In this document: piece by piece, positions 1 to 64,000 of the stretch | Layout: each line of letters opens with the position of its first letter | How positions within the stretch are numbered: the stretch's first letter is position 1 | Assembly (NCBI RefSeq): GCF_001767395.1 | Contig: NZ_CP017014.1 | Coordinates: 992,001-1,056,000 of the forward strand | Source of the DNA: Rhodococcus sp. WMMA185 | Lineage (GTDB): Bacteria > Actinomycetota > Actinomycetes > Mycobacteriales > Mycobacteriaceae | DNA length: 64,000 nucleotides | Reading direction: 5' to 3' | Program-made: the position numbers and the translations under genes | The notes under the pieces: model-generated | Seen by the model: the letters and a program-made list of their open reading frames with translations, nothing else | What the model was told of the DNA's origin: nothing | The model's database searches: none

Positions 1-204
1 GATGTTGCCGATCTCGCCGAGGCGTACCGCGCCCGCTGTGGAACTCTCGGCCGCCGCGTACGGGTCGAACTACCCGGTGGCCGTGAACTGAGCGGGGTCG
101 CAACCGACGTCGATCGGGAGGGCCGCCTGGTGATCACGCCGGACGGTCAAGGCGAACCGGTCTCCGTTTCCGCAGGTGATATCACGCATTTGCGCCCGGT
201 GTGA
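1..204 (+). CDS. birA: Biotin-protein ligase, C-terminal fragment
   Basis: This is the last 67 codons of a gene that begins before the window; it ends in TGA at 202-204. The peptide has the small beta-barrel C-terminal domain typical of BirA (RVRVELPGGRELSGVATDVD, then GRLVI and ITHLRPV). BirA attaches biotin to carboxyl carrier proteins of acyl-CoA carboxylases, which make the malonyl-CoA used in fatty and mycolic acid synthesis. The identification rests on this short tail and on the neighbours, because birA precedes the PH-domain gene and purKE in related actinobacteria. The catalytic domain lies outside the window. Confidence 0.72.
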   Translation, partial: DVADLAEAYRARCGTLGRRVRVELPGGRELSGVATDVDREGRLVITPDGQGEPVSVSAGDITHLRPV

Positions 205-229
205 ATCGAGCGGTGCGACACTGAGGGGT

Positions 230-787
230 ATGAGTACCTCAACTCCCGAGTCGGTTGAAATATCTGCCCGGCGCACGTTGACCGGTCTCACCGTAGCGCT
301 CGGCCTGCTCACCCTCGGCGTCGGTATCGCGGTTCTCGTCTGGCCGCAAGTCACCCTCACCGTGCTGGCCGTGCTGATCGCAATTCAGTTCTTTGCGTTC
401 GGCATCGCCTCGATCATCCGTGCTTTTGCCGACATCGACGCCGGCGGAACGAGGCGGACGCTCGTGGGCGTATCCGGAGCCCTGGCAATACTCGTAGGGT
501 TCCTCGTGTTGCGGAGTCCCCTGCAGACCGTCGTGATCATCGCGCTCGTGGTAGGTGCGTGGTGGGTGTTCCGGGGTGTGCTCGACATCGTCGACGGCGC
601 CTCGGGCTCGACGGCGGATCGCGGCCTGAGCATCACGCTCGGCGTGATCAGTGTGGTCGCGGGCGCCATCGTGCTGTTGCAGCCCGAACTGTCGCTCGGG
701 GTGTTCGTGATCGTGGTCGGCGTGTGGATGGTGCTGTACGGCATCATCATCACCATCAGCCCGATCGTGCTCAGCCGCATGCGATAA
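230..787 (+). CDS. DUF308 / HdeD-type membrane protein
   Basis: A 185-residue, very hydrophobic protein with about six predicted membrane helices in pairs (for example TVALGLLTLGVGIAVLVWP and VTLTVLAVLIAIQFFAFG). The paired-helix pattern matches the DUF308/HdeD family. HdeD is linked to acid resistance in enterobacteria, but the actinobacterial role is unknown. I chose the ATG at 230; an in-frame ATG at 176 would run back into birA. The gene sits between birA and the PH-domain gene and looks like an extra gene relative to the mycobacterial order. No function can be assigned beyond membrane location. Confidence 0.72.
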   Translation: MSTSTPESVEISARRTLTGLTVALGLLTLGVGIAVLVWPQVTLTVLAVLIAIQFFAFGIASIIRAFADIDAGGTRRTLVGVSGALAILVGFLVLRSPLQTVVIIALVVGAWWVFRGVLDIVDGASGSTADRGLSITLGVISVVAGAIVLLQPELSLGVFVIVVGVWMVLYGIIITISPIVLSRMR

Positions 788-790
788 GCT
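785..790 (+). promoter_or_regulatory. Candidate -10 element (TAAGCT), near-leaderless
   Basis: TAAGCT lies nine bases before the ATG at 800, and no Shine-Dalgarno sequence is visible. This suggests a transcript that starts at or next to the start codon. No clear -35 is seen. Confidence 0.4.
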
Positions 791-799
791 CACCGCTCG

Positions 800-1357
800 A
801 TGGGATATCCCGAGGACGCTCTCGCTTCGGACGAGGAACTTCTACTTCACAGTCATCCGCACTGGAAAATACTGCTGCTCCCAGCCCTGATCTTGTTGGC
901 GGCGACGGCTGCGGCGGGGTTTGCGGCCGGAGTCGCGGAAAAGGAACTCGACGACTCCTCGTTGAACATGGTTCGCGTTGTCCTCCTCGTGCTGTGGCTG
1001 GCCGTCGTCACATGGCGCACCCTGCCGCCATTTCTCAGATGGAAATCCACGCACTTCGTCGTCACCGACCGGCGCGTGCTCGTTCGCGAGGGCGTGGTCA
1101 CGCATGTCGGAATCGATATTCCGATGGGACGCATCAGCAACGTCCAGTTCCGGCACGGACTGCTCGACAGACTGCTGCGTACCGGGACGCTGGTCATCGT
1201 CTCATCCTCCGACGACCCCCTGGAGTTCGACGACATACCTAATATCCAGCGCGTTCACTCGTTGCTCTATTACCAGGTATTTGACGCTGTAGACCCCCAC
1301 CGCGAACACGACTACGACGACCTGCGAGGCGAGGTCGAAACCGGCAAAGACCGATAA
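800..1357 (+). CDS. PH-domain (bPH2) membrane protein
   Basis: A 185-residue protein with two N-terminal membrane helices (about residues 17-42 and 56-78) followed by a cytoplasmic bacterial pleckstrin-homology domain (about 80-150; FVVTDRRVLVREGVVTHVGI, then IPMGRISNVQF and GTLVIVSS). This architecture matches Rv3278c-type proteins found beside birA and purK in mycobacteria. bPH2 domains probably scaffold membrane-associated complexes; no enzymatic motif is present. The ATG at 800 is favoured by a -10-like TAAGCT nine bases upstream. The specific function is not known. Confidence 0.75.
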   Translation: MGYPEDALASDEELLLHSHPHWKILLLPALILLAATAAAGFAAGVAEKELDDSSLNMVRVVLLVLWLAVVTWRTLPPFLRWKSTHFVVTDRRVLVREGVVTHVGIDIPMGRISNVQFRHGLLDRLLRTGTLVIVSSSDDPLEFDDIPNIQRVHSLLYYQVFDAVDPHREHDYDDLRGEVETGKDR

Positions 1358-1384
1358 TCGGACACAGTAGCCCGCGCATCTCCG

Positions 1385-1390
1385 TAGGCT
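1385..1390 (+). promoter_or_regulatory. Candidate -10 element (TAGGCT), leaderless response regulator
   Basis: TAGGCT is followed by exactly six bases and then GTG at 1397. This spacing is typical of leaderless actinobacterial transcripts and argues for the GTG at 1397 over the GTG at 1391. Confidence 0.5.
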
Positions 1391-1396
1391 GTGGAG

Positions 1397-2077
1397 GTGA
1401 CCGCTGTATTGCTTGCCGAAGACGACGAAGCCATTGCCGCGCCATTGTCGCGCGCATTGGGCAGGGAAGGGTATGACGTCACCATCGAGGAGACCGGCCC
1501 GGCAGCGCTGGAGCAGGCACTCGCAGGGGACTACGACCTCCTGATCCTGGATCTCGGGCTGCCGGGAATCGACGGCCTCGAGGTGTGCAGGCAAGTGCGG
1601 GCGCATAGCTCTGAGCTTGCTGTGCTCATGCTCACGGCCCGCACCGATGAAGTCGATTTCGTGGTGGGACTCGACGCGGGCGCCGACGACTACGTGGGCA
1701 AGCCCTTCCGCCTGGCAGAACTGATGGCCCGTGTGCGTGCGCTGCTGCGCCGACGTAGCGGCAGCGAGGACTCGGTCGTAGAGGTAGGTGGCATCCGACT
1801 CGAGCCTGCGGCCCGCCGTGTTCTCGTGAACGGCACGGAGATCTCACTCGCGAACAAGGAATACGAGTTGCTTCGGGTTTTGCTCGAACACGCAGGGCAG
1901 GTGGTCTCCCGCGACACCATCCTCTCGGAGGTATGGGGTGGTGTGGATCTGCGTGGCTCCAAGACCCTCGACATGCACATGTCATGGCTGCGCCGAAAAA
2001 TCGGTGACGAGGGCCCCGTCGCCAAGCGGCGCATCACCACGGTTCGTGGTGTCGGCTTCCGAATCAACACTGACTAG
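1397..2077 (+). CDS. Two-component response regulator, OmpR/PhoB type
   Basis: A 226-residue response regulator. The receiver domain (1-115) has the acidic pocket Glu8-Asp9-Asp10, the phosphoacceptor Asp52 (LLILDLGLPG) and the conserved Lys102 (VGKPFR). A winged-helix Trans_Reg_C domain fills about 128-226 (EYELLRVLLEHAGQVVSRD, then TVRGVGFRI). The sensor kinase follows nine bases downstream, so the pair is one operon. The signal and regulon are unknown. The pair interrupts the usual birA/PH-domain to gtrA/purK order, which suggests acquisition or loss between lineages. Start 1397 was chosen from the -10 spacing. Confidence 0.88.
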   Translation: MTAVLLAEDDEAIAAPLSRALGREGYDVTIEETGPAALEQALAGDYDLLILDLGLPGIDGLEVCRQVRAHSSELAVLMLTARTDEVDFVVGLDAGADDYVGKPFRLAELMARVRALLRRRSGSEDSVVEVGGIRLEPAARRVLVNGTEISLANKEYELLRVLLEHAGQVVSRDTILSEVWGGVDLRGSKTLDMHMSWLRRKIGDEGPVAKRRITTVRGVGFRINTD

Positions 2078-2085
2078 GTTCTTCA

Positions 2086-3423
2086 GTGCGGCGCCGGCTT
2101 CTGCAGTCGATCCTTGCGGTCGTGATCTTGACGGCACTCCTGCTCGGCGTGCCACTCATCTATACGGCCTGGATATGGGTCGAGGATTTCACTCGTACCG
2201 ACCTGCAGGTCCGGCTCAATCGGATGGCGACGGAGATCGTCGCCCATGGGGGGCCCGAATTCATCACCGAAGGAAGTCTCCTCTGGGACGACCTTCACCT
2301 CTTGACCCCCGCAGGGGGGCGCCTGGTGGTCGTATACCCGACGCCAGACGGCGGGACCTCGCAACTGGAGATCGGTCAACCGTCGGTGCAGTCGCCCCTG
2401 ATGGAATCTCGGACGATCGGCACGTCCGGTTCGTTGATTCTCGAGGAGCCGTCGAGCGGGATGCGCACCCGGCAGCGCCAAGCGGTCGGTGCCGTCGCGG
2501 GGCTGGTGTTCATATCGATCGCAGCAGGAGCGGCGGTCGCGGTCGCGACGGCCAGACGGCTCTCCGATCCGCTGCGTGACGTCGCCAACCGAGCGGCCCG
2601 ACTCGCCGAGGGCGATTTCCGGCCGGCTCCGAGACGTCACGGCATCCCGGAACTCGACCGTGTCTCAGACGTACTGGACGCGGCGACCGTCGAGATGGCT
2701 GGGCGTCTACAGCGTGAACGAGCACTTGTCGCCGACGTCTCCCATCAGCTTCGAAGCCGGCTCACGGCGGTGCGTCTACGGCTCGATGAGCTCTCAGTAC
2801 ATCCGGATCCAGCAGTAACGGCCGAGGCGACCGAGGCCATGGAGCAGGTTGACCGGCTGACCCTGGCGATCGACGAACTCGTCCGCTCCTCCCGCAGCGA
2901 CATCACCGAGGCCCCGATCTCGGTGATCAAGGAATTGGACACGGTCATCGCGGAGTGGAAGCGCCCATTCGAGGACGCCGACCGAGAGCTACGGCTGTTC
3001 GGCGATGCGAATGTGATGGCTTCGGCCACAGGATCCCGACTGCGTGAGGCCGTTACGGTCCTTGTCGACAACGCCTTGAAGCACGGGGAGGGCACCTGCA
3101 CCGTATCGGTGCGGCTGGTCCAGGGCCAGCCGCACCGGGGTGCAGGCGCAGAAACGCCGTCGCCCCGTGAGGGCATGGTGTGTGTCGAGGTGTTGGACGA
3201 GGGGGCCGGCGTCGACAACGACCTGGCACCGCACATCTTCGACCGCGGCTTCTCGGGCGCAGGTTCGACTGGTGTGGGCCTCGCGTTGGCCCGCGCGCTC
3301 ATCGAGGCCGATGGTGGCAGGCTCGAACTGCAGCGTCGGCGTCCGGCCCTGTTTGCGATCTTCGTTCCGACGGCCCGGGAAAATAGTCCGATCCGAGTCA
3401 CCGAGACGCGGGAGCCCCGCTGA
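2086..3423 (+). CDS. Two-component sensor histidine kinase
   Basis: A 445-residue membrane kinase. TM1 is at about 8-30, then a short extracytoplasmic domain (about 31-132), TM2 at about 134-155, HAMP, HisKA with His220, and HATPase_c (N-box VLVDNALKHGEG; G-boxes DEGAGVD and GSTGVGLALA). The H-box reads SHQLRSRLTAVR, whereas the consensus is SHELRTPLT: Glu is replaced by Gln and Pro by Arg. HQLR is common in actinobacterial kinases; the Arg is less usual. The small external domain suggests a directly sensed envelope signal. It partners with the regulator just upstream. Start is GTG 2086. Confidence 0.87.
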   Translation: MRRRLLQSILAVVILTALLLGVPLIYTAWIWVEDFTRTDLQVRLNRMATEIVAHGGPEFITEGSLLWDDLHLLTPAGGRLVVVYPTPDGGTSQLEIGQPSVQSPLMESRTIGTSGSLILEEPSSGMRTRQRQAVGAVAGLVFISIAAGAAVAVATARRLSDPLRDVANRAARLAEGDFRPAPRRHGIPELDRVSDVLDAATVEMAGRLQRERALVADVSHQLRSRLTAVRLRLDELSVHPDPAVTAEATEAMEQVDRLTLAIDELVRSSRSDITEAPISVIKELDTVIAEWKRPFEDADRELRLFGDANVMASATGSRLREAVTVLVDNALKHGEGTCTVSVRLVQGQPHRGAGAETPSPREGMVCVEVLDEGAGVDNDLAPHIFDRGFSGAGSTGVGLALARALIEADGGRLELQRRRPALFAIFVPTARENSPIRVTETREPR

Positions 3424-3427
3424 ACCT

Positions 3428-3988
3428 TCAGGGCTGGCCGATCTCTTCCCCTGCGGGCCGGTCGTCGAGATCTGGGTCCTCGAGATCAGGATCGATGAGG
3501 CGCACATTCTCGTCGGGGAACGCGAACCGGCGGAGCGCCCAGAAACGGAACACCATCTGCATCAGGTTCCCGATGATGTAGTTGAGAACGAAGTCGACGA
3601 CCAACAGCGTGGTCAGGTTCTCCTGGGAGGCGCGGATCTCGAACACGTTGTTGGCGATCCACAGGGGTGCGGCGGCTATCAAGACCCCGATCCCGCTGAT
3701 CGTGAAGAACAGCAGCGCCTCGTGGTGGCGCTCGCGTCCGCCTCGGTGCTTGAACGACCATTCTCGGTTGAGGATGTAGCTCAGCACCGTGGCGAGAACG
3801 CCCGAGAAGACCTTGGCGACGACGGGCTTCTCTTCGAGGATTGTCAGGCTCAGCGAGTAGAAGATCGCGAGATCGAAAATCAGGGTCGTTCCGCCCACGA
3901 TCCCGAACTTGATCAGTTCGTGATGTTGCATCGCCAAAGCCCGGAAGGGCTGCGGAACGCGTGCGAGCACGCCGTCGACGAATGACAC
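3428..3988 (-). CDS. GtrA family membrane protein
   Basis: A 186-residue protein with four membrane helices and the GtrA signature (FGIVGGTTLIFDLAIFYSL, VLSYILNREWSF, FVLNYIIGNLMQMVFRFWAL). GtrA-like proteins are thought to move or bind polyprenyl-linked sugars; in mycobacteria the Rv3277 homologue sits beside purK. GTG at 3988 is preferred because TAAGCT lies eight bases upstream; TTG or GTG at 4027/4024 would add 13 or 12 residues. The 3' end meets the kinase gene tail to tail, four bases apart. The substrate is unknown. Confidence 0.82.
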   Translation of the reverse strand: MSFVDGVLARVPQPFRALAMQHHELIKFGIVGGTTLIFDLAIFYSLSLTILEEKPVVAKVFSGVLATVLSYILNREWSFKHRGGRERHHEALLFFTISGIGVLIAAAPLWIANNVFEIRASQENLTTLLVVDFVLNYIIGNLMQMVFRFWALRRFAFPDENVRLIDPDLEDPDLDDRPAGEEIGQP

Positions 3989-3996
3989 AACGCCCA

Positions 3997-4002
3997 AGCT
4001 TA
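3997..4002 (-). promoter_or_regulatory. Candidate -10 element (TAAGCT) for the GtrA gene
   Basis: On the minus strand TAAGCT is followed by eight bases and then GTG (3988), the leaderless arrangement seen repeatedly in this window. Confidence 0.4.
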
Positions 4003-4120
4003 CGAAAGTCGGGGCCGATAACACCAATTGACGGCAGGAAGATCACAAGCTCTTGAAGAATTTGCCGACCGACCACCTCGGCGATCGAACATGGCCGCCG
4101 ACGTGACAAACTGGTAACCC

Positions 4121-5380
4121 GTGACCGCCAACTCTGACTCGACCCCGCGACCCACGCCACCTAGGGACCTGCCCTCTGGGCGGCCCGTCGTGACGATGAT
4201 CGGTGGTGGCCAGCTGGCGCGGATGACCCATCAGGCGGCCATCGCCCTCGGCCAGAGCCTGCGCGTGCTCTCGGGGACCGCGGACGAGCCCGCAGCGCAG
4301 GTGAGCCCCGACGTCGTACTCGGGACTCACACCGACCTCGACGCGCTCCGCAAGGCTGCGGTTGGTTCGCACGCGGTGACCTTCGACCACGAGCACGTGC
4401 CGACCGAGCACCTCGACGTCCTGATTGCCGAGGGAGCGAATGTGCAGCCCCCGCCGCAGGCGCTGATCTACGCGCAGGACAAGCTCGCAATGCGCCGAAA
4501 GCTGGGAGAACTCGGTGCTCCGATTCCTGCTTTCGCGGAGGTGACCTGGGTGGAGGATGTCGTGAAGTTCGGCGCCGAACACGGGTGGCCGGTGGTGATC
4601 AAGGCTGCACGAGGTGGATACGACGGTCGAGGCGTATGGATCACCGACGACGCCGACGAAGCCGAGCACATCGTTGCCGAGCAACTCGACAAGGGTGTCC
4701 CCCTCCTGGTGGAGGAGAAGGTCGAGATGCGGCGGGAACTGTCCGCGATGGTTGCCCGCTCGCCGTTCGGTCAAGGGGCCACCTGGCCGGTAGTGGAGAC
4801 GGTGCAGCGTAACGGGCAGTGCGCGGTGGTTCTCGCTCCCGCCCCTCAGCTGCCCGAGTCGGTGGCCGAAGCCGCAGAGGAACTCGCACTACGGATCGCA
4901 TTCGAACTCGGAGTGGTCGGCGCCATGGCCGTCGAGTTGTTCGAGACCGCCGACGGCGCTCTCGTCGTCAACGAACTCGCGATGCGCCCGCACAACTCCG
5001 GTCACTGGACGATGGACGGCGCTCGTACCTCGCAGTTCGAGCAACATCTGCGCGCGGTCCTGGACTATCCACTCGGAGACACCTCGCCGATCGCGCCGAT
5101 TACCGTGATGGCGAATGTTCTCGGAGCTCCCACCGCCCCCGCGATGAGCATGGACGAGCGTGTTCACCACCTCTTTGCCCGCATGCCCGACGCGAAGGTC
5201 CACCTGTACGGCAAGGGTGAGCGCAAGGATCGCAAGATCGGGCACGTGAACATCGTGGGCGGCGCCGGCTCGATCGATGACCCGGAGTACGTCGCGCGAG
5301 TGCGCGAGCGTGCCGAGCGTGCCGCGCGGTGGCTCTCGCACGCTGAATGGACCGACGGATGGGATGTGCACGGTGAGTGA
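4121..5380 (+). CDS. purK: N5-carboxyaminoimidazole ribonucleotide synthase (PurK)
   Basis: A 419-residue ATP-grasp enzyme that makes N5-CAIR from AIR, bicarbonate and ATP in purine synthesis. The N-terminal dinucleotide-like fold starts at [11 protein letters not shown]. The ATP-grasp core includes [15 protein letters not shown] and [17 protein letters not shown], and the substrate and metal site includes [19 protein letters not shown]. Length is slightly above the usual 380-400 because of an extra N-terminal 20 residues rich in Pro. The purE gene starts inside its last codons, so the two are translationally coupled. GTG 4121 is the start. Confidence 0.95.
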
Positions 5381-5891
5381 ATCGGCAACGCAAAGCAACG
5401 CACGGGTCGGGCTCATCATGGGCAGCGATTCCGACTGGCCCACCATGGAAGCCGCAGCTGAGGCGCTCGCCGAATTCGGGGTGCGTTTCGAGGTCGGTGT
5501 GGTCTCGGCGCACCGTACGCCGCAGCGGATGCTCGACTATGCGAAGGCCGCAGCCGGTCGCGGCATCCAAGTGATCATCGCCGGCGCCGGCGGTGCCGCT
5601 CACCTGCCGGGAATGGTCGCGTCGGCTACACCGCTGCCCGTCATCGGTGTGCCGGTTCCACTGAAGTACCTCGACGGTATGGACTCGTTGCTCTCGATCG
5701 TGCAGATGCCCGCCGGAGTTCCCGTGGCCACGGTGTCCATCGGGGGCGCCCGCAATGCGGGCCTGCTTGCTGCTCGGATCTTGGGCGCCTCGGATTCTGC
5801 TCTGCAGCGGCAAATGGTCGAATTCCAAGATGGACTCGAGAAGATGGTCCACGACAAGGACCAAGCCCTGCGCGACAAACTGATGGGCTGA
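5373..5891 (+). CDS. purE: N5-CAIR mutase (PurE)
   Basis: A 172-residue PurE that converts N5-CAIR to CAIR, the step after PurK. The hallmark motifs are [16 protein letters not shown] and [11 protein letters not shown], and the full alpha/beta core is present. GTG at 5373 overlaps the purK stop by eight bases and has GGGA eight bases upstream; ATG at 5364 is an alternative that adds three residues. The overlap implies coupled translation and equal dosage of the two enzymes. Confidence 0.94.
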
Positions 5892-5907
5892 CGGGCACCT
5901 AGAGCAT

Positions 5908-6288
5908 ATGAAACGCAACCGAGGTATTCGGTTGATCCGTGCGTCTCGGGGCAGTGCGCAGTCCGCGGCGATTACGCGCCTGGCGCTGGTGTATGCGCGG
6001 ATGTGGGGTGCCCGCATCACATTCGACGACGAGTTCGGCATCTTCGTGTGCAGCGGGATGTGCGGAGGCTATGCGCGTAGCGGAACGACGATCGGTGGTG
6101 CGTTTCTCACCGGCCGGGTGCCGGGGCGGTCGCTCGTGCGGCACGAAGCGGTCCATGCCGACCAGTGGGCCACTTACGGCGCGACCTTCGCGTTGCGGTA
6201 CCTGTTCGAGGAGTTTCGACACCCCGGTGCGCGCAACAGGTTCGAGATCGCAGCCGGACTTGCCGATGGCGGCTACCGCGCTAGCTGA
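5908..6288 (+). CDS. Small conserved protein with an HExxH motif
   Basis: A 126-residue basic protein beginning 16 bases after purE. The visible motif is RHEAVHADQWATYG (about residues 76-89): an HExxH zinc-binding signature followed by Gln three residues after the second His, resembling the HE-x-x-H-x-x-Q core of DUF4157-type minimal metalloproteases. A later Glu (FEIAAG, residue about 116) could be the third ligand. Related actinobacterial proteins are often labelled Fe-S oxidoreductase, but only two cysteines (CSGMC) are seen and no cluster motif. No signal peptide is visible. Function is not established. It overlaps the next gene tail to tail by 16 bases. Confidence 0.65.
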   Translation: MKRNRGIRLIRASRGSAQSAAITRLALVYARMWGARITFDDEFGIFVCSGMCGGYARSGTTIGGAFLTGRVPGRSLVRHEAVHADQWATYGATFALRYLFEEFRHPGARNRFEIAAGLADGGYRAS

Positions 6289-6992
6289 AGTGTGATCTTC
6301 TCGCTATCGACGCGCCTCGACTGGGCGGCCGCGTCGGGGTTGGCCACCTGGACCAGCGACGCCCCCGCGGCGAAAATCGCTATCAGGCCGTCGATCAGCG
6401 CATCTGGAGAATCCCACGTCGACTCGGACAGCACACGATCGCCGCCGCTGATCCCACGGGCAGCGGCGGAAGCCTGTGCTGCGGCCAGCACCTCGTCGAC
6501 ACTCTTGCCTGCTAGTGCGGGCCCGGCGAGTGTGGGCCGGAACTGATCGCCGTGGGCGCGGACGGAGGTGGCGTAGTCGGTGATGCCGAGGGGGAGATCG
6601 GCTATGGGCCGGCCGAATGCGTCGAGCGAGAGTGCCGCGACGTCGGGCACGTCCTCGACGTCGGAGAGGCGCGGGCCCGTGATAAGTGCGACTTCTGCTT
6701 CCAGATCAGGGTCGAGCACGACTTCAGCGCCTGCCCACCACGCGCCGAGAAGCACCGCGGCCGTCTGCCAGTGCGCGGGAAGCAGCACCACGACCCGGGC
6801 ACCGGGCTCGAGGGCGAACTCGTCACGGAGCAAGTTGGCAGTCTTCGCGGCCCAGTTGGCCAGGGTGACGGCCGAGAGTTCTACCCGCTCGCCGGTCGCG
6901 TCGTCGTAGAACGTGACACGGGGGCCGGCCGGGTCGTCCTTCAGGATCGGGTCCAACAGGGCGTCGGTGAGGGTGCGGGACGCATGGTTCAT
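6273..6992 (-). CDS. TIGR03089 family protein (truncated AMP-ligase-like)
   Basis: A 239-residue protein that matches the N-terminal half of acyl-CoA synthetases in style (LANWAAKTANLLRDEFALEPG, VVLLPAHWQTAAVLLGAWWAG) but lacks the C-terminal adenylation motifs. Rv3268-like TIGR03089 proteins occur in actinobacteria beside the LCP gene, as here, so the short length is normal for the family rather than a truncation. Catalytic activity is doubtful. I chose ATG 6992, 22 bases after the stop codon of the LCP gene on the same strand. The function is unknown. Confidence 0.7.
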   Translation of the reverse strand: MNHASRTLTDALLDPILKDDPAGPRVTFYDDATGERVELSAVTLANWAAKTANLLRDEFALEPGARVVVLLPAHWQTAAVLLGAWWAGAEVVLDPDLEAEVALITGPRLSDVEDVPDVAALSLDAFGRPIADLPLGITDYATSVRAHGDQFRPTLAGPALAGKSVDEVLAAAQASAAARGISGGDRVLSESTWDSPDALIDGLIAIFAAGASLVQVANPDAAAQSRRVDSEKITLQLAR

Positions 6993-7014
6993 GGACACAG
7001 CTTCGTTTCTCGAT

Positions 7015-8541
7015 TCAATTGACACAGCGTGGGCCGGCGGAGCCGGCGTCGATGGGTGGGCCGGGTTGCACTGGCGTGGGACCGGTACCAGAAGAGAATA
7101 CGGATTCGAGACCATCGTCGCCGGATTCGTCGGAGCGGTCGTTGATGGACTCCGCGGAGGACGGTCCCCGGTAGTCACTCGTCAGCACCACGTGAACGGA
7201 GCCTTTGGGCAGCGTCGAATCGGTATCGGTACGAAGGCCGCCGAGTGCGGCGGCGACGGCCTCTGCGGCAGCGTCGTCGGAGGACCGGGTGAAGACGGTG
7301 GTCTCGTTCACCCAATCGCCGGTGTGGTTGCCGACTTCGCCCCGCTTGTAGCCGATCGAGTCCAGAGCATCGGCCACGCCGCGCGCGAGGCCGCTCACGT
7401 CACCGGCATTGGAAACGTCGACGGTGACGGCGGACGGGTCTATGTCGGATGGCTCGGAGGTCTTCGAGTCCTCCGGGTCTTCGATCTCCCTACCGACGAG
7501 GGCGGCCACGTGCTCTTGCACTTCCCTGGGCTTGACCCTCACGACCGACTCGCCGTAGTCGGTCATGTCGTTGAGATCCGCGACCGGGATGGTCTCGAAC
7601 CGCACGTCACCGCCCGCGAGATCCTGTAGTTGCGTGGCGAATTCGATGATGTCCCAGTCGTCGTCCAATACCACCGAGCGCTCCACCGCGGTGGTGAGGT
7701 TGTCGAGCTTGCGGGGGTTGCGCAGCGTCTTTCCGGACAGCACTTTGTCCACGAGCGAGGCCATGAATACCTGCTGCCGCACGATGCGGTCGTGGTCGCC
7801 GCGCGGTAGGCCGTGGCGCTGCCGGACGAAGCTCAGTGCATCCGCTCCCGTCAACGTCTGTGTCCCGGCGGGGAAGTGGGCGCCCGACAGAGGTTCGTCG
7901 ACCGGGTTCTCGAGGCAGACGTCGACGCCCCCGACGGCGTCGGTGAGAAGGATGAATCCGAGCATCCCGACCTCTGCGTATCGGTCGACGGTGACGCCGG
8001 TGAGGTCTGCCACGGACGTGATCAGTGCCTCCCTGCCCGCCTTGGTGGCCTTTTCCTCGGCTTCATCAGCGGTGGCGCCGTTCTCGACGAGTTCGAGTCG
8101 CCTGGTTTCCTTGGTAGCGCCGTAGGCTGCGTTGATCTTGGACATGCCGATGCCCGGAACTTTCACGTAGGAATCGCGAGGGATCGAGATCGCGGTCGCG
8201 GAACTGCCGTCGACCGGGATGCGAATCAAGACGATGGTGTCGGTGTTGGAGGCAACCTCTTCACCCGCCCGCAGCAAGTCGAGTTCGGCCTGGGAAAGCG
8301 GGTTGCCATGCGCATCGGTTCGGCTGTCCGTACCTACGATGAGAATGTCGATGGCCCCGTCGGAGTCGCCACCCAGTTCGAGTCCGGCCGCGATCGCCAG
8401 ATTGTTCCTGAGCGAATCGATGCCCCACCACGCGAATCCCGTGACGATGAGGGCGAGCACAGACAGCACCGTGACAGCAATGTGGAGCGGTCGCCGTGGC
8501 ATCTTCCGGGACTCGTGTGGTTCAGGTTGCTCCTGTGACAC
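7015..8541 (-). CDS. LytR-CpsA-Psr (LCP) family ligase with LytR_C domain
   Basis: A 508-residue protein: short cytoplasmic N-terminus, one membrane helix (about 20-42), an LCP domain (about 60-270) and a C-terminal LytR_C domain (about 365-460), then a Pro/Gly tail. LCP hallmarks include LIVGTDSRTD, IPRDSYVKVPG, KINAAYG, GVDVCLENPV and FVRQRHGLPRGDHDRI, with the Asp and Arg residues that bind metal and polyprenyl phosphate. LCP proteins attach arabinogalactan to peptidoglycan in mycolata. The gene is divergent from rmlD, whose product makes the rhamnose of that linkage. GTG 8541 is supported by TAGCCT seven bases upstream. Confidence 0.9.
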   Translation of the reverse strand: MSQEQPEPHESRKMPRRPLHIAVTVLSVLALIVTGFAWWGIDSLRNNLAIAAGLELGGDSDGAIDILIVGTDSRTDAHGNPLSQAELDLLRAGEEVASNTDTIVLIRIPVDGSSATAISIPRDSYVKVPGIGMSKINAAYGATKETRRLELVENGATADEAEEKATKAGREALITSVADLTGVTVDRYAEVGMLGFILLTDAVGGVDVCLENPVDEPLSGAHFPAGTQTLTGADALSFVRQRHGLPRGDHDRIVRQQVFMASLVDKVLSGKTLRNPRKLDNLTTAVERSVVLDDDWDIIEFATQLQDLAGGDVRFETIPVADLNDMTDYGESVVRVKPREVQEHVAALVGREIEDPEDSKTSEPSDIDPSAVTVDVSNAGDVSGLARGVADALDSIGYKRGEVGNHTGDWVNETTVFTRSSDDAAAEAVAAALGGLRTDTDSTLPKGSVHVVLTSDYRGPSSAESINDRSDESGDDGLESVFSSGTGPTPVQPGPPIDAGSAGPRCVN

Positions 8542-8548
8542 AGAATCC

Positions 8549-8554
8549 AGGCTA
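8549..8554 (-). promoter_or_regulatory. Candidate -10 element (TAGCCT) for the LCP gene
   Basis: TAGCCT on the minus strand, seven bases before GTG 8541, with no Shine-Dalgarno. It lies in the 67-base divergent gap with rmlD. Confidence 0.45.
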
Positions 8555-8608
8555 ATGGTTGATCAGCGTGGAACAGGGAGGAATCGATCGGCGTGCCAGA
8601 CTGACCCT

Positions 8609-9457
8609 GTGAGGAACATCTTGGTGACTGGAGCGCATGGGCAGTTGGGTCGGCAACTCCTCCGCCGCGCCGCGGAAGCTGGAATCGCAGTCCGAGGCGT
8701 GGGCTCGGGCGAGCTCGACATCACCGACCGCGGCGCTGTGGATGCGCACGTCGAAAGTGGTTCCGTGGTGATCAACTGCGCTGCTTACACTGCGGTGGAC
8801 GCCGCCGAGGCCGACGAGGAAGCCGCCCGAGCGGTCAACGAGACCGGGCCTTCGATTCTGGCGGGAACGTGTGCCCGTGTGGGCGCCAGGCTGATTCACG
8901 TCTCCACCGATTACGTTTTCTCCGGGGACGCGGACGCTCCCTATGACGTGGATGCGCCGACAGGTCCCGCGACGGTCTACGGGCGCACCAAATTGGCTGG
9001 TGAAAGGGCTGTTCACGCCGCGCTTCCGTCCGCGCACGTCGTTCGCACCGCCTGGGTCTACACGGGCGTCGGCTCCGACTTCGTCGCCACAATGCTCCGG
9101 CTCGAGCGCGAACGCGACACGGTCGATGTGGTGGACGATCAGGTAGGTTCGCCGACTTACGCGGGCGACTTGGCCGGAGCGTTGCTCGAATTGGCCTGTC
9201 GCAGCGATGTCGCGGCGCCGATCCTCCACGCCACGAATTCCGGTGTCGCCAGCTGGTTCGACCTCGCGCGCGCGGTGTTCGAAGAGGTCGGCGCCGATCC
9301 GAATCGAGTGCGCCCGTGCACGAGCGCCCAGTTCCCCCGGCCGGCACCGCGGCCTGCGTTCTCGGTCCTGTCCGGCAACTCGTGGGTGCGAGCCGGTCTG
9401 ACTCCGCCCAGGACCTGGCGAGAGGCATTGCATACGGCCCTGGATGCGGTGGTGTGA
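8609..9457 (+). CDS. rmlD: dTDP-4-dehydrorhamnose reductase (RmlD)
   Basis: A 282-residue extended SDR enzyme that makes dTDP-L-rhamnose by NAD(P)H reduction of dTDP-4-keto-L-rhamnose. The nucleotide-binding motif is VTGAHGQLGRQLL (residues 5-17). NCAAYTAVDAAEADE, STDYVFSGD and the catalytic YGRTK are all present. Rhamnose is the linker sugar between peptidoglycan and arabinogalactan. The next gene, wbbL, uses this product. Start is GTG 8609, reading VRNILVTGA; longer in-frame starts run into the divergent LCP gene. Confidence 0.93.
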   Translation: MRNILVTGAHGQLGRQLLRRAAEAGIAVRGVGSGELDITDRGAVDAHVESGSVVINCAAYTAVDAAEADEEAARAVNETGPSILAGTCARVGARLIHVSTDYVFSGDADAPYDVDAPTGPATVYGRTKLAGERAVHAALPSAHVVRTAWVYTGVGSDFVATMLRLERERDTVDVVDDQVGSPTYAGDLAGALLELACRSDVAAPILHATNSGVASWFDLARAVFEEVGADPNRVRPCTSAQFPRPAPRPAFSVLSGNSWVRAGLTPPRTWREALHTALDAVV

Positions 9458-9478
9458 GGGGGCTGCGGCGGTAGCGGC

Positions 9479-9484
9479 TACGCT
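9479..9484 (+). promoter_or_regulatory. Candidate -10 element (TACGCT) for wbbL
   Basis: TACGCT followed by six bases and GTG 9491. This suggests wbbL has its own leaderless promoter inside the rmlD-wbbL-manB cluster. Confidence 0.45.
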
Positions 9485-9490
9485 GTTCCG

Positions 9491-10390
9491 GTGAGTTCGA
9501 AGCTGGCCGTGGTGACGGTGACCTATTCGCCAGGCGAGCATCTGGAGCATTTCCTGGCCACTCTCGCCGACGCGACGAAGGAAGATCCGCAGGTCGTCAT
9601 TGCCGACAACGGGTCGACGGACGGCGCTCCCGAGGCCGCGGACGAGGCGAACGAGCACGTGCGCCTGCTGCGAACCGGCGGGAACATCGGCTACGGCGGC
9701 GCCATCAACAGGGCGGTGGCGGAGATCGACGACGAGATCGAGTTCGTCGTCGTCGCCAATCCGGATGTTCGCTGGGCGCCTGGATCGATAGACGTTCTCC
9801 TCGCGGCGGCCGAGCGTTGGCCGCGGGCCGGGGCGCTGGGGCCGCTCGTTCGAGAGCCCGACGGAAGCATCTACCCGTCGGCTCGTCAGGTGCCCGACCT
9901 CGTGTCGGGCGCCGGGCACGCCATTCTCGGTACGGTGTGGCCGTCCAATCCGTGGACGGCAGCGTACCGCCAGGAGAACGAAGGCGTCAGCGAGCGCTCG
10001 GTCGGGTGGCTTTCGGGATCGTGTCTGCTGATGCGCCGTGCGGCTTTCGACTCGGTGAATGGGTTCGACTCCCGCTACTTCATGTACATGGAAGACGTCG
10101 ATCTCGGCGACCGTCTGGGCCGAGCCGGGTGGCTCAATGTCTACGTGCCGTCCGCGGAAGTTACCCACGCCAAGGGGCACGCGGCGGGCAAGCACCCGGA
10201 ACTGATGTTGCCCGCTCATCACGAGAGCGCGTACCGCTTCCAGGCGGATCGACACCCCCATCGGTGGCAGGCGCCTTTGAGATTGGCTCTTCGGATCGGG
10301 TTGGCCCTGCGGTCGAGGATCGCGGTCGCTTCGGCGGTTCGGGAACGGCGCAGGAGCGGGAACACGGGGGGAACGAATCATGGCAACTGA
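9491..10390 (+). CDS. wbbL: GT2 rhamnosyltransferase (WbbL-type)
   Basis: A 299-residue family 2 glycosyltransferase. Motifs include VTVTYSPGEHLEHF, ADNGSTDGAPEAA (nucleotide-sugar site), NIGYGGAINRA, VVANPDVRWAPGS (metal-binding region) and FMYMEDVDLGDR (ED acceptor and base motif). By family and position between rmlD and manB it should transfer rhamnose from dTDP-rhamnose to decaprenyl-PP-GlcNAc, the arabinogalactan linkage step. It overlaps manB by 11 bases. No membrane helix is evident, so it is probably peripheral at the inner face of the membrane. Confidence 0.9.
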   Translation: MSSKLAVVTVTYSPGEHLEHFLATLADATKEDPQVVIADNGSTDGAPEAADEANEHVRLLRTGGNIGYGGAINRAVAEIDDEIEFVVVANPDVRWAPGSIDVLLAAAERWPRAGALGPLVREPDGSIYPSARQVPDLVSGAGHAILGTVWPSNPWTAAYRQENEGVSERSVGWLSGSCLLMRRAAFDSVNGFDSRYFMYMEDVDLGDRLGRAGWLNVYVPSAEVTHAKGHAAGKHPELMLPAHHESAYRFQADRHPHRWQAPLRLALRIGLALRSRIAVASAVRERRRSGNTGGTNHGN

Positions 10391-11495
10391 GAAGAAGACT
10401 GACGCAGTGAAAATGACCGATGCAGTGAAGGCGACCGATGCGGTGGTGTTGGTCGGCGGCAAGGGGACGAGGCTTCGTCCACTGACGTTGTCGGCGCCCA
10501 AACCCATGCTGCCCACGGCGGGCCTTCCGTTCCTCCAGCATCTGCTCGCACGTATCGAAGCGGCCGGGATCAAGCACGTTGTGCTCGGAACATCCTTCAA
10601 GGCTGAGGTTTTCGAGGACTACTTCGGCGACGGATCCGGTCTCGGCCTCGAGATCGACTACGTCACCGAAACCGAACCGCTCGGCACCGGTGGTGGAATC
10701 CGGAACGTGTTGCCGAAGCTGCGCGGCGACAATGCCATGGTCTTCAACGGCGACGTACTCGGGGGCACCGATCTCGGCGCCGTCCTCGACACCCATACGA
10801 CCCATGACGCCGACGTCACACTGCATCTCGTGCGGGTTGAAGACCCCCGAGCGTTCGGCTGCGTTCCTACCGATTCGGACGGTCGGGTCACCGCATTCCT
10901 CGAGAAGACCCAGGATCCGCCGACCGATCAGATCAACGCCGGATGCTACGTATTCAAGCGTGAAATCATCGAGCAGATCCCCGAGGGTCGCGCGGTGTCG
11001 GTGGAACGAGAGGTATTTCCTTCGCTGCTGGCACGTGACGCGCGCCTTTTCGGCTATGTCGACTCGTCATATTGGCGCGACATGGGCACACCCGAGGACT
11101 TCGTGCGCGGTTCGGCGGACCTGGTCCGTGGCATCGCCCCGTCTCCGGCACTCGACGGGCCTCGTGGCGAGTCGCTCGTTCACTCGGGTGCCGGCGTCGC
11201 ACCGGGCGCGCTGGTGATCGGTGGAACGGTCGTCGGTCGTGGCGCCGAAGTGGGCGCCGGCGCACGTCTCGACGGTGCCGTGCTGTTCGATGGCGCGGTG
11301 GTCGAGGCCGGGGCCACGGTGGAACGTTCCATCATCGGGTTCGGCGCGCGGATCGGGCCGCGTGCGCTCGTGCGCGACGCCGTAATCGGCGATGGAGCCG
11401 ACGTCGGAGCCCGGTGCGAACTTCTCCGCGGCGCACGGGTGTGGCCGGGTGTGACACTGCCGGACGGCGGGGTCAGGTTCAGTACCGACGTCTGA
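10380..11495 (+). CDS. manB: Mannose-1-phosphate guanylyltransferase (ManB/MpgA type)
   Basis: A 371-residue nucleotidyltransferase. The catalytic signature GGKGTRLRPLTLSAPKPMLP begins near residue 24. The sugar-nucleotide domain includes FNGDVLGG and FLEKTQDPPTDQINAGCYVF. The C-terminal third has the hexapeptide repeats of a left-handed beta helix. It makes GDP-mannose (mannose-1-phosphate plus GTP) for phosphatidylinositol mannosides and lipoglycans. The first 22 residues are three repeats of KxTDAV placed just before the catalytic loop; this looks like a recent expansion. The paralogous activity could be glucose-1-phosphate-directed, but the rmlD-wbbL-manB order favours GDP-mannose. Confidence 0.85.
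   Translation: MATEKKTDAVKMTDAVKATDAVVLVGGKGTRLRPLTLSAPKPMLPTAGLPFLQHLLARIEAAGIKHVVLGTSFKAEVFEDYFGDGSGLGLEIDYVTETEPLGTGGGIRNVLPKLRGDNAMVFNGDVLGGTDLGAVLDTHTTHDADVTLHLVRVEDPRAFGCVPTDSDGRVTAFLEKTQDPPTDQINAGCYVFKREIIEQIPEGRAVSVEREVFPSLLARDARLFGYVDSSYWRDMGTPEDFVRGSADLVRGIAPSPALDGPRGESLVHSGAGVAPGALVIGGTVVGRGAEVGAGARLDGAVLFDGAVVEAGATVERSIIGFGARIGPRALVRDAVIGDGADVGARCELLRGARVWPGVTLPDGGVRFSTDV
10392..10445 (+). repeat. 3 x 18-bp in-frame tandem repeat (KxTDAV) in manB
   Basis: Units 10392-10409, 10410-10427 and 10428-10445 encode KKTDAV, KMTDAV and KATDAV at the N-terminus of ManB. Confidence 0.85.
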
Positions 11496-11519
11496 CCCGG
11501 CAGGAGCGCGATTTCTGTA

Positions 11520-12068
11520 CTAGCGCAATCCGGCGAGATACACGAGGCGATCGATCGTCGCCTTCTCGGCCAGCGGCGGTAGTTCCTCCACCGGCCACCA
11601 GCGCAGGTCCGTCGATTCGGAACTCCGCACGACTTGTGAGTTTCGGCGTGCCCGGACCAGGAACCGGAGGTCCAGATGCCGGGTGGGCCGGCCGAGAGAG
11701 CACGTGATCGGGTGCGTGTGTGCGGACAGCAGTTCGGGATCGATCCGTAGATCGGCGATTCCCGACTCCTCGCGGGCCTCTCGTAGTGCGGCGTCGACGA
11801 CGGTGTCGTCGGAAGGCTCACAGTGCCCGCCCAGCTGGATCCAACGCCCGACCTTCGGATGCAGGGTGAGAAGCACATGGCGCCCTCCCTCGTCCAGAAC
11901 GAGGGAGGACGCGGTGATGTGCCCGGGTTCGTGATCACGCAGGCATCCGAGAGGTGCCGATTCGAGAAACGCCAGCATTGTGTGGCGCAGCGATTCGTCG
12001 TTCTCGTCGAGGGTCTTCCAGCCCACGAGGGCAGCTATCGCGGAGCGGTGCAGCGATTCGGCGCTCAT
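11520..12068 (-). CDS. NUDIX hydrolase
   Basis: A 182-residue protein with a complete NUDIX box at about residues 79-101 (GGHCEP, then REAREESGI), matching Gx5Ex7REUxEExGU. NUDIX enzymes cleave nucleoside diphosphates linked to another moiety; the substrate cannot be read from sequence. It starts ten bases after the fbiB stop on the same strand, so fbiA-fbiB-nudix probably form one operon. Mycobacterial NUDIX genes occur in the same place (Rv3259/fbi neighbourhood varies). A link to F420 or flavin turnover is possible but only inferred. Confidence 0.82.
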   Translation of the reverse strand: MSAESLHRSAIAALVGWKTLDENDESLRHTMLAFLESAPLGCLRDHEPGHITASSLVLDEGGRHVLLTLHPKVGRWIQLGGHCEPSDDTVVDAALREAREESGIADLRIDPELLSAHTHPITCSLGRPTRHLDLRFLVRARRNSQVVRSSESTDLRWWPVEELPPLAEKATIDRLVYLAGLR

Positions 12069-12078
12069 TGCCCGGTGG

Positions 12079-13443
12079 TCACCTTTCGATCAGTGCATCG
12101 GCCGGATCGACGGCCTCCCTAGGCGAGAGCGGGTCGAGCGGATGCCCGATTGCGATGGCACCGAGAGGTTGCCACGGGGCGGGCAGGTCGAGCACGTCAC
12201 GGACGACGTCAGCGGCGAAGATGGTCGATCCGATCCAACAGCTACCGACCCCCTTGGTGGCCAACGAGACCAGAAGCCCCTGAACTGCCGCGCCCACAGC
12301 GACCGTGAACATCGTGGACTCCGCGGCCTGCCTGCGCGAGTCGGGGTAGGTGTGGGCGCCGTCGGGAACGCAAAACGGAATGATGACCTCAGGCGCGTCG
12401 AGAAGGATGTTCCCGCGAGCCACACGTGCCTCGATGGCCTCGGAACCAAGGCCATCCGATGCCAGGTCACGGCACCACAGCTCGCGCATCCGGGTCAGCA
12501 ATTCGTCACGGACGTCACGAGTGCGGATCCATACGAAGCGGACGGGGCGAGTGTGATGCGGCGCGGGGGCTGTGAGCGCTTCCGAGATCGACGTCCGAAT
12601 CGTAGCCGGGTCCACCCGTTCGTCGGAGAACTGCCGGATCGAGCGCCTCAACAGGAGCGCCTCGGACCGGCCTCGTTCCAGAGACTCGGCAGTGCCGAGC
12701 CAGAACAGGTCCTCGGGTCCGCGACGGATGAGATCCTGTGCGCTCGACTGGTCATCGGTGAGTTCGAGTCCACGAACCACCGCGACGGGCACGCCACCGA
12801 GTTTGCCCTTCACAAGGTCACCTGCTGCGGCGATCTCGTCGGCGATCGCGACCTCGGTCACGAGTAGTTCATTGCCTTGGCTGTCGCGTGCACCTGTGTA
12901 CGCATGCAGGACGGGAAGACCTGCCGCGCCGATGGCGGCATCGATCTGGCCGTTGCGCCATGCGCGCCCCATGGTGTCGGTGACTACAACCGAAACTGTG
13001 ATGCCGAGCGCGGCGGCGATCGAGTCACGGAGCGTGCGCGCGCTCGAATCCGGATCCTCAGGCAGCAGAGCCAGTTCGGAGCCGTCTACATTCGAACCGT
13101 CGATGCCCGACGCCGCCTGGACGATCCCGAGGCGGTTCTCGGTGATGAGGGTCCGCCCCTTTCGTGCCAGGACGCGGACGGCCTCCTGATCGATGAGACG
13201 ACGGCGTGCGGCATCGCGTTCTTCAGGGTCGGTGGGGGAGATCACGATTCTGCCCTCGACCTTCGAGAAGACCTTGCTGGTGACAACAAGGACGTCACCG
13301 TCCCGCAGCCACGGAGCGGCTTCGACGATCGCCGCTCCGAGATCGTCGCCGGGCCGGAACTCGGGCAGACCCGTGACGGGCAGTATCTCGATAGAGCGAC
13401 CGGGTGCGTGGTCGAGTGGATGTGGACGCGCGGCTTCAGTCAC
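12079..13443 (-). CDS. fbiB: Coenzyme F420:L-glutamate ligase, bifunctional FbiB
   Basis: A 454-residue two-domain enzyme. The N-terminal CofE-like domain (about 1-245; [40 protein letters not shown]) adds glutamates to F420-0. The C-terminal nitroreductase-like FMN domain (about 250-454; [31 protein letters not shown]) reduces dehydro-F420-0. GTG 13443 overlaps the fbiA stop by four bases (GTGA), so translation is coupled. Full length is normal for actinobacterial FbiB. F420 then serves reductases across the cell. Confidence 0.94.
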
Positions 13444-14405
13444 AGCGAAACCTCCGCGATATCGAAAGCGGCGCGGACCATCTCGGCCGTTGCGCCGGGG
13501 TCGGTCATGATGAGGGGCACACTTCGCACCGTCACGCCGGGAACCTCCGCGGTGTCGGTCTCGTGGACGAGCCAGCCATCGAGGATCCCGGTTGCACTGC
13601 GGGACCCGTAATAGCGGCCGATCGCCTCGGCGGACGTCTCGACGCTGATGACCTCCAGGCATTCGTCGGCCATGCCGCGCAACGGTCTTCCGCCGATGAT
13701 CGGCGAGACCCCGACGACCTTCGCCGAAGTTGTGCGCAGCGCGCCACGGATTCCGGGAATCGCCAGGATCGCGCCGATACTGACGACGGGATTGGACGGG
13801 GCGAGTAGGACGATGTCGGCAGACTCGATCGCCTCGAGCACCCCGGGTGCCGGCGCGGCCTGCTCGGCGCCGATGTTCGCGAAGCTGTGCGTTGGCACCT
13901 GGGCGCGGTGGCGCACCCACCATTCCTGGAAGTGGATCGCGCGCTGTTCGCCGTCCGCGGGATCTGTGATCACGACGTGAGTTTCGCTGCGGTCGTCGGT
14001 GACGGGCAGCAGGGTGACGCCCGGTTGCCACCGGTTGCACAGTGCCTCGGTGACCGCCGACAGCGGATAGCCGGTGCGAAGCATCTGCGTCCTGATCAGA
14101 TGCGTGGCGATATCGCGGTCACCGAGCCCGAACCAGTCGGGCTTTGCGCCATAGGCGGCGAGTTCTTCTTTGGCACTCCATGTTTCGCCCGCATGGCCCC
14201 AGCCGCGCTCGGTGTCGATGCCACCACCTAGGGTGTACATGCACGTATCGAGGTCGGGACAGATCCGGAGGCCGTGCATCCAGACGTCGTCACCGACATT
14301 GACGACCGCTGTGATGCGGTGCACCGCATCGGTACCGAGCAGTTTGAGAACTCCTTGCAGGAATCGGGCCCCGCCGACGCCGCCAACCAATACAGTCACC
14401 TTCAC
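13440..14405 (-). CDS. fbiA: Phosphoenolpyruvate/2-phospho-L-lactate transferase (FbiA)
   Basis: A 321-residue CofD-family enzyme that joins Fo to the three-carbon phosphate unit to make (dehydro-)F420-0. The N-terminal [18 protein letters not shown] is the family signature; [23 protein letters not shown] and [13 protein letters not shown] line the active site. GTG 14405 is chosen because TAGGCT lies seven bases upstream and the protein then starts at the conserved strand. It is first in the fbiA-fbiB-nudix operon and divergent from whiB2. Confidence 0.94.
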
Positions 14406-14412
14406 GGTAGAA

Positions 14413-14418
14413 AGCCTA
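14413..14418 (-). promoter_or_regulatory. Candidate -10 element (TAGGCT) for fbiA
   Basis: TAGGCT on the minus strand followed by seven bases and GTG 14405. No Shine-Dalgarno is visible, so the fbi operon may be leaderless. Confidence 0.5.
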
Positions 14419-14501
14419 GGCGGTGGCCGAAGGCTGGCTGTGGGCTGCATCCCGATGGCGATTTCGGGGCCGCAAATAGTAATCGACTTTTTCCATTCCG
14501 C

Positions 14502-14530
14502 TTGACCGCGACACGCTGGCCGTGTCTAAT
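14502..14530 (+). promoter_or_regulatory. SigA-type promoter for whiB2
   Basis: TTGACC (14502-14507), a 17-base spacer and TCTAAT (14525-14530). Each hexamer matches the SigA consensus at five of six positions. The predicted start near 14537 gives a leader of about 145 bases. That leader contains a 6-bp hairpin (ATGTTC 14616-14621 with GAACAT 14630-14635) and two TTCGAA copies. Confidence 0.5.
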
Positions 14531-14681
14531 CACAAATATGTCATTCTGACGTTGTGGGGGTGGGGATCACTTGCGGCGGACTCGATTCGAATCTCTTTTC
14601 GAACGAATGGCAGGAATGTTCGGTTCGGGGAACATGATCAATCGAAATTTTCTGCGCTATCACAGGTGAGGAGGCGGAGCG

Positions 14682-15149
14682 ATGCCCAATGAGCAGATCG
14701 AGTCGGAGACTCGCGCAAGCACAGTAAGCGACGAACCGCAGACCATTTCCGAAGCAAGCGCCGTAGGTGGCGCCTATGCTCGAGAAGTCTGTGTGCCACA
14801 AGGCAATGATGAAGAAGGCAATGTGACTGAACTTCCTGTGCGTGAACTTGTCGCCCAGGAGGTAGAGCCGGTAGACACCCGCCCGGTGCTGAGCCTGGTG
14901 ACCGGCTTCGACGAATTGTTCGACAGCATCGAGGACCAGTGGCAGGAACGCGCACTGTGTGCGCAGACCGACCCCGAGGCCTTCTTCCCCGAGAAGGGTG
15001 GCTCCACCAGGGAAGCAAAGCGAATCTGCTTGGGCTGCGAGGTGCGGGACGAATGCCTCGAGTATGCGCTGTCCAATGACGAGCGGTTCGGCATCTGGGG
15101 AGGCATGTCCGAGCGGGAGCGCCGGCGCCTGAAGCGGGGGATTGTGTAG
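14682..15149 (+). CDS. whiB2: WhiB-family iron-sulfur regulator (WhiB2-like)
   Basis: A 155-residue protein. The C-terminal 85 residues are a WhiB domain with four cysteines (ALCAQTD; ICLGCEVRDEC), the GIWGG turn and the basic tail RERRRLKRG that contacts DNA. It should bind a [4Fe-4S] cluster and work with SigA; WhiB2 controls septation and division in mycobacteria. The N-terminal 70 residues are acidic and not conserved in style. ATG 14682 has a strong Shine-Dalgarno (GAGGAGG); GTG 14823 would give the mycobacterial length. Divergent from fbiA, as in mycobacteria. Confidence 0.88.
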   Translation: MPNEQIESETRASTVSDEPQTISEASAVGGAYAREVCVPQGNDEEGNVTELPVRELVAQEVEPVDTRPVLSLVTGFDELFDSIEDQWQERALCAQTDPEAFFPEKGGSTREAKRICLGCEVRDECLEYALSNDERFGIWGGMSERERRRLKRGIV

Positions 15150-15641
15150 TCAGTCCTCATCGCCCGGCATGTCCGGGTCGATTGCCTCGGGTTCGACCTG
15201 CAGGTAAGTGCTTACCTGCTGCACGAGCACCTCGTGCACCAAATCCGTGAGGTCGTCGGTGTCCTTGGCTCGCTGTTCCAACGGCCGCCGGAAAAGTACT
15301 ATTCGAGCCCGCGTCGTGGCCCCGTGTCGATCGACGCCAGCGGGTATCAGCCGTGACAGCGGCACGGGACCGTCCGCTACGACTTCGGCCGGCCAGTTCA
15401 CCGAATCAGGATCAAGCGCGTGAATCTTCGGCACCTCGTCCACGGCAATGTCGAGTTTCGTCAGACCCTCGCGCCAGAGTGCGTCGATCGGCGCGAAGGC
15501 GTCGAGAACCACGAGGTCGAACTTCTCTGCACGGCTTCGACGAGCGGGTACGTCGGGAGGGTAAACGGATCCGCGAATTCCACGTCCCCGTCGGTCGACG
15601 GATCGGGTGGTCACAGGACGTCTGCGTCGTGCTCGGGACAT
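15150..15641 (-). CDS. Metallopeptidase-family protein with altered HExxH motif
   Basis: A 163-residue protein of the zincin-like family found between whiB2 and the DUF3499 gene (Rv3259 position). It has FDLVVLDAFAPIDALWREGL, LDIAVDEVPKI and LVHEVLVQQVSTYLQV. Family members elsewhere carry HExxH; here the motif reads HEVLV, so the second histidine is missing and zinc hydrolysis is doubtful. The N-terminal 38 residues are Arg-rich and may be disordered. ATG 15641 is the only upstream start with a plausible fit. It ends directly against the whiB2 stop. Confidence 0.75.
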   Translation of the reverse strand: MSRARRRRPVTTRSVDRRGRGIRGSVYPPDVPARRSRAEKFDLVVLDAFAPIDALWREGLTKLDIAVDEVPKIHALDPDSVNWPAEVVADGPVPLSRLIPAGVDRHGATTRARIVLFRRPLEQRAKDTDDLTDLVHEVLVQQVSTYLQVEPEAIDPDMPGDED

Positions 15642-15706
15642 GAGCCGACATTACGACAGCCACGCGCTTTCGGTGTGTCCGAGTAGGTGTCCGGGCGTGG
15701 TGGGGT

Positions 15707-15712
15707 TAGGCT
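15707..15712 (+). promoter_or_regulatory. Candidate -10 element (TAGGCT) for the DUF3499 gene
   Basis: TAGGCT eight bases before GTG 15721; supports that start over longer in-frame ones. Confidence 0.42.
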
Positions 15713-15720
15713 CCCTAGCT

Positions 15721-16113
15721 GTGAGATCTCTGCGTAGGTGTTGTCGACCCGGGTGTAAGAACCCTGCAGTCGCCACACTTACGTACGTCTACTCGGACTC
15801 AACCGCGGTCGTCGGACCACTTGCCACGGTCGAGGAACCCCATTCGTGGGATCTTTGCGAAAGGCATGCGTCGCGGATCACCGCGCCCAAAGGTTGGGAA
15901 CTGGTTCGATACGAGGGTGGATTTTCGTCGAGCACCCCGGATGAAGACGATTTGACTGCGTTGGCGGAAGCCGTGCGGGAAGCCGGCCTCGGCGACCGCG
16001 GGCGCAGCGAAGCAACCTCGGCGAGCGAGGACCGCGGTGCGACCGCGCGCCCCAGTCCGGTACGGACCGGTCGTCGCGGCCACCTGCGAGTTCTTCCCGA
16101 CCCTGCCAATTGA
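15721..16113 (+). CDS. DUF3499 protein
   Basis: A 130-residue protein conserved beside the phosphomannomutase gene in actinobacteria (Rv3258c position). Cysteines RCCRPGCKNPAVATLTYVY and a downstream WDLCERHA suggest a small zinc ribbon at the N-terminus. The C-terminal 50 residues are charged and low in complexity. The function is unknown; the constant link with pmmA hints at a role tied to mannose metabolism or its regulation, but this is inference only. GTG 15721 gives the start VRSLRRCCR. Confidence 0.78.
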   Translation: MRSLRRCCRPGCKNPAVATLTYVYSDSTAVVGPLATVEEPHSWDLCERHASRITAPKGWELVRYEGGFSSSTPDEDDLTALAEAVREAGLGDRGRSEATSASEDRGATARPSPVRTGRRGHLRVLPDPAN

Positions 16114-16250
16114 GGATCTTCGACTGCACGGTGGGCCCCGTTGGGACATTCTGTAGCACCGGCGTTCGAGTATCGCCCAAGTATGTGGAACCCAGGCATG
16201 CGGAGCCTAGGTACTAGGCTTGCGCCAGCATTGGTGCTCGAAAAGGAGAG

Positions 16251-17627
16251 ATGAGAGAAGTGGCGCGATCTGCCGAGTCCGTACATGCCGCGATCAAGGC
16301 CTACGACGTGCGGGGTGTTGTCGGTGAACTCATCGATGCCGCGTTCGTACAGGACGTCGGTGGGGCATTCGCGCGACTCGTTCGTCAGGAGGGCGCCGAG
16401 AAGGTCGTCATCGGCCACGACATGCGTGCGTCCTCTCCCGGGTTGGCGCGAGCTTTCGCGGACGGTGTCATCGCGCAGGGCCTCGATGTCGTCCTCATCG
16501 GCCTGGCATCCACCGATCAGCTGTACTTCGCGTCTGGATTGTTCGACTGCCCCGGCGCCATGTTCACGGCGAGCCACAACCCCGCGGAGTACAACGGCAT
16601 CAAGCTGTGTCGCGCCGGGGCCAAACCGGTAGGTCAGGAGACAGGTCTGCGTGCGGTGGCCGCCGAGGTCATCGATGGGGTGCCCGAATACGACGGCGCC
16701 CCCGGCACGGTGTCGGAACAGGACGTCCTCGAGCAGTATGCGAGCTTCGTTCGAGGCTTGGTGAATCTGTCCGATCTGCGTCGACTGAGGGTCGCCGTCG
16801 ACGCAGGCAACGGAATGGGCGGGCACACCGTGCCAGCGGTGTTCGCGCCGATGCCAGTGGACCTCGAACCGCTCTATTTCGAACTCGACGGCACGTTTCC
16901 CAACCACGAGGCCAATCCGCTGGACCCGGCCAACATCGTGGACTTGCAGCGACATGTGCGCGAGACGGGTGCCGACATCGGTCTTGCATTCGACGGCGAC
17001 GCGGACCGTTGCTTCGTGGTCGACGAACTCGGAAACCCGGTGCCGCCGTCCGCCGTGACGGCTCTCGTGGCCGAACGTGAACTTGCCAAGGAACCCGGAG
17101 CGACGGTCATCTACAACCTCATCACCTCACGGTCGGTTCCGGAATTGGTGACCGAGCTGGGCGGGCAGCCGGTGCGCACGCGGGTGGGGCACTCATTCAT
17201 CAAGCAGCAGATGTCGGAGACCGGCGCGATCTTCGGCGGTGAACACTCTGCGCACTACTACTTCCGTGACTTCTGGGGCGCAGACTCGGGCATGCTCGCC
17301 GCGCTGCATGTCCTGGCCGCGTTGGGTGAGCAAGACCAGCCGCTGTCGGTGATGATGGCGAAGTATCAGCGGTACGCGGCGTCGGGGGAGATCAACTCGA
17401 CTGTCGAGGACGCCAACGATCGCACCTCCGCCGTGGTCTCCGCCTTTGCCGACCGTACCGTCGACGTGGATCGACTCGACGGGGTCACTGTGGAGATGGA
17501 AGATGCGGCCTGGTTCAACCTGCGGGCCTCGAACACCGAACCTCTGCTGCGACTAAATGTGGAAGCGCGTACCACCGAAGACGTAGATGCACTCGTTACC
17601 GAGATATTGGGTATCGTCCGAGCTTGA
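16251..17627 (+). CDS. pmmA: Phosphomannomutase/phosphoglucomutase
   Basis: A 458-residue alpha-D-phosphohexomutase that interconverts mannose-6-phosphate and mannose-1-phosphate, feeding GDP-mannose synthesis. The phosphoserine loop is MFTASHNPAEYNG, the metal loop is AFDGDADRCF, the sugar loop is GEHSAHYYF and the phosphate-binding loop is RASNTEPLLRLNVE. All four domains are present. It leads the pmmA-tobH-manA set. ATG 16251 follows AAAAGGAGAG, a clear Shine-Dalgarno. Confidence 0.93.
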   Translation: MREVARSAESVHAAIKAYDVRGVVGELIDAAFVQDVGGAFARLVRQEGAEKVVIGHDMRASSPGLARAFADGVIAQGLDVVLIGLASTDQLYFASGLFDCPGAMFTASHNPAEYNGIKLCRAGAKPVGQETGLRAVAAEVIDGVPEYDGAPGTVSEQDVLEQYASFVRGLVNLSDLRRLRVAVDAGNGMGGHTVPAVFAPMPVDLEPLYFELDGTFPNHEANPLDPANIVDLQRHVRETGADIGLAFDGDADRCFVVDELGNPVPPSAVTALVAERELAKEPGATVIYNLITSRSVPELVTELGGQPVRTRVGHSFIKQQMSETGAIFGGEHSAHYYFRDFWGADSGMLAALHVLAALGEQDQPLSVMMAKYQRYAASGEINSTVEDANDRTSAVVSAFADRTVDVDRLDGVTVEMEDAAWFNLRASNTEPLLRLNVEARTTEDVDALVTEILGIVRA

Positions 17628-17666
17628 CTGCCATAGTTGGTAGCAGGAGATTCCGGCGCTGAAGAG

Positions 17667-17730
17667 AACATGGCCGACACCGAATACGGACTACACCGAA
17701 CGCGGCCGGCACCGAACATGGCCGGCACTG
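17667..17730 (+). repeat. 4 x 16-bp imperfect tandem repeat upstream of tobH
   Basis: Units start at 17667, 17683, 17699 and 17715, each of the type AACNNGGCCGGCACCG (unit 2 is most diverged). They fill about half of the 125-base gap between pmmA and tobH. A purine run (AAAGAAAGAAAGAGG) follows and may serve as a ribosome site. Confidence 0.75.
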
Positions 17731-17752
17731 AAAGAAAGAAAGAGGGTGCGGT

Positions 17753-18832
17753 GTGATGACAGCACCGACGCCCCTGCTCGATCTCGACGACGGAGATGCA
17801 CTCGTCGCAGCCGACACCGAGGGGGTTCTGCGTTCCGCGGCGACGGGGGGCGCACAAATCCGGGCAACCCGGTCGGCGGTCGAGGAAGGGGTCCTCGACC
17901 GCCTGAAGGGACTACGCCCACGCAGTGTGGTCGTCGTGACCGGTTCCGGCCGCGCGAGTCGTGGTGCAGCCCTCCTCACGGCCGTACTGGCTGAGCGGAT
18001 CGGGTTCCCGCTGCTCCGCGCGCCCGGTACCCCGATGTGGGTCGGCCCGCTCGACGTGGTCGTGGTGGCCGGGGACGACGCCGGTGACCCTCGGTTGGTG
18101 CGGGCGGTCGATGCGGCTGTCCGTCGCGGCGCCGAAGTTGTGGTGGCTGCACCGGACGAGGGTCCGCTTCGGTCGGCTGCGGCTGGACGTGTCGCAATGC
18201 TCGCACCGCGGATTCCCGCGCTCAGGCGACATGGCTTACTGCGGTACTTCGCAGTCCTGCTCGCGGTCTTGCGGGTAGTTGGTGCGGAACGCCCGGAGAA
18301 CGAGGTGCCCGACCTCGAACGACTCGCCGCCGCTGCGGACGACGAGGCATTGCGGGACAGGCCGGACAATGAGACATTCCACAATCCGGCGAAGTCGCTC
18401 GCTTCGCGCATGCTGGGTCGGCGGATCGTCCTCGCTGGTGACTCGGCGAGCGGGGTCGAGATTGCAGGCCACGGCGCCGAGGCTCTGCTGCATGCTGGGC
18501 GAGTCGCGACTGTGTCGGAATTGTCTGACGTGCTGACCGCGGCAGGAACATTTCGATCCCAGTCGATCGAGTCGCATGACCCGATCTTCCACGATCCCGA
18601 ACTGGACGGCCCTCCTCCCGTCCCACCGGTGCGCACGTTCGTCGTGTCGGCAGAGGAGGACCGAGTGCTCATCGAACGCAAGACTGTGGTCCTGGGCGAC
18701 GTCGATTTGGTCTCGGTTTCCTCCGGCGAGGTACCGCTCACTTCCGAGCGTTCCGAACTCGAGCAGGCGGTGGTTCTCGTCGGTCGGCTCGATATGACGG
18801 CCGCGTATCTCCAGCTGATCGGTGGTATCTAG
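17753..18832 (+). CDS. TobH-like SIS-domain protein
   Basis: A 359-residue protein. The N-terminal half has a nucleotide-like fold (RPRSVVVVTGSGRASRGAAL, VGPLDVVVVAGDDAGDP) and resembles phosphosugar isomerase (SIS) domains; the C-terminal half resembles bifunctional phosphoglucose/phosphomannose isomerases. It always lies between pmmA and manA in mycolata (Rv3256c position). Catalytic activity is unproven and no clear isomerase Glu/His pair is recognised. GTG 17753 is used. The stop codon shares one base with the manA GTG, so the two are translationally coupled. Confidence 0.75.
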   Translation: MMTAPTPLLDLDDGDALVAADTEGVLRSAATGGAQIRATRSAVEEGVLDRLKGLRPRSVVVVTGSGRASRGAALLTAVLAERIGFPLLRAPGTPMWVGPLDVVVVAGDDAGDPRLVRAVDAAVRRGAEVVVAAPDEGPLRSAAAGRVAMLAPRIPALRRHGLLRYFAVLLAVLRVVGAERPENEVPDLERLAAAADDEALRDRPDNETFHNPAKSLASRMLGRRIVLAGDSASGVEIAGHGAEALLHAGRVATVSELSDVLTAAGTFRSQSIESHDPIFHDPELDGPPPVPPVRTFVVSAEEDRVLIERKTVVLGDVDLVSVSSGEVPLTSERSELEQAVVLVGRLDMTAAYLQLIGGI

Positions 18833-20064
18833 TGCACTGTCTCGAGGGTGCGCTCCGGTCTTACGCGTGGGGGTCGCGAACCGCGATTGCCCAGTTGCGT
18901 GGACTTCCGGCTCCTACTGCGCATCCGGAGGCGGAACTGTGGCTCGGTGCCCACCCGGGCGACCCCGCTCAGATCGTGACAGACAAGGGGTCGCAGTCGC
19001 TTCTGGATTTGGTTGATGCTGAGCCTGAACGCCAGCTCGGTAGACGAAGTGTGGAGGCCTTCGGCAAACGACTTCCGTTTCTGCTGAAGCTGCTTGCGTC
19101 GGAGGAGCCACTGTCTTTGCAGGCGCATCCCAGCGCGGAACAAGCCCACGACGGGTTCTGCCGGGAAAACGAGGCAGGAATTCCGGTCGAATCACCTGTC
19201 CGCAACTACAAGGATGCCAGCCACAAACCGGAACTCGTGGTGGCGCTCAGCAGGTTCCAGGCACTCGCAGGCTTCCGGGATCCCGAACGAACCGTCAAGC
19301 TTCTCGAAGCGATCGCGGTTCCAGAATTGCAGCCGTATGCCGCGCTGATCGCCGGACAGCCCGACTCTGACGGGTTACGGGCGCTGTTCACCACGTGGAT
19401 CACGCTGCCGCAACCTGTGCTCGGCGCATTGATGCCGCGGGTCCTCGACGGGTGCATCAACTACTTGTCGAACACAAAGGACGGGGAGTTCGCAGCCGAA
19501 ATCCGCACCGCGCTCGAGCTCAGTGAGGTGTATCCGGGTGACGCCGGAGTGCTCGCTGCCCTGTTGTTGCACCGGGTCACTCTCGAGCCCGGTCAGGGCC
19601 TGTACTTGAACGCGGGCAACCTGCACGCCTATCTACACGGCGTGGCAGTCGAGATCATGGCGAACTCCGACAACGTGCTGCGCGGGGGGCTGACACCCAA
19701 GCACGTGGACGTTCCGGAACTGCTGCGCGTTCTCGACTTCGACTCTGTGGACATCCCGGTCGTCGAGCCGGAAGAGATCGGGAGCAGCGGCGAATTCGTG
19801 TACCCCACACCGGCGCCGGAGTTCGTGCTCGCGCGGATCGACCTGTCGCATAGCGGTCCCGCGGAGCATCGTCTGGATTCGGAAGGTCCACAGATCCTCC
19901 TGTGCACCGCCGGTTCGGTGGAGTTGAACTGTGGGTCCGACTCTCTCGAACTCTCCCAGGGCAACGCAGCGTGGATTGCTGCCGAAGATCCCGCGGTCGA
20001 GGTGAAGGCGATCACGAACCACGCACAATTGTTCAGCGCACGAGTTGGCGCACCGATCGCGTAG
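18832..20064 (+). CDS. manA: Mannose-6-phosphate isomerase, class I
   Basis: A 410-residue cupin enzyme that interconverts fructose-6-phosphate and mannose-6-phosphate at the entry to mannose metabolism. Type I PMI motifs are AELWLGAHPGDPAQI, FLLKLLASEEPLSLQAHPS (zinc ligands Gln and His), YKDASHKPELVVAL (zinc Glu) and LNAGNLHAYLHGVAVEIMANSDNVLRG in pieces. Length and motifs are normal. GTG 18832 overlaps the TobH stop. With pmmA and manB it completes the route from fructose-6-phosphate to GDP-mannose inside this window. Confidence 0.95.
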   Translation: MHCLEGALRSYAWGSRTAIAQLRGLPAPTAHPEAELWLGAHPGDPAQIVTDKGSQSLLDLVDAEPERQLGRRSVEAFGKRLPFLLKLLASEEPLSLQAHPSAEQAHDGFCRENEAGIPVESPVRNYKDASHKPELVVALSRFQALAGFRDPERTVKLLEAIAVPELQPYAALIAGQPDSDGLRALFTTWITLPQPVLGALMPRVLDGCINYLSNTKDGEFAAEIRTALELSEVYPGDAGVLAALLLHRVTLEPGQGLYLNAGNLHAYLHGVAVEIMANSDNVLRGGLTPKHVDVPELLRVLDFDSVDIPVVEPEEIGSSGEFVYPTPAPEFVLARIDLSHSGPAEHRLDSEGPQILLCTAGSVELNCGSDSLELSQGNAAWIAAEDPAVEVKAITNHAQLFSARVGAPIA

Positions 20065-20132
20065 CTTCGAAGATCTCCTCCGGTCAGGCCAGGCATAAGC
20101 TGGAGTGCCGACTGTCGCTCGAGGAGGCTGAA

Positions 20133-21647
20133 GTGGTCGTCCAGGACAAAGGGGGCGAGCAGAACAAAGGGGGCGGGGTCGGCGGAAGGTCGACCGGGTT
20201 GTTCCGCACCAAGTCGATCGAGCAGTTGATTCGAGATACCGAGAAACCGGATACCAAGCTCCGCAAGGAACTGACGGCAGGGGATCTCACCGTACTCGGC
20301 GTCGCCCTCATCGTCGGAGTCGGAATCTTCACGCTCACTGCGACCACGGCAGGAAACATAGCGGGTCCAGCGGTGTCGCTGGCGTTCGTCCTCGCCGCCA
20401 TCACTTGTTTGCTGGCGGCACTGTGCTACGCGGAGTTCGCCTCGACGGTTCCAGTGGCCGGGAGTGCCTACACGTTCTCGTACGCGACGTTCGGTGAACT
20501 TGTTGCTTGGATCATCGGCTGGGACCTCATGCTCGAGCTCGCACTGGGGGCGTCGGTGGTGGCAAAGGCCTGGTCTCTCTATCTCGGCGAGGTGATCGGA
20601 CTCGATGCGCGGATCACGATCGACTCGTTCCAGGTCGACTGGGGCGCGATCTTGATTGCTGCGATCATCGCGGTGCTACTGATCAGGGGTACCAAACTAT
20701 CTTCACGGGTCGCGTTGGTCATCACCACGATCAAAATATCCGTCGTGGTGGTCGTAGTCGTCGTCGGCGCTTTCTACATCATCCCGGCCAACTACTCCCC
20801 GTTCATTCCGCCGCCTGTAGAAGACGGCTCGGCGGCGGGCGTCAGCGAGTCCTTGTTTTCCTTCCTTACCGGAGCGGGCAACAGCCAGTTCGGCTGGTAC
20901 GGACTGCTCGCGGCCGCCGGCCTGGTGTTCTTTGCGTTTCTCGGTTTCGATGTCGTGGCCACTACCGCCGAAGAAGCGAAGAACCCGCAGAAAGCACTGC
21001 CACGAGGAATTCTCGGCTCACTGGCCATCGTCACGGTGCTGTACGTGGCGGTGACGCTGGTGGTCACGGGCATGGTCAGCTATCGCGAATTGGCCGGAGA
21101 CACATCTACTTTGGCTACTGCGTTCGACATCCGCGGAATCACCTGGATGAAGTACCTGATTTCGTACGGTGCGCTGGCAGGCTTGACCACTGGACTGATC
21201 GTTATCTTTTTCGGCGGTAGCCGCATCATCTTTGCTATGTCTCGGGATGGTCTGTTGCCGCGGTGGTTGGCAGCCACCGGCAAGCGCGGCACACCTGTCC
21301 GGACCACTGTGCTCGTCGGCGTCGTGATGGCCGTGCTGGCGGGTGTCTTCCCTATCGGCACCCTCGAGGAAATGGTGAACATCGGAACGCTGTTCGCGTT
21401 CACGCTTGTGTCGATCGGCGTGGTGATTCTGCGCCGCACCCGCCCCGACCTGCCTCGCGGATTCCGGGTGCCGTTGGTGCCGTTGGTGCCGGTTCTCGCG
21501 GTCGTTGCGTGCCTGTGGTTGATGCTCAATCTGTCCGTCGAGACCTGGATCAGATTCGTGGTGTGGTTGGCACTCGGAATGGTCATCTACTTCACCTACA
21601 GCCGGCGGCACTCCGTGATGGAGGGGCGCAGTCGCGACGAGGCCTGA
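20133..21647 (+). CDS. APC-family amino acid permease (CAT type)
   Basis: A 504-residue transporter with about twelve membrane helices. The family signature GVGIFTLTATTAGNIAGPAV is in the first helix pair, with EFASTVPVAGSAYTFSYATF next and FLGFDVVATTAEEAKNPQKA in the middle. It resembles cationic amino acid transporters (Rv3253c position). The substrate is not determined by sequence. GTG 20133 has a GAGGAGG site five bases upstream; an N-terminal stretch of about 20 residues (QDKGGEQNKGGGVGG) is low complexity. Confidence 0.88.
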   Translation: MVVQDKGGEQNKGGGVGGRSTGLFRTKSIEQLIRDTEKPDTKLRKELTAGDLTVLGVALIVGVGIFTLTATTAGNIAGPAVSLAFVLAAITCLLAALCYAEFASTVPVAGSAYTFSYATFGELVAWIIGWDLMLELALGASVVAKAWSLYLGEVIGLDARITIDSFQVDWGAILIAAIIAVLLIRGTKLSSRVALVITTIKISVVVVVVVVGAFYIIPANYSPFIPPPVEDGSAAGVSESLFSFLTGAGNSQFGWYGLLAAAGLVFFAFLGFDVVATTAEEAKNPQKALPRGILGSLAIVTVLYVAVTLVVTGMVSYRELAGDTSTLATAFDIRGITWMKYLISYGALAGLTTGLIVIFFGGSRIIFAMSRDGLLPRWLAATGKRGTPVRTTVLVGVVMAVLAGVFPIGTLEEMVNIGTLFAFTLVSIGVVILRRTRPDLPRGFRVPLVPLVPVLAVVACLWLMLNLSVETWIRFVVWLALGMVIYFTYSRRHSVMEGRSRDEA

Positions 21648-21735
21648 CCGCACTCGCCCGGCACTCCGGTCCTTTCCGCGAAGCATCCGCACCCTCGAGT
21701 TGCGGGGTGTCTTCGCCGACACTTTGGTCAGCTTT

Positions 21736-21753
21736 ACAAATATTTTTATTTGT
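21736..21753. promoter_or_regulatory. AT-rich inverted repeat upstream of alkB
   Basis: ACAAATA (21736-21742), TTTT, TATTTGT (21747-21753): a perfect 7-bp inverted repeat, strikingly AT-rich for this genome. A second one, GTGAG-N4-CTCAC, lies at 21795-21808, just before the alkB start. Both are candidate operators for the TetR gene at the end of the cluster. Confidence 0.45.
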
Positions 21754-21821
21754 CCAAACAGAGAACGATGGAGGCGGTAGTGTCCAATTCAAGGGTGAGG
21801 TTACTCACATGAACTGATGTG

Positions 21822-23057
21822 ATGGAGGAACAATTGTCGACGGACCTGCAACCGGAGTCGTCCGCGCCGGCCCGGCGGTGGAAAGACAGGAAGCGGTACC
21901 TGTGGCCGCTCGGTCTGAATCCGCCCACAGCGGTGTTTCTCGCGATCGGTTTGGTGTGGGTGTCCCACCAGATCGGGATCGGCGCTGTTGCGCCTGTGTG
22001 GTGGTGGATCGGACCGCTCATGGTCTACGTGCTGCTCCCGCTTCTCGACGTCTTCTTCGGACCCGACGGCGACAATCCGCCTGAGGAGGTGATGGAGTGG
22101 CTCGAGAACGACAAGTACTACCGATACTTGACGTACGCCTACATACCACTTCAGATCCTCAGTCTGGTGACGGCCTGCTACCTCTGGTCCGCAACGGATC
22201 TGGGCTGGCTCGGAATCGACGGCGGCCTCGGCGTCGTCTCCAAGATCGGGCTCGCCATCACCATCGGCTGCGTTGCGGGAATCGGGATCAACACCGCGCA
22301 CGAACTCGGGCACAAGAAGGATGGACTCGAGCGGTGGCTCTCGAAAGTCGCTCTGGCGCAGTCGTTCTATGGGCACTTCTATATCGAGCACAATCGGGGC
22401 CACCACGTCCGGGTCGCGACGCCGGCCGATCCCGCGAGTGCGCGTTTCGGAGAGACCCTGTGGGCGTTTCTCCCGCGAACCGTTTGGGGCAGCCTCACTT
22501 CGTCCTGGCGGCTCGAGAAGGCCCGTCTGGAGCGTCTCGGTAAGCGTCCGTGGACGATTCACAATGACGTTCTGAACGCCTGGCTGATGTCCGTCGTGTT
22601 GTTCGGCGCACTCGTTGTGGTCTTCGGAATCGGGATCATGCCGTATCTGGTGATCCAGGCAGTGTTCGGGTTCTGTCTCCTCGAAGCCGTCAACTACCTC
22701 GAACATTACGGGCTGCAGAGGCAGAAGACGGCGAGCGGCCGGTACGAGCGGTGCACCCCAGAACACAGCTGGAACAGCGACCATGTCGTTACCAACATCT
22801 TCCTGTTCCATCTGCAGCGGCACAGTGATCACCATGCGAATCCGACTCGGCGCTACCAGACGCTGCGGAGCATGGACGGTGCTCCCACCCTGCCGAGTGG
22901 CTACGGCAGCATGATCATGCTCTCCTACTTTCCGCCGTTGTGGCGAAGGGTGATGGATCCGCGTGTGCTCGCGCACTATGACGGCGACATCACGCGCGTC
23001 AACATCGCGCCTTCCAAGCGTGAGAAGGTGCTCGCGAAGTACGGGGCGCCGGAATGA
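21822..23057 (+). CDS. alkB: Alkane 1-monooxygenase
   Basis: A 411-residue integral-membrane non-haem diiron hydroxylase that oxidises medium-chain n-alkanes to 1-alkanols. The four histidine clusters are intact: HELGHKKD (from His160), EHNRGHH (from His190), NYLEHYGL, and LQRHSDHHAN (from His334). Six membrane helices are predicted. Electrons come from the two rubredoxins encoded next. ATG 21822 is used, but TTG 21834 has a better Shine-Dalgarno (GGAGG) and may be the real start. Three genes overlap by ATGA, so alkB-rubA-rubA form one operon. Confidence 0.94.
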   Translation: MEEQLSTDLQPESSAPARRWKDRKRYLWPLGLNPPTAVFLAIGLVWVSHQIGIGAVAPVWWWIGPLMVYVLLPLLDVFFGPDGDNPPEEVMEWLENDKYYRYLTYAYIPLQILSLVTACYLWSATDLGWLGIDGGLGVVSKIGLAITIGCVAGIGINTAHELGHKKDGLERWLSKVALAQSFYGHFYIEHNRGHHVRVATPADPASARFGETLWAFLPRTVWGSLTSSWRLEKARLERLGKRPWTIHNDVLNAWLMSVVLFGALVVVFGIGIMPYLVIQAVFGFCLLEAVNYLEHYGLQRQKTASGRYERCTPEHSWNSDHVVTNIFLFHLQRHSDHHANPTRRYQTLRSMDGAPTLPSGYGSMIMLSYFPPLWRRVMDPRVLAHYDGDITRVNIAPSKREKVLAKYGAPE

Positions 23058-23239
23058 GCGCGTATCGCTGCCCGATCTGCGACTACGTCTACGACGAGGC
23101 CGTGGGTGCACCCCGTGAAGGTTTCCCGGCCGGCACGCTCTGGAAATCGGTGCCCGAGAGCTGGTGTTGCCCGGATTGCGCGGTGCGGGAGAAGGCCGAT
23201 TTCGAGCCGGTCTTCCCGACAGGAGGAGGAACTCCATGA
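23054..23239 (+). CDS. rubA: Rubredoxin (AlkG1-like)
   Basis: A 61-residue rubredoxin with cysteines at 6, 9, 39 and 42 that bind one iron. The first pair reads CPICDY without the Gly that normally follows the second cysteine, which is the AlkG1 style; such rubredoxins often do not support AlkB on their own. An extra Cys38 sits next to the third ligand. ATG 23054 overlaps the alkB stop (ATGA). Confidence 0.93.
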
Positions 23240-23418
23240 CCGAGTACAAGCTCTATCAGTGCATTCAATGTGGATTCGAATACGACGAGGAACTGGGATG
23301 GCCGGAGGACGGCATCGAACCCGGGACTCGTTGGGCCGACATCCCGGACGATTGGACCTGCCCGGATTGTGGCGCTGCGAAAGCGGACTTCTTCATGGTC
23401 GAAGTCGAACGCAGTTGA
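23236..23418 (+). CDS. rubA: Rubredoxin (AlkG2-like)
   Basis: A 60-residue rubredoxin with iron-binding cysteines 9, 12, 42 and 45 ([24 protein letters not shown]). The CxxCG motif marks the AlkG2 type, the form that delivers electrons to AlkB. ATG 23236 overlaps the first rubredoxin stop (ATGA). Its stop codon lies inside the first copy of a 17-bp tandem repeat. No rubredoxin reductase follows, so reductase must be supplied from elsewhere. Confidence 0.94.
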
Positions 23419-23461
23419 ATTGATAGCGCAGTTGAATTGATAGCGCAGTCGAATTGATTTC
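23411..23461 (+). repeat. 3 x 17-bp tandem repeat spanning the rubA stop
   Basis: Units at 23411-23427 and 23428-23444 are identical (GCAGTTGAATTGATAGC); the third, 23445-23461, has drifted. The first copy contains the last codons and stop of the second rubredoxin gene. Confidence 0.9.
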
Positions 23462-23480
23462 GACGCTATCGTGCACGCCG

Positions 23481-23510
23481 TGTCCGTGTCCGTGTCCGTG
23501 TCCGTGTCCG
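23481..23510 (+). repeat. (TGTCCG)5 hexanucleotide repeat before the TetR gene
   Basis: Five perfect TGTCCG units, 48 bases upstream of the TetR ATG. If translation began at GTG 23471 the repeat would encode a Ser-Val run, but ATG 23558 is the credible start, so the repeat lies in the leader or promoter. Confidence 0.9.
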
Positions 23511-23557
23511 TGTGCCGGTCGGGCGCGGACGCGGCGGATGGCGCTACTGTCTGTGCC

Positions 23558-24178
23558 ATGACTTCGCCGCGTGTCCGGGTGCCCTATCAGGAGGCCACGC
23601 GATTGTTGCTGCGCCGGTCCGTACTCGATGCGATGCGGGACCTCCTCTTCGACAACGACTGGTCGAGCATCACGATGGCCGACGTCGCGGCGGGTGCCGG
23701 GGTGAGTCGGCAGACGCTCTACAACGAGTTCAAGTCGCGGCAGGGCCTCGCGGAGGCGTACGCCCTCCGGCTGGCCGACGAACTCGTCGATTTCGTGGGA
23801 GAGTCGCTGGTGGCGAACGTCGGGGACGGTCGCGCCGCCCTGACGGCAGGGTTCAAGGCGTTCTTCGCCGCAGGTCTTTCCGATCCTCTGGTGCAGTCGC
23901 TGCTGCGAGGTGAGGCGAAGCCCGACCTTCTTCGGCTGATCACGACCGAGAGCGCGCCGATCATCGAGCGGGCGTCCGAGAGACTCTCAGAGGTGTTCGT
24001 CAATGGCTGGGTGCGGGCGACCCCGTCGGATGCGGGGATACTCAGCCGCGCGATCGTGCGGCTGGCGATGAACTACATCTCGACGCCGCCGGAATCCGAG
24101 GTCAACGTCGCTGAGGATCTCGGCGCCCTTCTGGGGCCGTTCTTGGACGAAGCGGCGGATGGTATCGATCGCCGATGA
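23558..24178 (+). CDS. TetR-family regulator of the alkB cluster
   Basis: A 206-residue repressor-type protein. The helix-turn-helix is at about 35-60 (TMADVAAGAGVSRQTLYNEF); the rest is an all-helical ligand domain. By position it matches Rv3249c and AlkU-type regulators that follow alkB-rubredoxin genes and control them in response to alkanes or fatty acids. The ligand is not known. ATG 23558 follows the hexanucleotide repeat; its copy number could change the distance between promoter and start. Confidence 0.85.
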   Translation: MTSPRVRVPYQEATRLLLRRSVLDAMRDLLFDNDWSSITMADVAAGAGVSRQTLYNEFKSRQGLAEAYALRLADELVDFVGESLVANVGDGRAALTAGFKAFFAAGLSDPLVQSLLRGEAKPDLLRLITTESAPIIERASERLSEVFVNGWVRATPSDAGILSRAIVRLAMNYISTPPESEVNVAEDLGALLGPFLDEAADGIDRR

Positions 24179-24267
24179 CTGCTCGGTGATCGAGCGCCAC
24201 GGGAGTGTCATCCACATTCGCGGTACGGATAGCCTTGATCGAAACAGCAGACAACCAGGAGAGGCAG

Positions 24268-25752
24268 ATGACGACCTCAGGTTCACACACGCCCGTGGCC
24301 GAGAGCCGCAACGGGATCGACTTCGCGGTGGCGGATCTTTCGCTCGCGGAGTTCGGCCGCAAGGAAATTCGGCTTGCCGAGCACGAGATGCCGGGACTGA
24401 TGGCACTTCGCCGCGAGTACTCCGAGGTGCTGCCGCTCGCGGGCGCTCGGATTTCCGGCTCGCTGCACATGACCGTCCAGACGGCTGTGCTCATCGAGAC
24501 GCTCATCGCGCTGGGAGCCGAGGTTCGCTGGGCCTCCTGCAACATTTTCTCCACTCAGGACCACGCAGCAGCTGCGGTCGTCGTCGGCCCGCACGGAACG
24601 CCCGAGGAACCCCGGGGTGTCCCGGTATTCGCGTGGAAGGGTGAAACCCTCGAAGAGTACTGGTGGGCCGCCGAACAGATGCTCACCTGGCCGGACGCCG
24701 ACAAGCCCGCGAACATGATCCTCGATGACGGCGGCGACGCGACGATGCTCGTTCTCAAGGGCGCCCAGTTCGAGAGGGCCGGGGTCGTGCCCTCTACCGA
24801 CGACGAGCACGACTCCGACGAGTACAAGGTCTTCCTCGCCCTGCTGCGCCAATCGCTCGAGGCGGACAAGACCAAGTGGACCACGATCGCGAAGTCGGTC
24901 CAGGGCGTCACGGAGGAGACCACCACCGGTGTCCTGCGCCTGTACCAGGTTGCGGCCGCCGGTGATCTCGCCTTCCCTGCGATCAACGTCAACGATTCGG
25001 TCACCAAGAGCAAGTTCGACAACAAGTACGGCACTCGCCACTCGCTCCTCGACGGCATCAACCGCGGTACCGACACTCTGATCGGTGGCAAGGCGGCCCT
25101 CGTCTGCGGGTACGGCGACGTCGGCAAGGGTTGCGCCGAGGCGCTTCGCGGCCAGGGCGCTCGTGTCACGGTCACGGAGGTCGACCCGATCAACGCACTG
25201 CAGGCCCTGATGGACGGCTTCGAGGTCAAGACGGTCGAACAGGCTATCGGCTGGGCCGACATCGTCATCACGGCCACCGGGAACATGGACATCATCTCCC
25301 TCGATCACATGAAGCAGATGAAGCACCAGGCCATCCTCGGCAACATCGGTCACTTCGACAATGAGATCGACATGGCCGGACTCGAGCATTCCGGCGAGGC
25401 CACCCGGGTCAACATCAAGCCGCAGGTCGACGAGTTCCGGTTCGCCGACGGTCACTCGATCATCGTGTTGTCCGAGGGACGCCTGCTGAACTTGGGAAAT
25501 GCCACCGGCCATCCCTCGTTCGTGATGAGCAACAGCTTCTCCAACCAGGTCATTGCACAGATCGAACTGTGGACCAAGCCCGAGAACTACGACAACGAGG
25601 TGTACCGCCTTCCGAAGCATCTGGACGAGAAGGTCGCGAAGATTCACGTCGACGCGCTCGGCGGCACGCTCACCAAGCTCACCAAGGAACAGGCGGAGTA
25701 TATCGGCGTCGATGTCGAGGGCCCGTTCAAGCCTGAGCACTACCGGTACTGA
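24268..25752 (+). CDS. sahH: S-adenosylhomocysteine hydrolase
   Basis: A 494-residue NAD-dependent enzyme that splits S-adenosylhomocysteine to adenosine and homocysteine, recycling the product of methyltransferases. Motifs: [51 protein letters not shown] (NAD site), [12 protein letters not shown] and the C-terminal KPEHYRY that closes the neighbour's NAD pocket. It has the ~40-residue insertion of the actinobacterial form. ATG 24268 follows AGGAGAGG. The same order (alkB cluster, sahH, tmk, mtrA) occurs in mycobacteria. Confidence 0.97.
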
Positions 25753-25764
25753 GCGAGTTTGTGA

Positions 25765-25821
25765 CCCCCGACCTGAGTGGAGCGTGGCCGGTGTCGGGTC
25801 GCGCGCCGGGCAGGTCGGGGG
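25765..25821 (+). terminator. Inverted repeat after sahH, possible terminator
   Basis: CCCCCGACCTG (25765-25775) pairs perfectly with CAGGTCGGGGG (25811-25821) around a 35-base GC-rich loop. It begins 12 bases after the sahH stop and ends 35 bases before the tmk -10. No T-tract follows, so a Rho-independent role is uncertain. Confidence 0.45.
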
Positions 25822-25855
25822 ACCGGTTCCGTGTAGGACCCGGCTGGTCTGCGGA

Positions 25856-25861
25856 TACAGT
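25856..25861 (+). promoter_or_regulatory. Candidate -10 element (TACAGT) for tmk
   Basis: TACAGT eight bases before GTG 25870 with no Shine-Dalgarno; supports a leaderless tmk transcript. Confidence 0.42.
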
Positions 25862-25869
25862 GCTACTTC

Positions 25870-26529
25870 GTGGGGACACTGATTACGCTCGAAGGCCTCG
25901 ACGGTGCGGGCAAGCGCACACTCGCGGACGCGGTGGTGAAGCACCTTGTCGACCGGGGTCTGAGGGTCGAAACCCTGGATTTTCCGCGCTATGGCCGATC
26001 TGTGCACGCGGATGTGGCATCCGAGGCGCTCAAGGGTGCGCATGGAGATCTCGCTCACTCTGCGCACGCGATGGCGATGCTGTTCGCGTTGGACCGCGCC
26101 GGCGCGGTCGACGAGTTGGCCGATCTGCTCGCGGGACACGACATAGTCCTCCTCGACCGCTATGTGGCGTCCAACGCCGCATACGGCGCAGCGAGGCTGC
26201 ATCAACGCGGCAACGAGGAGTTCGTGCGGTGGGTGACCGAACTCGAATTCGAGCGGTTCGCGCTGCCCCGCCCTGATCTGCAGCTGTATCTGGACGTTCC
26301 GGTGGCGCTTGCGCAGCAGCGAGCGCGGGTACGCGAATCGACGGACTCGAGTAGAGTGATCGACGCCTACGAGCGGGACCGCGGGCTGCAGGAACGGACT
26401 GCAGAGATGTACCGGGACCTGGCGGCGGCGAGCTGGATTTCCCCCTGGTGGGTGCTTTCTTCTGATACCGATCCGGACACGCTCGCGGAAAACCTGACAT
26501 TCTGGAATAAAGAACACGGCACGCCGTGA
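25870..26529 (+). CDS. tmk: Thymidylate kinase
   Basis: A 219-residue dTMP kinase. The P-loop reads LEGLDGAGKRTL, the mycobacterial variant with Arg in place of the usual Ser. The DR motif is VLLDRYVASNAAYGAARL and the LID region follows QLYLDVPVALAQQRARVRES. It phosphorylates dTMP to dTDP for DNA synthesis. GTG 25870 is supported by a -10-like TACAGT. It precedes mtrA by 46 bases, as in mycobacteria. Confidence 0.93.
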   Translation: MGTLITLEGLDGAGKRTLADAVVKHLVDRGLRVETLDFPRYGRSVHADVASEALKGAHGDLAHSAHAMAMLFALDRAGAVDELADLLAGHDIVLLDRYVASNAAYGAARLHQRGNEEFVRWVTELEFERFALPRPDLQLYLDVPVALAQQRARVRESTDSSRVIDAYERDRGLQERTAEMYRDLAAASWISPWWVLSSDTDPDTLAENLTFWNKEHGTP

Positions 26530-26575
26530 TGGCGAACGGGCAGTTACGGCGTCCGAAGATGCAACGATAGGGACT

Positions 26576-27253
26576 ATGAAGCCAAGGATTCTGGTTGTCG
26601 ACGATGACACCGCACTCGCGGAGATGCTTACCATCGTGCTCCGCGGCGAAGGTTTCGATCCCTATGTGGTCGGGGACGGGACGCAGGCGTTGACCGCGGT
26701 CCGGGAGACACGCCCGGACCTGGTGTTGCTGGACCTGATGTTGCCCGGAATGAACGGCATCGATGTGTGCCGAGTGCTGCGGGCAGATTCCGGTGTTCCC
26801 ATCGTGATGTTGACGGCGAAGACGGACACCGTAGACGTGGTTCTCGGATTGGAGTCCGGCGCCGACGACTACATCATGAAGCCGTTCAAGCCCAAGGAGT
26901 TGGTGGCGCGCGTCAGGGCCCGACTGCGTCGGACCGATGACGAGCCCGCCGAATTGCTCAGCATCGCCGACCTCGTGATCGACGTTCCCGCGCACAAGGT
27001 GAGCCGAGGCGACGAACTGATTTCGCTCACACCCCTCGAATTCGATCTCTTGGTGGCCCTCGCGCGCAAGCCGCGACAGGTGTTCACCCGCGAGGTACTG
27101 CTCGAGCAGGTGTGGGGCTACCGACACGCAGCTGACACCCGACTTGTCAACGTGCACGTGCAGCGCCTGCGCGCCAAGGTCGAGACTGACCCCGAGAACC
27201 CAGAAGTGGTCTTGACGGTCAGGGGGGTCGGCTATAAGGCCGGACCGCCGTGA
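26576..27253 (+). CDS. mtrA: Response regulator MtrA
   Basis: A 225-residue OmpR-type regulator with Asp9/Asp10, phosphoacceptor Asp53 ([12 protein letters not shown]) and Lys102 region MKPFKPKEL. The winged helix is in the C-terminal 95 residues ([16 protein letters not shown]). MtrA is the essential actinobacterial regulator of cell wall hydrolases, dnaA and division genes. It overlaps the mtrB start by four bases (GTGA). The order tmk-mtrA-mtrB-lpqB is fully conserved. Confidence 0.96.
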
Positions 27254-29091
27254 CAGGTGTTTCCCGATGGCGGCGGCGCGTCAATCGACGCGTTTCACCG
27301 GTCCTGCGGTGGGGCCGCTCACTGAGCAATACTCTCGCGCACACATGGCGTCGTTCGCTGCAGTTGAGGGTTGTCGTCTCGACTTTGACTTTGTCACTCA
27401 TCGTCATCGTCGTGCTCGGCGTCGTGTTAACGAGCCAGATCACCGACCGTTTGCTCGAAACGAAGATCAATGCGGCGATCGAGGAGATGGACCGCGCTCG
27501 CAGCACCGTCGAGGCTGAGCTGGCCGGCACGGATGGCAGTAGTTCGCTGACTACCCAGCTCGACACGGCCAGTGCCGCGCTGACCAACAGGGGGCCAGAC
27601 CCGGGTCAGGCGTCGGATTCGGCCGGCACTTTTGATCCCGCGCTGATCGTGCCCGCGGCGGGGACTCGCCCGATGGCGTCGAGCGGACCGGCGGATCAGA
27701 TCCCGCAATCGCTGCGCGATTTCGTGGCGGCGGGTCAGGTCAGCTATCAGTTCGCCACGGTGAACGACCCCGACGGCTATTCGGGGCCTGCATTGATTGT
27801 CGGAAGCCCCACGGCCTCCGCTATCTCGACGCTGGAGCTGTATCTCGTGTTCCCGTTGGCAAGCGAGGGCCGCAGCCTGGCGCTTGTTCGCGGTACGCTG
27901 ATGGTCGGTGGCGCGGTGCTCGCCGTGCTGCTCGCGGCAATCGCACTCCTCGTAGCCCGTCAGGTAGTGCTGCCGATCCGATCGGCCTCGCGGATCGCTG
28001 TGCGCTTCGCAGATGGCCGGTTGAAGGAGCGAATGCCGGTTCGCGGCGAGGACGACATGGCCCGGCTGGCGATGTCGTTCAACGAAATGGCCGAGAGCCT
28101 GTCCAAACAGATCACCCAACTCGAGGAGTTCGGCAATCTCCAGAAGCGGTTCACGTCCGACGTGAGTCATGAGCTACGTACCCCGCTGACTACGGTGCGG
28201 ATGGCGGCAGACCTGATTCACGACGGAAGCCACGACCTCGACCCGGTGCTTCGGAGGTCGTCGGAGTTGCTGGTTGCCGAACTCGACCGTTTCGAGGGCC
28301 TGCTGGCCGACCTCCTCGAGATCAGCAGGCACGACGCCGGCGTGGCCGAACTGGCCTCGGAGCAACTCGACGTCCGAATGTGTGTCCGGGCGGCGCTCTC
28401 GACCGTGCACCACCTTGCTCGGGAGAGCGGCACCGAGTTGATCGTCGACCTGCCGAACGATCCGGTGATGGCTGAGGTCGACCCGAGGCGGGTGGAACGG
28501 ATTCTGCGGAATCTCCTGGCCAACGCCATCGACCACGGAGAGGGCAAGCCGGTGTTGTTGCGCGTGCGTGCCGACGACAGCGCGGTTGCATTCATCGTGC
28601 GCGATCAGGGCGTGGGGCTTCGGCCGGGCGAGGAAAAGTTGGTGTTCAACCGGTTCTGGCGGTCCGATCCGTCGCGCGTGAGGCGTTCGGGCGGCACCGG
28701 CTTGGGGCTCGCAATCAGTGTGGAGGACGCAAACCTGCACGACGGCAGGCTCGAAGCCTGGGGCGAGCCCGGAAGGGGTGCGTGCTTCCGCTTGACGCTG
28801 CCGCTGGTTCGGGGGCGAAAGGTCGTATCGAGTCCGCTGCCCCTGAAGCCGGGAACGGGGGAGGTCCTGAAGCCGGGAACCGGGGAGGCCCCGAAGCCGG
28901 CGACGGTGGAGGCCCTGAAGCCGGCCACCGCTGAAGATGTTCAAGAACGGTCGAATCCCGAAGTGCTCCCGTTACCCGTGCCCGACGACGGTCCACCGGG
29001 TGGAGATGCTCCCCAATCCGCCCCCGAAATGCGTGAGCGGGCACATGTCGGCGACCGCGACCGCTCAACTTTGCCGGAGCAGGACGCATGA
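27250..29091 (+). CDS. mtrB: Sensor histidine kinase MtrB
   Basis: A 613-residue membrane kinase. TM1 is at about 36-58, an extracytoplasmic domain at 59-210, TM2 at about 213-236, then HAMP, HisKA with His307 ([15 protein letters not shown]) and HATPase_c ([35 protein letters not shown]). It phosphorylates MtrA and is coupled to septum formation. The C-terminal tail after about residue 520 is disordered and holds four 8-residue repeats of the type LKPGTGEA. LpqB is encoded next and is known to interact with the extracellular domain in mycobacteria. Confidence 0.95.
28843..28938 (+). repeat. 4 x 24-bp in-frame tandem repeat in mtrB tail
   Basis: Units begin at 28843, 28867, 28891 and 28915 and encode [24 protein letters not shown] and LKPATAED in the cytoplasmic C-terminal tail of MtrB, after the ATPase domain. 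Confidence 0.92.
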
Positions 29092-30881
29092 TGTCCCTCC
29101 GGAACTCTGTCACCGGCGCGCGGTCGGCGCTCGCTGCGGCTGCTATTGCCGTGCTCTTGGTGGTGAGCGGATGCGCGAGCCTGCCAGATGCCTCGACACC
29201 GCAGGCGATCGGGACGGTCAACACCGATCCGCCCGGGTCCAGTGTCGTGGCCCCCGCGCCCGGCCGTGCTCCTGATCTCCTGCTGCGTGACTTTTTCGAG
29301 GCTATTACCGATCCGTCCGATCAGCACCTTGCCGCCCGCCAATTCCTCACCCCGACGGAAGCCGAGAGCTGGGACGACGCCGGAAGCGTTACCGTCGTCG
29401 ACAAGATCGATGTACTCCCCGAGGAACGGACTGCCGACAGGGCGACCTACACAATCCGCGCCAACAAGGTGGGACAACTCGAGCCCGGCGGGCAGTATGT
29501 CGCGATGGACGGCAGCTTCCAGACGGAAATCAGCCTCTCACGAGATGATGGTGAGTGGCGGATCTCGGAGTTGCCCGACGGTGTGATCCTGGACCGAGCG
29601 AAGTTCCTGAACTCCTACCAGCGAAAGTCGCTGTACTTCCTGGATCCGAGCGAAACGATGGTGGTCCCGGACCCACGCTGGGTGTGGGCTCCGCAGGATC
29701 GGATGGCACTGCAGCTCGTAGACCTGCTGATCGACGGGCCGAAGGGAGCTTTGTCGTCGGCGGTGCGCAACGAACTCGGCGGCGACGTGTCGGTCGTCGG
29801 CCAGATAATGAAGGCGGACGGGCGTTCGGTGCACGTGGGGTTGAATCTCGGTGGAATTCGGATCGACTTCGCAGGATTGGGCGCCAAGGACGAACTGGCG
29901 AAGCAGTTGTTCGCAGCCCAAGTGATCTGGACCCTGGCCAATGCGGGGATCTCCGGACCGTATGTCCTGCTTGCAGACGGTCAGCCCTTGGACAACCGGT
30001 ACCCCAACGGCTGGACTACCGCGGACGTTGCGTCGATGAATCCCTTTGCGACCTCGAGTGCGGCGGTGGGCCTGCACGCCCTGCGCGAGGGTTCGATGGT
30101 GAGTGTCGCCGGTGGGGGTGTCACCCCGGTGCCCGGCTACTTCGGCTCCACAGGCAATATGCGTTCGCTCGCGCTGTCACAGGATGGGCGGATGGTTGCA
30201 GCGGTGGCTGATACCGGGCTGGACGAGCCCGAGCCCACGAGCGCGTTGATGGTCGGTACTTACGGGGAAGGTGCGGCGATGGTGCTCGAGGGTGACGCCA
30301 TCACCAGGCCGACATGGGCACCGGGGGGTTCGGCGATCTGGGCGGTAGTGAACGGCGACAAGGTCATTCGCGTACTGCGCGATCCCGCTACCGGGCGGAC
30401 GTCGGTGGTCGACGTCGATGCGGGCGCCATCAGAGCGCTCGGTTCCACGATTACGGAGTTGCGACTGTCCCGAGACGGTGTGCGGGCTGCGCTCATCGTC
30501 GATGGCAAGGTGTATCTCGCAATCGTGACGCAGTTGCCGAACGGCGAGTACTCCCTCACCAATCCGCACGCGGTGGCCAACGGGCTCGGCAGCCCTGCTG
30601 TCTCGCTCGACTGGAGTACCAGCGACACCATCGTGGTTGCTCGCTCGGCGTCCGAGATGCCGGTTGTGCAGGTGGCGGTCGACGGCTCGCGCTTGGACGC
30701 GCTGCCCAGTCGTAACCTCACGACCCCGGTCGTGGCGGTTGACGCATCGACAACCACCGAGTTCGTCGCGGACGCGCGGGCCGTCTTTCAACTGAACAAC
30801 AACGATCCGGCTGGTGACCGGTACTGGCGGGAGGTACCCGGACTGACGGGTGTAAAGGCAATTCCGATCCAACCGGGCTGA
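29088..30881 (+). CDS. lpqB: Lipoprotein LpqB
   Basis: A 597-residue exported lipoprotein. The signal peptide (1-28) ends in the lipobox VVSGC, with Cys29 as the lipidated residue. A GerMN-like domain lies in the middle ([19 protein letters not shown] and [21 protein letters not shown] in order) and a beta-propeller-like LpqB domain fills the C-terminal half. It modulates MtrB activity. ATG 29088 overlaps the mtrB stop; ATG 29091 is an equal alternative. Confidence 0.94.
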
Positions 30882-30930
30882 TAGATGGCGGCGTGGGCTT
30901 GATGTCGGTGTCGCCACGGATACTGCCCAA

Positions 30931-31629
30931 ATGCGCTCTGTGCCCGGCTCACGGACTCTGTTGGACTTGATGCTGCCAGTTGAATGTGGCGGCTGCGCGG
31001 TCCCCGGGACGCGGTGGTGTGACCGCTGCGCCGCGGAGTTGGCCGATGACCCCGTGCTCGTATGTCCGCGGGTTGACCCCGGCGTTCCCGTTTGGGCCCT
31101 CGGCCGCTATTCGGGGCCTCGTCGGCGCGCGGTCATCGCGGCCAAGGAGCGAGGGCGCCGTGATCTCGCCGGGCCGCTCGGATTCGCCGTCTCCGGTGCC
31201 CTTGCGCGCCTCCGGCAGTGGGGTGAACTCGATGCGTCCGAGAGGACCCCGGTTGTCGTTGTGCCGGCTCCGACCCGGGCCAGAACTGCCCGGGCGCGGG
31301 GTGGCGATCCGGTCACTCGCATAGCCGTCGAGGCGGTCGGATACAGACGGGTGTGCCCAGCGCTCGCGATGAGGGCCGGAGTGCGCGATTCGGTCGGGCT
31401 GTCAGCCGATCAGCGGCGCGCAAACCTCGGCGGCGGCATCCGGCTCACTCGCCGGGGTGCGCGCTTCGCCCGATGTGTGGATCCGAATTACATAGGGCTG
31501 CAAAAAGTGTCGGTGGTATTGCTAGACGATGTGGCAACGACCGGAGCGACCGCGACGGAGTCGATCAGGGTGTTGTCGCGGTCGGGCATTCGAGTGAGTG
31601 CGACGGTAGTCATAGCGGCTGCGGGATGA
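30931..31629 (+). CDS. ComF-family phosphoribosyltransferase-like protein
   Basis: A 232-residue ComF/GntX-type protein. The N-terminus has CGGCAVPGTRWCDRC, two CxxC pairs likely to bind zinc. A PRTase core follows, with the PRPP loop VVLLDDVATTGATATE. ComF supports DNA uptake in competent bacteria, but the actinobacterial role (Rv3242c position, between lpqB and hpf) is unclear. ATG 30931 begins 49 bases after lpqB. Confidence 0.85.
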   Translation: MRSVPGSRTLLDLMLPVECGGCAVPGTRWCDRCAAELADDPVLVCPRVDPGVPVWALGRYSGPRRRAVIAAKERGRRDLAGPLGFAVSGALARLRQWGELDASERTPVVVVPAPTRARTARARGGDPVTRIAVEAVGYRRVCPALAMRAGVRDSVGLSADQRRANLGGGIRLTRRGARFARCVDPNYIGLQKVSVVLLDDVATTGATATESIRVLSRSGIRVSATVVIAAAG

Positions 31630-31721
31630 ATTGCTGTTGAATAGTGGCACAGGCGCAAGTTACGGACTAGCGTCGCCAGCACACCCGAGAACACAGGTAG
31701 GAGGTGATACTTCGAACCTGG

Positions 31722-31745
31722 TGCCAGGCGGGTCCCCACCTGGCA
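31722..31745 (+). other. Hairpin in the hpf leader
   Basis: TGCCAGG (31722-31728) pairs with CCTGGCA (31739-31745) in the 172-base region between the ComF gene and hpf, 56 bases before the hpf start. The rest of that region shows no convincing promoter by eye. Confidence 0.4.
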
Positions 31746-31801
31746 ATGCTCAACTTCGCCGCCGCCCAGTGCAGGGCGGGGGCCGTAATCGGGAGGTACG
31801 A

Positions 31802-32476
31802 GTGACGACCCCTTCGCAAGCCTCGGTCATCGACGACAGCACTACAGATCTACCGCAAAAGACAGGTACGGCCCACGCTGAGATTGTCGTCAAAGGACGC
31901 AACGTCGAGGTACCCGACCACTTCCGCGTGTACGTCTCGGAGAAGCTGTCGCGGCTCGAGCGCTTCGACCCTTCCATCTACCACTTCGATGTGGAACTTC
32001 AGCACGAACGCAATCGACGCCAGATGAAGAGCTGTCAACGCGTCGAAATCACAGCCCGCGGCAAGGGGCCGGTAGCCCGAGCCGAGGCGTCCGCCGATAG
32101 CTTCTACGCAGCATTCGAGTCGGTCACCGCCAAGCTCGAGAGCAGGCTCCGTCGCACAAAGGACCGGAAGAAGATCCACTACGGAGAAAAGACCCCGGTT
32201 TCGGTCGCCGAGGCTACCGCTGCGCTGGCAGCGGACAACAGCCTCGGAATCAGCCCAGACATCTCCCTGGACGGCCAGGAGCCGGACGAATACACACCAG
32301 GTCGAGTCGTGCGCACCAAAGAGCACAAGGCGACGCCGATGACGGTCGACGACGCACTGTACGAGATGGAGCTGGTCGGGCATGATTTCTTCTTGTTCCA
32401 CGACAAGGAGTCGGACAGGCCGTCGGTTGTCTATCGGCGACACGCGTTCGACTATGGAATCATCCGTCTGGCGTGA
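31802..32476 (+). CDS. hpf: Long-form ribosome hibernation promoting factor
   Basis: A 224-residue long HPF. The N-terminal S30AE domain (about 25-125; EIVVKGRNVEVPDHFRVYV, RVEITARGKGPVARAEASAD) binds the decoding centre. The C-terminal domain (about 165-224; YELVGHDFFLF-like segment, DRPSVVYRRHAFDYGIIRL) dimerises ribosomes to give 100S particles in resting cells. GTG 31802 follows GGGAGGTACGA, a good Shine-Dalgarno. It lies before secA1 as in mycobacteria. Confidence 0.94.
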   Translation: MTTPSQASVIDDSTTDLPQKTGTAHAEIVVKGRNVEVPDHFRVYVSEKLSRLERFDPSIYHFDVELQHERNRRQMKSCQRVEITARGKGPVARAEASADSFYAAFESVTAKLESRLRRTKDRKKIHYGEKTPVSVAEATAALAADNSLGISPDISLDGQEPDEYTPGRVVRTKEHKATPMTVDDALYEMELVGHDFFLFHDKESDRPSVVYRRHAFDYGIIRLA

Positions 32477-32546
32477 CATTCCCACACACGATTTGACACT
32501 CTGAATGGACGGGCTACTCCCTCGATAGCGAGAGCGCCTACCATGG

Positions 32547-32579
32547 ATCCGGTCGGGGGTCTTCGACCTCCGGCCGGAT
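32547..32579 (+). terminator. Stem-loop terminator between hpf and secA1
   Basis: A 14-bp stem (32547-32560 with 32566-32579, two G-U wobbles) closed by the CTTCG loop and followed by TTTG. It sits 70 bases after hpf and 50 before secA1, and shows that the open frame upstream of secA1 GTG 32630 is not coding. Confidence 0.65.
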
Positions 32580-32629
32580 TTGTGTGCAACCCATTCATCC
32601 ACCGCCGAAGATTGAGGACGAACAAGACT

Positions 32630-35488
32630 GTGCCGTCGCTATCGCTATCGAAGCTGCTCCGTGTTGGTGAGGGTCGCATGGTTAAGCGACTCAAGCACAT
32701 CGCCGACCACGTTTCCTCGATGTCGTCCGAGGTAGAGGACCTATCGGATGAGCAGCTCCGCGCAAAGACCGACGAGTTCCGCGCCCGGTACCGAGACGGT
32801 GAGTCGCTCGACGAGCTACTGCCCGAAGCGTTCGCGGTCGCGCGAGAGGCCTCTTGGCGGGTCATCGACCAGAGGCACTTCCACGTGCAGATCATGGGTG
32901 GGGCCGCCCTCCACTTCGGCAACATCGCCGAAATGAAGACGGGTGAAGGAAAGACCCTGACCTGCGTGTTGCCCGCGTATCTCAACGCCATTTCGGGTGA
33001 CGGCGTGCATGTGGTCACCGTCAACGACTACCTGGCAAAGCGTGACTCCGAGTGGATGGGACGTGTTCACCGTTTCCTCGGACTAGAGACCAGCGTGATC
33101 CTGTCAGGCATGTCGCCTGCCGAGCGTCGCGCAGCATATGCGGCCGACATCACCTACGGTACGAACAACGAGTTCGGGTTCGACTACCTGCGCGACAACA
33201 TGACGCACTCCCTGGACGATCTCGTCCAGCGCGGTCACAACTTCGCCGTGGTCGACGAGGTCGACTCCATCCTGATCGACGAGGCGCGCACACCGCTCAT
33301 CATCTCCGGGCCCGCCGACGCATCCAGCAAGTGGTACGCGGAGTTCGCCCGCATCGCCCCGCTGCTGAAGCGGGATGTGCACTACGAGGTCGACATCCGC
33401 AAGCGCACGGTCGGTGTGCACGAGGCCGGCGTCGAGTTGGTCGAGGACCAACTCGGTATCGAGAACCTGTACGAGGCGACGAACTCGCCGCTCGTGAGCT
33501 ACCTGAACAACGCCATCAAGGCCAAGGAGCTCTACACCAGGGACAAGGATTACATCGTCCGCGACGGCGAGGTGATCATCGTCGACGAGTTCACCGGTCG
33601 TATCCTCGCCGGTCGCCGGTACAACGAGGGCATGCATCAGGCGATCGAGGCCAAGGAAAGGGTCGAGATCAAGGCCGAGAACCAGACCCTCGCGACGATC
33701 ACCTTGCAGAACTACTTCCGCCTCTACGACAAATTGTCGGGCATGACGGGTACGGCCGAGACCGAGGCCGCCGAGCTGCATCAGATCTACAGCCTCGGTG
33801 TCATCCCGATCCCGACCAACCGCCCGATGGTGCGCGTCGACCAAGGCGACCTGATCTACAAGACCGAGGAAGCCAAGTTCAACGCGGTGGTCGATGACGT
33901 CGTGGAGCGGCACGGACGAGGCCAGCCGGTCCTGATCGGTACTACCAGTGTCGAGCGGTCGGAGTACCTGTCGAAGCAGTTCACCAAGCGGGGTGTGGCG
34001 CACAATGTGCTGAACGCGAAGTTCCACGAGCAGGAAGCCACGATCATCGCCGAGGCGGGAAGGTCGGGCGCGGTCACCGTCGCGACCAACATGGCTGGCC
34101 GTGGAACCGACGTCGTGCTCGGTGGTAACCCCGACATCATCGCCGACATCGCGCTACGCAAGCGGGGTCTCGACCCGGTCCATACCCCCGAGGAATACGA
34201 GGCCGCATGGGACGAGGTCCTCGAGCAAGTCAAGGCCGACGTGAAAGCCGATGCGGATCAGGTCCGCGAAGCGGGCGGGCTGTACGTTCTCGGCACCGAG
34301 CGGCATGAGTCACGACGCATCGACAACCAGTTGCGCGGTCGTTCCGGTCGTCAGGGGGATCCGGGTGAATCGCGGTTCTATCTCTCGCTCGGCGACGAGT
34401 TGATGCGGCGGTTCAACGGTGCGGCACTCGAATCGATCATGACGAGACTGAGCCTGCCCGACAACGTTCCCATCGAGGCGAAGATGGTCTCGAGGGCCAT
34501 CAAGAGCGCTCAGACACAGGTCGAGCAGCAGAACTTCGAGATCCGCAAGAACGTCCTCAAGTACGACGAAGTGATGAACCAGCAGCGCACGGTCATCTAC
34601 AACGAGCGCCGCCAGATCCTTGAAGGCAAGGATATGGAGGGTCAGGTCGAGAAGATGATCACCGATGTGGTCACCGCCTACGTCGACGGCGCGACCGCAG
34701 AGGGCTATGTCGAGGACTGGGATCTCGAACAGCTGTGGACTGCGCTCAAGACGCTCTACCCCGTCGAACTGGACTACAAGGAACTCATCGGTGAGGAGGA
34801 CGACGACGCGACGAAGGACATCTCGAGTTCCGAGCTGAGGGCGGTCCTTCTCGAAGATGCGCATGCGGCATACGCACGCCGAGAAGCCGAGATCGATGCT
34901 GTCGCCGGAGAGGGGGGGATGCGTGAGCTCGAGCGGCGCGTGCTGTTGAGCGTTCTCGACCGCAAGTGGCGCGAGCACCTCTACGAGATGGACTACCTCA
35001 AGGAGGGCATCGGCCTGAGGGCGATGGCACAGCGGGATCCGCTCGTGGAGTACCAGCGCGAGGGGTTCGACATGTTCAGCGGAATGCTCGAGGGGCTGAA
35101 GGAGGAGTCGGTCGGATTCCTGTTCAACCTTCAGGTCGAGGCAGCACCGGCACAGGAAGCGGCGGCTCCAGGTATCACCGTCACGGCGTCATCTGCCGCG
35201 GCGACCGCGACATCTGCGCCAGTAGCCGCGCGTCCTCTGCCCACAGAGGAAGCGTCACGGCAGGCCCAGGGCACCGCGGCTCCAGCGGCGCTGCGTGCCA
35301 GGGGGCTGCCTGACGCCGACACGCGCGGATACACGTATTCCGGGCCGGCCGAGGACGGCAATGCTCAACTCAGTCGACGCGGTTCGGACGACACCGCCGT
35401 GGACAGCGGCACTCGGCGTGAGCGCCGCGAGGCCGCCAGGGCGCAGTCGAAGGGGAAGAAGGCACCCCGGGCGAAGCGCAAGCGCTGA
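32630..35488 (+). CDS. secA: Preprotein translocase ATPase SecA1
   Basis: A 952-residue SecA. NBD1 has Walker A MKTGEGKT and the DEVD box [19 protein letters not shown]; the PPXD, NBD2 ([27 protein letters not shown]) and the scaffold and wing domains (ALESIMTRL to [20 protein letters not shown]) follow. The tail from about 865 is Ala-rich and basic and lacks the CxCx8CH zinc finger, as is usual in actinobacterial SecA1. It drives post-translational export through SecYEG. GTG 32630 starts a protein that aligns with the mycobacterial N-terminus ([15 protein letters not shown]). Confidence 0.97.
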
Positions 35489-35504
35489 GGCTCCGGCCGC
35501 CTGA

Positions 35505-36026
35505 TCAGCCGATGACTATTGAGGTGATGGTCCAGCCCGTGTCGGGCACCTGTTCGACACGGGCAGCGATCACAAAGATCCGGCGGCCCCTGCTGTAGGT
35601 ACCGAAGGCCTCGAAAGCGGACGGTTCGATCGCGCGCAGATGCACCCGGACGAGCGTAGCGGCGCCGAGTTGCCTGGTAGGGGAGTCGGCGACAGCATGT
35701 GCGCGAATGACGTCGAGGAGCGACGGCGACAACAGTGGGCGCAGCTGTCGCACGTTCCGACGCCGGTCCACCACCTCGAGAACGAGACGGAACGCCTGCT
35801 CCGTGAAACGCTGCGCGTCCGGAGCAAGCGGGCTGCCCGGCCCCGCAGACGGCCTCGGTCGGGGTGACGTACCCGAGTGCGGCGAGGGGCGAGACCGCCC
35901 CCGGCCCAACGTGTGCCGTCCGGTCGAAGGCGCGGAACGGGATACAGCCGGCGGAGGTGCAGATACCGCCTGGGCTGCCGGTTCGAACCGCGGCGCTCGT
36001 GACAGGAACGTGTAGGACTCACTCAT
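35505..36026 (-). CDS. DUF6459-like (Rv3235-type) protein
   Basis: A 173-residue protein. The first 70 residues are Pro/Ser/Arg-rich and likely disordered; the C-terminal 100 residues (FTEQAFRLVLEVVDRRRNVRQL, LVRVHLRAIEPSAFEAFGTY, RIFVIAARVEQ) form a compact conserved domain found downstream of secA1 in mycolata. No enzymatic motif is seen. Function is unknown. It is convergent with secA1, whose stop lies 16 bases away. Confidence 0.72.
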   Translation of the reverse strand: MSESYTFLSRAPRFEPAAQAVSAPPPAVSRSAPSTGRHTLGRGRSRPSPHSGTSPRPRPSAGPGSPLAPDAQRFTEQAFRLVLEVVDRRRNVRQLRPLLSPSLLDVIRAHAVADSPTRQLGAATLVRVHLRAIEPSAFEAFGTYSRGRRIFVIAARVEQVPDTGWTITSIVIG

Positions 36027-36195
36027 TTCTTCCCCCCGGTTTCGGCATGAGACGGCCGTCGTGCGGCCATGGTGTCATGGATCCCTCTGTCGTGTAGCCG
36101 AATTGAGCAGCGGAACCTAGGGTTGGTGCGTGCTGGGACCGAATTCGGACTTCGGTGAGGTGCCGGCAGGTGCAGATAAGGATGAGACAGCGATG

Positions 36196-36217
36196 CTTCT
36201 CGATGTGGATCGAGAAG
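36196..36217. promoter_or_regulatory. Perfect 22-bp palindromic hairpin before the WS/DGAT gene
   Basis: CTTCTCGAT (36196-36204), GTGG, ATCGAGAAG (36209-36217): a perfect 9-bp inverted repeat, 25 bases before ATG 36243. It could be a repressor operator or an RNA hairpin in the leader. The remaining 216-base divergent gap shows no other clear element. Confidence 0.55.
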
Positions 36218-36242
36218 GGATGCCAGAGGAGTAGGGCTCGAG

Positions 36243-37667
36243 ATGGTGACGAGACTGTCAACGCAGGACGCGTCGTTCTATTTCCTCGAGACAAGCAACA
36301 CGCCGATGCACGTGGGTTCACTCGCGACCTTCCGGAAGCCGTCGAGCGGGTTGTCTTACGAGGAGTTGCTCTGCCTCGTCGAGGAGCGGCTCAGGCTCGT
36401 GCCGCGATACCGGCAAAAGGTCCGGGAGGTAGCACTGGGGCTGTCCCGTCCGGTATGGGTGGACGACCGAGACTTCGATATCGAGTACCACATTCGGCGG
36501 TCGGCGCTGCCGAAGCCGGGCTCGGATGAGCAGTTGCACGAGCTGGTCGCGCGACTCACTTCGCGGCGGCTCGACGAGACTCGCCCGCTGTGGGAGATGT
36601 ACCTCGTGGAGGGTCTGTCGAACGATCGCTTCGCGATCTTCACCAAGTCCCATGCCTCTCTGGTCGACGGAGAGAGCGCGCTCGACATCAGTCAGGTGAT
36701 CTTCGATTCGGCGCCGACGCGCCCGCCTGCGCTAGAGGAACTGTGGATGCCCGCCCGTCCGCCCAGCGAATCGACGCTGATAGCAGGCGCACTGGCTGAG
36801 ATGGTGTCGCGTCCGGGCGAAGCGCTGGCATCACTGCGGATTACGCTCGGCGACATGTCCGCGTCCTTAGGCGGCGCCTTGGGGGCAGTGAGCAAGGTTG
36901 CCTCCGTGGTACGCGCTGCCGCGCAGCCGGTGCCTGAGACCCCCCTCAACGCAGCTGTTTCCCGCAACCGGCGGTTCGCCGTCGCCAAGACCGAACTGGG
37001 AGATTACCGGAAGATCCGCGCGCGCTATGGGTGCGAGGTGAACGATGTGATCCTCGCGGTGATCACCGGGGCGTTGCGAAACTGGCTCTTGTCACGAGGC
37101 GAGCCGGTGACGGAGTCCACTGCTGTGCGTACCTCGGTGCCGATGTCGGTCTATGCGGCAGATCTCGAGAGCGATGCCGAAGCGGACATCCACGACAAGG
37201 CGGCGGATTCGCTGAGCGAAGTGTCTGCATTCCTCGTCGACCTACCGGTCGGGGAGCCGAACCCGGTGATACGTCTGTCGCATATCGCCCACGCTACTGA
37301 GGCGCAGGCGATACAGGGCCGTCGTGTCCCTGTGGAGCGGCTGATGCGTTTGGTCGGGTTCGCGCCTGCCACTTTGCAGGCCATGGGTGCTCGGGCGGCA
37401 AGTACCTTCCCGCAGTGGATGTTCAATCTCACGGTCACGAACGCCCCGGGTCCGCAGATGCCGCTGTATGTCGGGGGGGCGAGGATGCTGGAGATGTATC
37501 CGGTGGCGCCCTTGCAGAAGAACCAGACTTTGAGCATTGCGTTGACCTCCTACGACGGCGATGTCTACTACGGTTTGAATGCAGACCGCGACGCCATGGC
37601 CGATGTGGACGTGGTGGCGGCGCTGATACACGAATCACTCGAGGAGTTGTTGGATGCCAGTCGGTGA
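36243..37667 (+). CDS. Wax ester synthase/diacylglycerol acyltransferase homologue
   Basis: A 474-residue WS/DGAT-family protein (Rv3234c/Rv3233c position). Family motifs PLWEMYLVEG, NDVILAVITGALRNW and MFNLTVTNAPGPQMPLYVGG are intact. The catalytic HHxxxDG motif reads HASLVDG (residues 137-143): the second, catalytic, histidine is replaced by Ala138. Either the enzyme is inactive or it uses another base, or it works as a binding partner. Normal members make wax esters or triacylglycerol from acyl-CoA. Length is normal, with no frameshift. ATG 36243 lies downstream of a perfect palindrome. Confidence 0.88.
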   Translation: MVTRLSTQDASFYFLETSNTPMHVGSLATFRKPSSGLSYEELLCLVEERLRLVPRYRQKVREVALGLSRPVWVDDRDFDIEYHIRRSALPKPGSDEQLHELVARLTSRRLDETRPLWEMYLVEGLSNDRFAIFTKSHASLVDGESALDISQVIFDSAPTRPPALEELWMPARPPSESTLIAGALAEMVSRPGEALASLRITLGDMSASLGGALGAVSKVASVVRAAAQPVPETPLNAAVSRNRRFAVAKTELGDYRKIRARYGCEVNDVILAVITGALRNWLLSRGEPVTESTAVRTSVPMSVYAADLESDAEADIHDKAADSLSEVSAFLVDLPVGEPNPVIRLSHIAHATEAQAIQGRRVPVERLMRLVGFAPATLQAMGARAASTFPQWMFNLTVTNAPGPQMPLYVGGARMLEMYPVAPLQKNQTLSIALTSYDGDVYYGLNADRDAMADVDVVAALIHESLEELLDASR

Positions 37668-37697
37668 GTGGTCCGCAGGATGTAGAGCGGGTGACGT

Positions 37698-38210
37698 ATG
37701 ACGAGGATTTACGTCCCCGCGACGATCGAGATTCTCGGGCGGTTGGTCGCAGATCAGGAGTTCGATCCCATGAGCAGGACTGCGTTCGCGGTTACCGCAA
37801 CTCTGCGCGAGGCGTACTCGTCCGGCGACGACGAGGAACTGGCCGAAGTCGCGATGGACGAGGCGGCGAGGGCTTCGCTGCGACTGATCGCAGGTCGAGT
37901 GGCCGAGGGCGGGGCAGAAGGTGTTCGCTTCCGACGCGCCGTGGTCGCGGCCGACGTCGAAGAGGTGACCCCGCGGCCAGACCTCGACGATGCCGTGGTG
38001 CGGTTGCCCGGTCCTGTCACCATCGCGCAGGTCGCAGCGGTGCACGTTGACCTCGAGGAGGCCGAGCGAGACGTCGAACGAGCGGCATCGGTGATTGACG
38101 AGGCGGACCTTGGTGATTCGGACGCCGAGTTCGTTCTGGGTGACGCCGAAGACCACGCCTTGGCGTGGTATGCCACTCAGGAACTTCCGTTCCTGCTCGA
38201 ATTGCTGTGA
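37698..38210 (+). CDS. DUF6912-like conserved protein
   Basis: A 170-residue protein (Rv3231c position) with a regular alpha/beta pattern and no recognised catalytic motif (TRIYVPATIEILGRLV at the start; FVLGDAEDHALAWYATQELP near the end). It is acidic. It lies 30 bases after the WS/DGAT gene on the same strand and before the reductase and desaturase genes. The function is unknown. Confidence 0.7.
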   Translation: MTRIYVPATIEILGRLVADQEFDPMSRTAFAVTATLREAYSSGDDEELAEVAMDEAARASLRLIAGRVAEGGAEGVRFRRAVVAADVEEVTPRPDLDDAVVRLPGPVTIAQVAAVHVDLEEAERDVERAASVIDEADLGDSDAEFVLGDAEDHALAWYATQELPFLLELL

Positions 38211-38233
38211 CCCGGACTACCCCGTACTCCAAG

Positions 38234-38257
38234 GTAACCTACGCCTCCGTAAGTGGA
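38234..38257. promoter_or_regulatory. Half-conserved operator before the reductase gene
   Basis: GTAACCTACG-N4-CGTAAGTGGA. The left half equals the reverse complement of the right half of the palindrome at 40751-40774; the right half matches at six of ten positions. It lies 46 bases before ATG 38304. Confidence 0.5.
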
Positions 38258-38303
38258 TTGGCCTTGCGGTAGCGTAGGTCGTGACTAAACAGGTGGAGGT
38301 CGG

Positions 38304-39419
38304 ATGGGTCTGAAGAATTGGGTAGAGGCACCCGCAGCTGCGGTTGTGCCCGCCACGAGGTCCAAGCTCAATTGGTTGCGCGGTGCGGCTGCTCGGCTCA
38401 CGACGCCACTCCTTCCCGACGACTACCTGCACCTGGCCAACCCGTTGTGGTCGGCACGTGAACTACGTGGCCAGATCGTCGAGGTTCGCGCCGAGACGGC
38501 GGATTCGGCCACGATCGTCATCAAGCCCGGCTGGGGATTCAACTTCGACTACGTGCCGGGGCAGTACATCGGCATCGGATTGCACGTCGATGGACGCTGG
38601 CATTGGCGTTCGTACTCCCTTACTTCGCCCCCGAACTGGGATGACAAGCTCATCTCCATCGCAGTCAAGGCGATGCCTGAAGGGCTCCTGTCGAGTCACC
38701 TCGTCAACGGAGTGCCTTCCGGCACCATCGTTCGGCTCGCGACCCCGACCGGGAACTTCGCACTGCCCGACCCACCGCCGGAGCGAATCCTGTTCCTCAC
38801 CGCGGGAAGTGGTATCACACCTGTGATGTCGATGCTGCGCACGATGAACCGGCGCGGACAGTTGCCTGACGTTTTCCATGTGCATTCGGCGCCTACAGAT
38901 GCCGACGTGATGTTTGCCGACGAACTCAACCGCCTTCACGACGAGCACGCAGACTTCCGCTGCAAGATTCAGCTCACCCGCAGCGAGGGAAAGTTCGCTT
39001 TGTCCTCACTCGACGAAGTGTGCCCGGACTGGCGTGAACGGCAGACGTGGGCCTGTGGCCCGCTGCCGATGCTCGACGAAATCGAGACGCTGTGGCGCGA
39101 CGAGAATATCGAGGACAATCTACATCTCGAGCGGTTCGCCGTCTCCCGTGCCGATACTTCGGGTCAAGGTGGGACGGTGACGTTTGCCAAGACCGAGAAG
39201 ACGCTCTCCATCGACGGTGCGACCACACTCCTCGAGGCCGGCGAGAAGGCCGGGGTGCTGATGCCGTTCGGCTGCCGGATGGGCATCTGCCAGACGTGTG
39301 TCGTGCCCATCCTTTCGGGTCACGCCGTCGACCTGAGGTCCGGCAAGCAGCACGCCGAGGGTGACCGAGTCCAGACCTGTATCTCGGCTGCGGCAGGGGA
39401 CTGCACGCTCGACGCATGA
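38304..39419 (+). CDS. Ferredoxin-type oxidoreductase for acyl desaturases
   Basis: A 371-residue NAD(P)H:flavin oxidoreductase with a C-terminal 2Fe-2S domain. FAD site: [11 protein letters not shown] (RxYS). NAD site: [18 protein letters not shown], and [13 protein letters not shown]. The ferredoxin cysteines are in [12 protein letters not shown] and the later VQTC. In M. tuberculosis the homologous Rv3230c passes electrons to the stearoyl-CoA desaturase DesA3 encoded next, and the same order is seen here. ATG 38304 follows GGTGGAGGTCGG. Confidence 0.92.
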
Positions 39420-39480
39420 GTGAGGGGCCTGTTCACCTCACTCCGCTATTCTCGTCATTCTCATCAGACGGAGGAGAACG

Positions 39481-40731
39481 GTGGCAATCACCGACATCAA
39501 AGAGTTTGCGCACCTCACCGCCGCGGATATCGAGTCGCTCGGGCGTGAACTCGATGGTATCCGGCTCGAGGTGGAGGACTCACGAGGAATTCGTGACGCC
39601 CGATACATCCGACGCACGATCAGGGCTCAGAGGCTCCTCGAGCTCGGTGGCAGGCTCGCGTTGTTCGGAAGCAAGTACCGGCCTGCGTGGCTGATCGGTA
39701 CTGCGATGCTCTCGGTCTCGAAGATCGTCGAGAACATGGAGCTCGGTCACAATGTGATGCACGGCCAGTGGGACTGGATGAACGACCCGGAGATTCACTC
39801 GGTGTCGTGGGAGTGGGATCAGACAGGACCGTCCGAGCACTGGAAGCGGGCCCACAACTACTCGCACCATACGTTCACGAATATCGTCGGAATGGACGAG
39901 GACGTCGGATTCGGCATCCTCAGAATGACCCGTGACGAGCCGTGGCGACCGATCAACTTGTTGCAACCGATTGCGAACGTCATCTTGGCCGCCACCTTCG
40001 AGTGGGGTATCGCTCTTCACGACCTCGCTTCCGCCAGGGAACTCGAAGGCGCCGACCGTCGCCAGCTCAATTCTCAGGCCAACAAGGACTTCGCCCGCAA
40101 GGTCTTTCGGCAGGTCGGCAAGGACTTCGTCTTGTTCCCGGCGCTGACCGGCCCGGCGTGGAAGTCGACTTTGTTGGCCAATGCGACGGCGAACCTCACC
40201 CGAAACCTATGGGCGTACGTGGTGATTTTCTGTGGCCACTTCCCGGATGGTGCCGAGAAGTTCACGGTCGAGGAATACGAGAACGAGACCCGCCACGAGT
40301 GGTATTTGCGGCAGATGCTCGGGAGCGCCAACTTCAACTCCGGCAGGGTCATGGGTTTCATGTCCGGAAATCTGAGCTACCAGATCGAGCACCACCTTTT
40401 CCCTGATCTGCCGAGCAATCGGTATCCGCAGATCGCGGTGAAGGTTCGGGCGTTGTGCGAGAAATACGACCTTCCGTACACAACCGGTTCTTTGGCCAAA
40501 CAGTACTTGCTGGCGCTGCGCACGATCCACAAACTCGCTCTGCCGGATAGGTTTCTGCGGGCAACGGCCGATGACGCCCCCGAGACGTCGTCGGAGCGCA
40601 AGTTCCGAGACGCGGGTGCGGCCGTGGTCGAGACATTGCGTACGGATCCGGTTACCGGGGAGCGTCGGGGATTGCTGTGGGCGCTGCGCGCCCGCGCAGA
40701 AGCAAAGATTGCCAGTCGTCGCCGGCGATGA
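39481..40731 (+). CDS. desA3: Acyl-CoA desaturase (DesA3 type), copy 1
   Basis: A 416-residue membrane-bound diiron desaturase. Three His boxes: GHNVMHGQWDWMNDP, HNYSHHTFTN and QIEHHLFPDLPSNRYP. Membrane helices flank residues about 60-100 and 160-260. It introduces a delta-9 double bond in stearoyl-CoA using electrons from the adjacent reductase. GTG 39481 follows GGAGGAGAAC. The reductase stop is 61 bases upstream. A second, closely similar desaturase follows in tandem. Confidence 0.92.
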   Translation: MAITDIKEFAHLTAADIESLGRELDGIRLEVEDSRGIRDARYIRRTIRAQRLLELGGRLALFGSKYRPAWLIGTAMLSVSKIVENMELGHNVMHGQWDWMNDPEIHSVSWEWDQTGPSEHWKRAHNYSHHTFTNIVGMDEDVGFGILRMTRDEPWRPINLLQPIANVILAATFEWGIALHDLASARELEGADRRQLNSQANKDFARKVFRQVGKDFVLFPALTGPAWKSTLLANATANLTRNLWAYVVIFCGHFPDGAEKFTVEEYENETRHEWYLRQMLGSANFNSGRVMGFMSGNLSYQIEHHLFPDLPSNRYPQIAVKVRALCEKYDLPYTTGSLAKQYLLALRTIHKLALPDRFLRATADDAPETSSERKFRDAGAAVVETLRTDPVTGERRGLLWALRARAEAKIASRRRR

Positions 40732-40750
40732 CCCTCACGTAAGCCTTCAG

Positions 40751-40774
40751 GTAGCCTACGGTACCGTAGGTTAC
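40751..40774. promoter_or_regulatory. 24-bp palindromic operator before the second desaturase
   Basis: A 24-bp palindrome with 11 of 12 matched pairs (halves GTAGCCTACGGT and ACCGTAGGTTAC), 66 bases before ATG 40840. Extra half-sites (CGTAAGCC and GGTAGGT) flank it. The shape is typical of TetR-family operators. A related site lies at 38234-38257. Confidence 0.65.
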
Positions 40775-40839
40775 GACCCGGTAGGTGAATCCAGTGCCGG
40801 CCTGGTGTGAACTTGTCGACTCAGCGAGGAAGAGGTTCC

Positions 40840-42078
40840 ATGGCGATTGCCGATGTCAAGGAATACGCGCATCTCACCGATGCCGATGTCGAAGCACTCG
40901 GACGTGAGCTGGATGCGATCCGCCGCGAAATCGAGGAGTCGCGCGGGGAGCGCGACGCCCGCTACATACGCAACACGATCCGACTTCAGCGTGGACTCGA
41001 GATCAGCGGGCGGGCAGTCTTGTTTGCCAGCCGCAAGCGCCCGGCATGGTTGCTCGGAACAGGCTTGCTCGGTCTCTCGAAGATCATCGAGAACATGGAA
41101 CTCGGCCACAATGTGATGCACGGCCAGTGGGACTGGATGAACGATCCGGAAATCCACTCGACGACCTGGGAGTGGGACAACACCGACCCGTCGGCGCACT
41201 GGAAGCAGACGCACAACTACCTGCATCACAAGTACACGAACGTCCTTGGCATGGACGACGATGTCGGATACGGCCTGATTCGGGTGACCCGCGATCAGCG
41301 CTGGAGCCCGTTCAACTACGGCAATCTGGTCTACAACGCACTGCTGGCGCTGATGTTCCAGTATGGCGTGGCCATCCAGCATCTCGAACTGGGCAAGGTC
41401 GCGATGGGGCGAGATGACCGGGACGAAACCAAGCGCAAGTTGCGTGAGGTCGGACAGAAGATCGGCAAGCAGGTCGCGAAGGACTACGTTGTGTTCCCGG
41501 CGCTGGCCGGTAAGTCGTGGAAGTCCACGTTGACCGCGAACATGACCGCCAACGTCATCCGCAACGTGTGGACCAACGCAGTCATCTTCTGTGGCCACTT
41601 CCCGGACGGTGCCGAGAAGTTCACGAAGTCGGATGTCGACAACGAGACGCGCGCCGAGTGGTACCTGCGTCAGATGCTCGGCAGTGCCAACATCACGGGC
41701 GGCCCGGTCATGCACTTCATGACGGGCAACTTGAGCCACCAGATCGAGCACCACATCTACCCGGATCTGCCGTCGAATCGGTACGCCGAGATCGCCGTGA
41801 AGGTGCGGGCGCTGTGCGACAAGTACGACCTGCCCTACACGACCGGGCCGTTCCTCTTGCAGTACGCGAAGTCATGGCGCACGATCGCCAAGCTGTCGTT
41901 GCCGAACAAGTACCTGAAGGCAACGGTGGACGACGCTCCTGAGACGGCATCCGAGCGTAAGTTCGGTGGAAACACCACGGCGACAATCGATCCCGTCACC
42001 GGGAACCGTCAGGGACTGAAAGCCGCGATCAAGCGGACCCGCAAGAGTCGAGGGCTGCGCGCGCTGTTCTCGCGCTAG
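40840..42078 (+). CDS. Acyl-CoA desaturase (DesA3 type), copy 2
   Basis: A 412-residue paralogue of the preceding desaturase, alike along its full length. The His boxes are GHNVMHGQWDWMNDP, HNYLHHKYTN and QIEHHIYPDLPSNRY. It probably shares the reductase but has its own palindromic operator, so it may be expressed under different conditions or have a different chain-length preference. ATG 40840 follows GAGGAAGAGG. The gene is convergent with rsgA, 29 bases away. Confidence 0.92.
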   Translation: MAIADVKEYAHLTDADVEALGRELDAIRREIEESRGERDARYIRNTIRLQRGLEISGRAVLFASRKRPAWLLGTGLLGLSKIIENMELGHNVMHGQWDWMNDPEIHSTTWEWDNTDPSAHWKQTHNYLHHKYTNVLGMDDDVGYGLIRVTRDQRWSPFNYGNLVYNALLALMFQYGVAIQHLELGKVAMGRDDRDETKRKLREVGQKIGKQVAKDYVVFPALAGKSWKSTLTANMTANVIRNVWTNAVIFCGHFPDGAEKFTKSDVDNETRAEWYLRQMLGSANITGGPVMHFMTGNLSHQIEHHIYPDLPSNRYAEIAVKVRALCDKYDLPYTTGPFLLQYAKSWRTIAKLSLPNKYLKATVDDAPETASERKFGGNTTATIDPVTGNRQGLKAAIKRTRKSRGLRALFSR

Positions 42079-42107
42079 GAGGTCTTGCTACGGCGCGGTT
42101 CGTCCCC

Positions 42108-43097
42108 TCACCAAGCTTCGTTCGAAGCGATTGCGGTGAGGAGGTGACGGACCGCGCCGACCCGTCTGGCCGACTTGCCCTCGAGTTCATCGAGTGCACA
42201 CTCGGGATCGGCTGGCGGGCCGAGGTGAGTGCAGCCTCTCGGACAGTCCTCGATCGCGGCGGCGAGATCAGAGAAGGCGGAAACAACGTTCCCGGGAGAG
42301 ATGTGGGCTAGCCCGAACGACCTGATTCCCGGGGTGTCGATCACCCACCCGCCTGTCGGAAGCGGCAGGGCCACGGATTGGGTGGATGTGTGGCGTCCCT
42401 TGCCGACGCCCGAGACCTCTCCGACCGCTCGATCAGCATTCGGCACGAGTCGATTGACAAGCGTCGACTTGCCGACGCCCGAGTGGCCGATCAGCGCGGT
42501 GAGCCGGCCCGCGAGCATCGAACTCACCTCGTCGATCGGGTCGTCGCGGCCCGCCACTACGACGGGAAGATCGAGATCGGCGAATGCGCTCGCGAACTCC
42601 TCGGGCGACTCGAGGTCGCTCTTCGTCAGGCACACGATGGGACTCAGCCCGCCTACATAGGCGGCGACGAGCGCGCGCTCCACGAAACCGGTTCGCGGTG
42701 GCGGGTCCGCGAGCGCTACCACGATCAGCAACTGTTGCGCGTTGGCCACGACGATCCGCTCGTAGGGGTCGGTGTCGTCCGCGGTGCGTCGCAGAACGGT
42801 GGTGCGATCGGCCACTCGCACGATCCTGGCCAGTGTGTCGGGCTTGCCGGAAAGGTCACCGACGATGCTGACCTCGTCGCCCACCACGATCGGAGTGCGC
42901 CCCAGTTCGCGCGCACGCATCGTCACGATCAACCGGTTCGGATCGCCGCCGAGAACGCAACCCCATCGCCCGCGGTCGACCGACACGACCATTGCCGATT
43001 CCGCGGTGAGATGCTCGGGTCTCGTCTTGGTGCGTGGGCGGCTTCCTCGACCCGGGCGCACCCGGACGTCGGACTCGTCGTACTGCCGGCGACTCAG
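42108..43097 (-). CDS. rsgA: Ribosome small-subunit GTPase RsgA
   Basis: A 329-residue circularly permuted GTPase that checks 30S maturation. OB-fold N-terminal region, then G4 [10 protein letters not shown]1 [17 protein letters not shown]2 region [10 protein letters not shown]3 [11 protein letters not shown], and a zinc finger [17 protein letters not shown]. The best start is CTG 43097: it overlaps the aroA stop as CTGA and gives an N-terminus ([13 protein letters not shown]) like mycobacterial RsgA. GTG 43061 is the nearest standard alternative. Expressed with aroA. Confidence 0.9.
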
Positions 43098-44410
43098 GAG
43101 GTTACCTTTCGCCCGGTATCCGTCACTCCGGACAGCATTGTGGCCCAAAGGTTCTCGAACCCGGGCAAAGTCTTGGCCGTTGTTCCGATGTCTTCGATCT
43201 CGACGCCGTCGACGGCCAGACCGATGATGGCGCCTGCGGTGGCCATTCGGTGGTCGGCGTAGGAGCGCCACGTCCCGCCGTGTAGTTCTGCGGGGACGAT
43301 CGACAGCCCGTCTTCGGTTTCGGTGGCATTCCCGCCGAGCGAGTTGATCTCGTGCGCGAGTGCGGCCAGCCGGTCGGTCTCGTGCCCGCGCAAGTGCGCG
43401 ATGCCACGTAGGTTCGACGGGCCATCGGCGAGTGCGGCGAGTGCGGCGACGGTGGGAGTGAGTTCACCGACGTCGTGAAGGTCGATGTCGAGTCCGGCCA
43501 GCTTGTTCGGACCACGCACAGTCAGGTTCGACCCCTCGAGGTGTACTTCGGCGCCCATCGCGGCGAGGATGTCGCGGATTGCGTCGCCGGGTTGGGTCGT
43601 GTCGCCCGGCCACAGCGGCACTGTGACCCGACCGCCCGTCACGGCGGCAGCTGCGAGGAACGCGGTGGCGTTGGACAGGTCGGGCTCGATCACCCAGTCG
43701 ACGGCCCGTGTTGTGCCCGGACGGACGCGCCAGGTATCGGGGCCACCGCCGGTCGCCGGTGTCGATACCTCGATCCCTGCCCGGCGCAGCATCTCTACGG
43801 TCATGTCGATGTGCGGCATGGACGGTATGGCCTTGCCTTCGTGATGGACGGTGACGCCCTCGTCGAAAGCGGCCGCTGACAGCAGCAGGCCCGAGACGAA
43901 CTGGGACGACGCGGATGCGTCGATCGTGACGCTCCCTCCACGCAACGACCCGGTTCCATGGACGGTGAAGGGGAGCGTGTCGCCTTCGACCTGGGCTCCG
44001 AGTCCGCGCAGGGCGTCGAGGATCGTTCCCAGCGGCCTGGATCGCGCTTGCTCGTCACCGTCGAATCGGACAGCGCCGTCGGCGAGTGTGGCCAGGGGAG
44101 GCAGGAAGCGCATGACTGTCCCCGCCAGGCCGCAATCGACTGCACCGCCTCGGAGTGAACCGGGAGTGACCCGCAGTGTCGAACCGTCCCCTACCGCTTC
44201 GACGGTGATGCCGAGCGTGCGCAATGCGTCGATCATCAGGTCGGTGTCGCGGCTGCGGAGTGCCCCGCTCAGGGTTGACGGACCGTTCGCGAGTGCGGCA
44301 AGGATCAGCGCACGATTGGTGATGGATTTGGATCCGGGGAGGGCAACCGTCGCGACGACGGGCGCTTCGGCGCGGGGGGCTTTCCACAGGCTCGGGCTCA
44401 CGGCTCCCAT
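43094..44410 (-). CDS. aroA: EPSP synthase (3-phosphoshikimate 1-carboxyvinyltransferase)
   Basis: A 438-residue enzyme of the shikimate pathway. Class I signatures: [19 protein letters not shown] (PEP and phosphate site), [26 protein letters not shown], and the C-terminal [15 protein letters not shown] and [14 protein letters not shown]. Length is normal. It makes EPSP from shikimate-3-phosphate and PEP for aromatic amino acids. It is first in an aroA-rsgA operon on the minus strand, divergent from the SRAP gene. Confidence 0.96.
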
Positions 44411-44489
44411 CTTCGCCTATCGAGCGTGCGAAGCGCAGGGGTGGGCGGTGTCGGGGCGAACTGACGGTGGTTCGTGCCACGCTGGTGGC

Positions 44490-45305
44490 ATGTGCGGCAG
44501 ATATGCAACCACTGCGGACCCGGCAACGCTGGCGGCCGACCTCGGTGCGATAGACGAGGCCAGCCTCGGTGCGATCGACGAGGCGGGCCTCGGTGCGATC
44601 GACGAGGCGGGCGAGGAATCGAGTACGCCCGACTACAACGTCGCACCCACCACTGCCGTGCTGACGGTTGTCGACCGCCACGGTGCCCGGCGCATCCGGC
44701 GGATGCGGTGGGGTCTCGTTCCGTCGTGGGCCGAGGAATTCGGCAAGGGTCCGGTGTTGTTCAACGCGCGGGCCGATTCGGTGGCCACCAAGCCCTCGTT
44801 CCGGAGCGCCTTCGCGCGCAAGCGGTGCCTCGTCCCGATGGACGGCTGGTACGAGTGGCAGACCGAGATCACCGAAGGCGAGACCGGTACGTCGGCGAAG
44901 AAGTCGAGCAGGGCGAGGAAGATCCCGTACTACATGTCGCCGGAGGACGGATCACGGCTGTACATGGCGGGATTGTGGTCGGTGTGGCGCGACCGGTCGG
45001 TTGATCAGTCGCCTCCGCTGCTGAGCTGCAGCATCATCACGGTTGATTCGGCAGCCCATTTGGAGGAGGTGCACGATCGGATGCCGCTCGTCATGCCTCG
45101 TGACCGGTGGGCCGCGTGGCTCGATCCAGAGCACGCGGCGTCGCCGGACCTGCTCGTAGCCTCACCCGACGCCATGTCCGGTATCACCGTGAGGAGGGTG
45201 TCCACACTCGTGAACTCTGTGAAGAACAACGGACCCCAACTCCTCGACCCGGTTTCCGAAGCTGGAGGCGGGTCGCAGGTGGGAGATCAGATCAGCGCTG
45301 AGTAG
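44490..45305 (+). CDS. SRAP-domain abasic-site protein (HMCES/YedK type)
   Basis: A 271-residue SRAP protein. Catalytic Cys2 is exposed after Met removal (MCGRYATT); NYNVAPTT-like YNVAPTTAV, FNARADSVATKPSFRSAF, CLVPMDGWYEW (Glu) and HDRMPLVM (His) complete the site. It crosslinks to abasic sites in single-stranded DNA to protect replication forks. Residues 18-41 are three copies of an 8-residue unit LGAIDEAx not expected in the family. The ORF ends in TAG within GCTGAGTAG, the left copy of a 9-bp repeat flanking the tnpB element. Confidence 0.9.
   Translation: MCGRYATTADPATLAADLGAIDEASLGAIDEAGLGAIDEAGEESSTPDYNVAPTTAVLTVVDRHGARRIRRMRWGLVPSWAEEFGKGPVLFNARADSVATKPSFRSAFARKRCLVPMDGWYEWQTEITEGETGTSAKKSSRARKIPYYMSPEDGSRLYMAGLWSVWRDRSVDQSPPLLSCSIITVDSAAHLEEVHDRMPLVMPRDRWAAWLDPEHAASPDLLVASPDAMSGITVRRVSTLVNSVKNNGPQLLDPVSEAGGGSQVGDQISAE
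44541..44612 (+). repeat. 3 x 24-bp in-frame tandem repeat in the SRAP gene
   Basis: Units 44541-44564, 44565-44588 and 44589-44612 encode LGAIDEAS, LGAIDEAG and LGAIDEAG. The last two units are identical. Confidence 0.92.
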
Positions 45306-45440
45306 CGAGGAACCCTGGTCCTTCAGGGCGGGGAGGAATCGCGTCACGTGGTGGGTGGTGCACGAGTAGCTGAACGGCCACTGCGCACGTTGCAGTTTGG
45401 TTCTCGGTTGGTGTCGGTGGTCGCTGTTACGGTCCGGGGT

Positions 45441-46689
45441 GTGAAGCAGGTGGTGCGCGTGAAGTTACTGGCTGATGCCCAGCAACTCGACGCTGTGCTG
45501 CGCACTCTGGCCGTCTGCAACGACACCGCCACCCTGGTGGCTCGCATCGCGCACGAGAAGCGGGTGTTCCGCAAACGTGATCTGCGGGCGGTCACCTACG
45601 CCACCGCCCGCGGGCATGGTGGGTTGGGTGCGCAGGTGGCGCAGTCGGTGATCCGGAAGGTCGCCGACTCGTACACCACCCTGCGGGCCAACCTCCGCAA
45701 CGGCAGATACGGGCCGAAAGGCTCCCGCCGCCGGGCGCGGGTGGAGAACACGCCGATCCGGTTCCGCCCGGACGCGGCGCAACCGTTCGACGACCGGTGC
45801 CTGTCCTGGCAGCACGACCAGGACGGTAGGGGTGGCACGGTGTCGATCTGGACGGTTGACGGCCGGATGAAGAATCTGCGGTTCGTTGGGCACCCCGACC
45901 AGGTGGCGATGCTCCGTGACTACCGGAAGGGGGAAACCGATCTCGTCGTACAGCGCGACCGGAAAGGGAACCCGACCGCGTACCTGATCGCCGTCTGCGA
46001 CTTGCCCGACCCCCCGGTCGCCTCCGGGGAGCATCTGAACACCCCGGACGGGTGGATCGGGGTGGACCTGGGAATCGTGAACATCGCGGTCGCCTCGGAC
46101 CGGAATCTTGGCGATCACCTCATCGACACCTACGGGGACGGTGCCCCGGACGGTCCGACCGGTCGGGGCAGCACCAAGGATCGTCGTACCCGTAACCGAG
46201 AACTCCGGTACACACTGCAGAAGAAGAACACCAAGTCGGCGAAGAGACTGTTGCGGCGGCGGGCTCGGAAGGAAGCCCGGTTCGCCGCCGACGTCAACCA
46301 TCAGATATCCAAGAAGGTTGTGGCCGAGGCTGAACGCACCGGACGCGGCATCGCCCTGGAGAACCTCACGGGCATCCGCGAGCGGGTACGGTTTCGTGGG
46401 GCCCCAACGGGCCACGCACTCGAGTTGGGCGTTCGCGCAACTCGGGGCCTTCATTTCCTACAAGGCCGCCCGGGTGGGGGTGCCGGTGTTGTCGGTGGAT
46501 CCGGCGAACACCAGCCGCCGTTGTATCCGGTGTGGTCATATCGAGAAGAAGAACCGGCCCCACCAGGACCGGTTCTGTTGTCTTGACTGCGGTTTCGTTG
46601 AACACGCGGATATTGTCGGCTCGCACAACATTGCGTATCGGGCCGCCGAGGACTACCGGGCCCAGTCAACGGTCCCTGGCGTGGCGTGA
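45441..46689 (+). pseudogene. tnpB: TnpB RNA-guided nuclease, frameshifted
   Basis: TnpB (transposon-encoded RuvC-like nuclease, ancestor of Cas12). Frame one, from GTG 45441, carries RuvC-I Asp in GVDLGIVNIAVASD and RuvC-II Glu in IALENLTGIRERVRF. Near 46398-46401 a run of four G shifts the frame; removing one G restores RFRGPQRATHSSWAFAQLGA. The other frame then encodes the zinc ribbon (CIRCG, CCLDCG) and RuvC-III Asp (HADIVGSHNIA), ending at 46689. A protein made without frameshifting would lack the zinc ribbon and third catalytic residue. Could be real decay, a sequencing error or programmed slippage. Confidence 0.85.
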
Positions 46690-46743
46690 CACCCGACAGC
46701 CAGTCGGGTGTCACAGCTGCAAGCTCAGCCCTTCAGGGCTGAG
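46590..46743 (+). ncRNA. Candidate omega RNA (tnpB 3' end and right end)
   Basis: By family knowledge the TnpB guide RNA covers the 3' end of tnpB and the element's right end. Here the stretch folds: stem GTGACACCCGAC (46686-46697) with GTCGGGTGTCAC (46703-46714), loop AGCCA; then stem CTCAGCCC (46724-46731) with GGGCTGAG (46736-46743). The guide would be the host DNA just beyond 46743, which is the 3' end of ybaK. The 5' limit is a guess. Confidence 0.35.
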
Positions 46744-47239
46744 TAGTTGACCCTGCTGTGATCGCGGCGACGGTGGCGCCGCTGAGGCGTACGAGGTCGG
46801 CCGGGGCGAGTTCGATCTCGAGTCCGCGCCGGCCCGCGCTACAGAGAATTCGCTCCCAGTCCAGCGCAGAAGCATCGATCACGGTCGGTAGCGTCTTACG
46901 TTGTCCGAGCGGGGAGATGCCCCCGAAGACGTACCCCGTGGAGCGTTCGGCCACCTTCCGATCGGCCATCGTCGCGTTTCTCGCGCCCAGCGCGGCGGCA
47001 GCGGACTTCAGCGACAGTTTCGCCGGTACCGGCAGCACGGCAACCGCGAGTGCGCCCGAATCCAGTTTGATCACCAGAGTCTTGAACACCTGACGAGCGG
47101 TGACGCCGATCTCACGCAGCGCATCGACGGCCTCCGAGCCGAACGACTCGGCACGTGGATCATGCGCGTAGCTGTGCAAGCGGTGGTCGATTCTGTGGAC
47201 ATCGAGCATTTTCGTCGCGGGGGTGGCGGTTCCTGCCAT
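46733..47239 (-). CDS. ybaK: YbaK/EbsC-type aminoacyl-tRNA deacylase
   Basis: A 168-residue protein of the YbaK/ProX editing family that hydrolyses mischarged Cys-tRNA(Pro). Motifs: VKTLVIKLDSG-like VFKTLVIKLDSGALAVAVLP (Lys and substrate strand), TGYVFGGISPLGQRKTLPTV, GRRGLEIELAPADLVRL. Start ATG 47239 gives MAGTATPATKML. The last residues (TTQP, then TGA) are read from the tnpB element's terminal hairpin, so the native C-terminus may have been replaced on insertion; the core is intact. Confidence 0.88.
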   Translation of the reverse strand: MAGTATPATKMLDVHRIDHRLHSYAHDPRAESFGSEAVDALREIGVTARQVFKTLVIKLDSGALAVAVLPVPAKLSLKSAAAALGARNATMADRKVAERSTGYVFGGISPLGQRKTLPTVIDASALDWERILCSAGRRGLEIELAPADLVRLSGATVAAITAGSTTQP

Positions 47240-47320
47240 GGACGGACACTCTGCCACCGCATCGGGAACACTCGGGCAGGGAGGTGTGTTGTAGGTGCAG
47301 ACGAACAACTATCAGCGAAG

Positions 47321-47346
47321 GGAAGTGGCCGGTATCGTGACGTGTT
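47321..47346 (+). promoter_or_regulatory. Candidate SigH-type promoter for sigH
   Basis: GGAAG (47321-47325), 18 bases, GTT (47344-47346). The SigH/SigR consensus is GGAA(T/C)-N18-19-GTT, so this is one mismatch from consensus. It lies about 70 bases before GTG 47418 and fits autoregulation known for SigH. Confidence 0.38.
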
Positions 47347-47417
47347 CGGTAGCAGAGCCCACATCGCGCCTCCAGTTGGCGGTAACGTTGACGCCCACGG
47401 CGACCGAAGGGATCAGC

Positions 47418-48068
47418 GTGCAGGAACATGACCGTCCGACGGCGGATCGAGCCGAGCCGCCCGGCGAGTTGATCGCGCGTTTCGAAAGGGATGCGCTACC
47501 TCTCGTGGATCAGCTGTACGGTGCCGCGCTGCGAATGACCCGGAATCCTGCGGATGCCGAGGATCTCGTCCAGGAAACGTACGTGAAGGCATACACGGCT
47601 TTTCGTTCCTTCCGAGAGGGTACGAACCTGAAAGCCTGGCTGTACCGGATCTTGACGAACACCTACATCAATTCGTATCGCAAGAAGCAACGCCAGCCCG
47701 CGCAGTATCCGACCGACGAGATCACCGACTGGCAGTTGGCGGCAACGGCGGAACACTCGTCCCGCGGTTTGCGGTCAGCGGAGGTCGAGGCCCTTGATGC
47801 GCTGCCCGACGACGACATCAAGCAGGCGCTGCAGGAGCTGCCCGACGAATTCAGGATGGCGGTCTACTACGCAGACGTCGAGGGATTCCCCTACAAGGAG
47901 ATCGCCGAGATCATGGGAACCCCCATCGGGACCGTGATGTCGCGCTTGCACCGTGGACGCAAGCAGCTGCGGGGACTCCTTGCCGATGTCGCGCGTGATC
48001 GCGGGTTCAATCGCGACGGTGCCGACGTGCCGGCGGCAACGAGTTCGGAGCAGGAGGTATCTCAGTGA
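47418..48068 (+). CDS. sigH: ECF sigma factor SigH (SigR-like)
   Basis: A 216-residue group 4 sigma factor for oxidative and heat stress. Region 2 is [20 protein letters not shown] and [20 protein letters not shown]; region 4 is [20 protein letters not shown] and [20 protein letters not shown]. The segment [21 protein letters not shown] is nearly the mycobacterial SigH sequence. GTG 47418 is chosen; longer frames run into the upstream gap. The anti-sigma gene overlaps by four bases, so both are coupled. Confidence 0.94.
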
Positions 48069-48346
48069 GCGAGCAGGACGATTCGCAGCAGCTCGACTGC
48101 TCCGCTGTCATCGCGGACGTGTGGCTGATGCTCGATGGCGAATGCGACGAGGCGACGAGGGCGCGATTGCAGTGGCATCTCGACGAGTGTGGGTCTTGCC
48201 TCGAAGCCTACGGAATCGAGGAGAAGGTCAAGAACCTGGTGAACCGCAAGTGCGGTGGCGAGACCGCGCCGGAGAGCCTGCGTCAGCGGCTCAGCATCGA
48301 GCTGCGGCGGACAATCCTAGTCACTGATACCGACACTGATTCGTAG
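48065..48346 (+). CDS. rshA: Zinc anti-sigma factor RshA
   Basis: A 93-residue ZAS-family anti-sigma factor with HxxxCxxC at His38, Cys42 and Cys45 ([13 protein letters not shown]) plus Cys27 and Cys12. Oxidation of the cysteines releases zinc and frees SigH. GTG 48065 overlaps the sigH stop (GTGA). A strong hairpin terminator begins 17 bases after its stop. Confidence 0.93.
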
Positions 48347-48362
48347 GTCGTCAGAAAGGCGA

Positions 48363-48400
48363 CCAGGGGCCGGAAAGCACTGATGCTTTCCGGCCCCTGG
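48363..48400. terminator. 17-bp hairpin between rshA and the bL37 gene
   Basis: CCAGGGGCCGGAAAGCA (48363-48379), loop CTGA, and the perfect complement 48384-48400. It lies between convergent genes and can serve both strands, though no long T-tract follows. Confidence 0.75.
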
Positions 48401-48416
48401 TGCGGTTTGTGGCGCG

Positions 48417-48491
48417 TCAGGCGTTGGGACGCTTGCCGTGGTTTGCGGCGTTGCCCTTGCGGCTGCGCTTCTTGCGACCACGCTTACCCAT
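48417..48491 (-). CDS. Ribosomal protein bL37, 24 residues
   Basis: A 24-codon gene reading MGKRGRKKRSRKG, then ANHGKRPNA. Half the residues are Lys or Arg. It closely resembles the mycobacterial ribosomal protein bL37, which was found by structure rather than annotation and is often missed because of its size. ATG 48491 has GGGAG eight bases upstream. It sits alone between rshA and the biotinyl-domain gene, transcribed toward the shared hairpin terminator. Confidence 0.82.
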   Translation of the reverse strand: MGKRGRKKRSRKGNAANHGKRPNA

Positions 48492-48599
48492 GAGTAGATC
48501 TCCCTTCGTATTCACCACAGTCTTCCACGTGTGGTTGGGTGGCTGTGCAACAGGGTTTTGTCGATGCCGAGTGTCGGTAACAGGGAGTGAAGGATCACG

Positions 48600-48815
48600 A
48601 TGGCAGAGGACGTGCGCGCCGAAATGGTTTCGACGGTGTTCCAAGTTGTGGTGAGCGCGGGTGACGAGGTGAAGCAGGGCGACACTCTCGTCATCCTGGA
48701 GTCGATGAAGATGGAGATCCCGGTCATCGCAGAAGAACCGGGCCGGGTTACGTCCATAGATGTCAAGGTCGGGGACGTGATCCAACAGGGCGATCTGATC
48801 GCAGTCATCTCCTGA
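48600..48815 (+). CDS. Biotinyl/lipoyl-domain protein (TB7.3 type)
   Basis: A 71-residue stand-alone biotin attachment domain with the ESMKME motif; the Lys is biotinylated by BirA (encoded at the start of this window). It resembles the C-terminal domain of acyl-CoA carboxylase carrier proteins (Rv3221c). A free domain of this size may serve an unidentified carboxylase. ATG 48600 follows GAAGGATCACG. Confidence 0.92.
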   Translation: MAEDVRAEMVSTVFQVVVSAGDEVKQGDTLVILESMKMEIPVIAEEPGRVTSIDVKVGDVIQQGDLIAVIS

Positions 48816-48835
48816 TCTGATTCGATCCGGCTGCG

Positions 48836-50347
48836 ATGTCCACCCTGAGTGATCTGCTCGCCGAACACACCGATCTGCCCGGCGAAGCCGTCGACCACCT
48901 CCAGCGCGTCGTCGGCGAGTGGCAACTACTCGCGGATCTGTCGTTCGCGGACGTTCTGCTGTGGGTGGGAACGGATTCCTCTGTCACCGACAGCACCGGC
49001 ACCGTCATCTGTGTGGCGCACTGCAGGCCCACTACCGCGTCTACCGCGTTCCCCGAGGACGTCGTCGGGACGGTCGTGTCGGAGTCGGAACATCCGCAGG
49101 TGCTGCAGGCACTGGTCGAAGGGCGGGTCATCTTCCCCGAGCGCGGCGGCGGTCACGCCGATCGTGGGGCAAGCAGCGAGGCAGTTCCGGTGCGCTGGGC
49201 AGGGCAGGTGATCGCGGTCCTGAGCCGCGACACCAACCTGTCATCCCAGCGGGCACAGAGCCCACTCGAGGTCGCCTATCTCGACTGCGCGGCGGACCTT
49301 TGCCACATGATCAGCGACGGCACCTTCCCCACGCCGGAAGCGCGTTCGGACACGAACTCGAGTCCTCGCGCCGGAGACGGGTTCATTCGTCTCGACACCG
49401 AGGGGCGCGTGGTTTACGCGAGTCCCAACGCGTTGTCGGCCTACCACCGGATGGGCCTCAGCTCTGATCTGATAGGTCGCAATCTGGCAGCGACCACCAG
49501 ATCTCTGGTCACCGACCCGTTCGAGTCACAAGAGGTAGCCGGGTACATCCGCGACACGATCGCGGACAAACCCGGACGCCGCATGGAGATCGAGGCGAAG
49601 GGGGCAACGGTCCTGCTTCGCGCACTCACTCTGAAACCAGGTGGGCGACGGGTCGGCGCCGCAGTGGTGGTGCGGGACGTCACCGAGGTCAAGAGGCGAG
49701 ATCGGGCTCTGCTCAGCAAGGATGCGACGATCCGCGAGATCCACCATCGCGTCAAGAACAATCTGCACACAGTCGCCGCGCTTCTGAGGCTGCAAGCTCG
49801 GCGCACCGACAACGAGCAAGCGCGTCAGGCGTTGAGTGAATCGGTGCGCCGCGTCAGATCGATCGCACTCGTGCACGACACGCTGTCGATGTCGGTGGAC
49901 GAGGAAGTGAACCTCGACGAGGTCGTGGATCGGCTGGTGCCCATCCTGTCCGACGTCGCGACGGTGGGCACGCCGATCAAGATTCGCCGCGAAGGCAGTT
50001 TTGGGGTGTTCTCAGCCGAACGCGCCACCCCACTTGTGATGGTGCTGACCGAGCTCGTGCAGAACGCGATCGAGCATGGCTTCGAACCGGGGGTTCCCGG
50101 CACGGTGACAATGCAGGCGAAGCGGTCGGCCCGATGGCTCGATGTCGTCATCCATGACGACGGCAAGGGACTTCCACCGGGATTCAGCCTGGAACGATCC
50201 GATCGACTCGGCCTGCAGATCGTCCGGACACTGCTGGCCGCGGATTTGAACGGTTCCCTCGGATTGCATCCGGGCGTCGAGGGTGGAACGGATGCGGTGT
50301 TGCGGGTGCCGCTGGGACGCCGGTCGGTGCGAGATCCGGGTCGGTGA
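48836..50347 (+). CDS. pdtaS: PdtaS-like cytosolic sensor histidine kinase
   Basis: A 503-residue soluble kinase: GAF-like domain (about 1-150), PAS (about 180-300) and HisKA_2 with HWE-like ATPase. The H-box EIHHRVKNNLHTVAALLRLQ places the phosphoacceptor at His303/304; ATPase motifs are VLTELVQNAIEHGFE and HDDGKGLPPGF. In mycobacteria PdtaS phosphorylates the ANTAR RNA-binding antiterminator PdtaR, which is not in this window. It follows the biotinyl gene by 20 bases, as in M. tuberculosis. Confidence 0.9.
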   Translation: MSTLSDLLAEHTDLPGEAVDHLQRVVGEWQLLADLSFADVLLWVGTDSSVTDSTGTVICVAHCRPTTASTAFPEDVVGTVVSESEHPQVLQALVEGRVIFPERGGGHADRGASSEAVPVRWAGQVIAVLSRDTNLSSQRAQSPLEVAYLDCAADLCHMISDGTFPTPEARSDTNSSPRAGDGFIRLDTEGRVVYASPNALSAYHRMGLSSDLIGRNLAATTRSLVTDPFESQEVAGYIRDTIADKPGRRMEIEAKGATVLLRALTLKPGGRRVGAAVVVRDVTEVKRRDRALLSKDATIREIHHRVKNNLHTVAALLRLQARRTDNEQARQALSESVRRVRSIALVHDTLSMSVDEEVNLDEVVDRLVPILSDVATVGTPIKIRREGSFGVFSAERATPLVMVLTELVQNAIEHGFEPGVPGTVTMQAKRSARWLDVVIHDDGKGLPPGFSLERSDRLGLQIVRTLLAADLNGSLGLHPGVEGGTDAVLRVPLGRRSVRDPGR

Positions 50348-50387
50348 CGTAAACGACAGGTTTGGTCGATGAGGCGCGGCGTTCGAG

Positions 50388-50417
50388 AAAAAAGCCCGGC
50401 ACCATGTGGTGCCGGGC
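50388..50417 (-). terminator. Rho-independent terminator of whiB1
   Basis: On the minus strand GCCCGGCACC-loop-GGTGCCGGGC is followed by six T. It is 17 bases past the whiB1 stop and is the clearest intrinsic terminator in the window. Confidence 0.88.
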
Positions 50418-50433
50418 CCGTACTCCTGCTGTA

Positions 50434-50688
50434 TCAGACGGTGGTGCGTGCTCGCGTACGAGCGTTGCGGCGTTTGAGCGCGCGGCGCTCGTCCTCACTC
50501 ATGCCACCCCACACGCCGGCGTCCTGGCCCGACTCGAGGGCCCATGCGAGGCAATCGGCGGTCACAGGACAGCGGTTGCAGACAACCTTGGCATCAGCAA
50601 TCTGCGCGAGAGCCGGCCCGCTGTTTCCCACAGGGAAGAACAACTCCGGGTCTTCGTCGCGGCAGATAGCCTCGTGGCGCCAGTCCAT
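50434..50688 (-). CDS. whiB1: WhiB1 iron-sulfur regulator
   Basis: An 84-residue WhiB protein with cysteines at 9, 37, 40 and 46 (AICRDEDPELFFPVG; VCNRCPVTADCLAW), the GVWGGMSEDERR turn and a basic tail (RALKRRNARTRARTT). WhiB1 is essential in mycobacteria, its [4Fe-4S] cluster reacts with NO, and it partners SigA. ATG 50688 follows AAGGAG. Upstream (50689-50968) is a 280-base gap with a CRP-type palindrome. Confidence 0.95.
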   Translation of the reverse strand: MDWRHEAICRDEDPELFFPVGNSGPALAQIADAKVVCNRCPVTADCLAWALESGQDAGVWGGMSEDERRALKRRNARTRARTTV

Positions 50689-50792
50689 CCTTCTGCTCCT
50701 TAACTGGGTGCGTCGTGCGCACCGTGCTGGTTGGTGAATTCATCGTCTTGGTGAGTTCATCTGCGCGTGGCCAATGCCTACGCACCGTTGCT

Positions 50793-50808
50793 TGTGAATG
50801 CTTTCACG
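50793..50808. promoter_or_regulatory. CRP/FNR-type site upstream of whiB1
   Basis: TGTGA-N6-TCACG, one mismatch from the CRP consensus TGTGA-N6-TCACA, 105 bases before whiB1. In M. tuberculosis the whiB1 promoter is controlled by the cAMP receptor protein, so the site fits known biology. Confidence 0.6.
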
Positions 50809-50968
50809 AACCGGCGGGATGTCAACAAAAATCCGCCGCACCGTGGGCAGGCTCACTCGGCGTGGCTGCAACGCTTCACTCAGCGTGGCCGCACTGTGAG
50901 GTGCGTCATCTGTTCTACTCCAACAGATACGTTCTCGCTAGGGTGCTGACGCGATTCTCACGTATTAC

Positions 50969-51925
50969 TCAGGGTTGCGGTGGCGCAACCACATCCAGCG
51001 CATCGGGCACCGAAACGAACTCGACGGTCTCGTGGAGACCGATGTAGTCGCCGTCCATCTGCAGCCCGATCGGCTCGGACGCCGTGATCCGTACTGACGG
51101 AACGTCGTTGACGCGGACCAGCTTCTTCGAGCTGGGGAGGGCGCCTGGGGTCAGCAGCTGCCGGGCCACCCGAAGCGTCGTGAAAATCGCTGTTGATTTC
51201 ATCGCGAAGACGCCGAGGCCGGTGTCGTATGTGATTTCGGGATTCGTATGGATCTGACGAGCGTTCAGATAGGTCCAAGGACTCGCGTTCGACACGAACG
51301 CGTAGTGAACGCCCTCTACTGGTTCGCGATCGGGAACCTCGACAGTCAGCGTCGGCTCGGCGTTCTTCCACCGGAAGAAGGTTCGTACGGCCGTGCGGAC
51401 ATATCGCGCGGGTGTGGCGGGACGTCCGTCTCTGCGACGAGCGTCGACCGCCTCGCACACTCGAGCGTCCAGGCCCACGCCGGCATTGAAAGTGAACCAA
51501 CGGTTGTCGCAGTGCGCGAGGCCGATTCTTCGCTGGGCGCCCTGCGTCAAGAGATCGATAAGCTGGTTGGTGGCGTCCACCGGATCGGGTGAGATGCCGA
51601 GCGAACGTGCGAAGACGTTCGCGGATCCGCCGGGTACGACTGCGATCGGGGGTACGTGGCCCGGCGCCACCGCCTTCGTCGCCTGAGGCGCAGGGGAGCC
51701 GAGAAGGCCGTTGACCGCTTCGTTCACCGTGCCGTCGCCGCCGTGAACGATGACCAGGCCCAGCCCGTCCGCCCGAGCCTGCGCGGCAAGTTCGGCTGCA
51801 TGGCCCCGATGCGTCGTGTGCTCCACCGTCAGTTGCGCTCGACTCGAGAGCGCGTGTGCAAGGAGGTCGCGGCCCGCAGGGGTCGTCGACGTGGCATTGG
51901 GGTTGACGATCAGGAGGGCACGCAC
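50969..51925 (-). CDS. Diacylglycerol-kinase-like lipid kinase
   Basis: A 318-residue DagK/YegS-type kinase. The nucleotide motif is HGGDGTVNEAVNGLLG and the second glycine loop is AVVPGGSANVFARSLG; FTFNAGVGLDARVCE follows. It may phosphorylate diacylglycerol or a sphingoid-like lipid (Rv3218 position). GTG 51925 is chosen from TAGGCT eight bases upstream; TTG 51934 overlaps that element. It is on the same strand as whiB1 but far upstream of it. Confidence 0.85.
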   Translation of the reverse strand: MRALLIVNPNATSTTPAGRDLLAHALSSRAQLTVEHTTHRGHAAELAAQARADGLGLVIVHGGDGTVNEAVNGLLGSPAPQATKAVAPGHVPPIAVVPGGSANVFARSLGISPDPVDATNQLIDLLTQGAQRRIGLAHCDNRWFTFNAGVGLDARVCEAVDARRRDGRPATPARYVRTAVRTFFRWKNAEPTLTVEVPDREPVEGVHYAFVSNASPWTYLNARQIHTNPEITYDTGLGVFAMKSTAIFTTLRVARQLLTPGALPSSKKLVRVNDVPSVRITASEPIGLQMDGDYIGLHETVEFVSVPDALDVVAPPQP

Positions 51926-51933
51926 GAAACGCA

Positions 51934-51939
51934 AGCCTA
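51934..51939 (-). promoter_or_regulatory. Candidate -10 element (TAGGCT) for the lipid kinase
   Basis: TAGGCT on the minus strand, eight bases before GTG 51925. Confidence 0.42.
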
Positions 51940-51988
51940 GCGGTGGGCCGGTGTCACCGTCCCCGGGTCTGCCGACGCGGGCGTGTTC

Positions 51989-51994
51989 TAGGCT
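51989..51994 (+). promoter_or_regulatory. Candidate -10 element (TAGGCT) for the membrane protein gene
   Basis: TAGGCT six bases before GTG 52001; about 50 bases from the divergent TAGGCT of the lipid kinase. Confidence 0.5.
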
Positions 51995-52000
51995 GGCCGC

Positions 52001-52438
52001 GTGCCGAAGCCGTCCCTGAGTAAGTCAACGCCCATTACTGTCCGCGTCGCGGGTGCCCTGGTGTCACTCGAGGGCGCGGTGGCCGTCGGTGTGGCCGTTG
52101 TGTTGGTGGTACGCGGACTCCTCGGGTACGACCAGAGCATCAGTAGTGGCTACGGAACAGCGGCTTGGTTCGCGATTCTCGGTGGTGCCGTGCTCGCGGC
52201 AGGCGTCGCCCTGATCTTCGGTAGGCGCTGGGGCCGGGCGATCGCGGTTGTCGCCCAGTTGCTCCTGCTCCCCGTAGCGTGGTCACTCCTCACCGATTCC
52301 CATCAGACGTTCTTCGGAATTCTCCTCGGCGTTGTGGTGGTCGCGGCGCTGGGTTGTTTGTTCAGCAGTCCCACGTCCAAGTGGTTGGCTGCCGAGTACG
52401 GCGGGGACCCCGAGGACGGCGAATCGTCGAACCGCTAG
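52001..52438 (+). CDS. Small integral membrane protein (Rv3217c-like)
   Basis: A 145-residue protein with four predicted membrane helices (GALVSLEGAVAVGVAVVLVV; WFAILGGAVLAAGVALIFG; WGRAIAVVAQLLLLPVAWSL; FFGILLGVVVVAALGCLF) and a short acidic C-terminus. No motif is recognised. It is conserved in mycolata beside whiB1 and the lipid kinase. GTG 52001 is supported by TAGGCT six bases upstream. It overlaps the GNAT gene tail to tail by four bases. Confidence 0.78.
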   Translation: MPKPSLSKSTPITVRVAGALVSLEGAVAVGVAVVLVVRGLLGYDQSISSGYGTAAWFAILGGAVLAAGVALIFGRRWGRAIAVVAQLLLLPVAWSLLTDSHQTFFGILLGVVVVAALGCLFSSPTSKWLAAEYGGDPEDGESSNR

Positions 52439-52914
52439 CTCACCTCGGATGCGAGCAGACCAAGTGAGTCCCCGGTGAGCCGGTACGTGATCCACTCGTC
52501 CTGCGGGTAAGCGCCGAGGGATTCGTAGAACGCGATCGACGCCGTGTTCCACTTGATCACCGACCAAGACAGCCGCGTATAGCCGTTCTCGACGCACTCC
52601 CTCGCCAGGGTGGCGAGTAGGGCCTTGCCGTGTCCGGAACCACGATCGGCGGGGTTGACGAAAAGGTCTTCGAGGTAGATGCCGTGGGTTCCGTCCCATG
52701 TCGAGAAGTTCCGAAACCAGACCGCGATGCCAACCACCCGGCCGCCGTCGTCCACTGCAACGTGCGCGAAAGTGGATGGTAGGGGGCCGAACAGGGCGTC
52801 TCGAATCTGGTCGGTGGTGACGTTGCACTCGTCACGAGCATTCTGATACGCGGCGAGCTCATAGATCATGTCGGTGATCGCGGAGACATCTTCGGGCACT
52901 GCACGTCTGATCAT
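52435..52914 (-). CDS. GNAT-family N-acetyltransferase
   Basis: A 159-residue GNAT. The acetyl-CoA loop is VNPADRGSGHGKALLATLAR and the C-terminal strand is LSWSVIKWNTASIAFYESLGA, a pattern typical of polyamine and thialysine (SAT-like) acetyltransferases. The acceptor is not determined. Corresponds in position to Rv3216. ATG 52914 follows GAGGAAG. In mycobacteria entC lies next; here the gap to the phosphatase gene holds no ORF of note. Confidence 0.87.
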   Translation of the reverse strand: MIRRAVPEDVSAITDMIYELAAYQNARDECNVTTDQIRDALFGPLPSTFAHVAVDDGGRVVGIAVWFRNFSTWDGTHGIYLEDLFVNPADRGSGHGKALLATLARECVENGYTRLSWSVIKWNTASIAFYESLGAYPQDEWITYRLTGDSLGLLASEVS

Positions 52915-53074
52915 CTGGCAACTTCCTCTGCTGACCGAACGCTGGGCGATCGCTGGTTTTCCGGGTGTTCGGGGAGTTGCCGGGTTGCCAGCATCGTCTT
53001 TCGGATACCGATGCTACGGACGCGACAGAGTCCGGGTGCACCACGAACGGGCGAAAGCGCCCCGGGGAAGAAAG

Positions 53075-53668
53075 CTAGATGTTGTGTTTTACCAATTGCT
53101 CCGTGCCGTGCTCGAAACCGAGGACCGAATACGCTCCCGGTGACATCGCGAATCGCCGGCCCTCACTAACGGGCAAATCGGCCCATCGGGCGATGAGGGC
53201 GCGGGAGAAGTGCCCGTGCCCGACCAGGATGACGTCCCGGTCGGCAAGCTGTGATTGTGCGACGGACAGGACGAGGTCGCATCTGGTGTGTATCTGCTCG
53301 GCCTGTTCACCCCGTGGGCAGGGGTGAGTCCACACCGTCCAGTCCGGCACCTGCTGCCTGATTTCGGGCGTAGTCATGCCTTCGTAGATGCCGTAGTCCC
53401 ACTCTTCCAGCGCATCCCATGATCGCTGGATCGTGAATCCCGCCAATCGTGCTGTTTCCCGGGCACGCTGCCGGGTACTGGTGATGACGAGCGGGTCGCG
53501 CAACTCGAGAGTGCTCAACGCCGAGCCGGCTTCCCGCGCCTGCGACCGGCCCGCTTCGGTGAGTGTTACGTCGGTGCGGCCGGTGTGCTTACCCCAACGC
53601 GCCCACTCCGTTTCGCCGTGCCGGAGGAGCACGATCCGTCGGCCGCGCGGCGAATCACTGGGTGGCAT
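53075..53668 (-). CDS. Histidine phosphatase (phosphoglycerate-mutase-like)
   Basis: A 197-residue branch of the histidine phosphatase superfamily. The catalytic motif LLRHGETEWARWGKHTGR has the RHGE phosphohistidine; later residues include EEWDYGIYEGMTTPEIR and VGHGHFSRALIARW. The M. tuberculosis homologue Rv3214 is an acid phosphatase rather than a mutase. ATG 53668. It is divergent from the parA gene by about 100 bases. Confidence 0.9.
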   Translation of the reverse strand: MPPSDSPRGRRIVLLRHGETEWARWGKHTGRTDVTLTEAGRSQAREAGSALSTLELRDPLVITSTRQRARETARLAGFTIQRSWDALEEWDYGIYEGMTTPEIRQQVPDWTVWTHPCPRGEQAEQIHTRCDLVLSVAQSQLADRDVILVGHGHFSRALIARWADLPVSEGRRFAMSPGAYSVLGFEHGTEQLVKHNI

Positions 53669-53771
53669 CCATCCATCATGGCAGTGAAACCGAAGAAGTG
53701 AAATTGGAAATTGCGGAAGTGAAATCGCGGATTAGCTCGCCTGTCGGGACGAAGTACGTAAGGATCGACCC

Positions 53772-54569
53772 GTGACGACGGTTCTCGCAGTGGCAAATCA
53801 GAAGGGTGGGGTCGCGAAGACCACCACAGTCGCTTCACTCGGCGCAGCGCTGGTGGCGCTGGGGCAGAGGGTTCTGGTGGTGGATCTCGATCCTCAGGGA
53901 TGCCTCACCTTCTCTCTCGGGCACAACCCCGACCGGGTCGAAAACTCGATCCACGAGGTGTTGACGGGTGACCTGGCGGCGAGGGACGCGGTGATCGACA
54001 CCGACGATGGGGTGTCTCTTCTACCGGCGACCATCGACCTGGCGGGTGCGGAGGCAGTGCTGCTCATGCGTCCCGGTCGAGAGTTCGCGCTCAAGCGGGC
54101 ACTGGAGCCTCTGCTGGACGACTACGACACCGTCATCATCGACTGCCCGCCATCGCTGGGTGTGCTCACATTGAACGGACTCACGGCGGCGCAATCCGTG
54201 CTGGTGCCGCTACAGTGCGAGACGCTTGCTCACCGGGGTGTAGGACAGTTGCTCCGCACGGTGAGTGAGGTGCAGCAGATCACCAACCCCGATCTGGTGC
54301 TGCTCGGAGCGCTCCCCACGCTGTACGACGCGCGGACAACGCACAGCCGCGACGTCCTGTCCGATGTGTCCGACCGCTACGATCTTCCGGTGCTCGCGCC
54401 GCCGATACCGCGTACGGTGAGGTTCGCAGAGGCGACGGCGTCCGGTGCGACCGTTCTGATGGGGCGAAAGAACAAGGGAGCCTTGGCATATCGGGACTTG
54501 GCCGAGAATCTCGCCAAGTACTGGGCAGGATCGGAACTCGCTACGTTTTCGCCTGGAAGTGACGTGTAA
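53772..54569 (+). CDS. ParA/Soj-type ATPase
   Basis: A 265-residue ParA-family ATPase. The deviant Walker A is ANQKGGVAKTTTVASLG, Walker A' VDLDPQGCLTFSLG and Walker B TVIIDCPPSLGVLTLNGL. This is the second ParA homologue of mycolata (Rv3213c), far from the chromosomal parAB. It has no adjacent parB, so a role in positioning other cargo is more likely than chromosome segregation. GTG 53772 follows TAAGGATCGACC. It overlaps the SDR gene by 29 bases, tail to tail. Confidence 0.9.
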   Translation: MTTVLAVANQKGGVAKTTTVASLGAALVALGQRVLVVDLDPQGCLTFSLGHNPDRVENSIHEVLTGDLAARDAVIDTDDGVSLLPATIDLAGAEAVLLMRPGREFALKRALEPLLDDYDTVIIDCPPSLGVLTLNGLTAAQSVLVPLQCETLAHRGVGQLLRTVSEVQQITNPDLVLLGALPTLYDARTTHSRDVLSDVSDRYDLPVLAPPIPRTVRFAEATASGATVLMGRKNKGALAYRDLAENLAKYWAGSELATFSPGSDV

Positions 54570-55371
54570 GTTCTTCCGTTGTGGGAGTCCACTCGGCAGG
54601 CCAATCCTGTTGGCGTAGTTGGGCGTCCGTACCTCCGTCTGCGAAGACCACGCTTCCGCAGAACAGTGTCGAGTCCGGTCCGAGCAGGAACGCGATGAGC
54701 GCTGCGATCTCGTCCGGGCGTCCACGGCGTCCTAGCGGAATCGGGTAGAAGTCCAGGGCCTTGGCCAGTTCGGGGTCGAGGTCGGCGCTGTTGGTCATCG
54801 GGGTGTCGATCATGCCCGGTGCGATCGCGTTGAGGCGGATGCCCTTACCGATCCATTCGGGGCGCACCGCTTCTCGGCGGATCCACCAGGCCAGCGCAAG
54901 CTTCGACGCCGGGTAAGCGGGGATCGCGGTGACCTCGTCGCCGATGCGGACGGCTTCGGGCTCGTCGTGGTCGAGACAGGCGGCTACCAAGTTCTTCGGG
55001 ATCCCGGGTTGCGTCGTGGTACTGCTCGACGAAATCACCACTACTGACGCACCACGCGCACGTTCGAGGGCTGGTTTCAATGCGATGGCCAGATCTACCG
55101 CGCCGAAGAAGTTGACGGCGGCGAGTGTGCCGCCGGACACGCGGGAGAGTGAACCCAGCCCGGCGCAACAGACGAGGCCGTGCACGACACCCCCACTAGC
55201 CTCGTCGATTGCGGCCGCCGCAGCGCTCCTGCCACCCGGGGTCGACAAGTCTGCCACCACATCGGTGTGTGCGATATCGACGCCGATAACCGTGTGGCCG
55301 TCCGACTCGAGTCGGCGCCGACTGGCCGCTCCGATGCCCGATGCCGCACCGGTGATCACATAAGTTGCCAT
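54541..55371 (-). CDS. SDR-family oxidoreductase
   Basis: A 276-residue classical SDR. NAD(P)-binding TYVITGAASGIGAASRRRL, the catalytic Ser in VVVISSSST and the YPASK pair (Tyr and Lys) are all present; the C-terminal FLLGPDSTLFCGSVVFADGG is typical. The closest recognised type is 3-alpha-hydroxysteroid dehydrogenase/carbonyl reductase, but the substrate is not readable. It has no counterpart in the mycobacterial order I recall, so it may be an insertion. ATG 55371. Confidence 0.87.
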   Translation of the reverse strand: MATYVITGAASGIGAASRRRLESDGHTVIGVDIAHTDVVADLSTPGGRSAAAAAIDEASGGVVHGLVCCAGLGSLSRVSGGTLAAVNFFGAVDLAIALKPALERARGASVVVISSSSTTTQPGIPKNLVAACLDHDEPEAVRIGDEVTAIPAYPASKLALAWWIRREAVRPEWIGKGIRLNAIAPGMIDTPMTNSADLDPELAKALDFYPIPLGRRGRPDEIAALIAFLLGPDSTLFCGSVVFADGGTDAQLRQQDWPAEWTPTTEELTRHFQAKT

Positions 55372-55424
55372 GACGTGAATTAGAACACGCTATAGCGGGT
55401 GGGAATGCGGAGTTCGCGAGACCC

Positions 55425-56639
55425 TCAGCTCAGCGCAACGACACGGTCGCCGCGTTGTTCGAGGATGACGTCGCCGGCAACGGTCGTGGTGACCGGCCCC
55501 GCATTCGAGTCCCGCTCCACCGGGATCGTTCTTATCAGCGCGCCGGTTGACAGATCGAGCACGGCGATGCCGAAATCCACTGGAACCAACAAGTTCCCGG
55601 CCATCACGGTGCCGGGTCCGAGGGCCCCGGGGAAAGTCCAGTGGGGGGCGAGGTCCGCAGCACCGAGGGCGACCACGTTCGTGCCGGTCCACCAGGTGAC
55701 CACCGAACCGCTCTTCGCGATCGCCTGATTCGAGCTCACCGGGACTGGGAGCACATACTCTGATTCGGCGTTGCCGGATCCGTCGAACCATCCGATCCGC
55801 GGTCCGTTGATACTGCCCGCGGGGAGATAGACGGCGGTGGTCTCGTCGGACACGCCAAGGATGCGGGCGCCTTCGACGCCGGCGCCCAATCCGGCCATGA
55901 CGTGCGAGCCGTATTCTTCAGGCTCCTGATTGTCCTTGGGTGCGGGATTCATGATCGTCAGTCTGTCGGCAACCTCGCCGGGGCAGCGTTCGATGACGGA
56001 CAAGCGGCTGCTGCTCGAGTCGGCGTCGATGAGTGTGCATCCGCTACGTGGCTGTTTTCCAGGGTTCACGGGCGCGTCGACTCGTCCGTATTCGACGGTG
56101 CGCACCAAATCTGAACGCCACAGTTCCAGCCTGCTGTCACCGCGGGAGGACACGTACGTTCCGTCCGATTTCAGCGTCACTTCAGGATCGGCGTCACTGG
56201 TCCGCGCGGCCAAACGCCGACCGGTGCCGCCGTCGAGTTCGGTGACTTGGGAGCACCCTCGGTCGTCACGGTAGACGGCCACGATCTTCTCCCACGCGGC
56301 AGTCACGCCGCAGAGGGCGAGATCGCGCTGGTAGCGCCAAAGCTCGGTACCGGAGACGACGTCACGTCCCACGACCTCCCCACCCTCCGCGGTGACGACT
56401 GCACCACCCGCGACAAGGGGTGCGGTCGTGGCGGAACTGGGCGCGTCCCAGGCAGGCGTCAATGTCTGCGGTACCGCCTGGGCGGCGACGAGCGCGGGAG
56501 GCTCGGCGGCGGCGGCGATCGAGGTAGTTTTGCGCGCATCACTGCGCAGCCACACCACGGTGAAGGCGATCAGGACCGCCAGTGCGATACCGGCGGCAAT
56601 GACGAGATCGGCTCGGGTGCGCCGCTCAGGTGCAAGCAC
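55425..56639 (-). CDS. PQQ-like beta-propeller membrane protein (Rv3212-like)
   Basis: A 404-residue protein with one N-terminal membrane helix (about 13-34) and a large extracytoplasmic domain with PQQ/WD-like blades (AGGAVVTAEGGEVVGRDVV, GTELWRYQRDLALCG, GNLLVPVDFGIAVLDLSTG). Mycobacteria have the same gene after rhlE; the function is unknown, perhaps an envelope assembly scaffold. GTG 56639 overlaps the last 14 bases of the helicase gene, so the two are translationally coupled. Longer in-frame starts lie inside the helicase. Confidence 0.8.
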   Translation of the reverse strand: MLAPERRTRADLVIAAGIALAVLIAFTVVWLRSDARKTTSIAAAAEPPALVAAQAVPQTLTPAWDAPSSATTAPLVAGGAVVTAEGGEVVGRDVVSGTELWRYQRDLALCGVTAAWEKIVAVYRDDRGCSQVTELDGGTGRRLAARTSDADPEVTLKSDGTYVSSRGDSRLELWRSDLVRTVEYGRVDAPVNPGKQPRSGCTLIDADSSSSRLSVIERCPGEVADRLTIMNPAPKDNQEPEEYGSHVMAGLGAGVEGARILGVSDETTAVYLPAGSINGPRIGWFDGSGNAESEYVLPVPVSSNQAIAKSGSVVTWWTGTNVVALGAADLAPHWTFPGALGPGTVMAGNLLVPVDFGIAVLDLSTGALIRTIPVERDSNAGPVTTTVAGDVILEQRGDRVVALS

Positions 56640-58242
56640 GGCGGTCGTCTGCCGAAGCGTTCGTCGTGGCACCGACCTTGGAGGCCCGAGTGCGCCTTCG
56701 CCGACGGCGCTTGGACGGACGGTCACCATCGGCGTCCGCGCTTGCAGCAGTCGGTTCGGGTGTAGTTGGTTCGGGCGCAGTCTGTTCGGGCGCGGTCGGT
56801 TCGGACGACTTGGACTCGGCGTTCGCGCGGTCGACGGGACGGCCGCCCCGGGTGCGGCGCCGTGTGCGCGTGCGTGTGCGTGCCGGACGTTCGGCGCGGT
56901 CGGTGCGTTCGCCCCCTGTACCGGTCGACGCTTTCGTCGGAGACGCCTTCTTGACGGTGCCGGTCGACTCGGAGGGAATCGACAATTCCTCGTACAGGTG
57001 GGGCGAACTCGAGTAGGTCTCGACCGGTTCGGGCACGCCGAGGCCGAGCGCCTGGTCGATCAGTTTCCAGCGCGGGATGTCGTCCCAATCCACCAGCGTC
57101 ACCGCGACCCCTGCACGCCCAGCACGACCGGTGCGGCCGATCCTGTGAATGTAGGTCTTCTCGTCCTCGGGGCATTGGTAGTTGATCACGTGGGTGACGT
57201 CGTCGATGTCGATACCGCGCGCTGCCACGTCGGTCGCGACGAGGACGTCGATCTTGCCCGACCGGAACGATTTCAGGGCCTTCTCGCGGGCAATCTGATT
57301 GAGGTCGCCGTGCACCGAGCCGACGGCGAACCCGCGCTCGGCGAGTTCGTCGGCAACTTTCTGGGCTGTGCGCTTGGTCCGTGTGAAGATCATTGTCGCG
57401 CCGCGACCGTCCGCCTGTAGGACACGGGCCACCATTTCTGCCTTGTCGAGTGCGTGGGCTCGATAGATGTGCTGGCTGGTCCGTTCGTGAACGGCGGACG
57501 ACTCGGCTTCCTCCGCGCGGATGTGCGTCGGTTGACTGAGGAATGTTCGCGCGAGCGTAATGATCGGGCCCGGCATGGTGGCCGAGAACAGCATCGTCTG
57601 ACGTTTGTCCGGAACCATCCCGAGAATGCGCTCGATATCGGGGAGGAAGCCGAGGTCGAGCATTTCGTCCGCCTCGTCGAGAACCAGAACTTCGACCTTG
57701 CCGAGGATCAGGTGGCCCTGGTTGGCCAGGTCAAGCAGACGACCCGGCGTACCCACGACCACATCGGCGCCCTTCTGCAGGGTCGCGATCTGGGTCTCGT
57801 AGGGCCTGCCGCCGTAGATGGCGAGTACCTCGAGCTTGTTCACCTCGCCCTTCAGGTACTTGGCCGCGTTCTCGATGTCCTTGCTCACCTGGAGGCACAG
57901 CTCGCGGGTCGGGACGATGACCAGGGCGCGGGGTGTGCCGTCGAGCGCAGCGGTATCGGCCGTTCCGGTGGCAATGCGGTGAAGCAAGGGAACGCCGAAA
58001 CCGAACGTCTTGCCCATGCCCGTACGTGCCTGACCGATCAGGTCCTCGCCGGCCAGGGCGAGTGGCAGTGTCAATTCCTGGATTGCGAATGTGCGCTCGA
58101 TACCGATCTCGTCGAGGGCGCGGACGATGTCGTCGTCGACTCCGAGTTCGGCGAAGGTGGGAGCGACGTGCGTGGAGTCGAGTTGCGCAGACAGCGTGGT
58201 CTCGGATGCGTCATCTTCGTGGTCGATAGTGATCTTGCTCAG
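56626..58242 (-). CDS. rhlE: DEAD-box RNA helicase (RhlE type)
   Basis: A 538-residue helicase. Q motif in FAIQELTLPLALAGED, motif I QARTGMGKTF, motif II VLDEADEMLD, motif III SAT, motif V ATDVAARGIDIDDV and motif VI HRIGRTGRAG are intact. The C-terminal 100 residues are basic and low in complexity with four 5-residue Thr-Pro repeats. The best start is CTG 58242 with AGGAAGG eight bases upstream; GTG 58272 is the nearest standard start but has no ribosome site. RNA remodelling in ribosome assembly or RNA decay is likely. Confidence 0.9.
   Translation of the reverse strand: MSKITIDHEDDASETTLSAQLDSTHVAPTFAELGVDDDIVRALDEIGIERTFAIQELTLPLALAGEDLIGQARTGMGKTFGFGVPLLHRIATGTADTAALDGTPRALVIVPTRELCLQVSKDIENAAKYLKGEVNKLEVLAIYGGRPYETQIATLQKGADVVVGTPGRLLDLANQGHLILGKVEVLVLDEADEMLDLGFLPDIERILGMVPDKRQTMLFSATMPGPIITLARTFLSQPTHIRAEEAESSAVHERTSQHIYRAHALDKAEMVARVLQADGRGATMIFTRTKRTAQKVADELAERGFAVGSVHGDLNQIAREKALKSFRSGKIDVLVATDVAARGIDIDDVTHVINYQCPEDEKTYIHRIGRTGRAGRAGVAVTLVDWDDIPRWKLIDQALGLGVPEPVETYSSSPHLYEELSIPSESTGTVKKASPTKASTGTGGERTDRAERPARTRTRTRRRTRGGRPVDRANAESKSSEPTAPEQTAPEPTTPEPTAASADADGDRPSKRRRRRRTRASKVGATTNASADDRRACT
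56749..56808 (-). repeat. 4 x 15-bp in-frame tandem repeat in helicase tail
   Basis: Units at 56749, 56764, 56779 and 56794 encode (minus strand) EPTAP, EQTAP, EPTTP and EPTAA-like units in the disordered C-terminal tail. Confidence 0.85.
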
Positions 58243-58522
58243 GGGACTGGCCTTCCTCGTAGCTGCACGCACGCACGAGGTAAGGGCGGGGCCGCTGGTC
58301 GGCCCGATTTCCCAGTCGACGCTCGTCGATGTCCTCTTCCGAGTAGCTCCTGCCTCCGCCTCAGCACAGAAACCGTCAGATTTCGGCGAGGCGCGGCTGG
58401 GACCTTCGATCAGGTGCGCGCACAATATCGGTGGGAACCGCTGATCGGATCGTGACCGCGATCGTCACTGAACCGACGTTCCCCGTCACCGTGAACGTGT
58501 TGACGAGTGGTTACCCACGATC

Positions 58523-58528
58523 ATTGTA
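58523..58528 (-). promoter_or_regulatory. Candidate -10 element for the helicase gene
   Basis: TACAAT on the minus strand, five of six matches to TATAAT; no convincing -35. It would give a leader of about 270 bases. The 355-base region 58243-58597 holds no credible gene, only this leader and the ferritin-like gene promoter. Confidence 0.4.
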
Positions 58529-58583
58529 GCCGGAGGACGTCTCACACATGGTTGAGCATGGTAAACGTCACCGCACGACACGC

Positions 58584-58589
58584 TAGGCT
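58584..58589 (+). promoter_or_regulatory. Candidate -10 element (TAGGCT) for the ferritin-like gene
   Basis: TAGGCT eight bases before ATG 58598, no Shine-Dalgarno. Confidence 0.45.
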
Positions 58590-58597
58590 CTGGCGGC

Positions 58598-59278
58598 ATG
58601 GAGCCCAACACGCCCGCATCCTCCGACCTCGTCATTCCCTCTGATCACCCCGGCGTCAGTGAACTGTTCGCTGTTCTCGCGTACGGCGAGATCTCTGCTT
58701 TCTACCGGTTGTCCGAGGACGCTCAGATGGCCCGGACACTGCGGGGAAAGGTGGCGCTTGCCAGTATGGCAGCCGCCGAGATGGGTCACTTCGAGATGCT
58801 CGAGGAGGCACTGACCGAGCGCGGGTTCGACATCTACGAGGCGATGGATCCGTTCGTCCGCGCCCTCGACAACTACCACGCGTCCACCACCCCGTCGACG
58901 TGGCTCGAGGCGTTGGTGAAGGCGTACGTCGGAGACGGGATTGCGGCGGACTTCTATCGCGAGATCGGGCATTCACTGCCTCCGGAGGCTGCGAAGACGG
59001 TCGAGGAGGTGCTCTCACAGACTGGCCACTCGGAGTTCGTTGTGCACGAAGTCCGGCAGGCGATCAAGGCTAGTAAGCGGGACAAGGATCGCCTCATGCT
59101 GTGGGGCCGGCGTCTACTCGGCGAGGCCGTGACCCAGGCTCAATTCGTGTTGGCTCAGCGCGAAGCACTTACCGACCTCGTCATCACTGCGTCCGGCGAT
59201 CTCAACGGCGTCATGGCCCTGTTCGATCGCATGCAGCAAATGCACGCTGAACGAATGGCAGTGCTGGGCCTCGTCTGA
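58598..59278 (+). CDS. Ferritin-like domain protein
   Basis: A 226-residue four-helix protein. Candidate diiron ligands: Glu in AYGEISAFYRL, the ExxH pair in AAAEMGHFEMLEEAL, Asp/Glu in GDGIAADFYREIG, and Glu/His in SQTGHSEFVVHEVRQ. The pattern resembles MiaE-like tRNA hydroxylases and other ferritin-like oxidases. It matches the Rv3210c position between rhlE and the DUF3107 gene. Substrate unknown. Its stop codon lies in the first copy of a 26-bp tandem duplication. Confidence 0.82.
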   Translation: MEPNTPASSDLVIPSDHPGVSELFAVLAYGEISAFYRLSEDAQMARTLRGKVALASMAAAEMGHFEMLEEALTERGFDIYEAMDPFVRALDNYHASTTPSTWLEALVKAYVGDGIAADFYREIGHSLPPEAAKTVEEVLSQTGHSEFVVHEVRQAIKASKRDKDRLMLWGRRLLGEAVTQAQFVLAQREALTDLVITASGDLNGVMALFDRMQQMHAERMAVLGLV

Positions 59279-59319
59279 CGGCACCGCCGTCGTGCCTCGT
59301 CTGACGGCACCGCCGGCGT
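59268..59319 (+). repeat. 2 x 26-bp tandem duplication across a stop codon
   Basis: Copies 59268-59293 and 59294-59319 differ at one base. The first contains the last codons and TGA of the ferritin-like gene. Confidence 0.92.
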
Positions 59320-59418
59320 GTTCGCTCAGGGCACAGCACGCGGACGCGCATCGGAAGACAGCCCTGCATTAGCCTGGCCGGGACAGCTGGTGTTTCTCAG
59401 AGAGTTCGGAGGTTGACC

Positions 59419-59649
59419 GTGGAGGTCAAGATCGGTGTAATCGACAGCCCGCGTGAGCTCATCGTCAGCAGCGAACAGACCCCGGACGAGGTCGAGGCAC
59501 TGGTCTCGGGTGCCCTCGGCAGCGGCGACGGGATCCTGTCTCTGCAGGATGACAAAGGACGCAAGTACCTCATTCAGTCAAGCAAAATCGCCTACGTGGA
59601 GATCGGCCCGTCCGATAGTCGCAAGGTTGGATTCGCTCCCACAACGTGA
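59419..59649 (+). CDS. DUF3107 protein (TB9.4-like)
   Basis: A 76-residue small protein conserved in mycolata (Rv3208A). It reads as a compact alpha/beta fold (VEVKIGVIDSPRELIVSS, GILSLQDDKGRKYLIQSSKI). Function unknown. GTG 59419 has CGGAGG six bases upstream; TTG 59413 is too close to that site. A stem-loop terminator follows. Confidence 0.85.
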   Translation: MEVKIGVIDSPRELIVSSEQTPDEVEALVSGALGSGDGILSLQDDKGRKYLIQSSKIAYVEIGPSDSRKVGFAPTT

Positions 59650-59675
59650 GTGCTGCCACTAGGTGAGTGCAAGGT

Positions 59676-59712
59676 AAGGGCCCGCAGTCCATGCAGACGG
59701 CTGCGGGCCCTT
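59676..59712. terminator. Terminator between the DUF3107 gene and tetR
   Basis: AAGGGCCCGCAG (59676-59687) pairs perfectly with CTGCGGGCCCTT (59701-59712), followed by TCTCG. The two genes converge on it, so it can stop both. Confidence 0.8.
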
Positions 59713-59724
59713 TCTCGTCTTCGC

Positions 59725-60426
<702 letters not shown>

Positions 60427-60690
60427 TCACATTCTGTAGTAACTGTGTGAACGATACCCGCGCGTAGGTAACTCATCACGGCGGACTCACAAGGTTCACA
60501 AGGTCCAGGGTATTGCCTGACCAGTAACTAGAGTGCCGTATCGATCGTTCGTGCCCGTTGATCTGGGTAGCCGAATCATTGCGAACCGGGTCGATGTGAC
60601 ACGCCGGGATGATCTGTCGATCGAGAGCTGGGTCGAGGAGGTGCCGAACTGTGAGACTCTGGTCGGGTGATTGACCGAGGAGGACCACCC

Positions 60691-61800
60691 GTGGGTGGCC
60701 GGGCTCCCGAGAATTTCGAGGATGAAGAGCGATCACGCCGTGTCGGCCAGCGTGATTCACGCAGCGTCGACCGGCGAAATACGCGCAGTGTCGACTACCG
60801 TGACGTCCGGACTCGCGCTTGGCCGGTGGCTGAGGAGCAGGCGCGTCAACCACTCCGCGCGCAATGGGATCCGACGAGGCGCGATCTCGGTAAACCCCGG
60901 AACCCTCGTCCGGTGCGGCATGTTCGGAAGCAGAGCCGGATCGGCAGGTTCGTCTCGATGTATGGCTGGCGGGCGTACGCGATTCCGATCCTGCTGATTG
61001 TCACCGTCCTCGTCGTGGTCGATGCGGTCCGGGGCGCTGGTACCGACGAGTCGCTGGGCGAGACCGGTACCCCGGGATTCGGCAACCTCTCACACGACGC
61101 GCAAGATTCTGCTGTCACCGACAGCCCGCCCAAGGCCGATGGCAGTTTCGCTGCCGACCTGCCGTCGGGTGCGCTACCCGCCGGCGGCCCCTTTACGGTC
61201 GAGGGTGCCGGTACGTGGCATATCGTCCCGGGAAGCGGGCCGAAGGTCGGCGAAGGTACCGAACAAGACTTCACGTACACAGTTGAGGTGGAGGACGGGA
61301 TCGACACCTCCGGGTTCGGTGGCGACGAGTCCTTCGGCCGGATGGTTGATCAGACACTGGCGAACCCGAAGAGTTGGACGAAGGATCCGCGTTTCGCGTT
61401 CCGTCGTGTCGACGAGGGCGACCCAGACTTTCGAATCTCGCTCACCTCGCAGATGACGGTACGCGAGGGGTGCGGATACGACATCGAACTCGAGGGCTCT
61501 TGTTACAACCCCAGCATGGGCCGAGTGCTGCTCAACGAGCCTCGCTGGGTGCGAGGTGCGATCGACTTCCAGGGCGACATCGGTTCCTACCGCCAGTATC
61601 AGATCAACCACGAGGTCGGTCACGCCATCGGCTACGAGGCTCACCAGCCGTGTGAAACAGAGAACGGGCTGGCACCGGTGATGATGCAGCAGACCTTCGG
61701 GACTTCGAACAACGACATCGCGGAACTAGATCCCGAAGGCGTCGTACCGATGAATGGTCTCACCTGTCGTTTCAACCCCTGGCCGTTCCCTCGCGGATAG
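60691..61800 (+). CDS. DUF3152 zincin-like protein
   Basis: A 369-residue protein with a basic cytoplasmic N-terminus, one membrane helix (about residue 95-115) and an extracytoplasmic DUF3152 domain (about 165-369). The active site reads HEVGHAIGYEAHQPC from His307: HExxHxxGxxxH, one residue longer than the metzincin HExxHxxGxxH. Four cysteines (GCGYDI, GSCYNP, QPCE, LTCRF) may form disulfides. GTG 60691 has GAGGAGG eight bases upstream, better than GTG 60667. Substrate unknown (Rv3207c position). Confidence 0.85.
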   Translation: MGGRAPENFEDEERSRRVGQRDSRSVDRRNTRSVDYRDVRTRAWPVAEEQARQPLRAQWDPTRRDLGKPRNPRPVRHVRKQSRIGRFVSMYGWRAYAIPILLIVTVLVVVDAVRGAGTDESLGETGTPGFGNLSHDAQDSAVTDSPPKADGSFAADLPSGALPAGGPFTVEGAGTWHIVPGSGPKVGEGTEQDFTYTVEVEDGIDTSGFGGDESFGRMVDQTLANPKSWTKDPRFAFRRVDEGDPDFRISLTSQMTVREGCGYDIELEGSCYNPSMGRVLLNEPRWVRGAIDFQGDIGSYRQYQINHEVGHAIGYEAHQPCETENGLAPVMMQQTFGTSNNDIAELDPEGVVPMNGLTCRFNPWPFPRG

Positions 61801-61864
61801 CAGGCCACGCAGCAGGCCCTGCGGATGGCTCGATCGGGAAGAATCGGTTCCGGCAGGATGTTGG

Positions 61865-61898
61865 AACTAGGGCATCTAGACAACTAGGGCATCTGGAC
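61865..61898 (+). repeat. 2 x 17-bp tandem duplication upstream of moeZ
   Basis: AACTAGGGCATCT(A/G)GAC at 61865-61881 and 61882-61898, one mismatch, 44 bases before moeZ. Confidence 0.85.
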
Positions 61899-61941
61899 AG
61901 GCCATCTACGTGGGAAGCCGCGCAATCGTCAGGAGTGGACC

Positions 61942-63144
61942 GTGCTGCTCGACCGTTCTGTGAATACCCCCCAGGCACTACCGCCTTTGGTGGAACCGGA
62001 TGCCGAACTCACCCGGGAAGAGGTCGCGAGGTACAGCAGGCACCTGATTATTCCGGATGTCGGTATGGCGGGGCAGAAGCGACTCAAGAACGCGAAGGTG
62101 CTTGTGATCGGCGCCGGTGGTCTCGGCTCTCCGGCGCTTCTCTATCTCGCGGCCGCAGGTGTGGGCACGATCGGCATCGTCGAGTTCGACGAGGTGGACA
62201 TGTCGAACCTGCAGCGGCAGGTCATTCACGGCCGTTCGGACCTGGGTCGCAGCAAGGCCGAGAGCGCCCGCGACTCGATCCTCGAAATCAATGACGCTGT
62301 CGACGTCCGGCTGCACCAGTTCCGCCTCGAACCGGACAATGCAGTCGAGTTGTTCCGACAGTACGATCTGATCCTCGACGGAACCGACAACTTCGCCACC
62401 AGGTATCTCGTCAACGATGCCGCAGTGCTGGCGCACAAGCCCTATGTGTGGGGTTCGATCTACCGCTTCGAGGGTCAGACGTCCGTCTTCTGGGAGGACG
62501 CGCCGAATGGTCGCGGACTCAACTACCGCGACCTGTACCCGGAGGCACCACCGCCTGGCATGGTCCCCTCGTGCGCCGAGGGGGGCGTGCTCGGTGTGTT
62601 GTGCGCGTCGATCGGCTCGATCATGGCAACCGAAGCGGTCAAGTTGATCACCGGAATCGGGGAATCCCTGTTGGGCCGGTTGATGGTGTACGACGCACTC
62701 GATATGACCTATCGCACCATTACCCTCCGACGGGACCCCGCGCGGACACCGATCACCGAGCTGATCGACTACGACGAATTCTGTGGCGTGGTGTCCGAGG
62801 AGGGTCAAGCGGCGGCAGTTGGATCGACCATCACTGCCACGGAGTTGGCCGAGCTTCTCGACTCTGGCACGGACATCGAGCTGGTCGACGTCCGTGAGCC
62901 CGTCGAGTGGGACATCGTCCACCTACCGGGCGCGGTACTGATCCCCAAGGACCGCATTCTGTCGGGCGAAGCGCTGTCCGAGCTTCCGCAGGACAAACAG
63001 ATCGTCCTGCACTGCAAGACAGGTGTGAGGTCTGCCGAGGCGCTGGCGGCGCTGAAGGAGGCGGGTTTCTCTACCGCCACGCATTTGCAGGGCGGCGTCA
63101 TGGCGTGGGCGAAGCAGGTGGATTCCAGCCTTCCGGTGTACTGA
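61942..63144 (+). CDS. moeZ: MoeZ: E1-like adenylyltransferase with rhodanese domain
   Basis: A 400-residue two-domain protein. The ThiF/MoeB domain (about 20-265) binds ATP at VIGAGGLGSPALLYLAAAG and has DGTDNFATRYLVNDA; it adenylates sulfur-carrier C-termini. The rhodanese domain (about 295-395) has the catalytic Cys in VLHCKTGVRSAEAL. It activates sulfur carriers such as MoaD2 and CysO for molybdenum cofactor and cysteine synthesis. The paired zinc CxxC motifs of MoeB are not seen. GTG 61942 follows AGGAGTGGACC. Confidence 0.94.
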   Translation: MLLDRSVNTPQALPPLVEPDAELTREEVARYSRHLIIPDVGMAGQKRLKNAKVLVIGAGGLGSPALLYLAAAGVGTIGIVEFDEVDMSNLQRQVIHGRSDLGRSKAESARDSILEINDAVDVRLHQFRLEPDNAVELFRQYDLILDGTDNFATRYLVNDAAVLAHKPYVWGSIYRFEGQTSVFWEDAPNGRGLNYRDLYPEAPPPGMVPSCAEGGVLGVLCASIGSIMATEAVKLITGIGESLLGRLMVYDALDMTYRTITLRRDPARTPITELIDYDEFCGVVSEEGQAAAVGSTITATELAELLDSGTDIELVDVREPVEWDIVHLPGAVLIPKDRILSGEALSELPQDKQIVLHCKTGVRSAEALAALKEAGFSTATHLQGGVMAWAKQVDSSLPVY

Positions 63145-63253
63145 GTGGCCGAGCCCGGCGAGTTGGGCCCGGTGCGTAGCCGGATATGCGGCCGCTGTAT
63201 GATTGCCGATTTCTGATCAGCGCGTCTTCCACGGTGGCGGGGTTGGTCGGCGG

Positions 63254-63259
63254 TAGCGT
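63254..63259 (+). promoter_or_regulatory. Candidate -10 element (TAGCGT) for the TIGR02569 gene
   Basis: TAGCGT seven bases before GTG 63267 with no Shine-Dalgarno. Confidence 0.45.
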
Positions 63260-63266
63260 TGGCGTT

Positions 63267-64000
63267 GTGAGCACAGGCCAACCACCTCTTCACGTGTGCT
63301 CCACGTTCGGCCTCCGGGACGTCGAGCCCATTGCACTCGGTGCGGACTGGGACGGCGGGTGGCTCTGTGGAGACGTAGTCCTGTCGTCCGTCGCCGACCA
63401 CGCACGCGCGGCGTGGTCGGCCAAGGTTCGCGAGACCCTGGAGGTCGATGGGTTGCGGCTCGCCCGGCCAGTTCGTTCCACGGATGGCCGCTACGTTGTT
63501 TCGGGGTGGCGCGCCGACACATTCGTCGAGGGCACTCCGGAACCGCGGCACGACGAGGTCGTGTCGATGTCGGGTCGGCTCCACGCGGCCACCTCGAAGC
63601 TTGAACGTCCTCGCTTCCTGGCGCAACCGCCGCGGGCACCGGGGGAAGAGGTCGACGTGTTCGTGGCCGCGGACCGCGCAGCCTGGGAGAAGACCCCACT
63701 TCGTGGCATGACGGGCGCCGACCAATTCGAGCTGCCGTCGTCCGATGGGCGCAAGAGCCTCGAGCTGATCACCGGTCTCGCGACCCTGCGCAAATCTGTC
63801 ACCAGCCCAGACCAGTTGGTGCACGGCGACCTGTTCGGCACCGTTCTCTTCTCCGGTGCACTTGCGCCCGGCATCACCGACATCACTCCGTACTGGCGCC
63901 CGGCGCCGTGGGCCGCGGCGGTGGCCGTCGTGGACGCCATCTCATGGGGCGGCGCCGACGAAGCACTCATTTCGCGCTGGGACGATCTACCGGAGTGGCC
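63267..64000 (+). CDS. TIGR02569 family protein, 5' part
   Basis: 244 codons of a gene running off the window end. It matches the actinobacterial TIGR02569 family (Rv3205c position after moeZ): WDGGWLCGDVVLSSVAD, VSGWRADTFVEGTPEPRHDE and the kinase-like LVHGDLFGTVLF, which resembles the HxD loop of aminoglycoside phosphotransferases. No phosphotransferase activity is proven. GTG 63267 fits a leaderless start. Confidence 0.75.
   Translation, partial: MSTGQPPLHVCSTFGLRDVEPIALGADWDGGWLCGDVVLSSVADHARAAWSAKVRETLEVDGLRLARPVRSTDGRYVVSGWRADTFVEGTPEPRHDEVVSMSGRLHAATSKLERPRFLAQPPRAPGEEVDVFVAADRAAWEKTPLRGMTGADQFELPSSDGRKSLELITGLATLRKSVTSPDQLVHGDLFGTVLFSGALAPGITDITPYWRPAPWAAAVAVVDAISWGGADEALISRWDDLPEW

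What the first reader, a model, noticed from the sequence alone, without database searches (positions are those of the whole stretch)
5908..6288. Small HExxH protein after purKE
RHEAVHADQW is a clean zinc-protease signature in a 126-residue protein usually described without function. The HExxHxxQ pattern recalls DUF4157 domains that occur with toxins and self-cleaving proteins. A minimal protease encoded beside purine genes would be new.
Basis: partly seen in the sequence, partly recalled or inferred. Interest (0 to 1): 0.5.

Follow-up and report, generated by a model that had tools for sequence, protein, structure and literature searches.

The report
Small stand-alone DUF4157-like zinc peptidase
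A small conserved protein next to two purine genes is very probably a zinc-dependent protein cutter from a family best known as parts of bacterial toxins; here it stands alone as an ordinary chromosomal gene whose target is unknown.

Summary
The ORF is real: 5908-6288 (+), 126 aa, RHEAVHADQW at residues 78-87, under purifying selection. It is one member of a widespread actinobacterial family. In 68 non-redundant relatives, H79, E80, H83, Q86, a downstream Glu (E113) and A116 are invariant. This matches the "HExxHxxQ-E" signature published for the PVC-metallopeptidase/DUF4157 (Pfam eCIS_core) gluzincins. The predicted order of elements is helix, strands, HExxH helix, Glu helix. For a model of a close homologue, 6 of 7 listed structural matches are zinc metallopeptidases, including the VgrG2b DUF4157 effector domain, though all Z-scores are low. 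The window protein itself matches no Pfam model; the DUF4157 link runs through more distant relatives. The purine link looks incidental: purE is within the held flanks in 22 of 71 distinct loci, sometimes with an opposite-strand ORF between. Related domains form C-terminal tips of RHS proteins in other actinobacteria, but the window's genome has no RHS match and the gene is syntenic in its clade. Best read as a stand-alone, chromosomally fixed minimal gluzincin: a new member of a known kind (minimal gluzincins are already known). Zinc binding, activity and substrate are untested.

The parts
5908..6288 (+). Gene for a 126-aa stand-alone DUF4157-like (HExxHxxQ-E) putative zinc metallopeptidase
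   Evidence: dN below dS in 13 of 13 pairs
5956..6003 (+). Helix 17-32, mildly hydrophobic; probable backing helix of the zincin fold rather than a membrane span
   Evidence: AlphaFold model, block pLDDT 93-94; best 19-residue Kyte-Doolittle mean 0.80
6013..6108 (+). Strands 36-40, 45-49, 60-62 and 65-67 (the last two in the conserved GTTxGxxFLT stretch), the beta sheet before the active-site helix
   Evidence: G63 in 67 of 68
6127..6177 (+). Active-site helix 74-90 with H79-E80-x-x-H83-x-x-Q86-W87
   Evidence: H79, E80, H83, Q86 invariant in 68 of 68; helix in model, pLDDT about 88
6232..6285 (+). Segment RNRFEIAAGLADGGY with E113, the proposed third zinc ligand, on helix 109-115; low-confidence tail 117-126
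   Evidence: E113 and A116 invariant in 68 of 68; pLDDT only 40-62 here
4121..5380 (+). purK neighbour (context only)
   Evidence: TIGR01161
5277..5891 (+). purE neighbour; ORF as listed, the true start probably lies further in (context only)
   Evidence: TIGR01162
6273..7061 (-). Convergent TIGR03089 gene overlapping the 3' end; the more constant neighbour (30 of 71 loci)

Best explanation
The gene encodes a stand-alone, single-domain gluzincin (MA(E)-type zincin) of the DUF4157/PVC-metallopeptidase superfamily. H79, H83 and E113 would hold one zinc ion, E80 would activate the water, and the beta sheet would line the substrate cleft. It most likely cuts a cellular protein or peptide in the cytoplasm, since no hydrophobic stretch strong enough for a membrane span was seen. 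It is inherited vertically as part of the chromosome and is not part of purine synthesis. Shown: the family, the invariant residues, purifying selection, and the remote DUF4157 relation. Inferred: zinc binding, proteolysis, location and role.
For: Invariant HExxHxxQ...E..A in 68 of 68 members, including three rows (L088, L105, L106) whose profile match stopped before the Glu. The HExxHxxQ-E signature, three strands, His on the second helix and Glu on the third are the published PVC-metallopeptidase description (PMC3482391, passages). Predicted order helix-strands-HExxH helix-Glu helix in two models. VIA-align rows with Z of 2 or more for model 2: BepA, VgrG2b effector 6h56, IrrE, PprI and BlaR1 twice, 6 of 7 listed. 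PF13699 matches 18 of 68 members, best 1.7e-5. hhalign: close group to distant group 99.9% (E 2.6e-31), distant group to DUF4157 93% (E 2.6e-7, 78 columns reaching the Glu). dN well below dS. Best 19-mer hydropathy 0.80.
Against: The window protein alone hits no Pfam model up to E 10. Direct close-group to DUF4157 profile match is only 18 columns round the motif, probability 5%, score 23.8 against a maximum of 19.5 in 100 column shuffles and 17.2 reversed. No Foldseek match is significant and all VIA Z-scores are 3.6 or lower. The E113 region is modelled with low confidence, and no coordinates were available to measure ligand distances. PMC11297309 (passages) reports one DUF4157 protein whose growth inhibition did not depend on its metalloprotease motif, so the fold need not mean catalysis.
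Confidence: 0.75

Rival explanations
1. The fold is a zincin but the protein works as a zinc-binding scaffold, chaperone or adaptor rather than as a protease.
For: A chaperone or adaptor role is suggested for DUF4157 in eCIS systems, and one member's growth inhibition is independent of the motif (PMC11297309 passages). For VgrG2b no cleaved substrate was found (PMC6899460 passages).
Against: E80, the catalytic base and not a ligand, is invariant in 68 of 68. Mutating the catalytic site abolishes VgrG2b toxicity (passages).
Confidence: 0.15
2. It is a captured or orphan interbacterial toxin tip: an RHS-type C-terminal peptidase toxin now without its carrier.
For: Related domains sit at the C-terminus of RHS-type proteins (L083, L087, L127, L128). 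PVC-metallopeptidase domains as RHS toxin tips are described (PMC3482391 passages).
Against: No RHS core match in the own genome. Gene present in 12 of the 15 same-genus genomes shown, syntenic and under purifying selection. In the tree the stand-alone clade is separate from the RHS tips. No immunity-gene partner is apparent among the named neighbours.
Confidence: 0.06
3. It is a functional part of the purKE operon, for example processing PurE or PurK.
For: Only 16 bases separate the purE stop from the ATG in the window. purE is present in the flanks of 22 of 71 distinct loci.
Against: 36 of 71 loci have neither purE nor TIGR03089 in the flanks held and 13 have only TIGR03089 (most flanks are only 1.5 kb). 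In L003, L004 and L048 purE is 0.6-1.1 kb away with an opposite-strand ORF between. In L001, L002, L004 and L048 a TATCCT hexamer lies 6 bases before the start, suggesting an own leaderless promoter (sequences; reading by eye).
Confidence: 0.03

Closest known systems
DUF4157 / eCIS_core (PF13699), the PVC-metallopeptidase of Zhang et al. 2012 (PMC3482391)
   Same: HExxHxxQ-E signature, small alpha+beta zincin, T-x-G strand just before the HExxH helix, remote profile relation
   Different: Stand-alone 126 aa, below Pfam detection, W after the Q, C-terminal AGLxDGGY, no toxin or eCIS carrier, inherited with the chromosome
VgrG2b C-terminal effector domain (6h56, PMC6899460)
   Same: Ranks joint first in VIA-align for the homologue model (Z 3.6, 95 residues, rmsd 4.9 A); HExxH plus Glu ligand, classed as MA(E) gluzincin
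   Different: 179-residue chain, T6SS spike fusion with an immunity partner
Minigluzincins (selecase, abylysin)
   Same: About the same size, with an HExxH helix and a Glu helix (element order recalled, not from a call); selecase 4qhi appears among the weak Foldseek rows
   Different: No significant sequence or structure match
Tox-MPTase4 (PF15640)
   Same: 10 of 68 relatives hit it weakly, best E 0.0079
   Different: The window protein does not match it

Membership tests
DUF4157 / eCIS_core (PF13699) | Pfam model match of the protein itself | tested here: not met
   No family up to E 10
DUF4157 / eCIS_core (PF13699) | HExxHxxQ-E signature | tested here: met
   68 of 68 members, window included; signature from PMC3482391 passages
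DUF4157 / eCIS_core (PF13699) | Sequence relation at superfamily level | tested here: met
   18 of 68 members, best 1.7e-5; transitive profile link; the direct link is weak
DUF4157 / eCIS_core (PF13699) | Context of toxin, RHS, T6SS or eCIS genes | tested here: not met
   Neighbours GtrA, purK, purE, TIGR03089, LCP transferase; no RHS core in the genome; eCIS genes elsewhere in the genome not searched
MA(E) gluzincins | HExxH on one helix and a Glu ligand on a later helix, brought together | tested here: inconclusive
   Both on predicted helices, but the Glu helix has pLDDT about 50-60 and no coordinates were at hand
MA(E) gluzincins | Structural match to gluzincins | tested here: inconclusive
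   6 of 7 VIA rows are zinc metallopeptidases, Z 2.6-3.6; no significant Foldseek match
MA(E) gluzincins | Zinc binding and peptidase activity | not testable with these tools
   needs protein
Tox-MPTase4 (PF15640) | Pfam model match | tested here: not met
   Window protein no hit; 10 of 68 members weak only
Minigluzincins | Minimal gluzincin fold like selecase or abylysin | tested here: inconclusive
   4qhi in Foldseek list at E 9, TM 0.24

The most novel reading that the evidence does not exclude
A toxin-associated peptidase superfamily has a housekeeping branch: a chromosomally fixed, minimal, stand-alone DUF4157-like enzyme across much of Actinomycetota with an endogenous substrate, from which RHS toxin tips were drawn several times (or which was itself domesticated from them).
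Probability: 0.4. Interest if true: 0.5.

Novelty: new member of a known kind. Interest (0 to 1): 0.3.

Why it matters
DUF4157 is used as a marker of injected toxins and its role in eCIS is called elusive (PMC11297309 passages). A small, soluble-looking, non-toxin relative with all the presumed catalytic residues offers a simple object for testing whether this fold is a real protease, and what it cuts, without a delivery apparatus. It also suggests that the domain alone should not be read as a toxin marker.

Tried and rejected
Purine operon link: rejected on synteny. Orphan toxin: disfavoured. Membrane protease: the window protein's best 19-mer hydropathy is 0.80; some relatives reach 1.9-2.2, so it is open for them. 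Plasmid, phage and viral-contig relatives: none found. Anti-phage defence model: no match. PF15640 search of 148 class genomes found nothing, but its control also found nothing, so it shows no absence. Solved-structure sequence searches: one chance hit and designed repeat proteins only. NCBIfam weak hits to undecaprenyl-diphosphate phosphatase (E 0.065) judged chance. Papers: DUF4157 with Rhodococcus gave one paper, on annexins, seen only in the listing; purE, purK, Rhodococcus and metalloprotease together gave none. From memory, such proteins may be annotated "Fe-S oxidoreductase"; no call tested this.

Full report
Observation. The ORF at 5908-6288 (+) encodes 126 aa with RHEAVHADQW at residues 78-87. 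purK and purE lie upstream, and a TIGR03089 gene overlaps its 3' end on the other strand, followed by an LCP glycopolymer transferase. HExxH by itself is not rare: 7 in the window's long frames against 3.6 expected.

Family. Close relatives occur in Rhodococcus (67-85% identity) and in Microbacteriaceae (41-56% over the matched part), 17 loci in all. Single-protein search: 55 of 296 class genomes. Profile search: 69 of 201 family genomes, with 12 of the 15 same-genus genomes shown positive, and 66 of 396 phylum genomes. The genus is inferred from these relatives to be Rhodococcus. None were found in plasmids, phages or viral contigs. All 106 loci matched by the profile keep HExxHxxQ. After reduction at 80% identity, 68 remain; H79, E80, H83, Q86, E113 and A116 are invariant, and Y98 and G63 are in 67. 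Recruitment by a profile holding the motif favours this result; but in three rows (L088, L105, L106) the matched stretch ended before the Glu and it is still there. Codon comparison with 13 orthologues gives dN 0.09-0.38 and dS 0.41-1.40.

Relation to known families. The window protein has no Pfam match up to E 10. Of 68 members, 18 match eCIS_core/DUF4157 (best 1.7e-5) and 10 match Tox-MPTase4 (best 0.0079). I split the family by profile score into 37 close and 31 distant members and compared profiles with 13 DUF4157 segments: close to distant 99.9%, E 2.6e-31; distant to DUF4157 93%, E 2.6e-7 over 78 columns from the T-x-G strand to the Glu; close directly to DUF4157 only 18 columns at 5% (score 23.8; 100 column shuffles at most 19.5; reversed 17.2). 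So the link is transitive. Zhang et al. 2012 (PMC3482391, passages read) describe the PVC-metallopeptidase by HExxHxxQ-E, three strands, and three helices with His on the second and Glu on the third, which is the pattern here. Wood et al. 2019 (PMC6899460, passages) solved VgrG2b's domain and class it as an MA(E) gluzincin with a Glu ligand.

Structure. AlphaFold of the window protein: pLDDT 79.7, order H17-32, E36-40, E45-49, E60-62, E65-67, H74-90, H93-104, H109-115, with an extra N-terminal helix 2-12; the Glu helix and tail are low confidence. A homologue (L012) gives 85.6 and the same order from the second helix on. Foldseek finds nothing significant for either model. VIA-align on the Foldseek lists: 3c37, a putative Zn peptidase, first for the window model (Z 3.1; the other two rows are unrelated). 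For L012: BepA 3.6, VgrG2b 3.6, IrrE 3.0, BlaR1 2.9 and 2.6, PprI 2.8, and one viral entry 2.1. These Z-scores are low; the agreement in kind is the evidence.

Context. Of 71 distinct loci, 22 have purE in the held flank, 30 have TIGR03089, and 36 have neither (loci after L077 were not in this count). Flanks are up to 4 kb for 17 loci and about 1.5 kb for the rest, so absences are limited. In L003, L004 and L048 purE is 0.6-1.1 kb from the gene with an opposite-strand ORF between. In L001, L002, L004 and L048 TATCCT stands 6 bases before the start, as in leaderless actinobacterial promoters (recalled). The purine neighbourhood is therefore most likely positional.

RHS tips. Four long frames that I looked into (L083, L087, L127, L128) carry RHS-type sequence upstream of a C-terminal domain of this family; two of 68 members hit the RHS core model. 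L045 resembles L127 but is cut by a contig end. In a tree of 70 rows (121 columns, many weak forks) the Rhodococcus-type stand-alone proteins form one group (97/91), apart from the RHS tips, which lie at about three places, two of them on long branches. The window's genome has no RHS core match and no second family member below E 0.3.

Conclusion. A stand-alone, minimal, probably catalytic gluzincin related to DUF4157. It is a new member of a known kind; its substrate is unknown.

Noticed in passing
window 60667-61800 +: A second HExxH protein (HEVGHAIGYEAH): DUF3152, Pfam E 3.7e-98; the extended motif looks metzincin-like, which is my own reading.
   Followed up: partly
L083, L087, L127, L128: RHS-type proteins with a C-terminal domain of this family.
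   Followed up: partly
L043, L047 (same family), L046 (same class): Longer proteins of about 260-290 codons ending in HExxHxxQW...AGLxDGGY in other actinobacteria, without a Pfam match in the one tested (L043); delivery and role unknown.
   Followed up: partly
L001, L002, L004, L048, just before the gene start: TATCCT exactly 6 bases before the start codon, kept even where purE is not adjacent: a possible leaderless promoter.
   Followed up: no
L048:896-1408 -: An opposite-strand ORF between purE and the peptidase gene in some Rhodococcus.
   Followed up: no

Follow-up and report, generated by a model that had tools for sequence, protein, structure and literature searches.

The stretch of DNA analysed here, referred to as the window, is 64,000 nucleotides long and corresponds to positions 992001-1056000 of the complete 4.44-Mb genome of Rhodococcus sp. 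WMMA185. A gene for an Rv3230c-type oxidoreductase is followed there by two DesA3-type desaturase genes, and paired palindromic sites lie ahead of the reductase and of the second desaturase (Table 1).

Table 1. Genes and sites of the window, in window coordinates (PWM: score obtained with a position matrix derived from the sites of relatives)
Feature	Position	Strand	Description
Operator O1a	38234..38257	.	before reductase; GTAACCTACGCCTCCGTAAGTGGA = GTAACCTACG-CCTC-CGTAAGTGGA; PWM 24.8
Operator O1b	38259..38282	.	degenerate second copy, 25 bp downstream of O1a; TGGCCTTGCGGTAGCGTAGGTCGT; core 38262-38279, CCTTGCGGTAGCGTAGGT; PWM 6.6
Rv3230c-type oxidoreductase	38304..39419	+	presumed electron donor for the desaturases; FAD, NAD and 2Fe-2S domains
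Inverted repeat	39420..39445		AGTGAGG...CCTCACT, directly 3' of the reductase
Desaturase copy 1	39481..40731	+	DesA3-type fatty acid desaturase, membrane; without operator of its own
Operator O2a	40751..40774	.	before desaturase copy 2; GTAGCCTACGGTACCGTAGGTTAC; 11/12 pairs; PWM 36.8
Operator O2b	40766..40789	.	overlapping O2a, shifted by 15 bp; GTAGGTTACGACCCGGTAGGTGAA; PWM 14.6
Desaturase copy 2	40840..42078	+	DesA3-type fatty acid desaturase, membrane; operators O2a/O2b ahead
Open reading frame	45348..46586		translation resembling a TnpB/OrfB-type transposase protein
FasR	59725..60414	-	orthologue of FasR proper, scoring 378.7 bits with NCBIfam (cut-off 330); the desaturases lie about 18 kb away

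The initial annotation had described a 24-bp palindrome with 11/12 pairing ahead of desaturase copy 2 and a related site with a 6/10 right half ahead of the reductase, and the sequence bears out both descriptions. The first palindrome, O2a, is the sole match in the window to GTAACCTACG-N4-CGTAGGTTAC within three mismatches (0 in 100 shuffles) and, in a scan of the whole 4.44-Mb genome, the sole match to GTARCCTACG-N4-CGTAGGTTAC within three mismatches. Exact matches to GTRRCCTACG-N4-CGTA are found in the genome only at O1a and O2a. The left halves of the two sites, said to be identical, differ by one base when compared directly; their identity holds when the left half of O1a is set against the right half of O2a read as its reverse complement. 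The core of O1a, ACCTACGCCTCCGTAAGT, matches the motif ACYTACG-N4-CGTARGT exactly, and both sites contain a TAC-N6-GTA palindrome (TACGCCTCCGTA and TACGGTACCGTA). The extra half-sites that had been noticed turn out to be the degenerate second operators O1b and O2b; besides O1a and O2a, the position matrix picks out O2b as one further site of the window, O1b scoring lower. In relatives of the genus, the reductase is preceded by one or two sites, with an intact site at the position of O1b (L011, L014), and usually two ahead of copy 2, where the 15-bp arrangement of O2a and O2b is conserved.

Desaturase copy 1 starts 61 bp after the reductase. The gap (39420-39480) holds no site within five core mismatches, in agreement with the earlier statement that no operator precedes copy 1, and relatives of the genus likewise have no site between the two genes, so that copy 1 most simply uses the reductase promoter. 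In the simplest reading, the reductase and copy 1 form one operon under the first operator, while copy 2 stands under the second. Both paralogues are therefore probably members of the regulon, and the earlier suggestion that they are differently controlled loses much of its ground, copy 1 being apparently part of the reductase operon. The inverted repeat directly behind the reductase could trim the expression of copy 1 relative to that of the reductase.

Conservation of the motif and its target genes

The operator is real and highly conserved. Among 28 related genomes from 26 genera, exact ACYTACG-N4-CGTARGT occurs at 45 sites vs 0 for the reversed control. At the loci opened in these genomes, all 45 sites adjoin a reductase, DesA3, DesA, PAQR/TrhA or PlsC-like gene, the gene start having been inferred from the divergent partner at a few of them. 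In mycobacteria, 80 loci from named records were covered (M. tuberculosis itself is not among them): the desaturase site is perfect at 75 and carries one mismatch at five, whereas the coding-sequence control at mycobacterial loci never falls below three mismatches. Clustered sites are present upstream of orthologues of Rv3229c and Rv3230c. Across the class, a stricter pattern is found in 121 of 297 genomes vs two with the control pattern. The proposal of a common operator, TetR-like in shape, before the reductase and desaturase 2 is supported. The motif is neither scattered at random over the genome nor missing from the promoters of related species, either of which the initial annotation had taken as arguing against its proposal. 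The two palindromes of the window are predicted control sites of an ancient switch common to many actinobacteria.

Five kinds of target gene are found, namely those for the Rv3230c-type reductase, the DesA3-type desaturase, the ferritin-type acyl-ACP desaturase DesA, PAQR/TrhA (hemolysin III) proteins and PlsC-like acyltransferases. In the Rhodococcus genome itself, the motif lies ahead of the PAQR/TrhA gene (521227), the reductase, desaturase 2 and DesA (3152427), and none of the core sites opened there lies at fas. The PAQR protein scores above two NCBIfam cut-offs, that of hemolysin III and that of TrhA; for the DesA protein there is a match to Pfam FA_desaturase_2. The PAQR/hemolysin III target gene and a prenyl diphosphate synthase gene point away from each other. 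Two further matches in this genome were dismissed, one at 2759129 as a tRNA gene on reading the sequence and one at 3354365 as lying inside a gene. With PAQR and DesA, the regulon is wider than the two promoters first described, and it is class-wide; the switch appears to set membrane unsaturation.

Some sites lie before genes of other kinds. The motif or a near-motif precedes FadD (long-chain acyl-CoA ligase) and AccD (acyl-CoA carboxylase) genes in Corynebacterium-like (g3) genomes and in genomes of f2 (L102, L100, L290). In distant families, sites are seen before other genes, e.g. nitronate monooxygenase-like and Fpg-like ones (L216, L218, L233, L234).

An Rv1019-type TetR as candidate regulator

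The candidate regulator, P0001, is a TetR protein and FasR paralogue encoded outside the window (genome 451867-452529), adjoining glmU in the order prsA-glmU-tetR. The order glmU-tetR-mfd in Mycobacterium (L252) is the position of Rv1019, and the mycobacterial orthologues are 73-78% identical to the Rhodococcus protein. Several other families of actinobacteria have the motif ahead of an SCD-type acyl-CoA desaturase gene with a TetR gene directly behind it, often near glmU. When these desaturase-linked TetRs are compared with all 69 TetRs of the Rhodococcus genome, their best match is the protein at 451951, P0001, mostly at 59-66% identity (with 76% over a 54-residue fragment), the next-best TetR attaining about 30-46%. 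FasR and the Rv1019-type proteins fall into separate clades of the tree. By sequence, the closest solved structure to P0001 is Mtb FasR, of whose residues Leu98 is kept and Phe123 is replaced by Leu.

The TetR and the motif are also lost together. Among the 297 genomes, the motif occurs in 116 of the 190 that carry the TetR vs five of the 107 that do not (Fisher p 2e-24, phylogeny ignored), and is thus missing from 102 of these 107. Both are absent from G028, G007, G037, G087, G126, G138 and G004; genomes of g8 and three of Corynebacterium are among those lacking both. G028 has kept its reductase and desaturase along with a true FasR (362.3 bits, cut-off 330); the Rv1019-type TetR and the motif are gone, a tRNA-like match being the only one genome-wide. 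Three of the five genomes with the motif and without the TetR are less than 90% complete. Conversely, 74 genomes have the TetR without the strict motif. At three Streptomyces-like loci opened, an exact core precedes the desaturase at two and a site with one mismatch at the third, so that the strict outer bases of the pattern account for part of these 74 genomes. In G017 (L399), a TetR orthologue (58% identity) is present with no motif at the reductase/desaturase locus, where the operator may have changed.

Operon linkage in several families, together with co-loss within a family, is hard to explain unless the Rv1019-type TetR is the regulator. On these two grounds, its predicted role as regulator of the motif is well supported.

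Other TetR genes lie close to the motif or to the candidate. The TetR gene behind a motif-bearing desaturase in genus g4 (L092, L093, L103) is not of the Rv1019 type. This TetR and the one beside plsC (L088) were rejected as regulators and taken as local genes because their Rhodococcus homologues are weak and scattered. At L402 (4592-5290), a second, different TetR gene stands directly behind the Rv1019-type TetR, at the place occupied by mfd in mycobacteria.

Alternative regulators and the proposed switch

An unlikely alternative is FasR as the regulator of these sites, either by itself or together with the Rv1019-type TetR. As a paralogue, FasR has the same C-terminal domain family. McGuire et al. 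reported in 2012 a TAC-N6-GTA palindrome in clusters of two or three before Rv3229c, Rv3230c and fas, thus grouping the fas sites with those of Rv3229c/Rv3230c, tied it to palmitate-induced genes in Mtb and gave no regulator (PMC3388012). The crystallised Mtb fas operator, TACCCGTACGTAGAACTCGCCAGTA, also contains TAC-N6-GTA, but this 25-mer is at least six mismatches away from the core motif, and FasR is therefore kept as a rival of low weight. G028 retains a true FasR where the motif is lost, and in other families the desaturases that carry the motif have a TetR of the Rv1019 type beside them, not FasR. Upstream of FasR in the window there is a single half-site only (60463), which is at chance level. 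FasR differs further from the proposed repressor as an activator of fas in Mtb. It is less likely still that another conserved regulator binds the motif while the Rv1019-type TetR merely travels with the regulon. In Rhodococcus, the gene of this TetR is unlinked to the targets and has no good site in its own promoter. A scan for autoregulatory sites in the promoters of all 69 Rhodococcus TetRs found none, and no motif lies near the Rv1019-type TetR or mfd at the mycobacterial loci searched. Against such a bystander role stand the linkage in several families and the co-loss described above.

MadR (Rv0472c type), a mycobacterial desaturase repressor, is a very improbable binder of these sites. 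Like the proposed regulator, it is a TetR repressor of desaturases that is relieved by saturated acyl-CoAs, and the motif also occurs ahead of DesA genes; MadR represses desA1 and desA2, whereas desA3 is unresponsive to madR deletion (PMC8872791). Its reported site, TCTGTG-N7-GT, differs from the motif and did not turn up in those DesA promoters with the motif that were examined. On operator sequence, FasR, MadR and MabR were all rejected as regulators, FasR also on co-loss. The TetR encoded at 23558, named as a candidate in the initial annotation, deserves almost no credence: it shares the window with the sites, but it belongs to the alkB cluster, in the position of AlkX/Rv3249c (PMC9430723), is only a remote relative of the motif-linked TetR, and shows no connection with the motif.

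The sites are probably operators of an actinobacterial membrane-desaturation regulon that the Rv1019-type TetR represses and a lipid signal releases. Computation establishes the sites, their conservation and targets, and their linkage and co-loss with the TetR; physical binding, repression as its direction and an acyl-CoA ligand are inferred. The Rv1019-type TetR would bind ACYTACG-N4-CGTARGT palindromes, often two per promoter, and would repress desaturase 2, DesA and the membrane-homeostasis protein PAQR/TrhA along with the operon of the reductase and desaturase 1. The lipid signal, most likely a long-chain (saturated) acyl-CoA, would bind the TetR, and the liganded repressor would leave the DNA, whereupon desaturation would rise. 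Since the candidate is a FasR paralogue, an acyl-CoA-type TetR is plausible; Mtb FasR binds and senses long-chain acyl-CoA (PMC7382501). At L273, a TTGACA box and, 18 bp further on, TACCGT can be read directly ahead of the operator, which would thus cover the transcription start, an arrangement that fits repression; a sigma-70 consensus scan of the window promoters found nothing. In Pseudomonas, the TetR repressor DesT governs a desaturase operon and reads acyl-CoA saturation. It resembles the proposed switch as a TetR placed over a desaturase operon, and differs in lineage and in operator.

The motif described here and that of the 2012 report are the same spaced palindrome upstream of orthologous genes. 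Whereas the earlier report dealt with mycobacteria and included fas, the present analysis adds a stricter core, the PAQR, DesA, PlsC and FadD targets, a class-wide spread and a candidate regulator. Both the regulator assignment and the wider regulon appear to be new. In the literature searched, which covered few subscription papers, nothing was found that connects Rv1019 with desaturases or PAQR proteins; as cited in PMC9579286, Rv1019 is a negative regulator of mfd-mazG, the published target according to that citation. The present results suggest that Rv1019, presented only as the mfd-mazG regulator in the papers found, is mainly a lipid regulator. It is somewhat more probable than otherwise that the Rv1019-type TetR is a general membrane-fluidity switch of Actinomycetes, acting on three desaturase types that differ chemically, their electron donor, the PAQR/TrhA sensor and acyltransferases, with a secondary role at mfd-mazG. 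A motif that had stood without a regulator since the 2012 report now has a named, testable candidate, and membrane desaturation and PAQR/TrhA are joined in one regulon whose reach extends over Rhodococcus-like, Mycobacterium and Streptomyces-like lineages.
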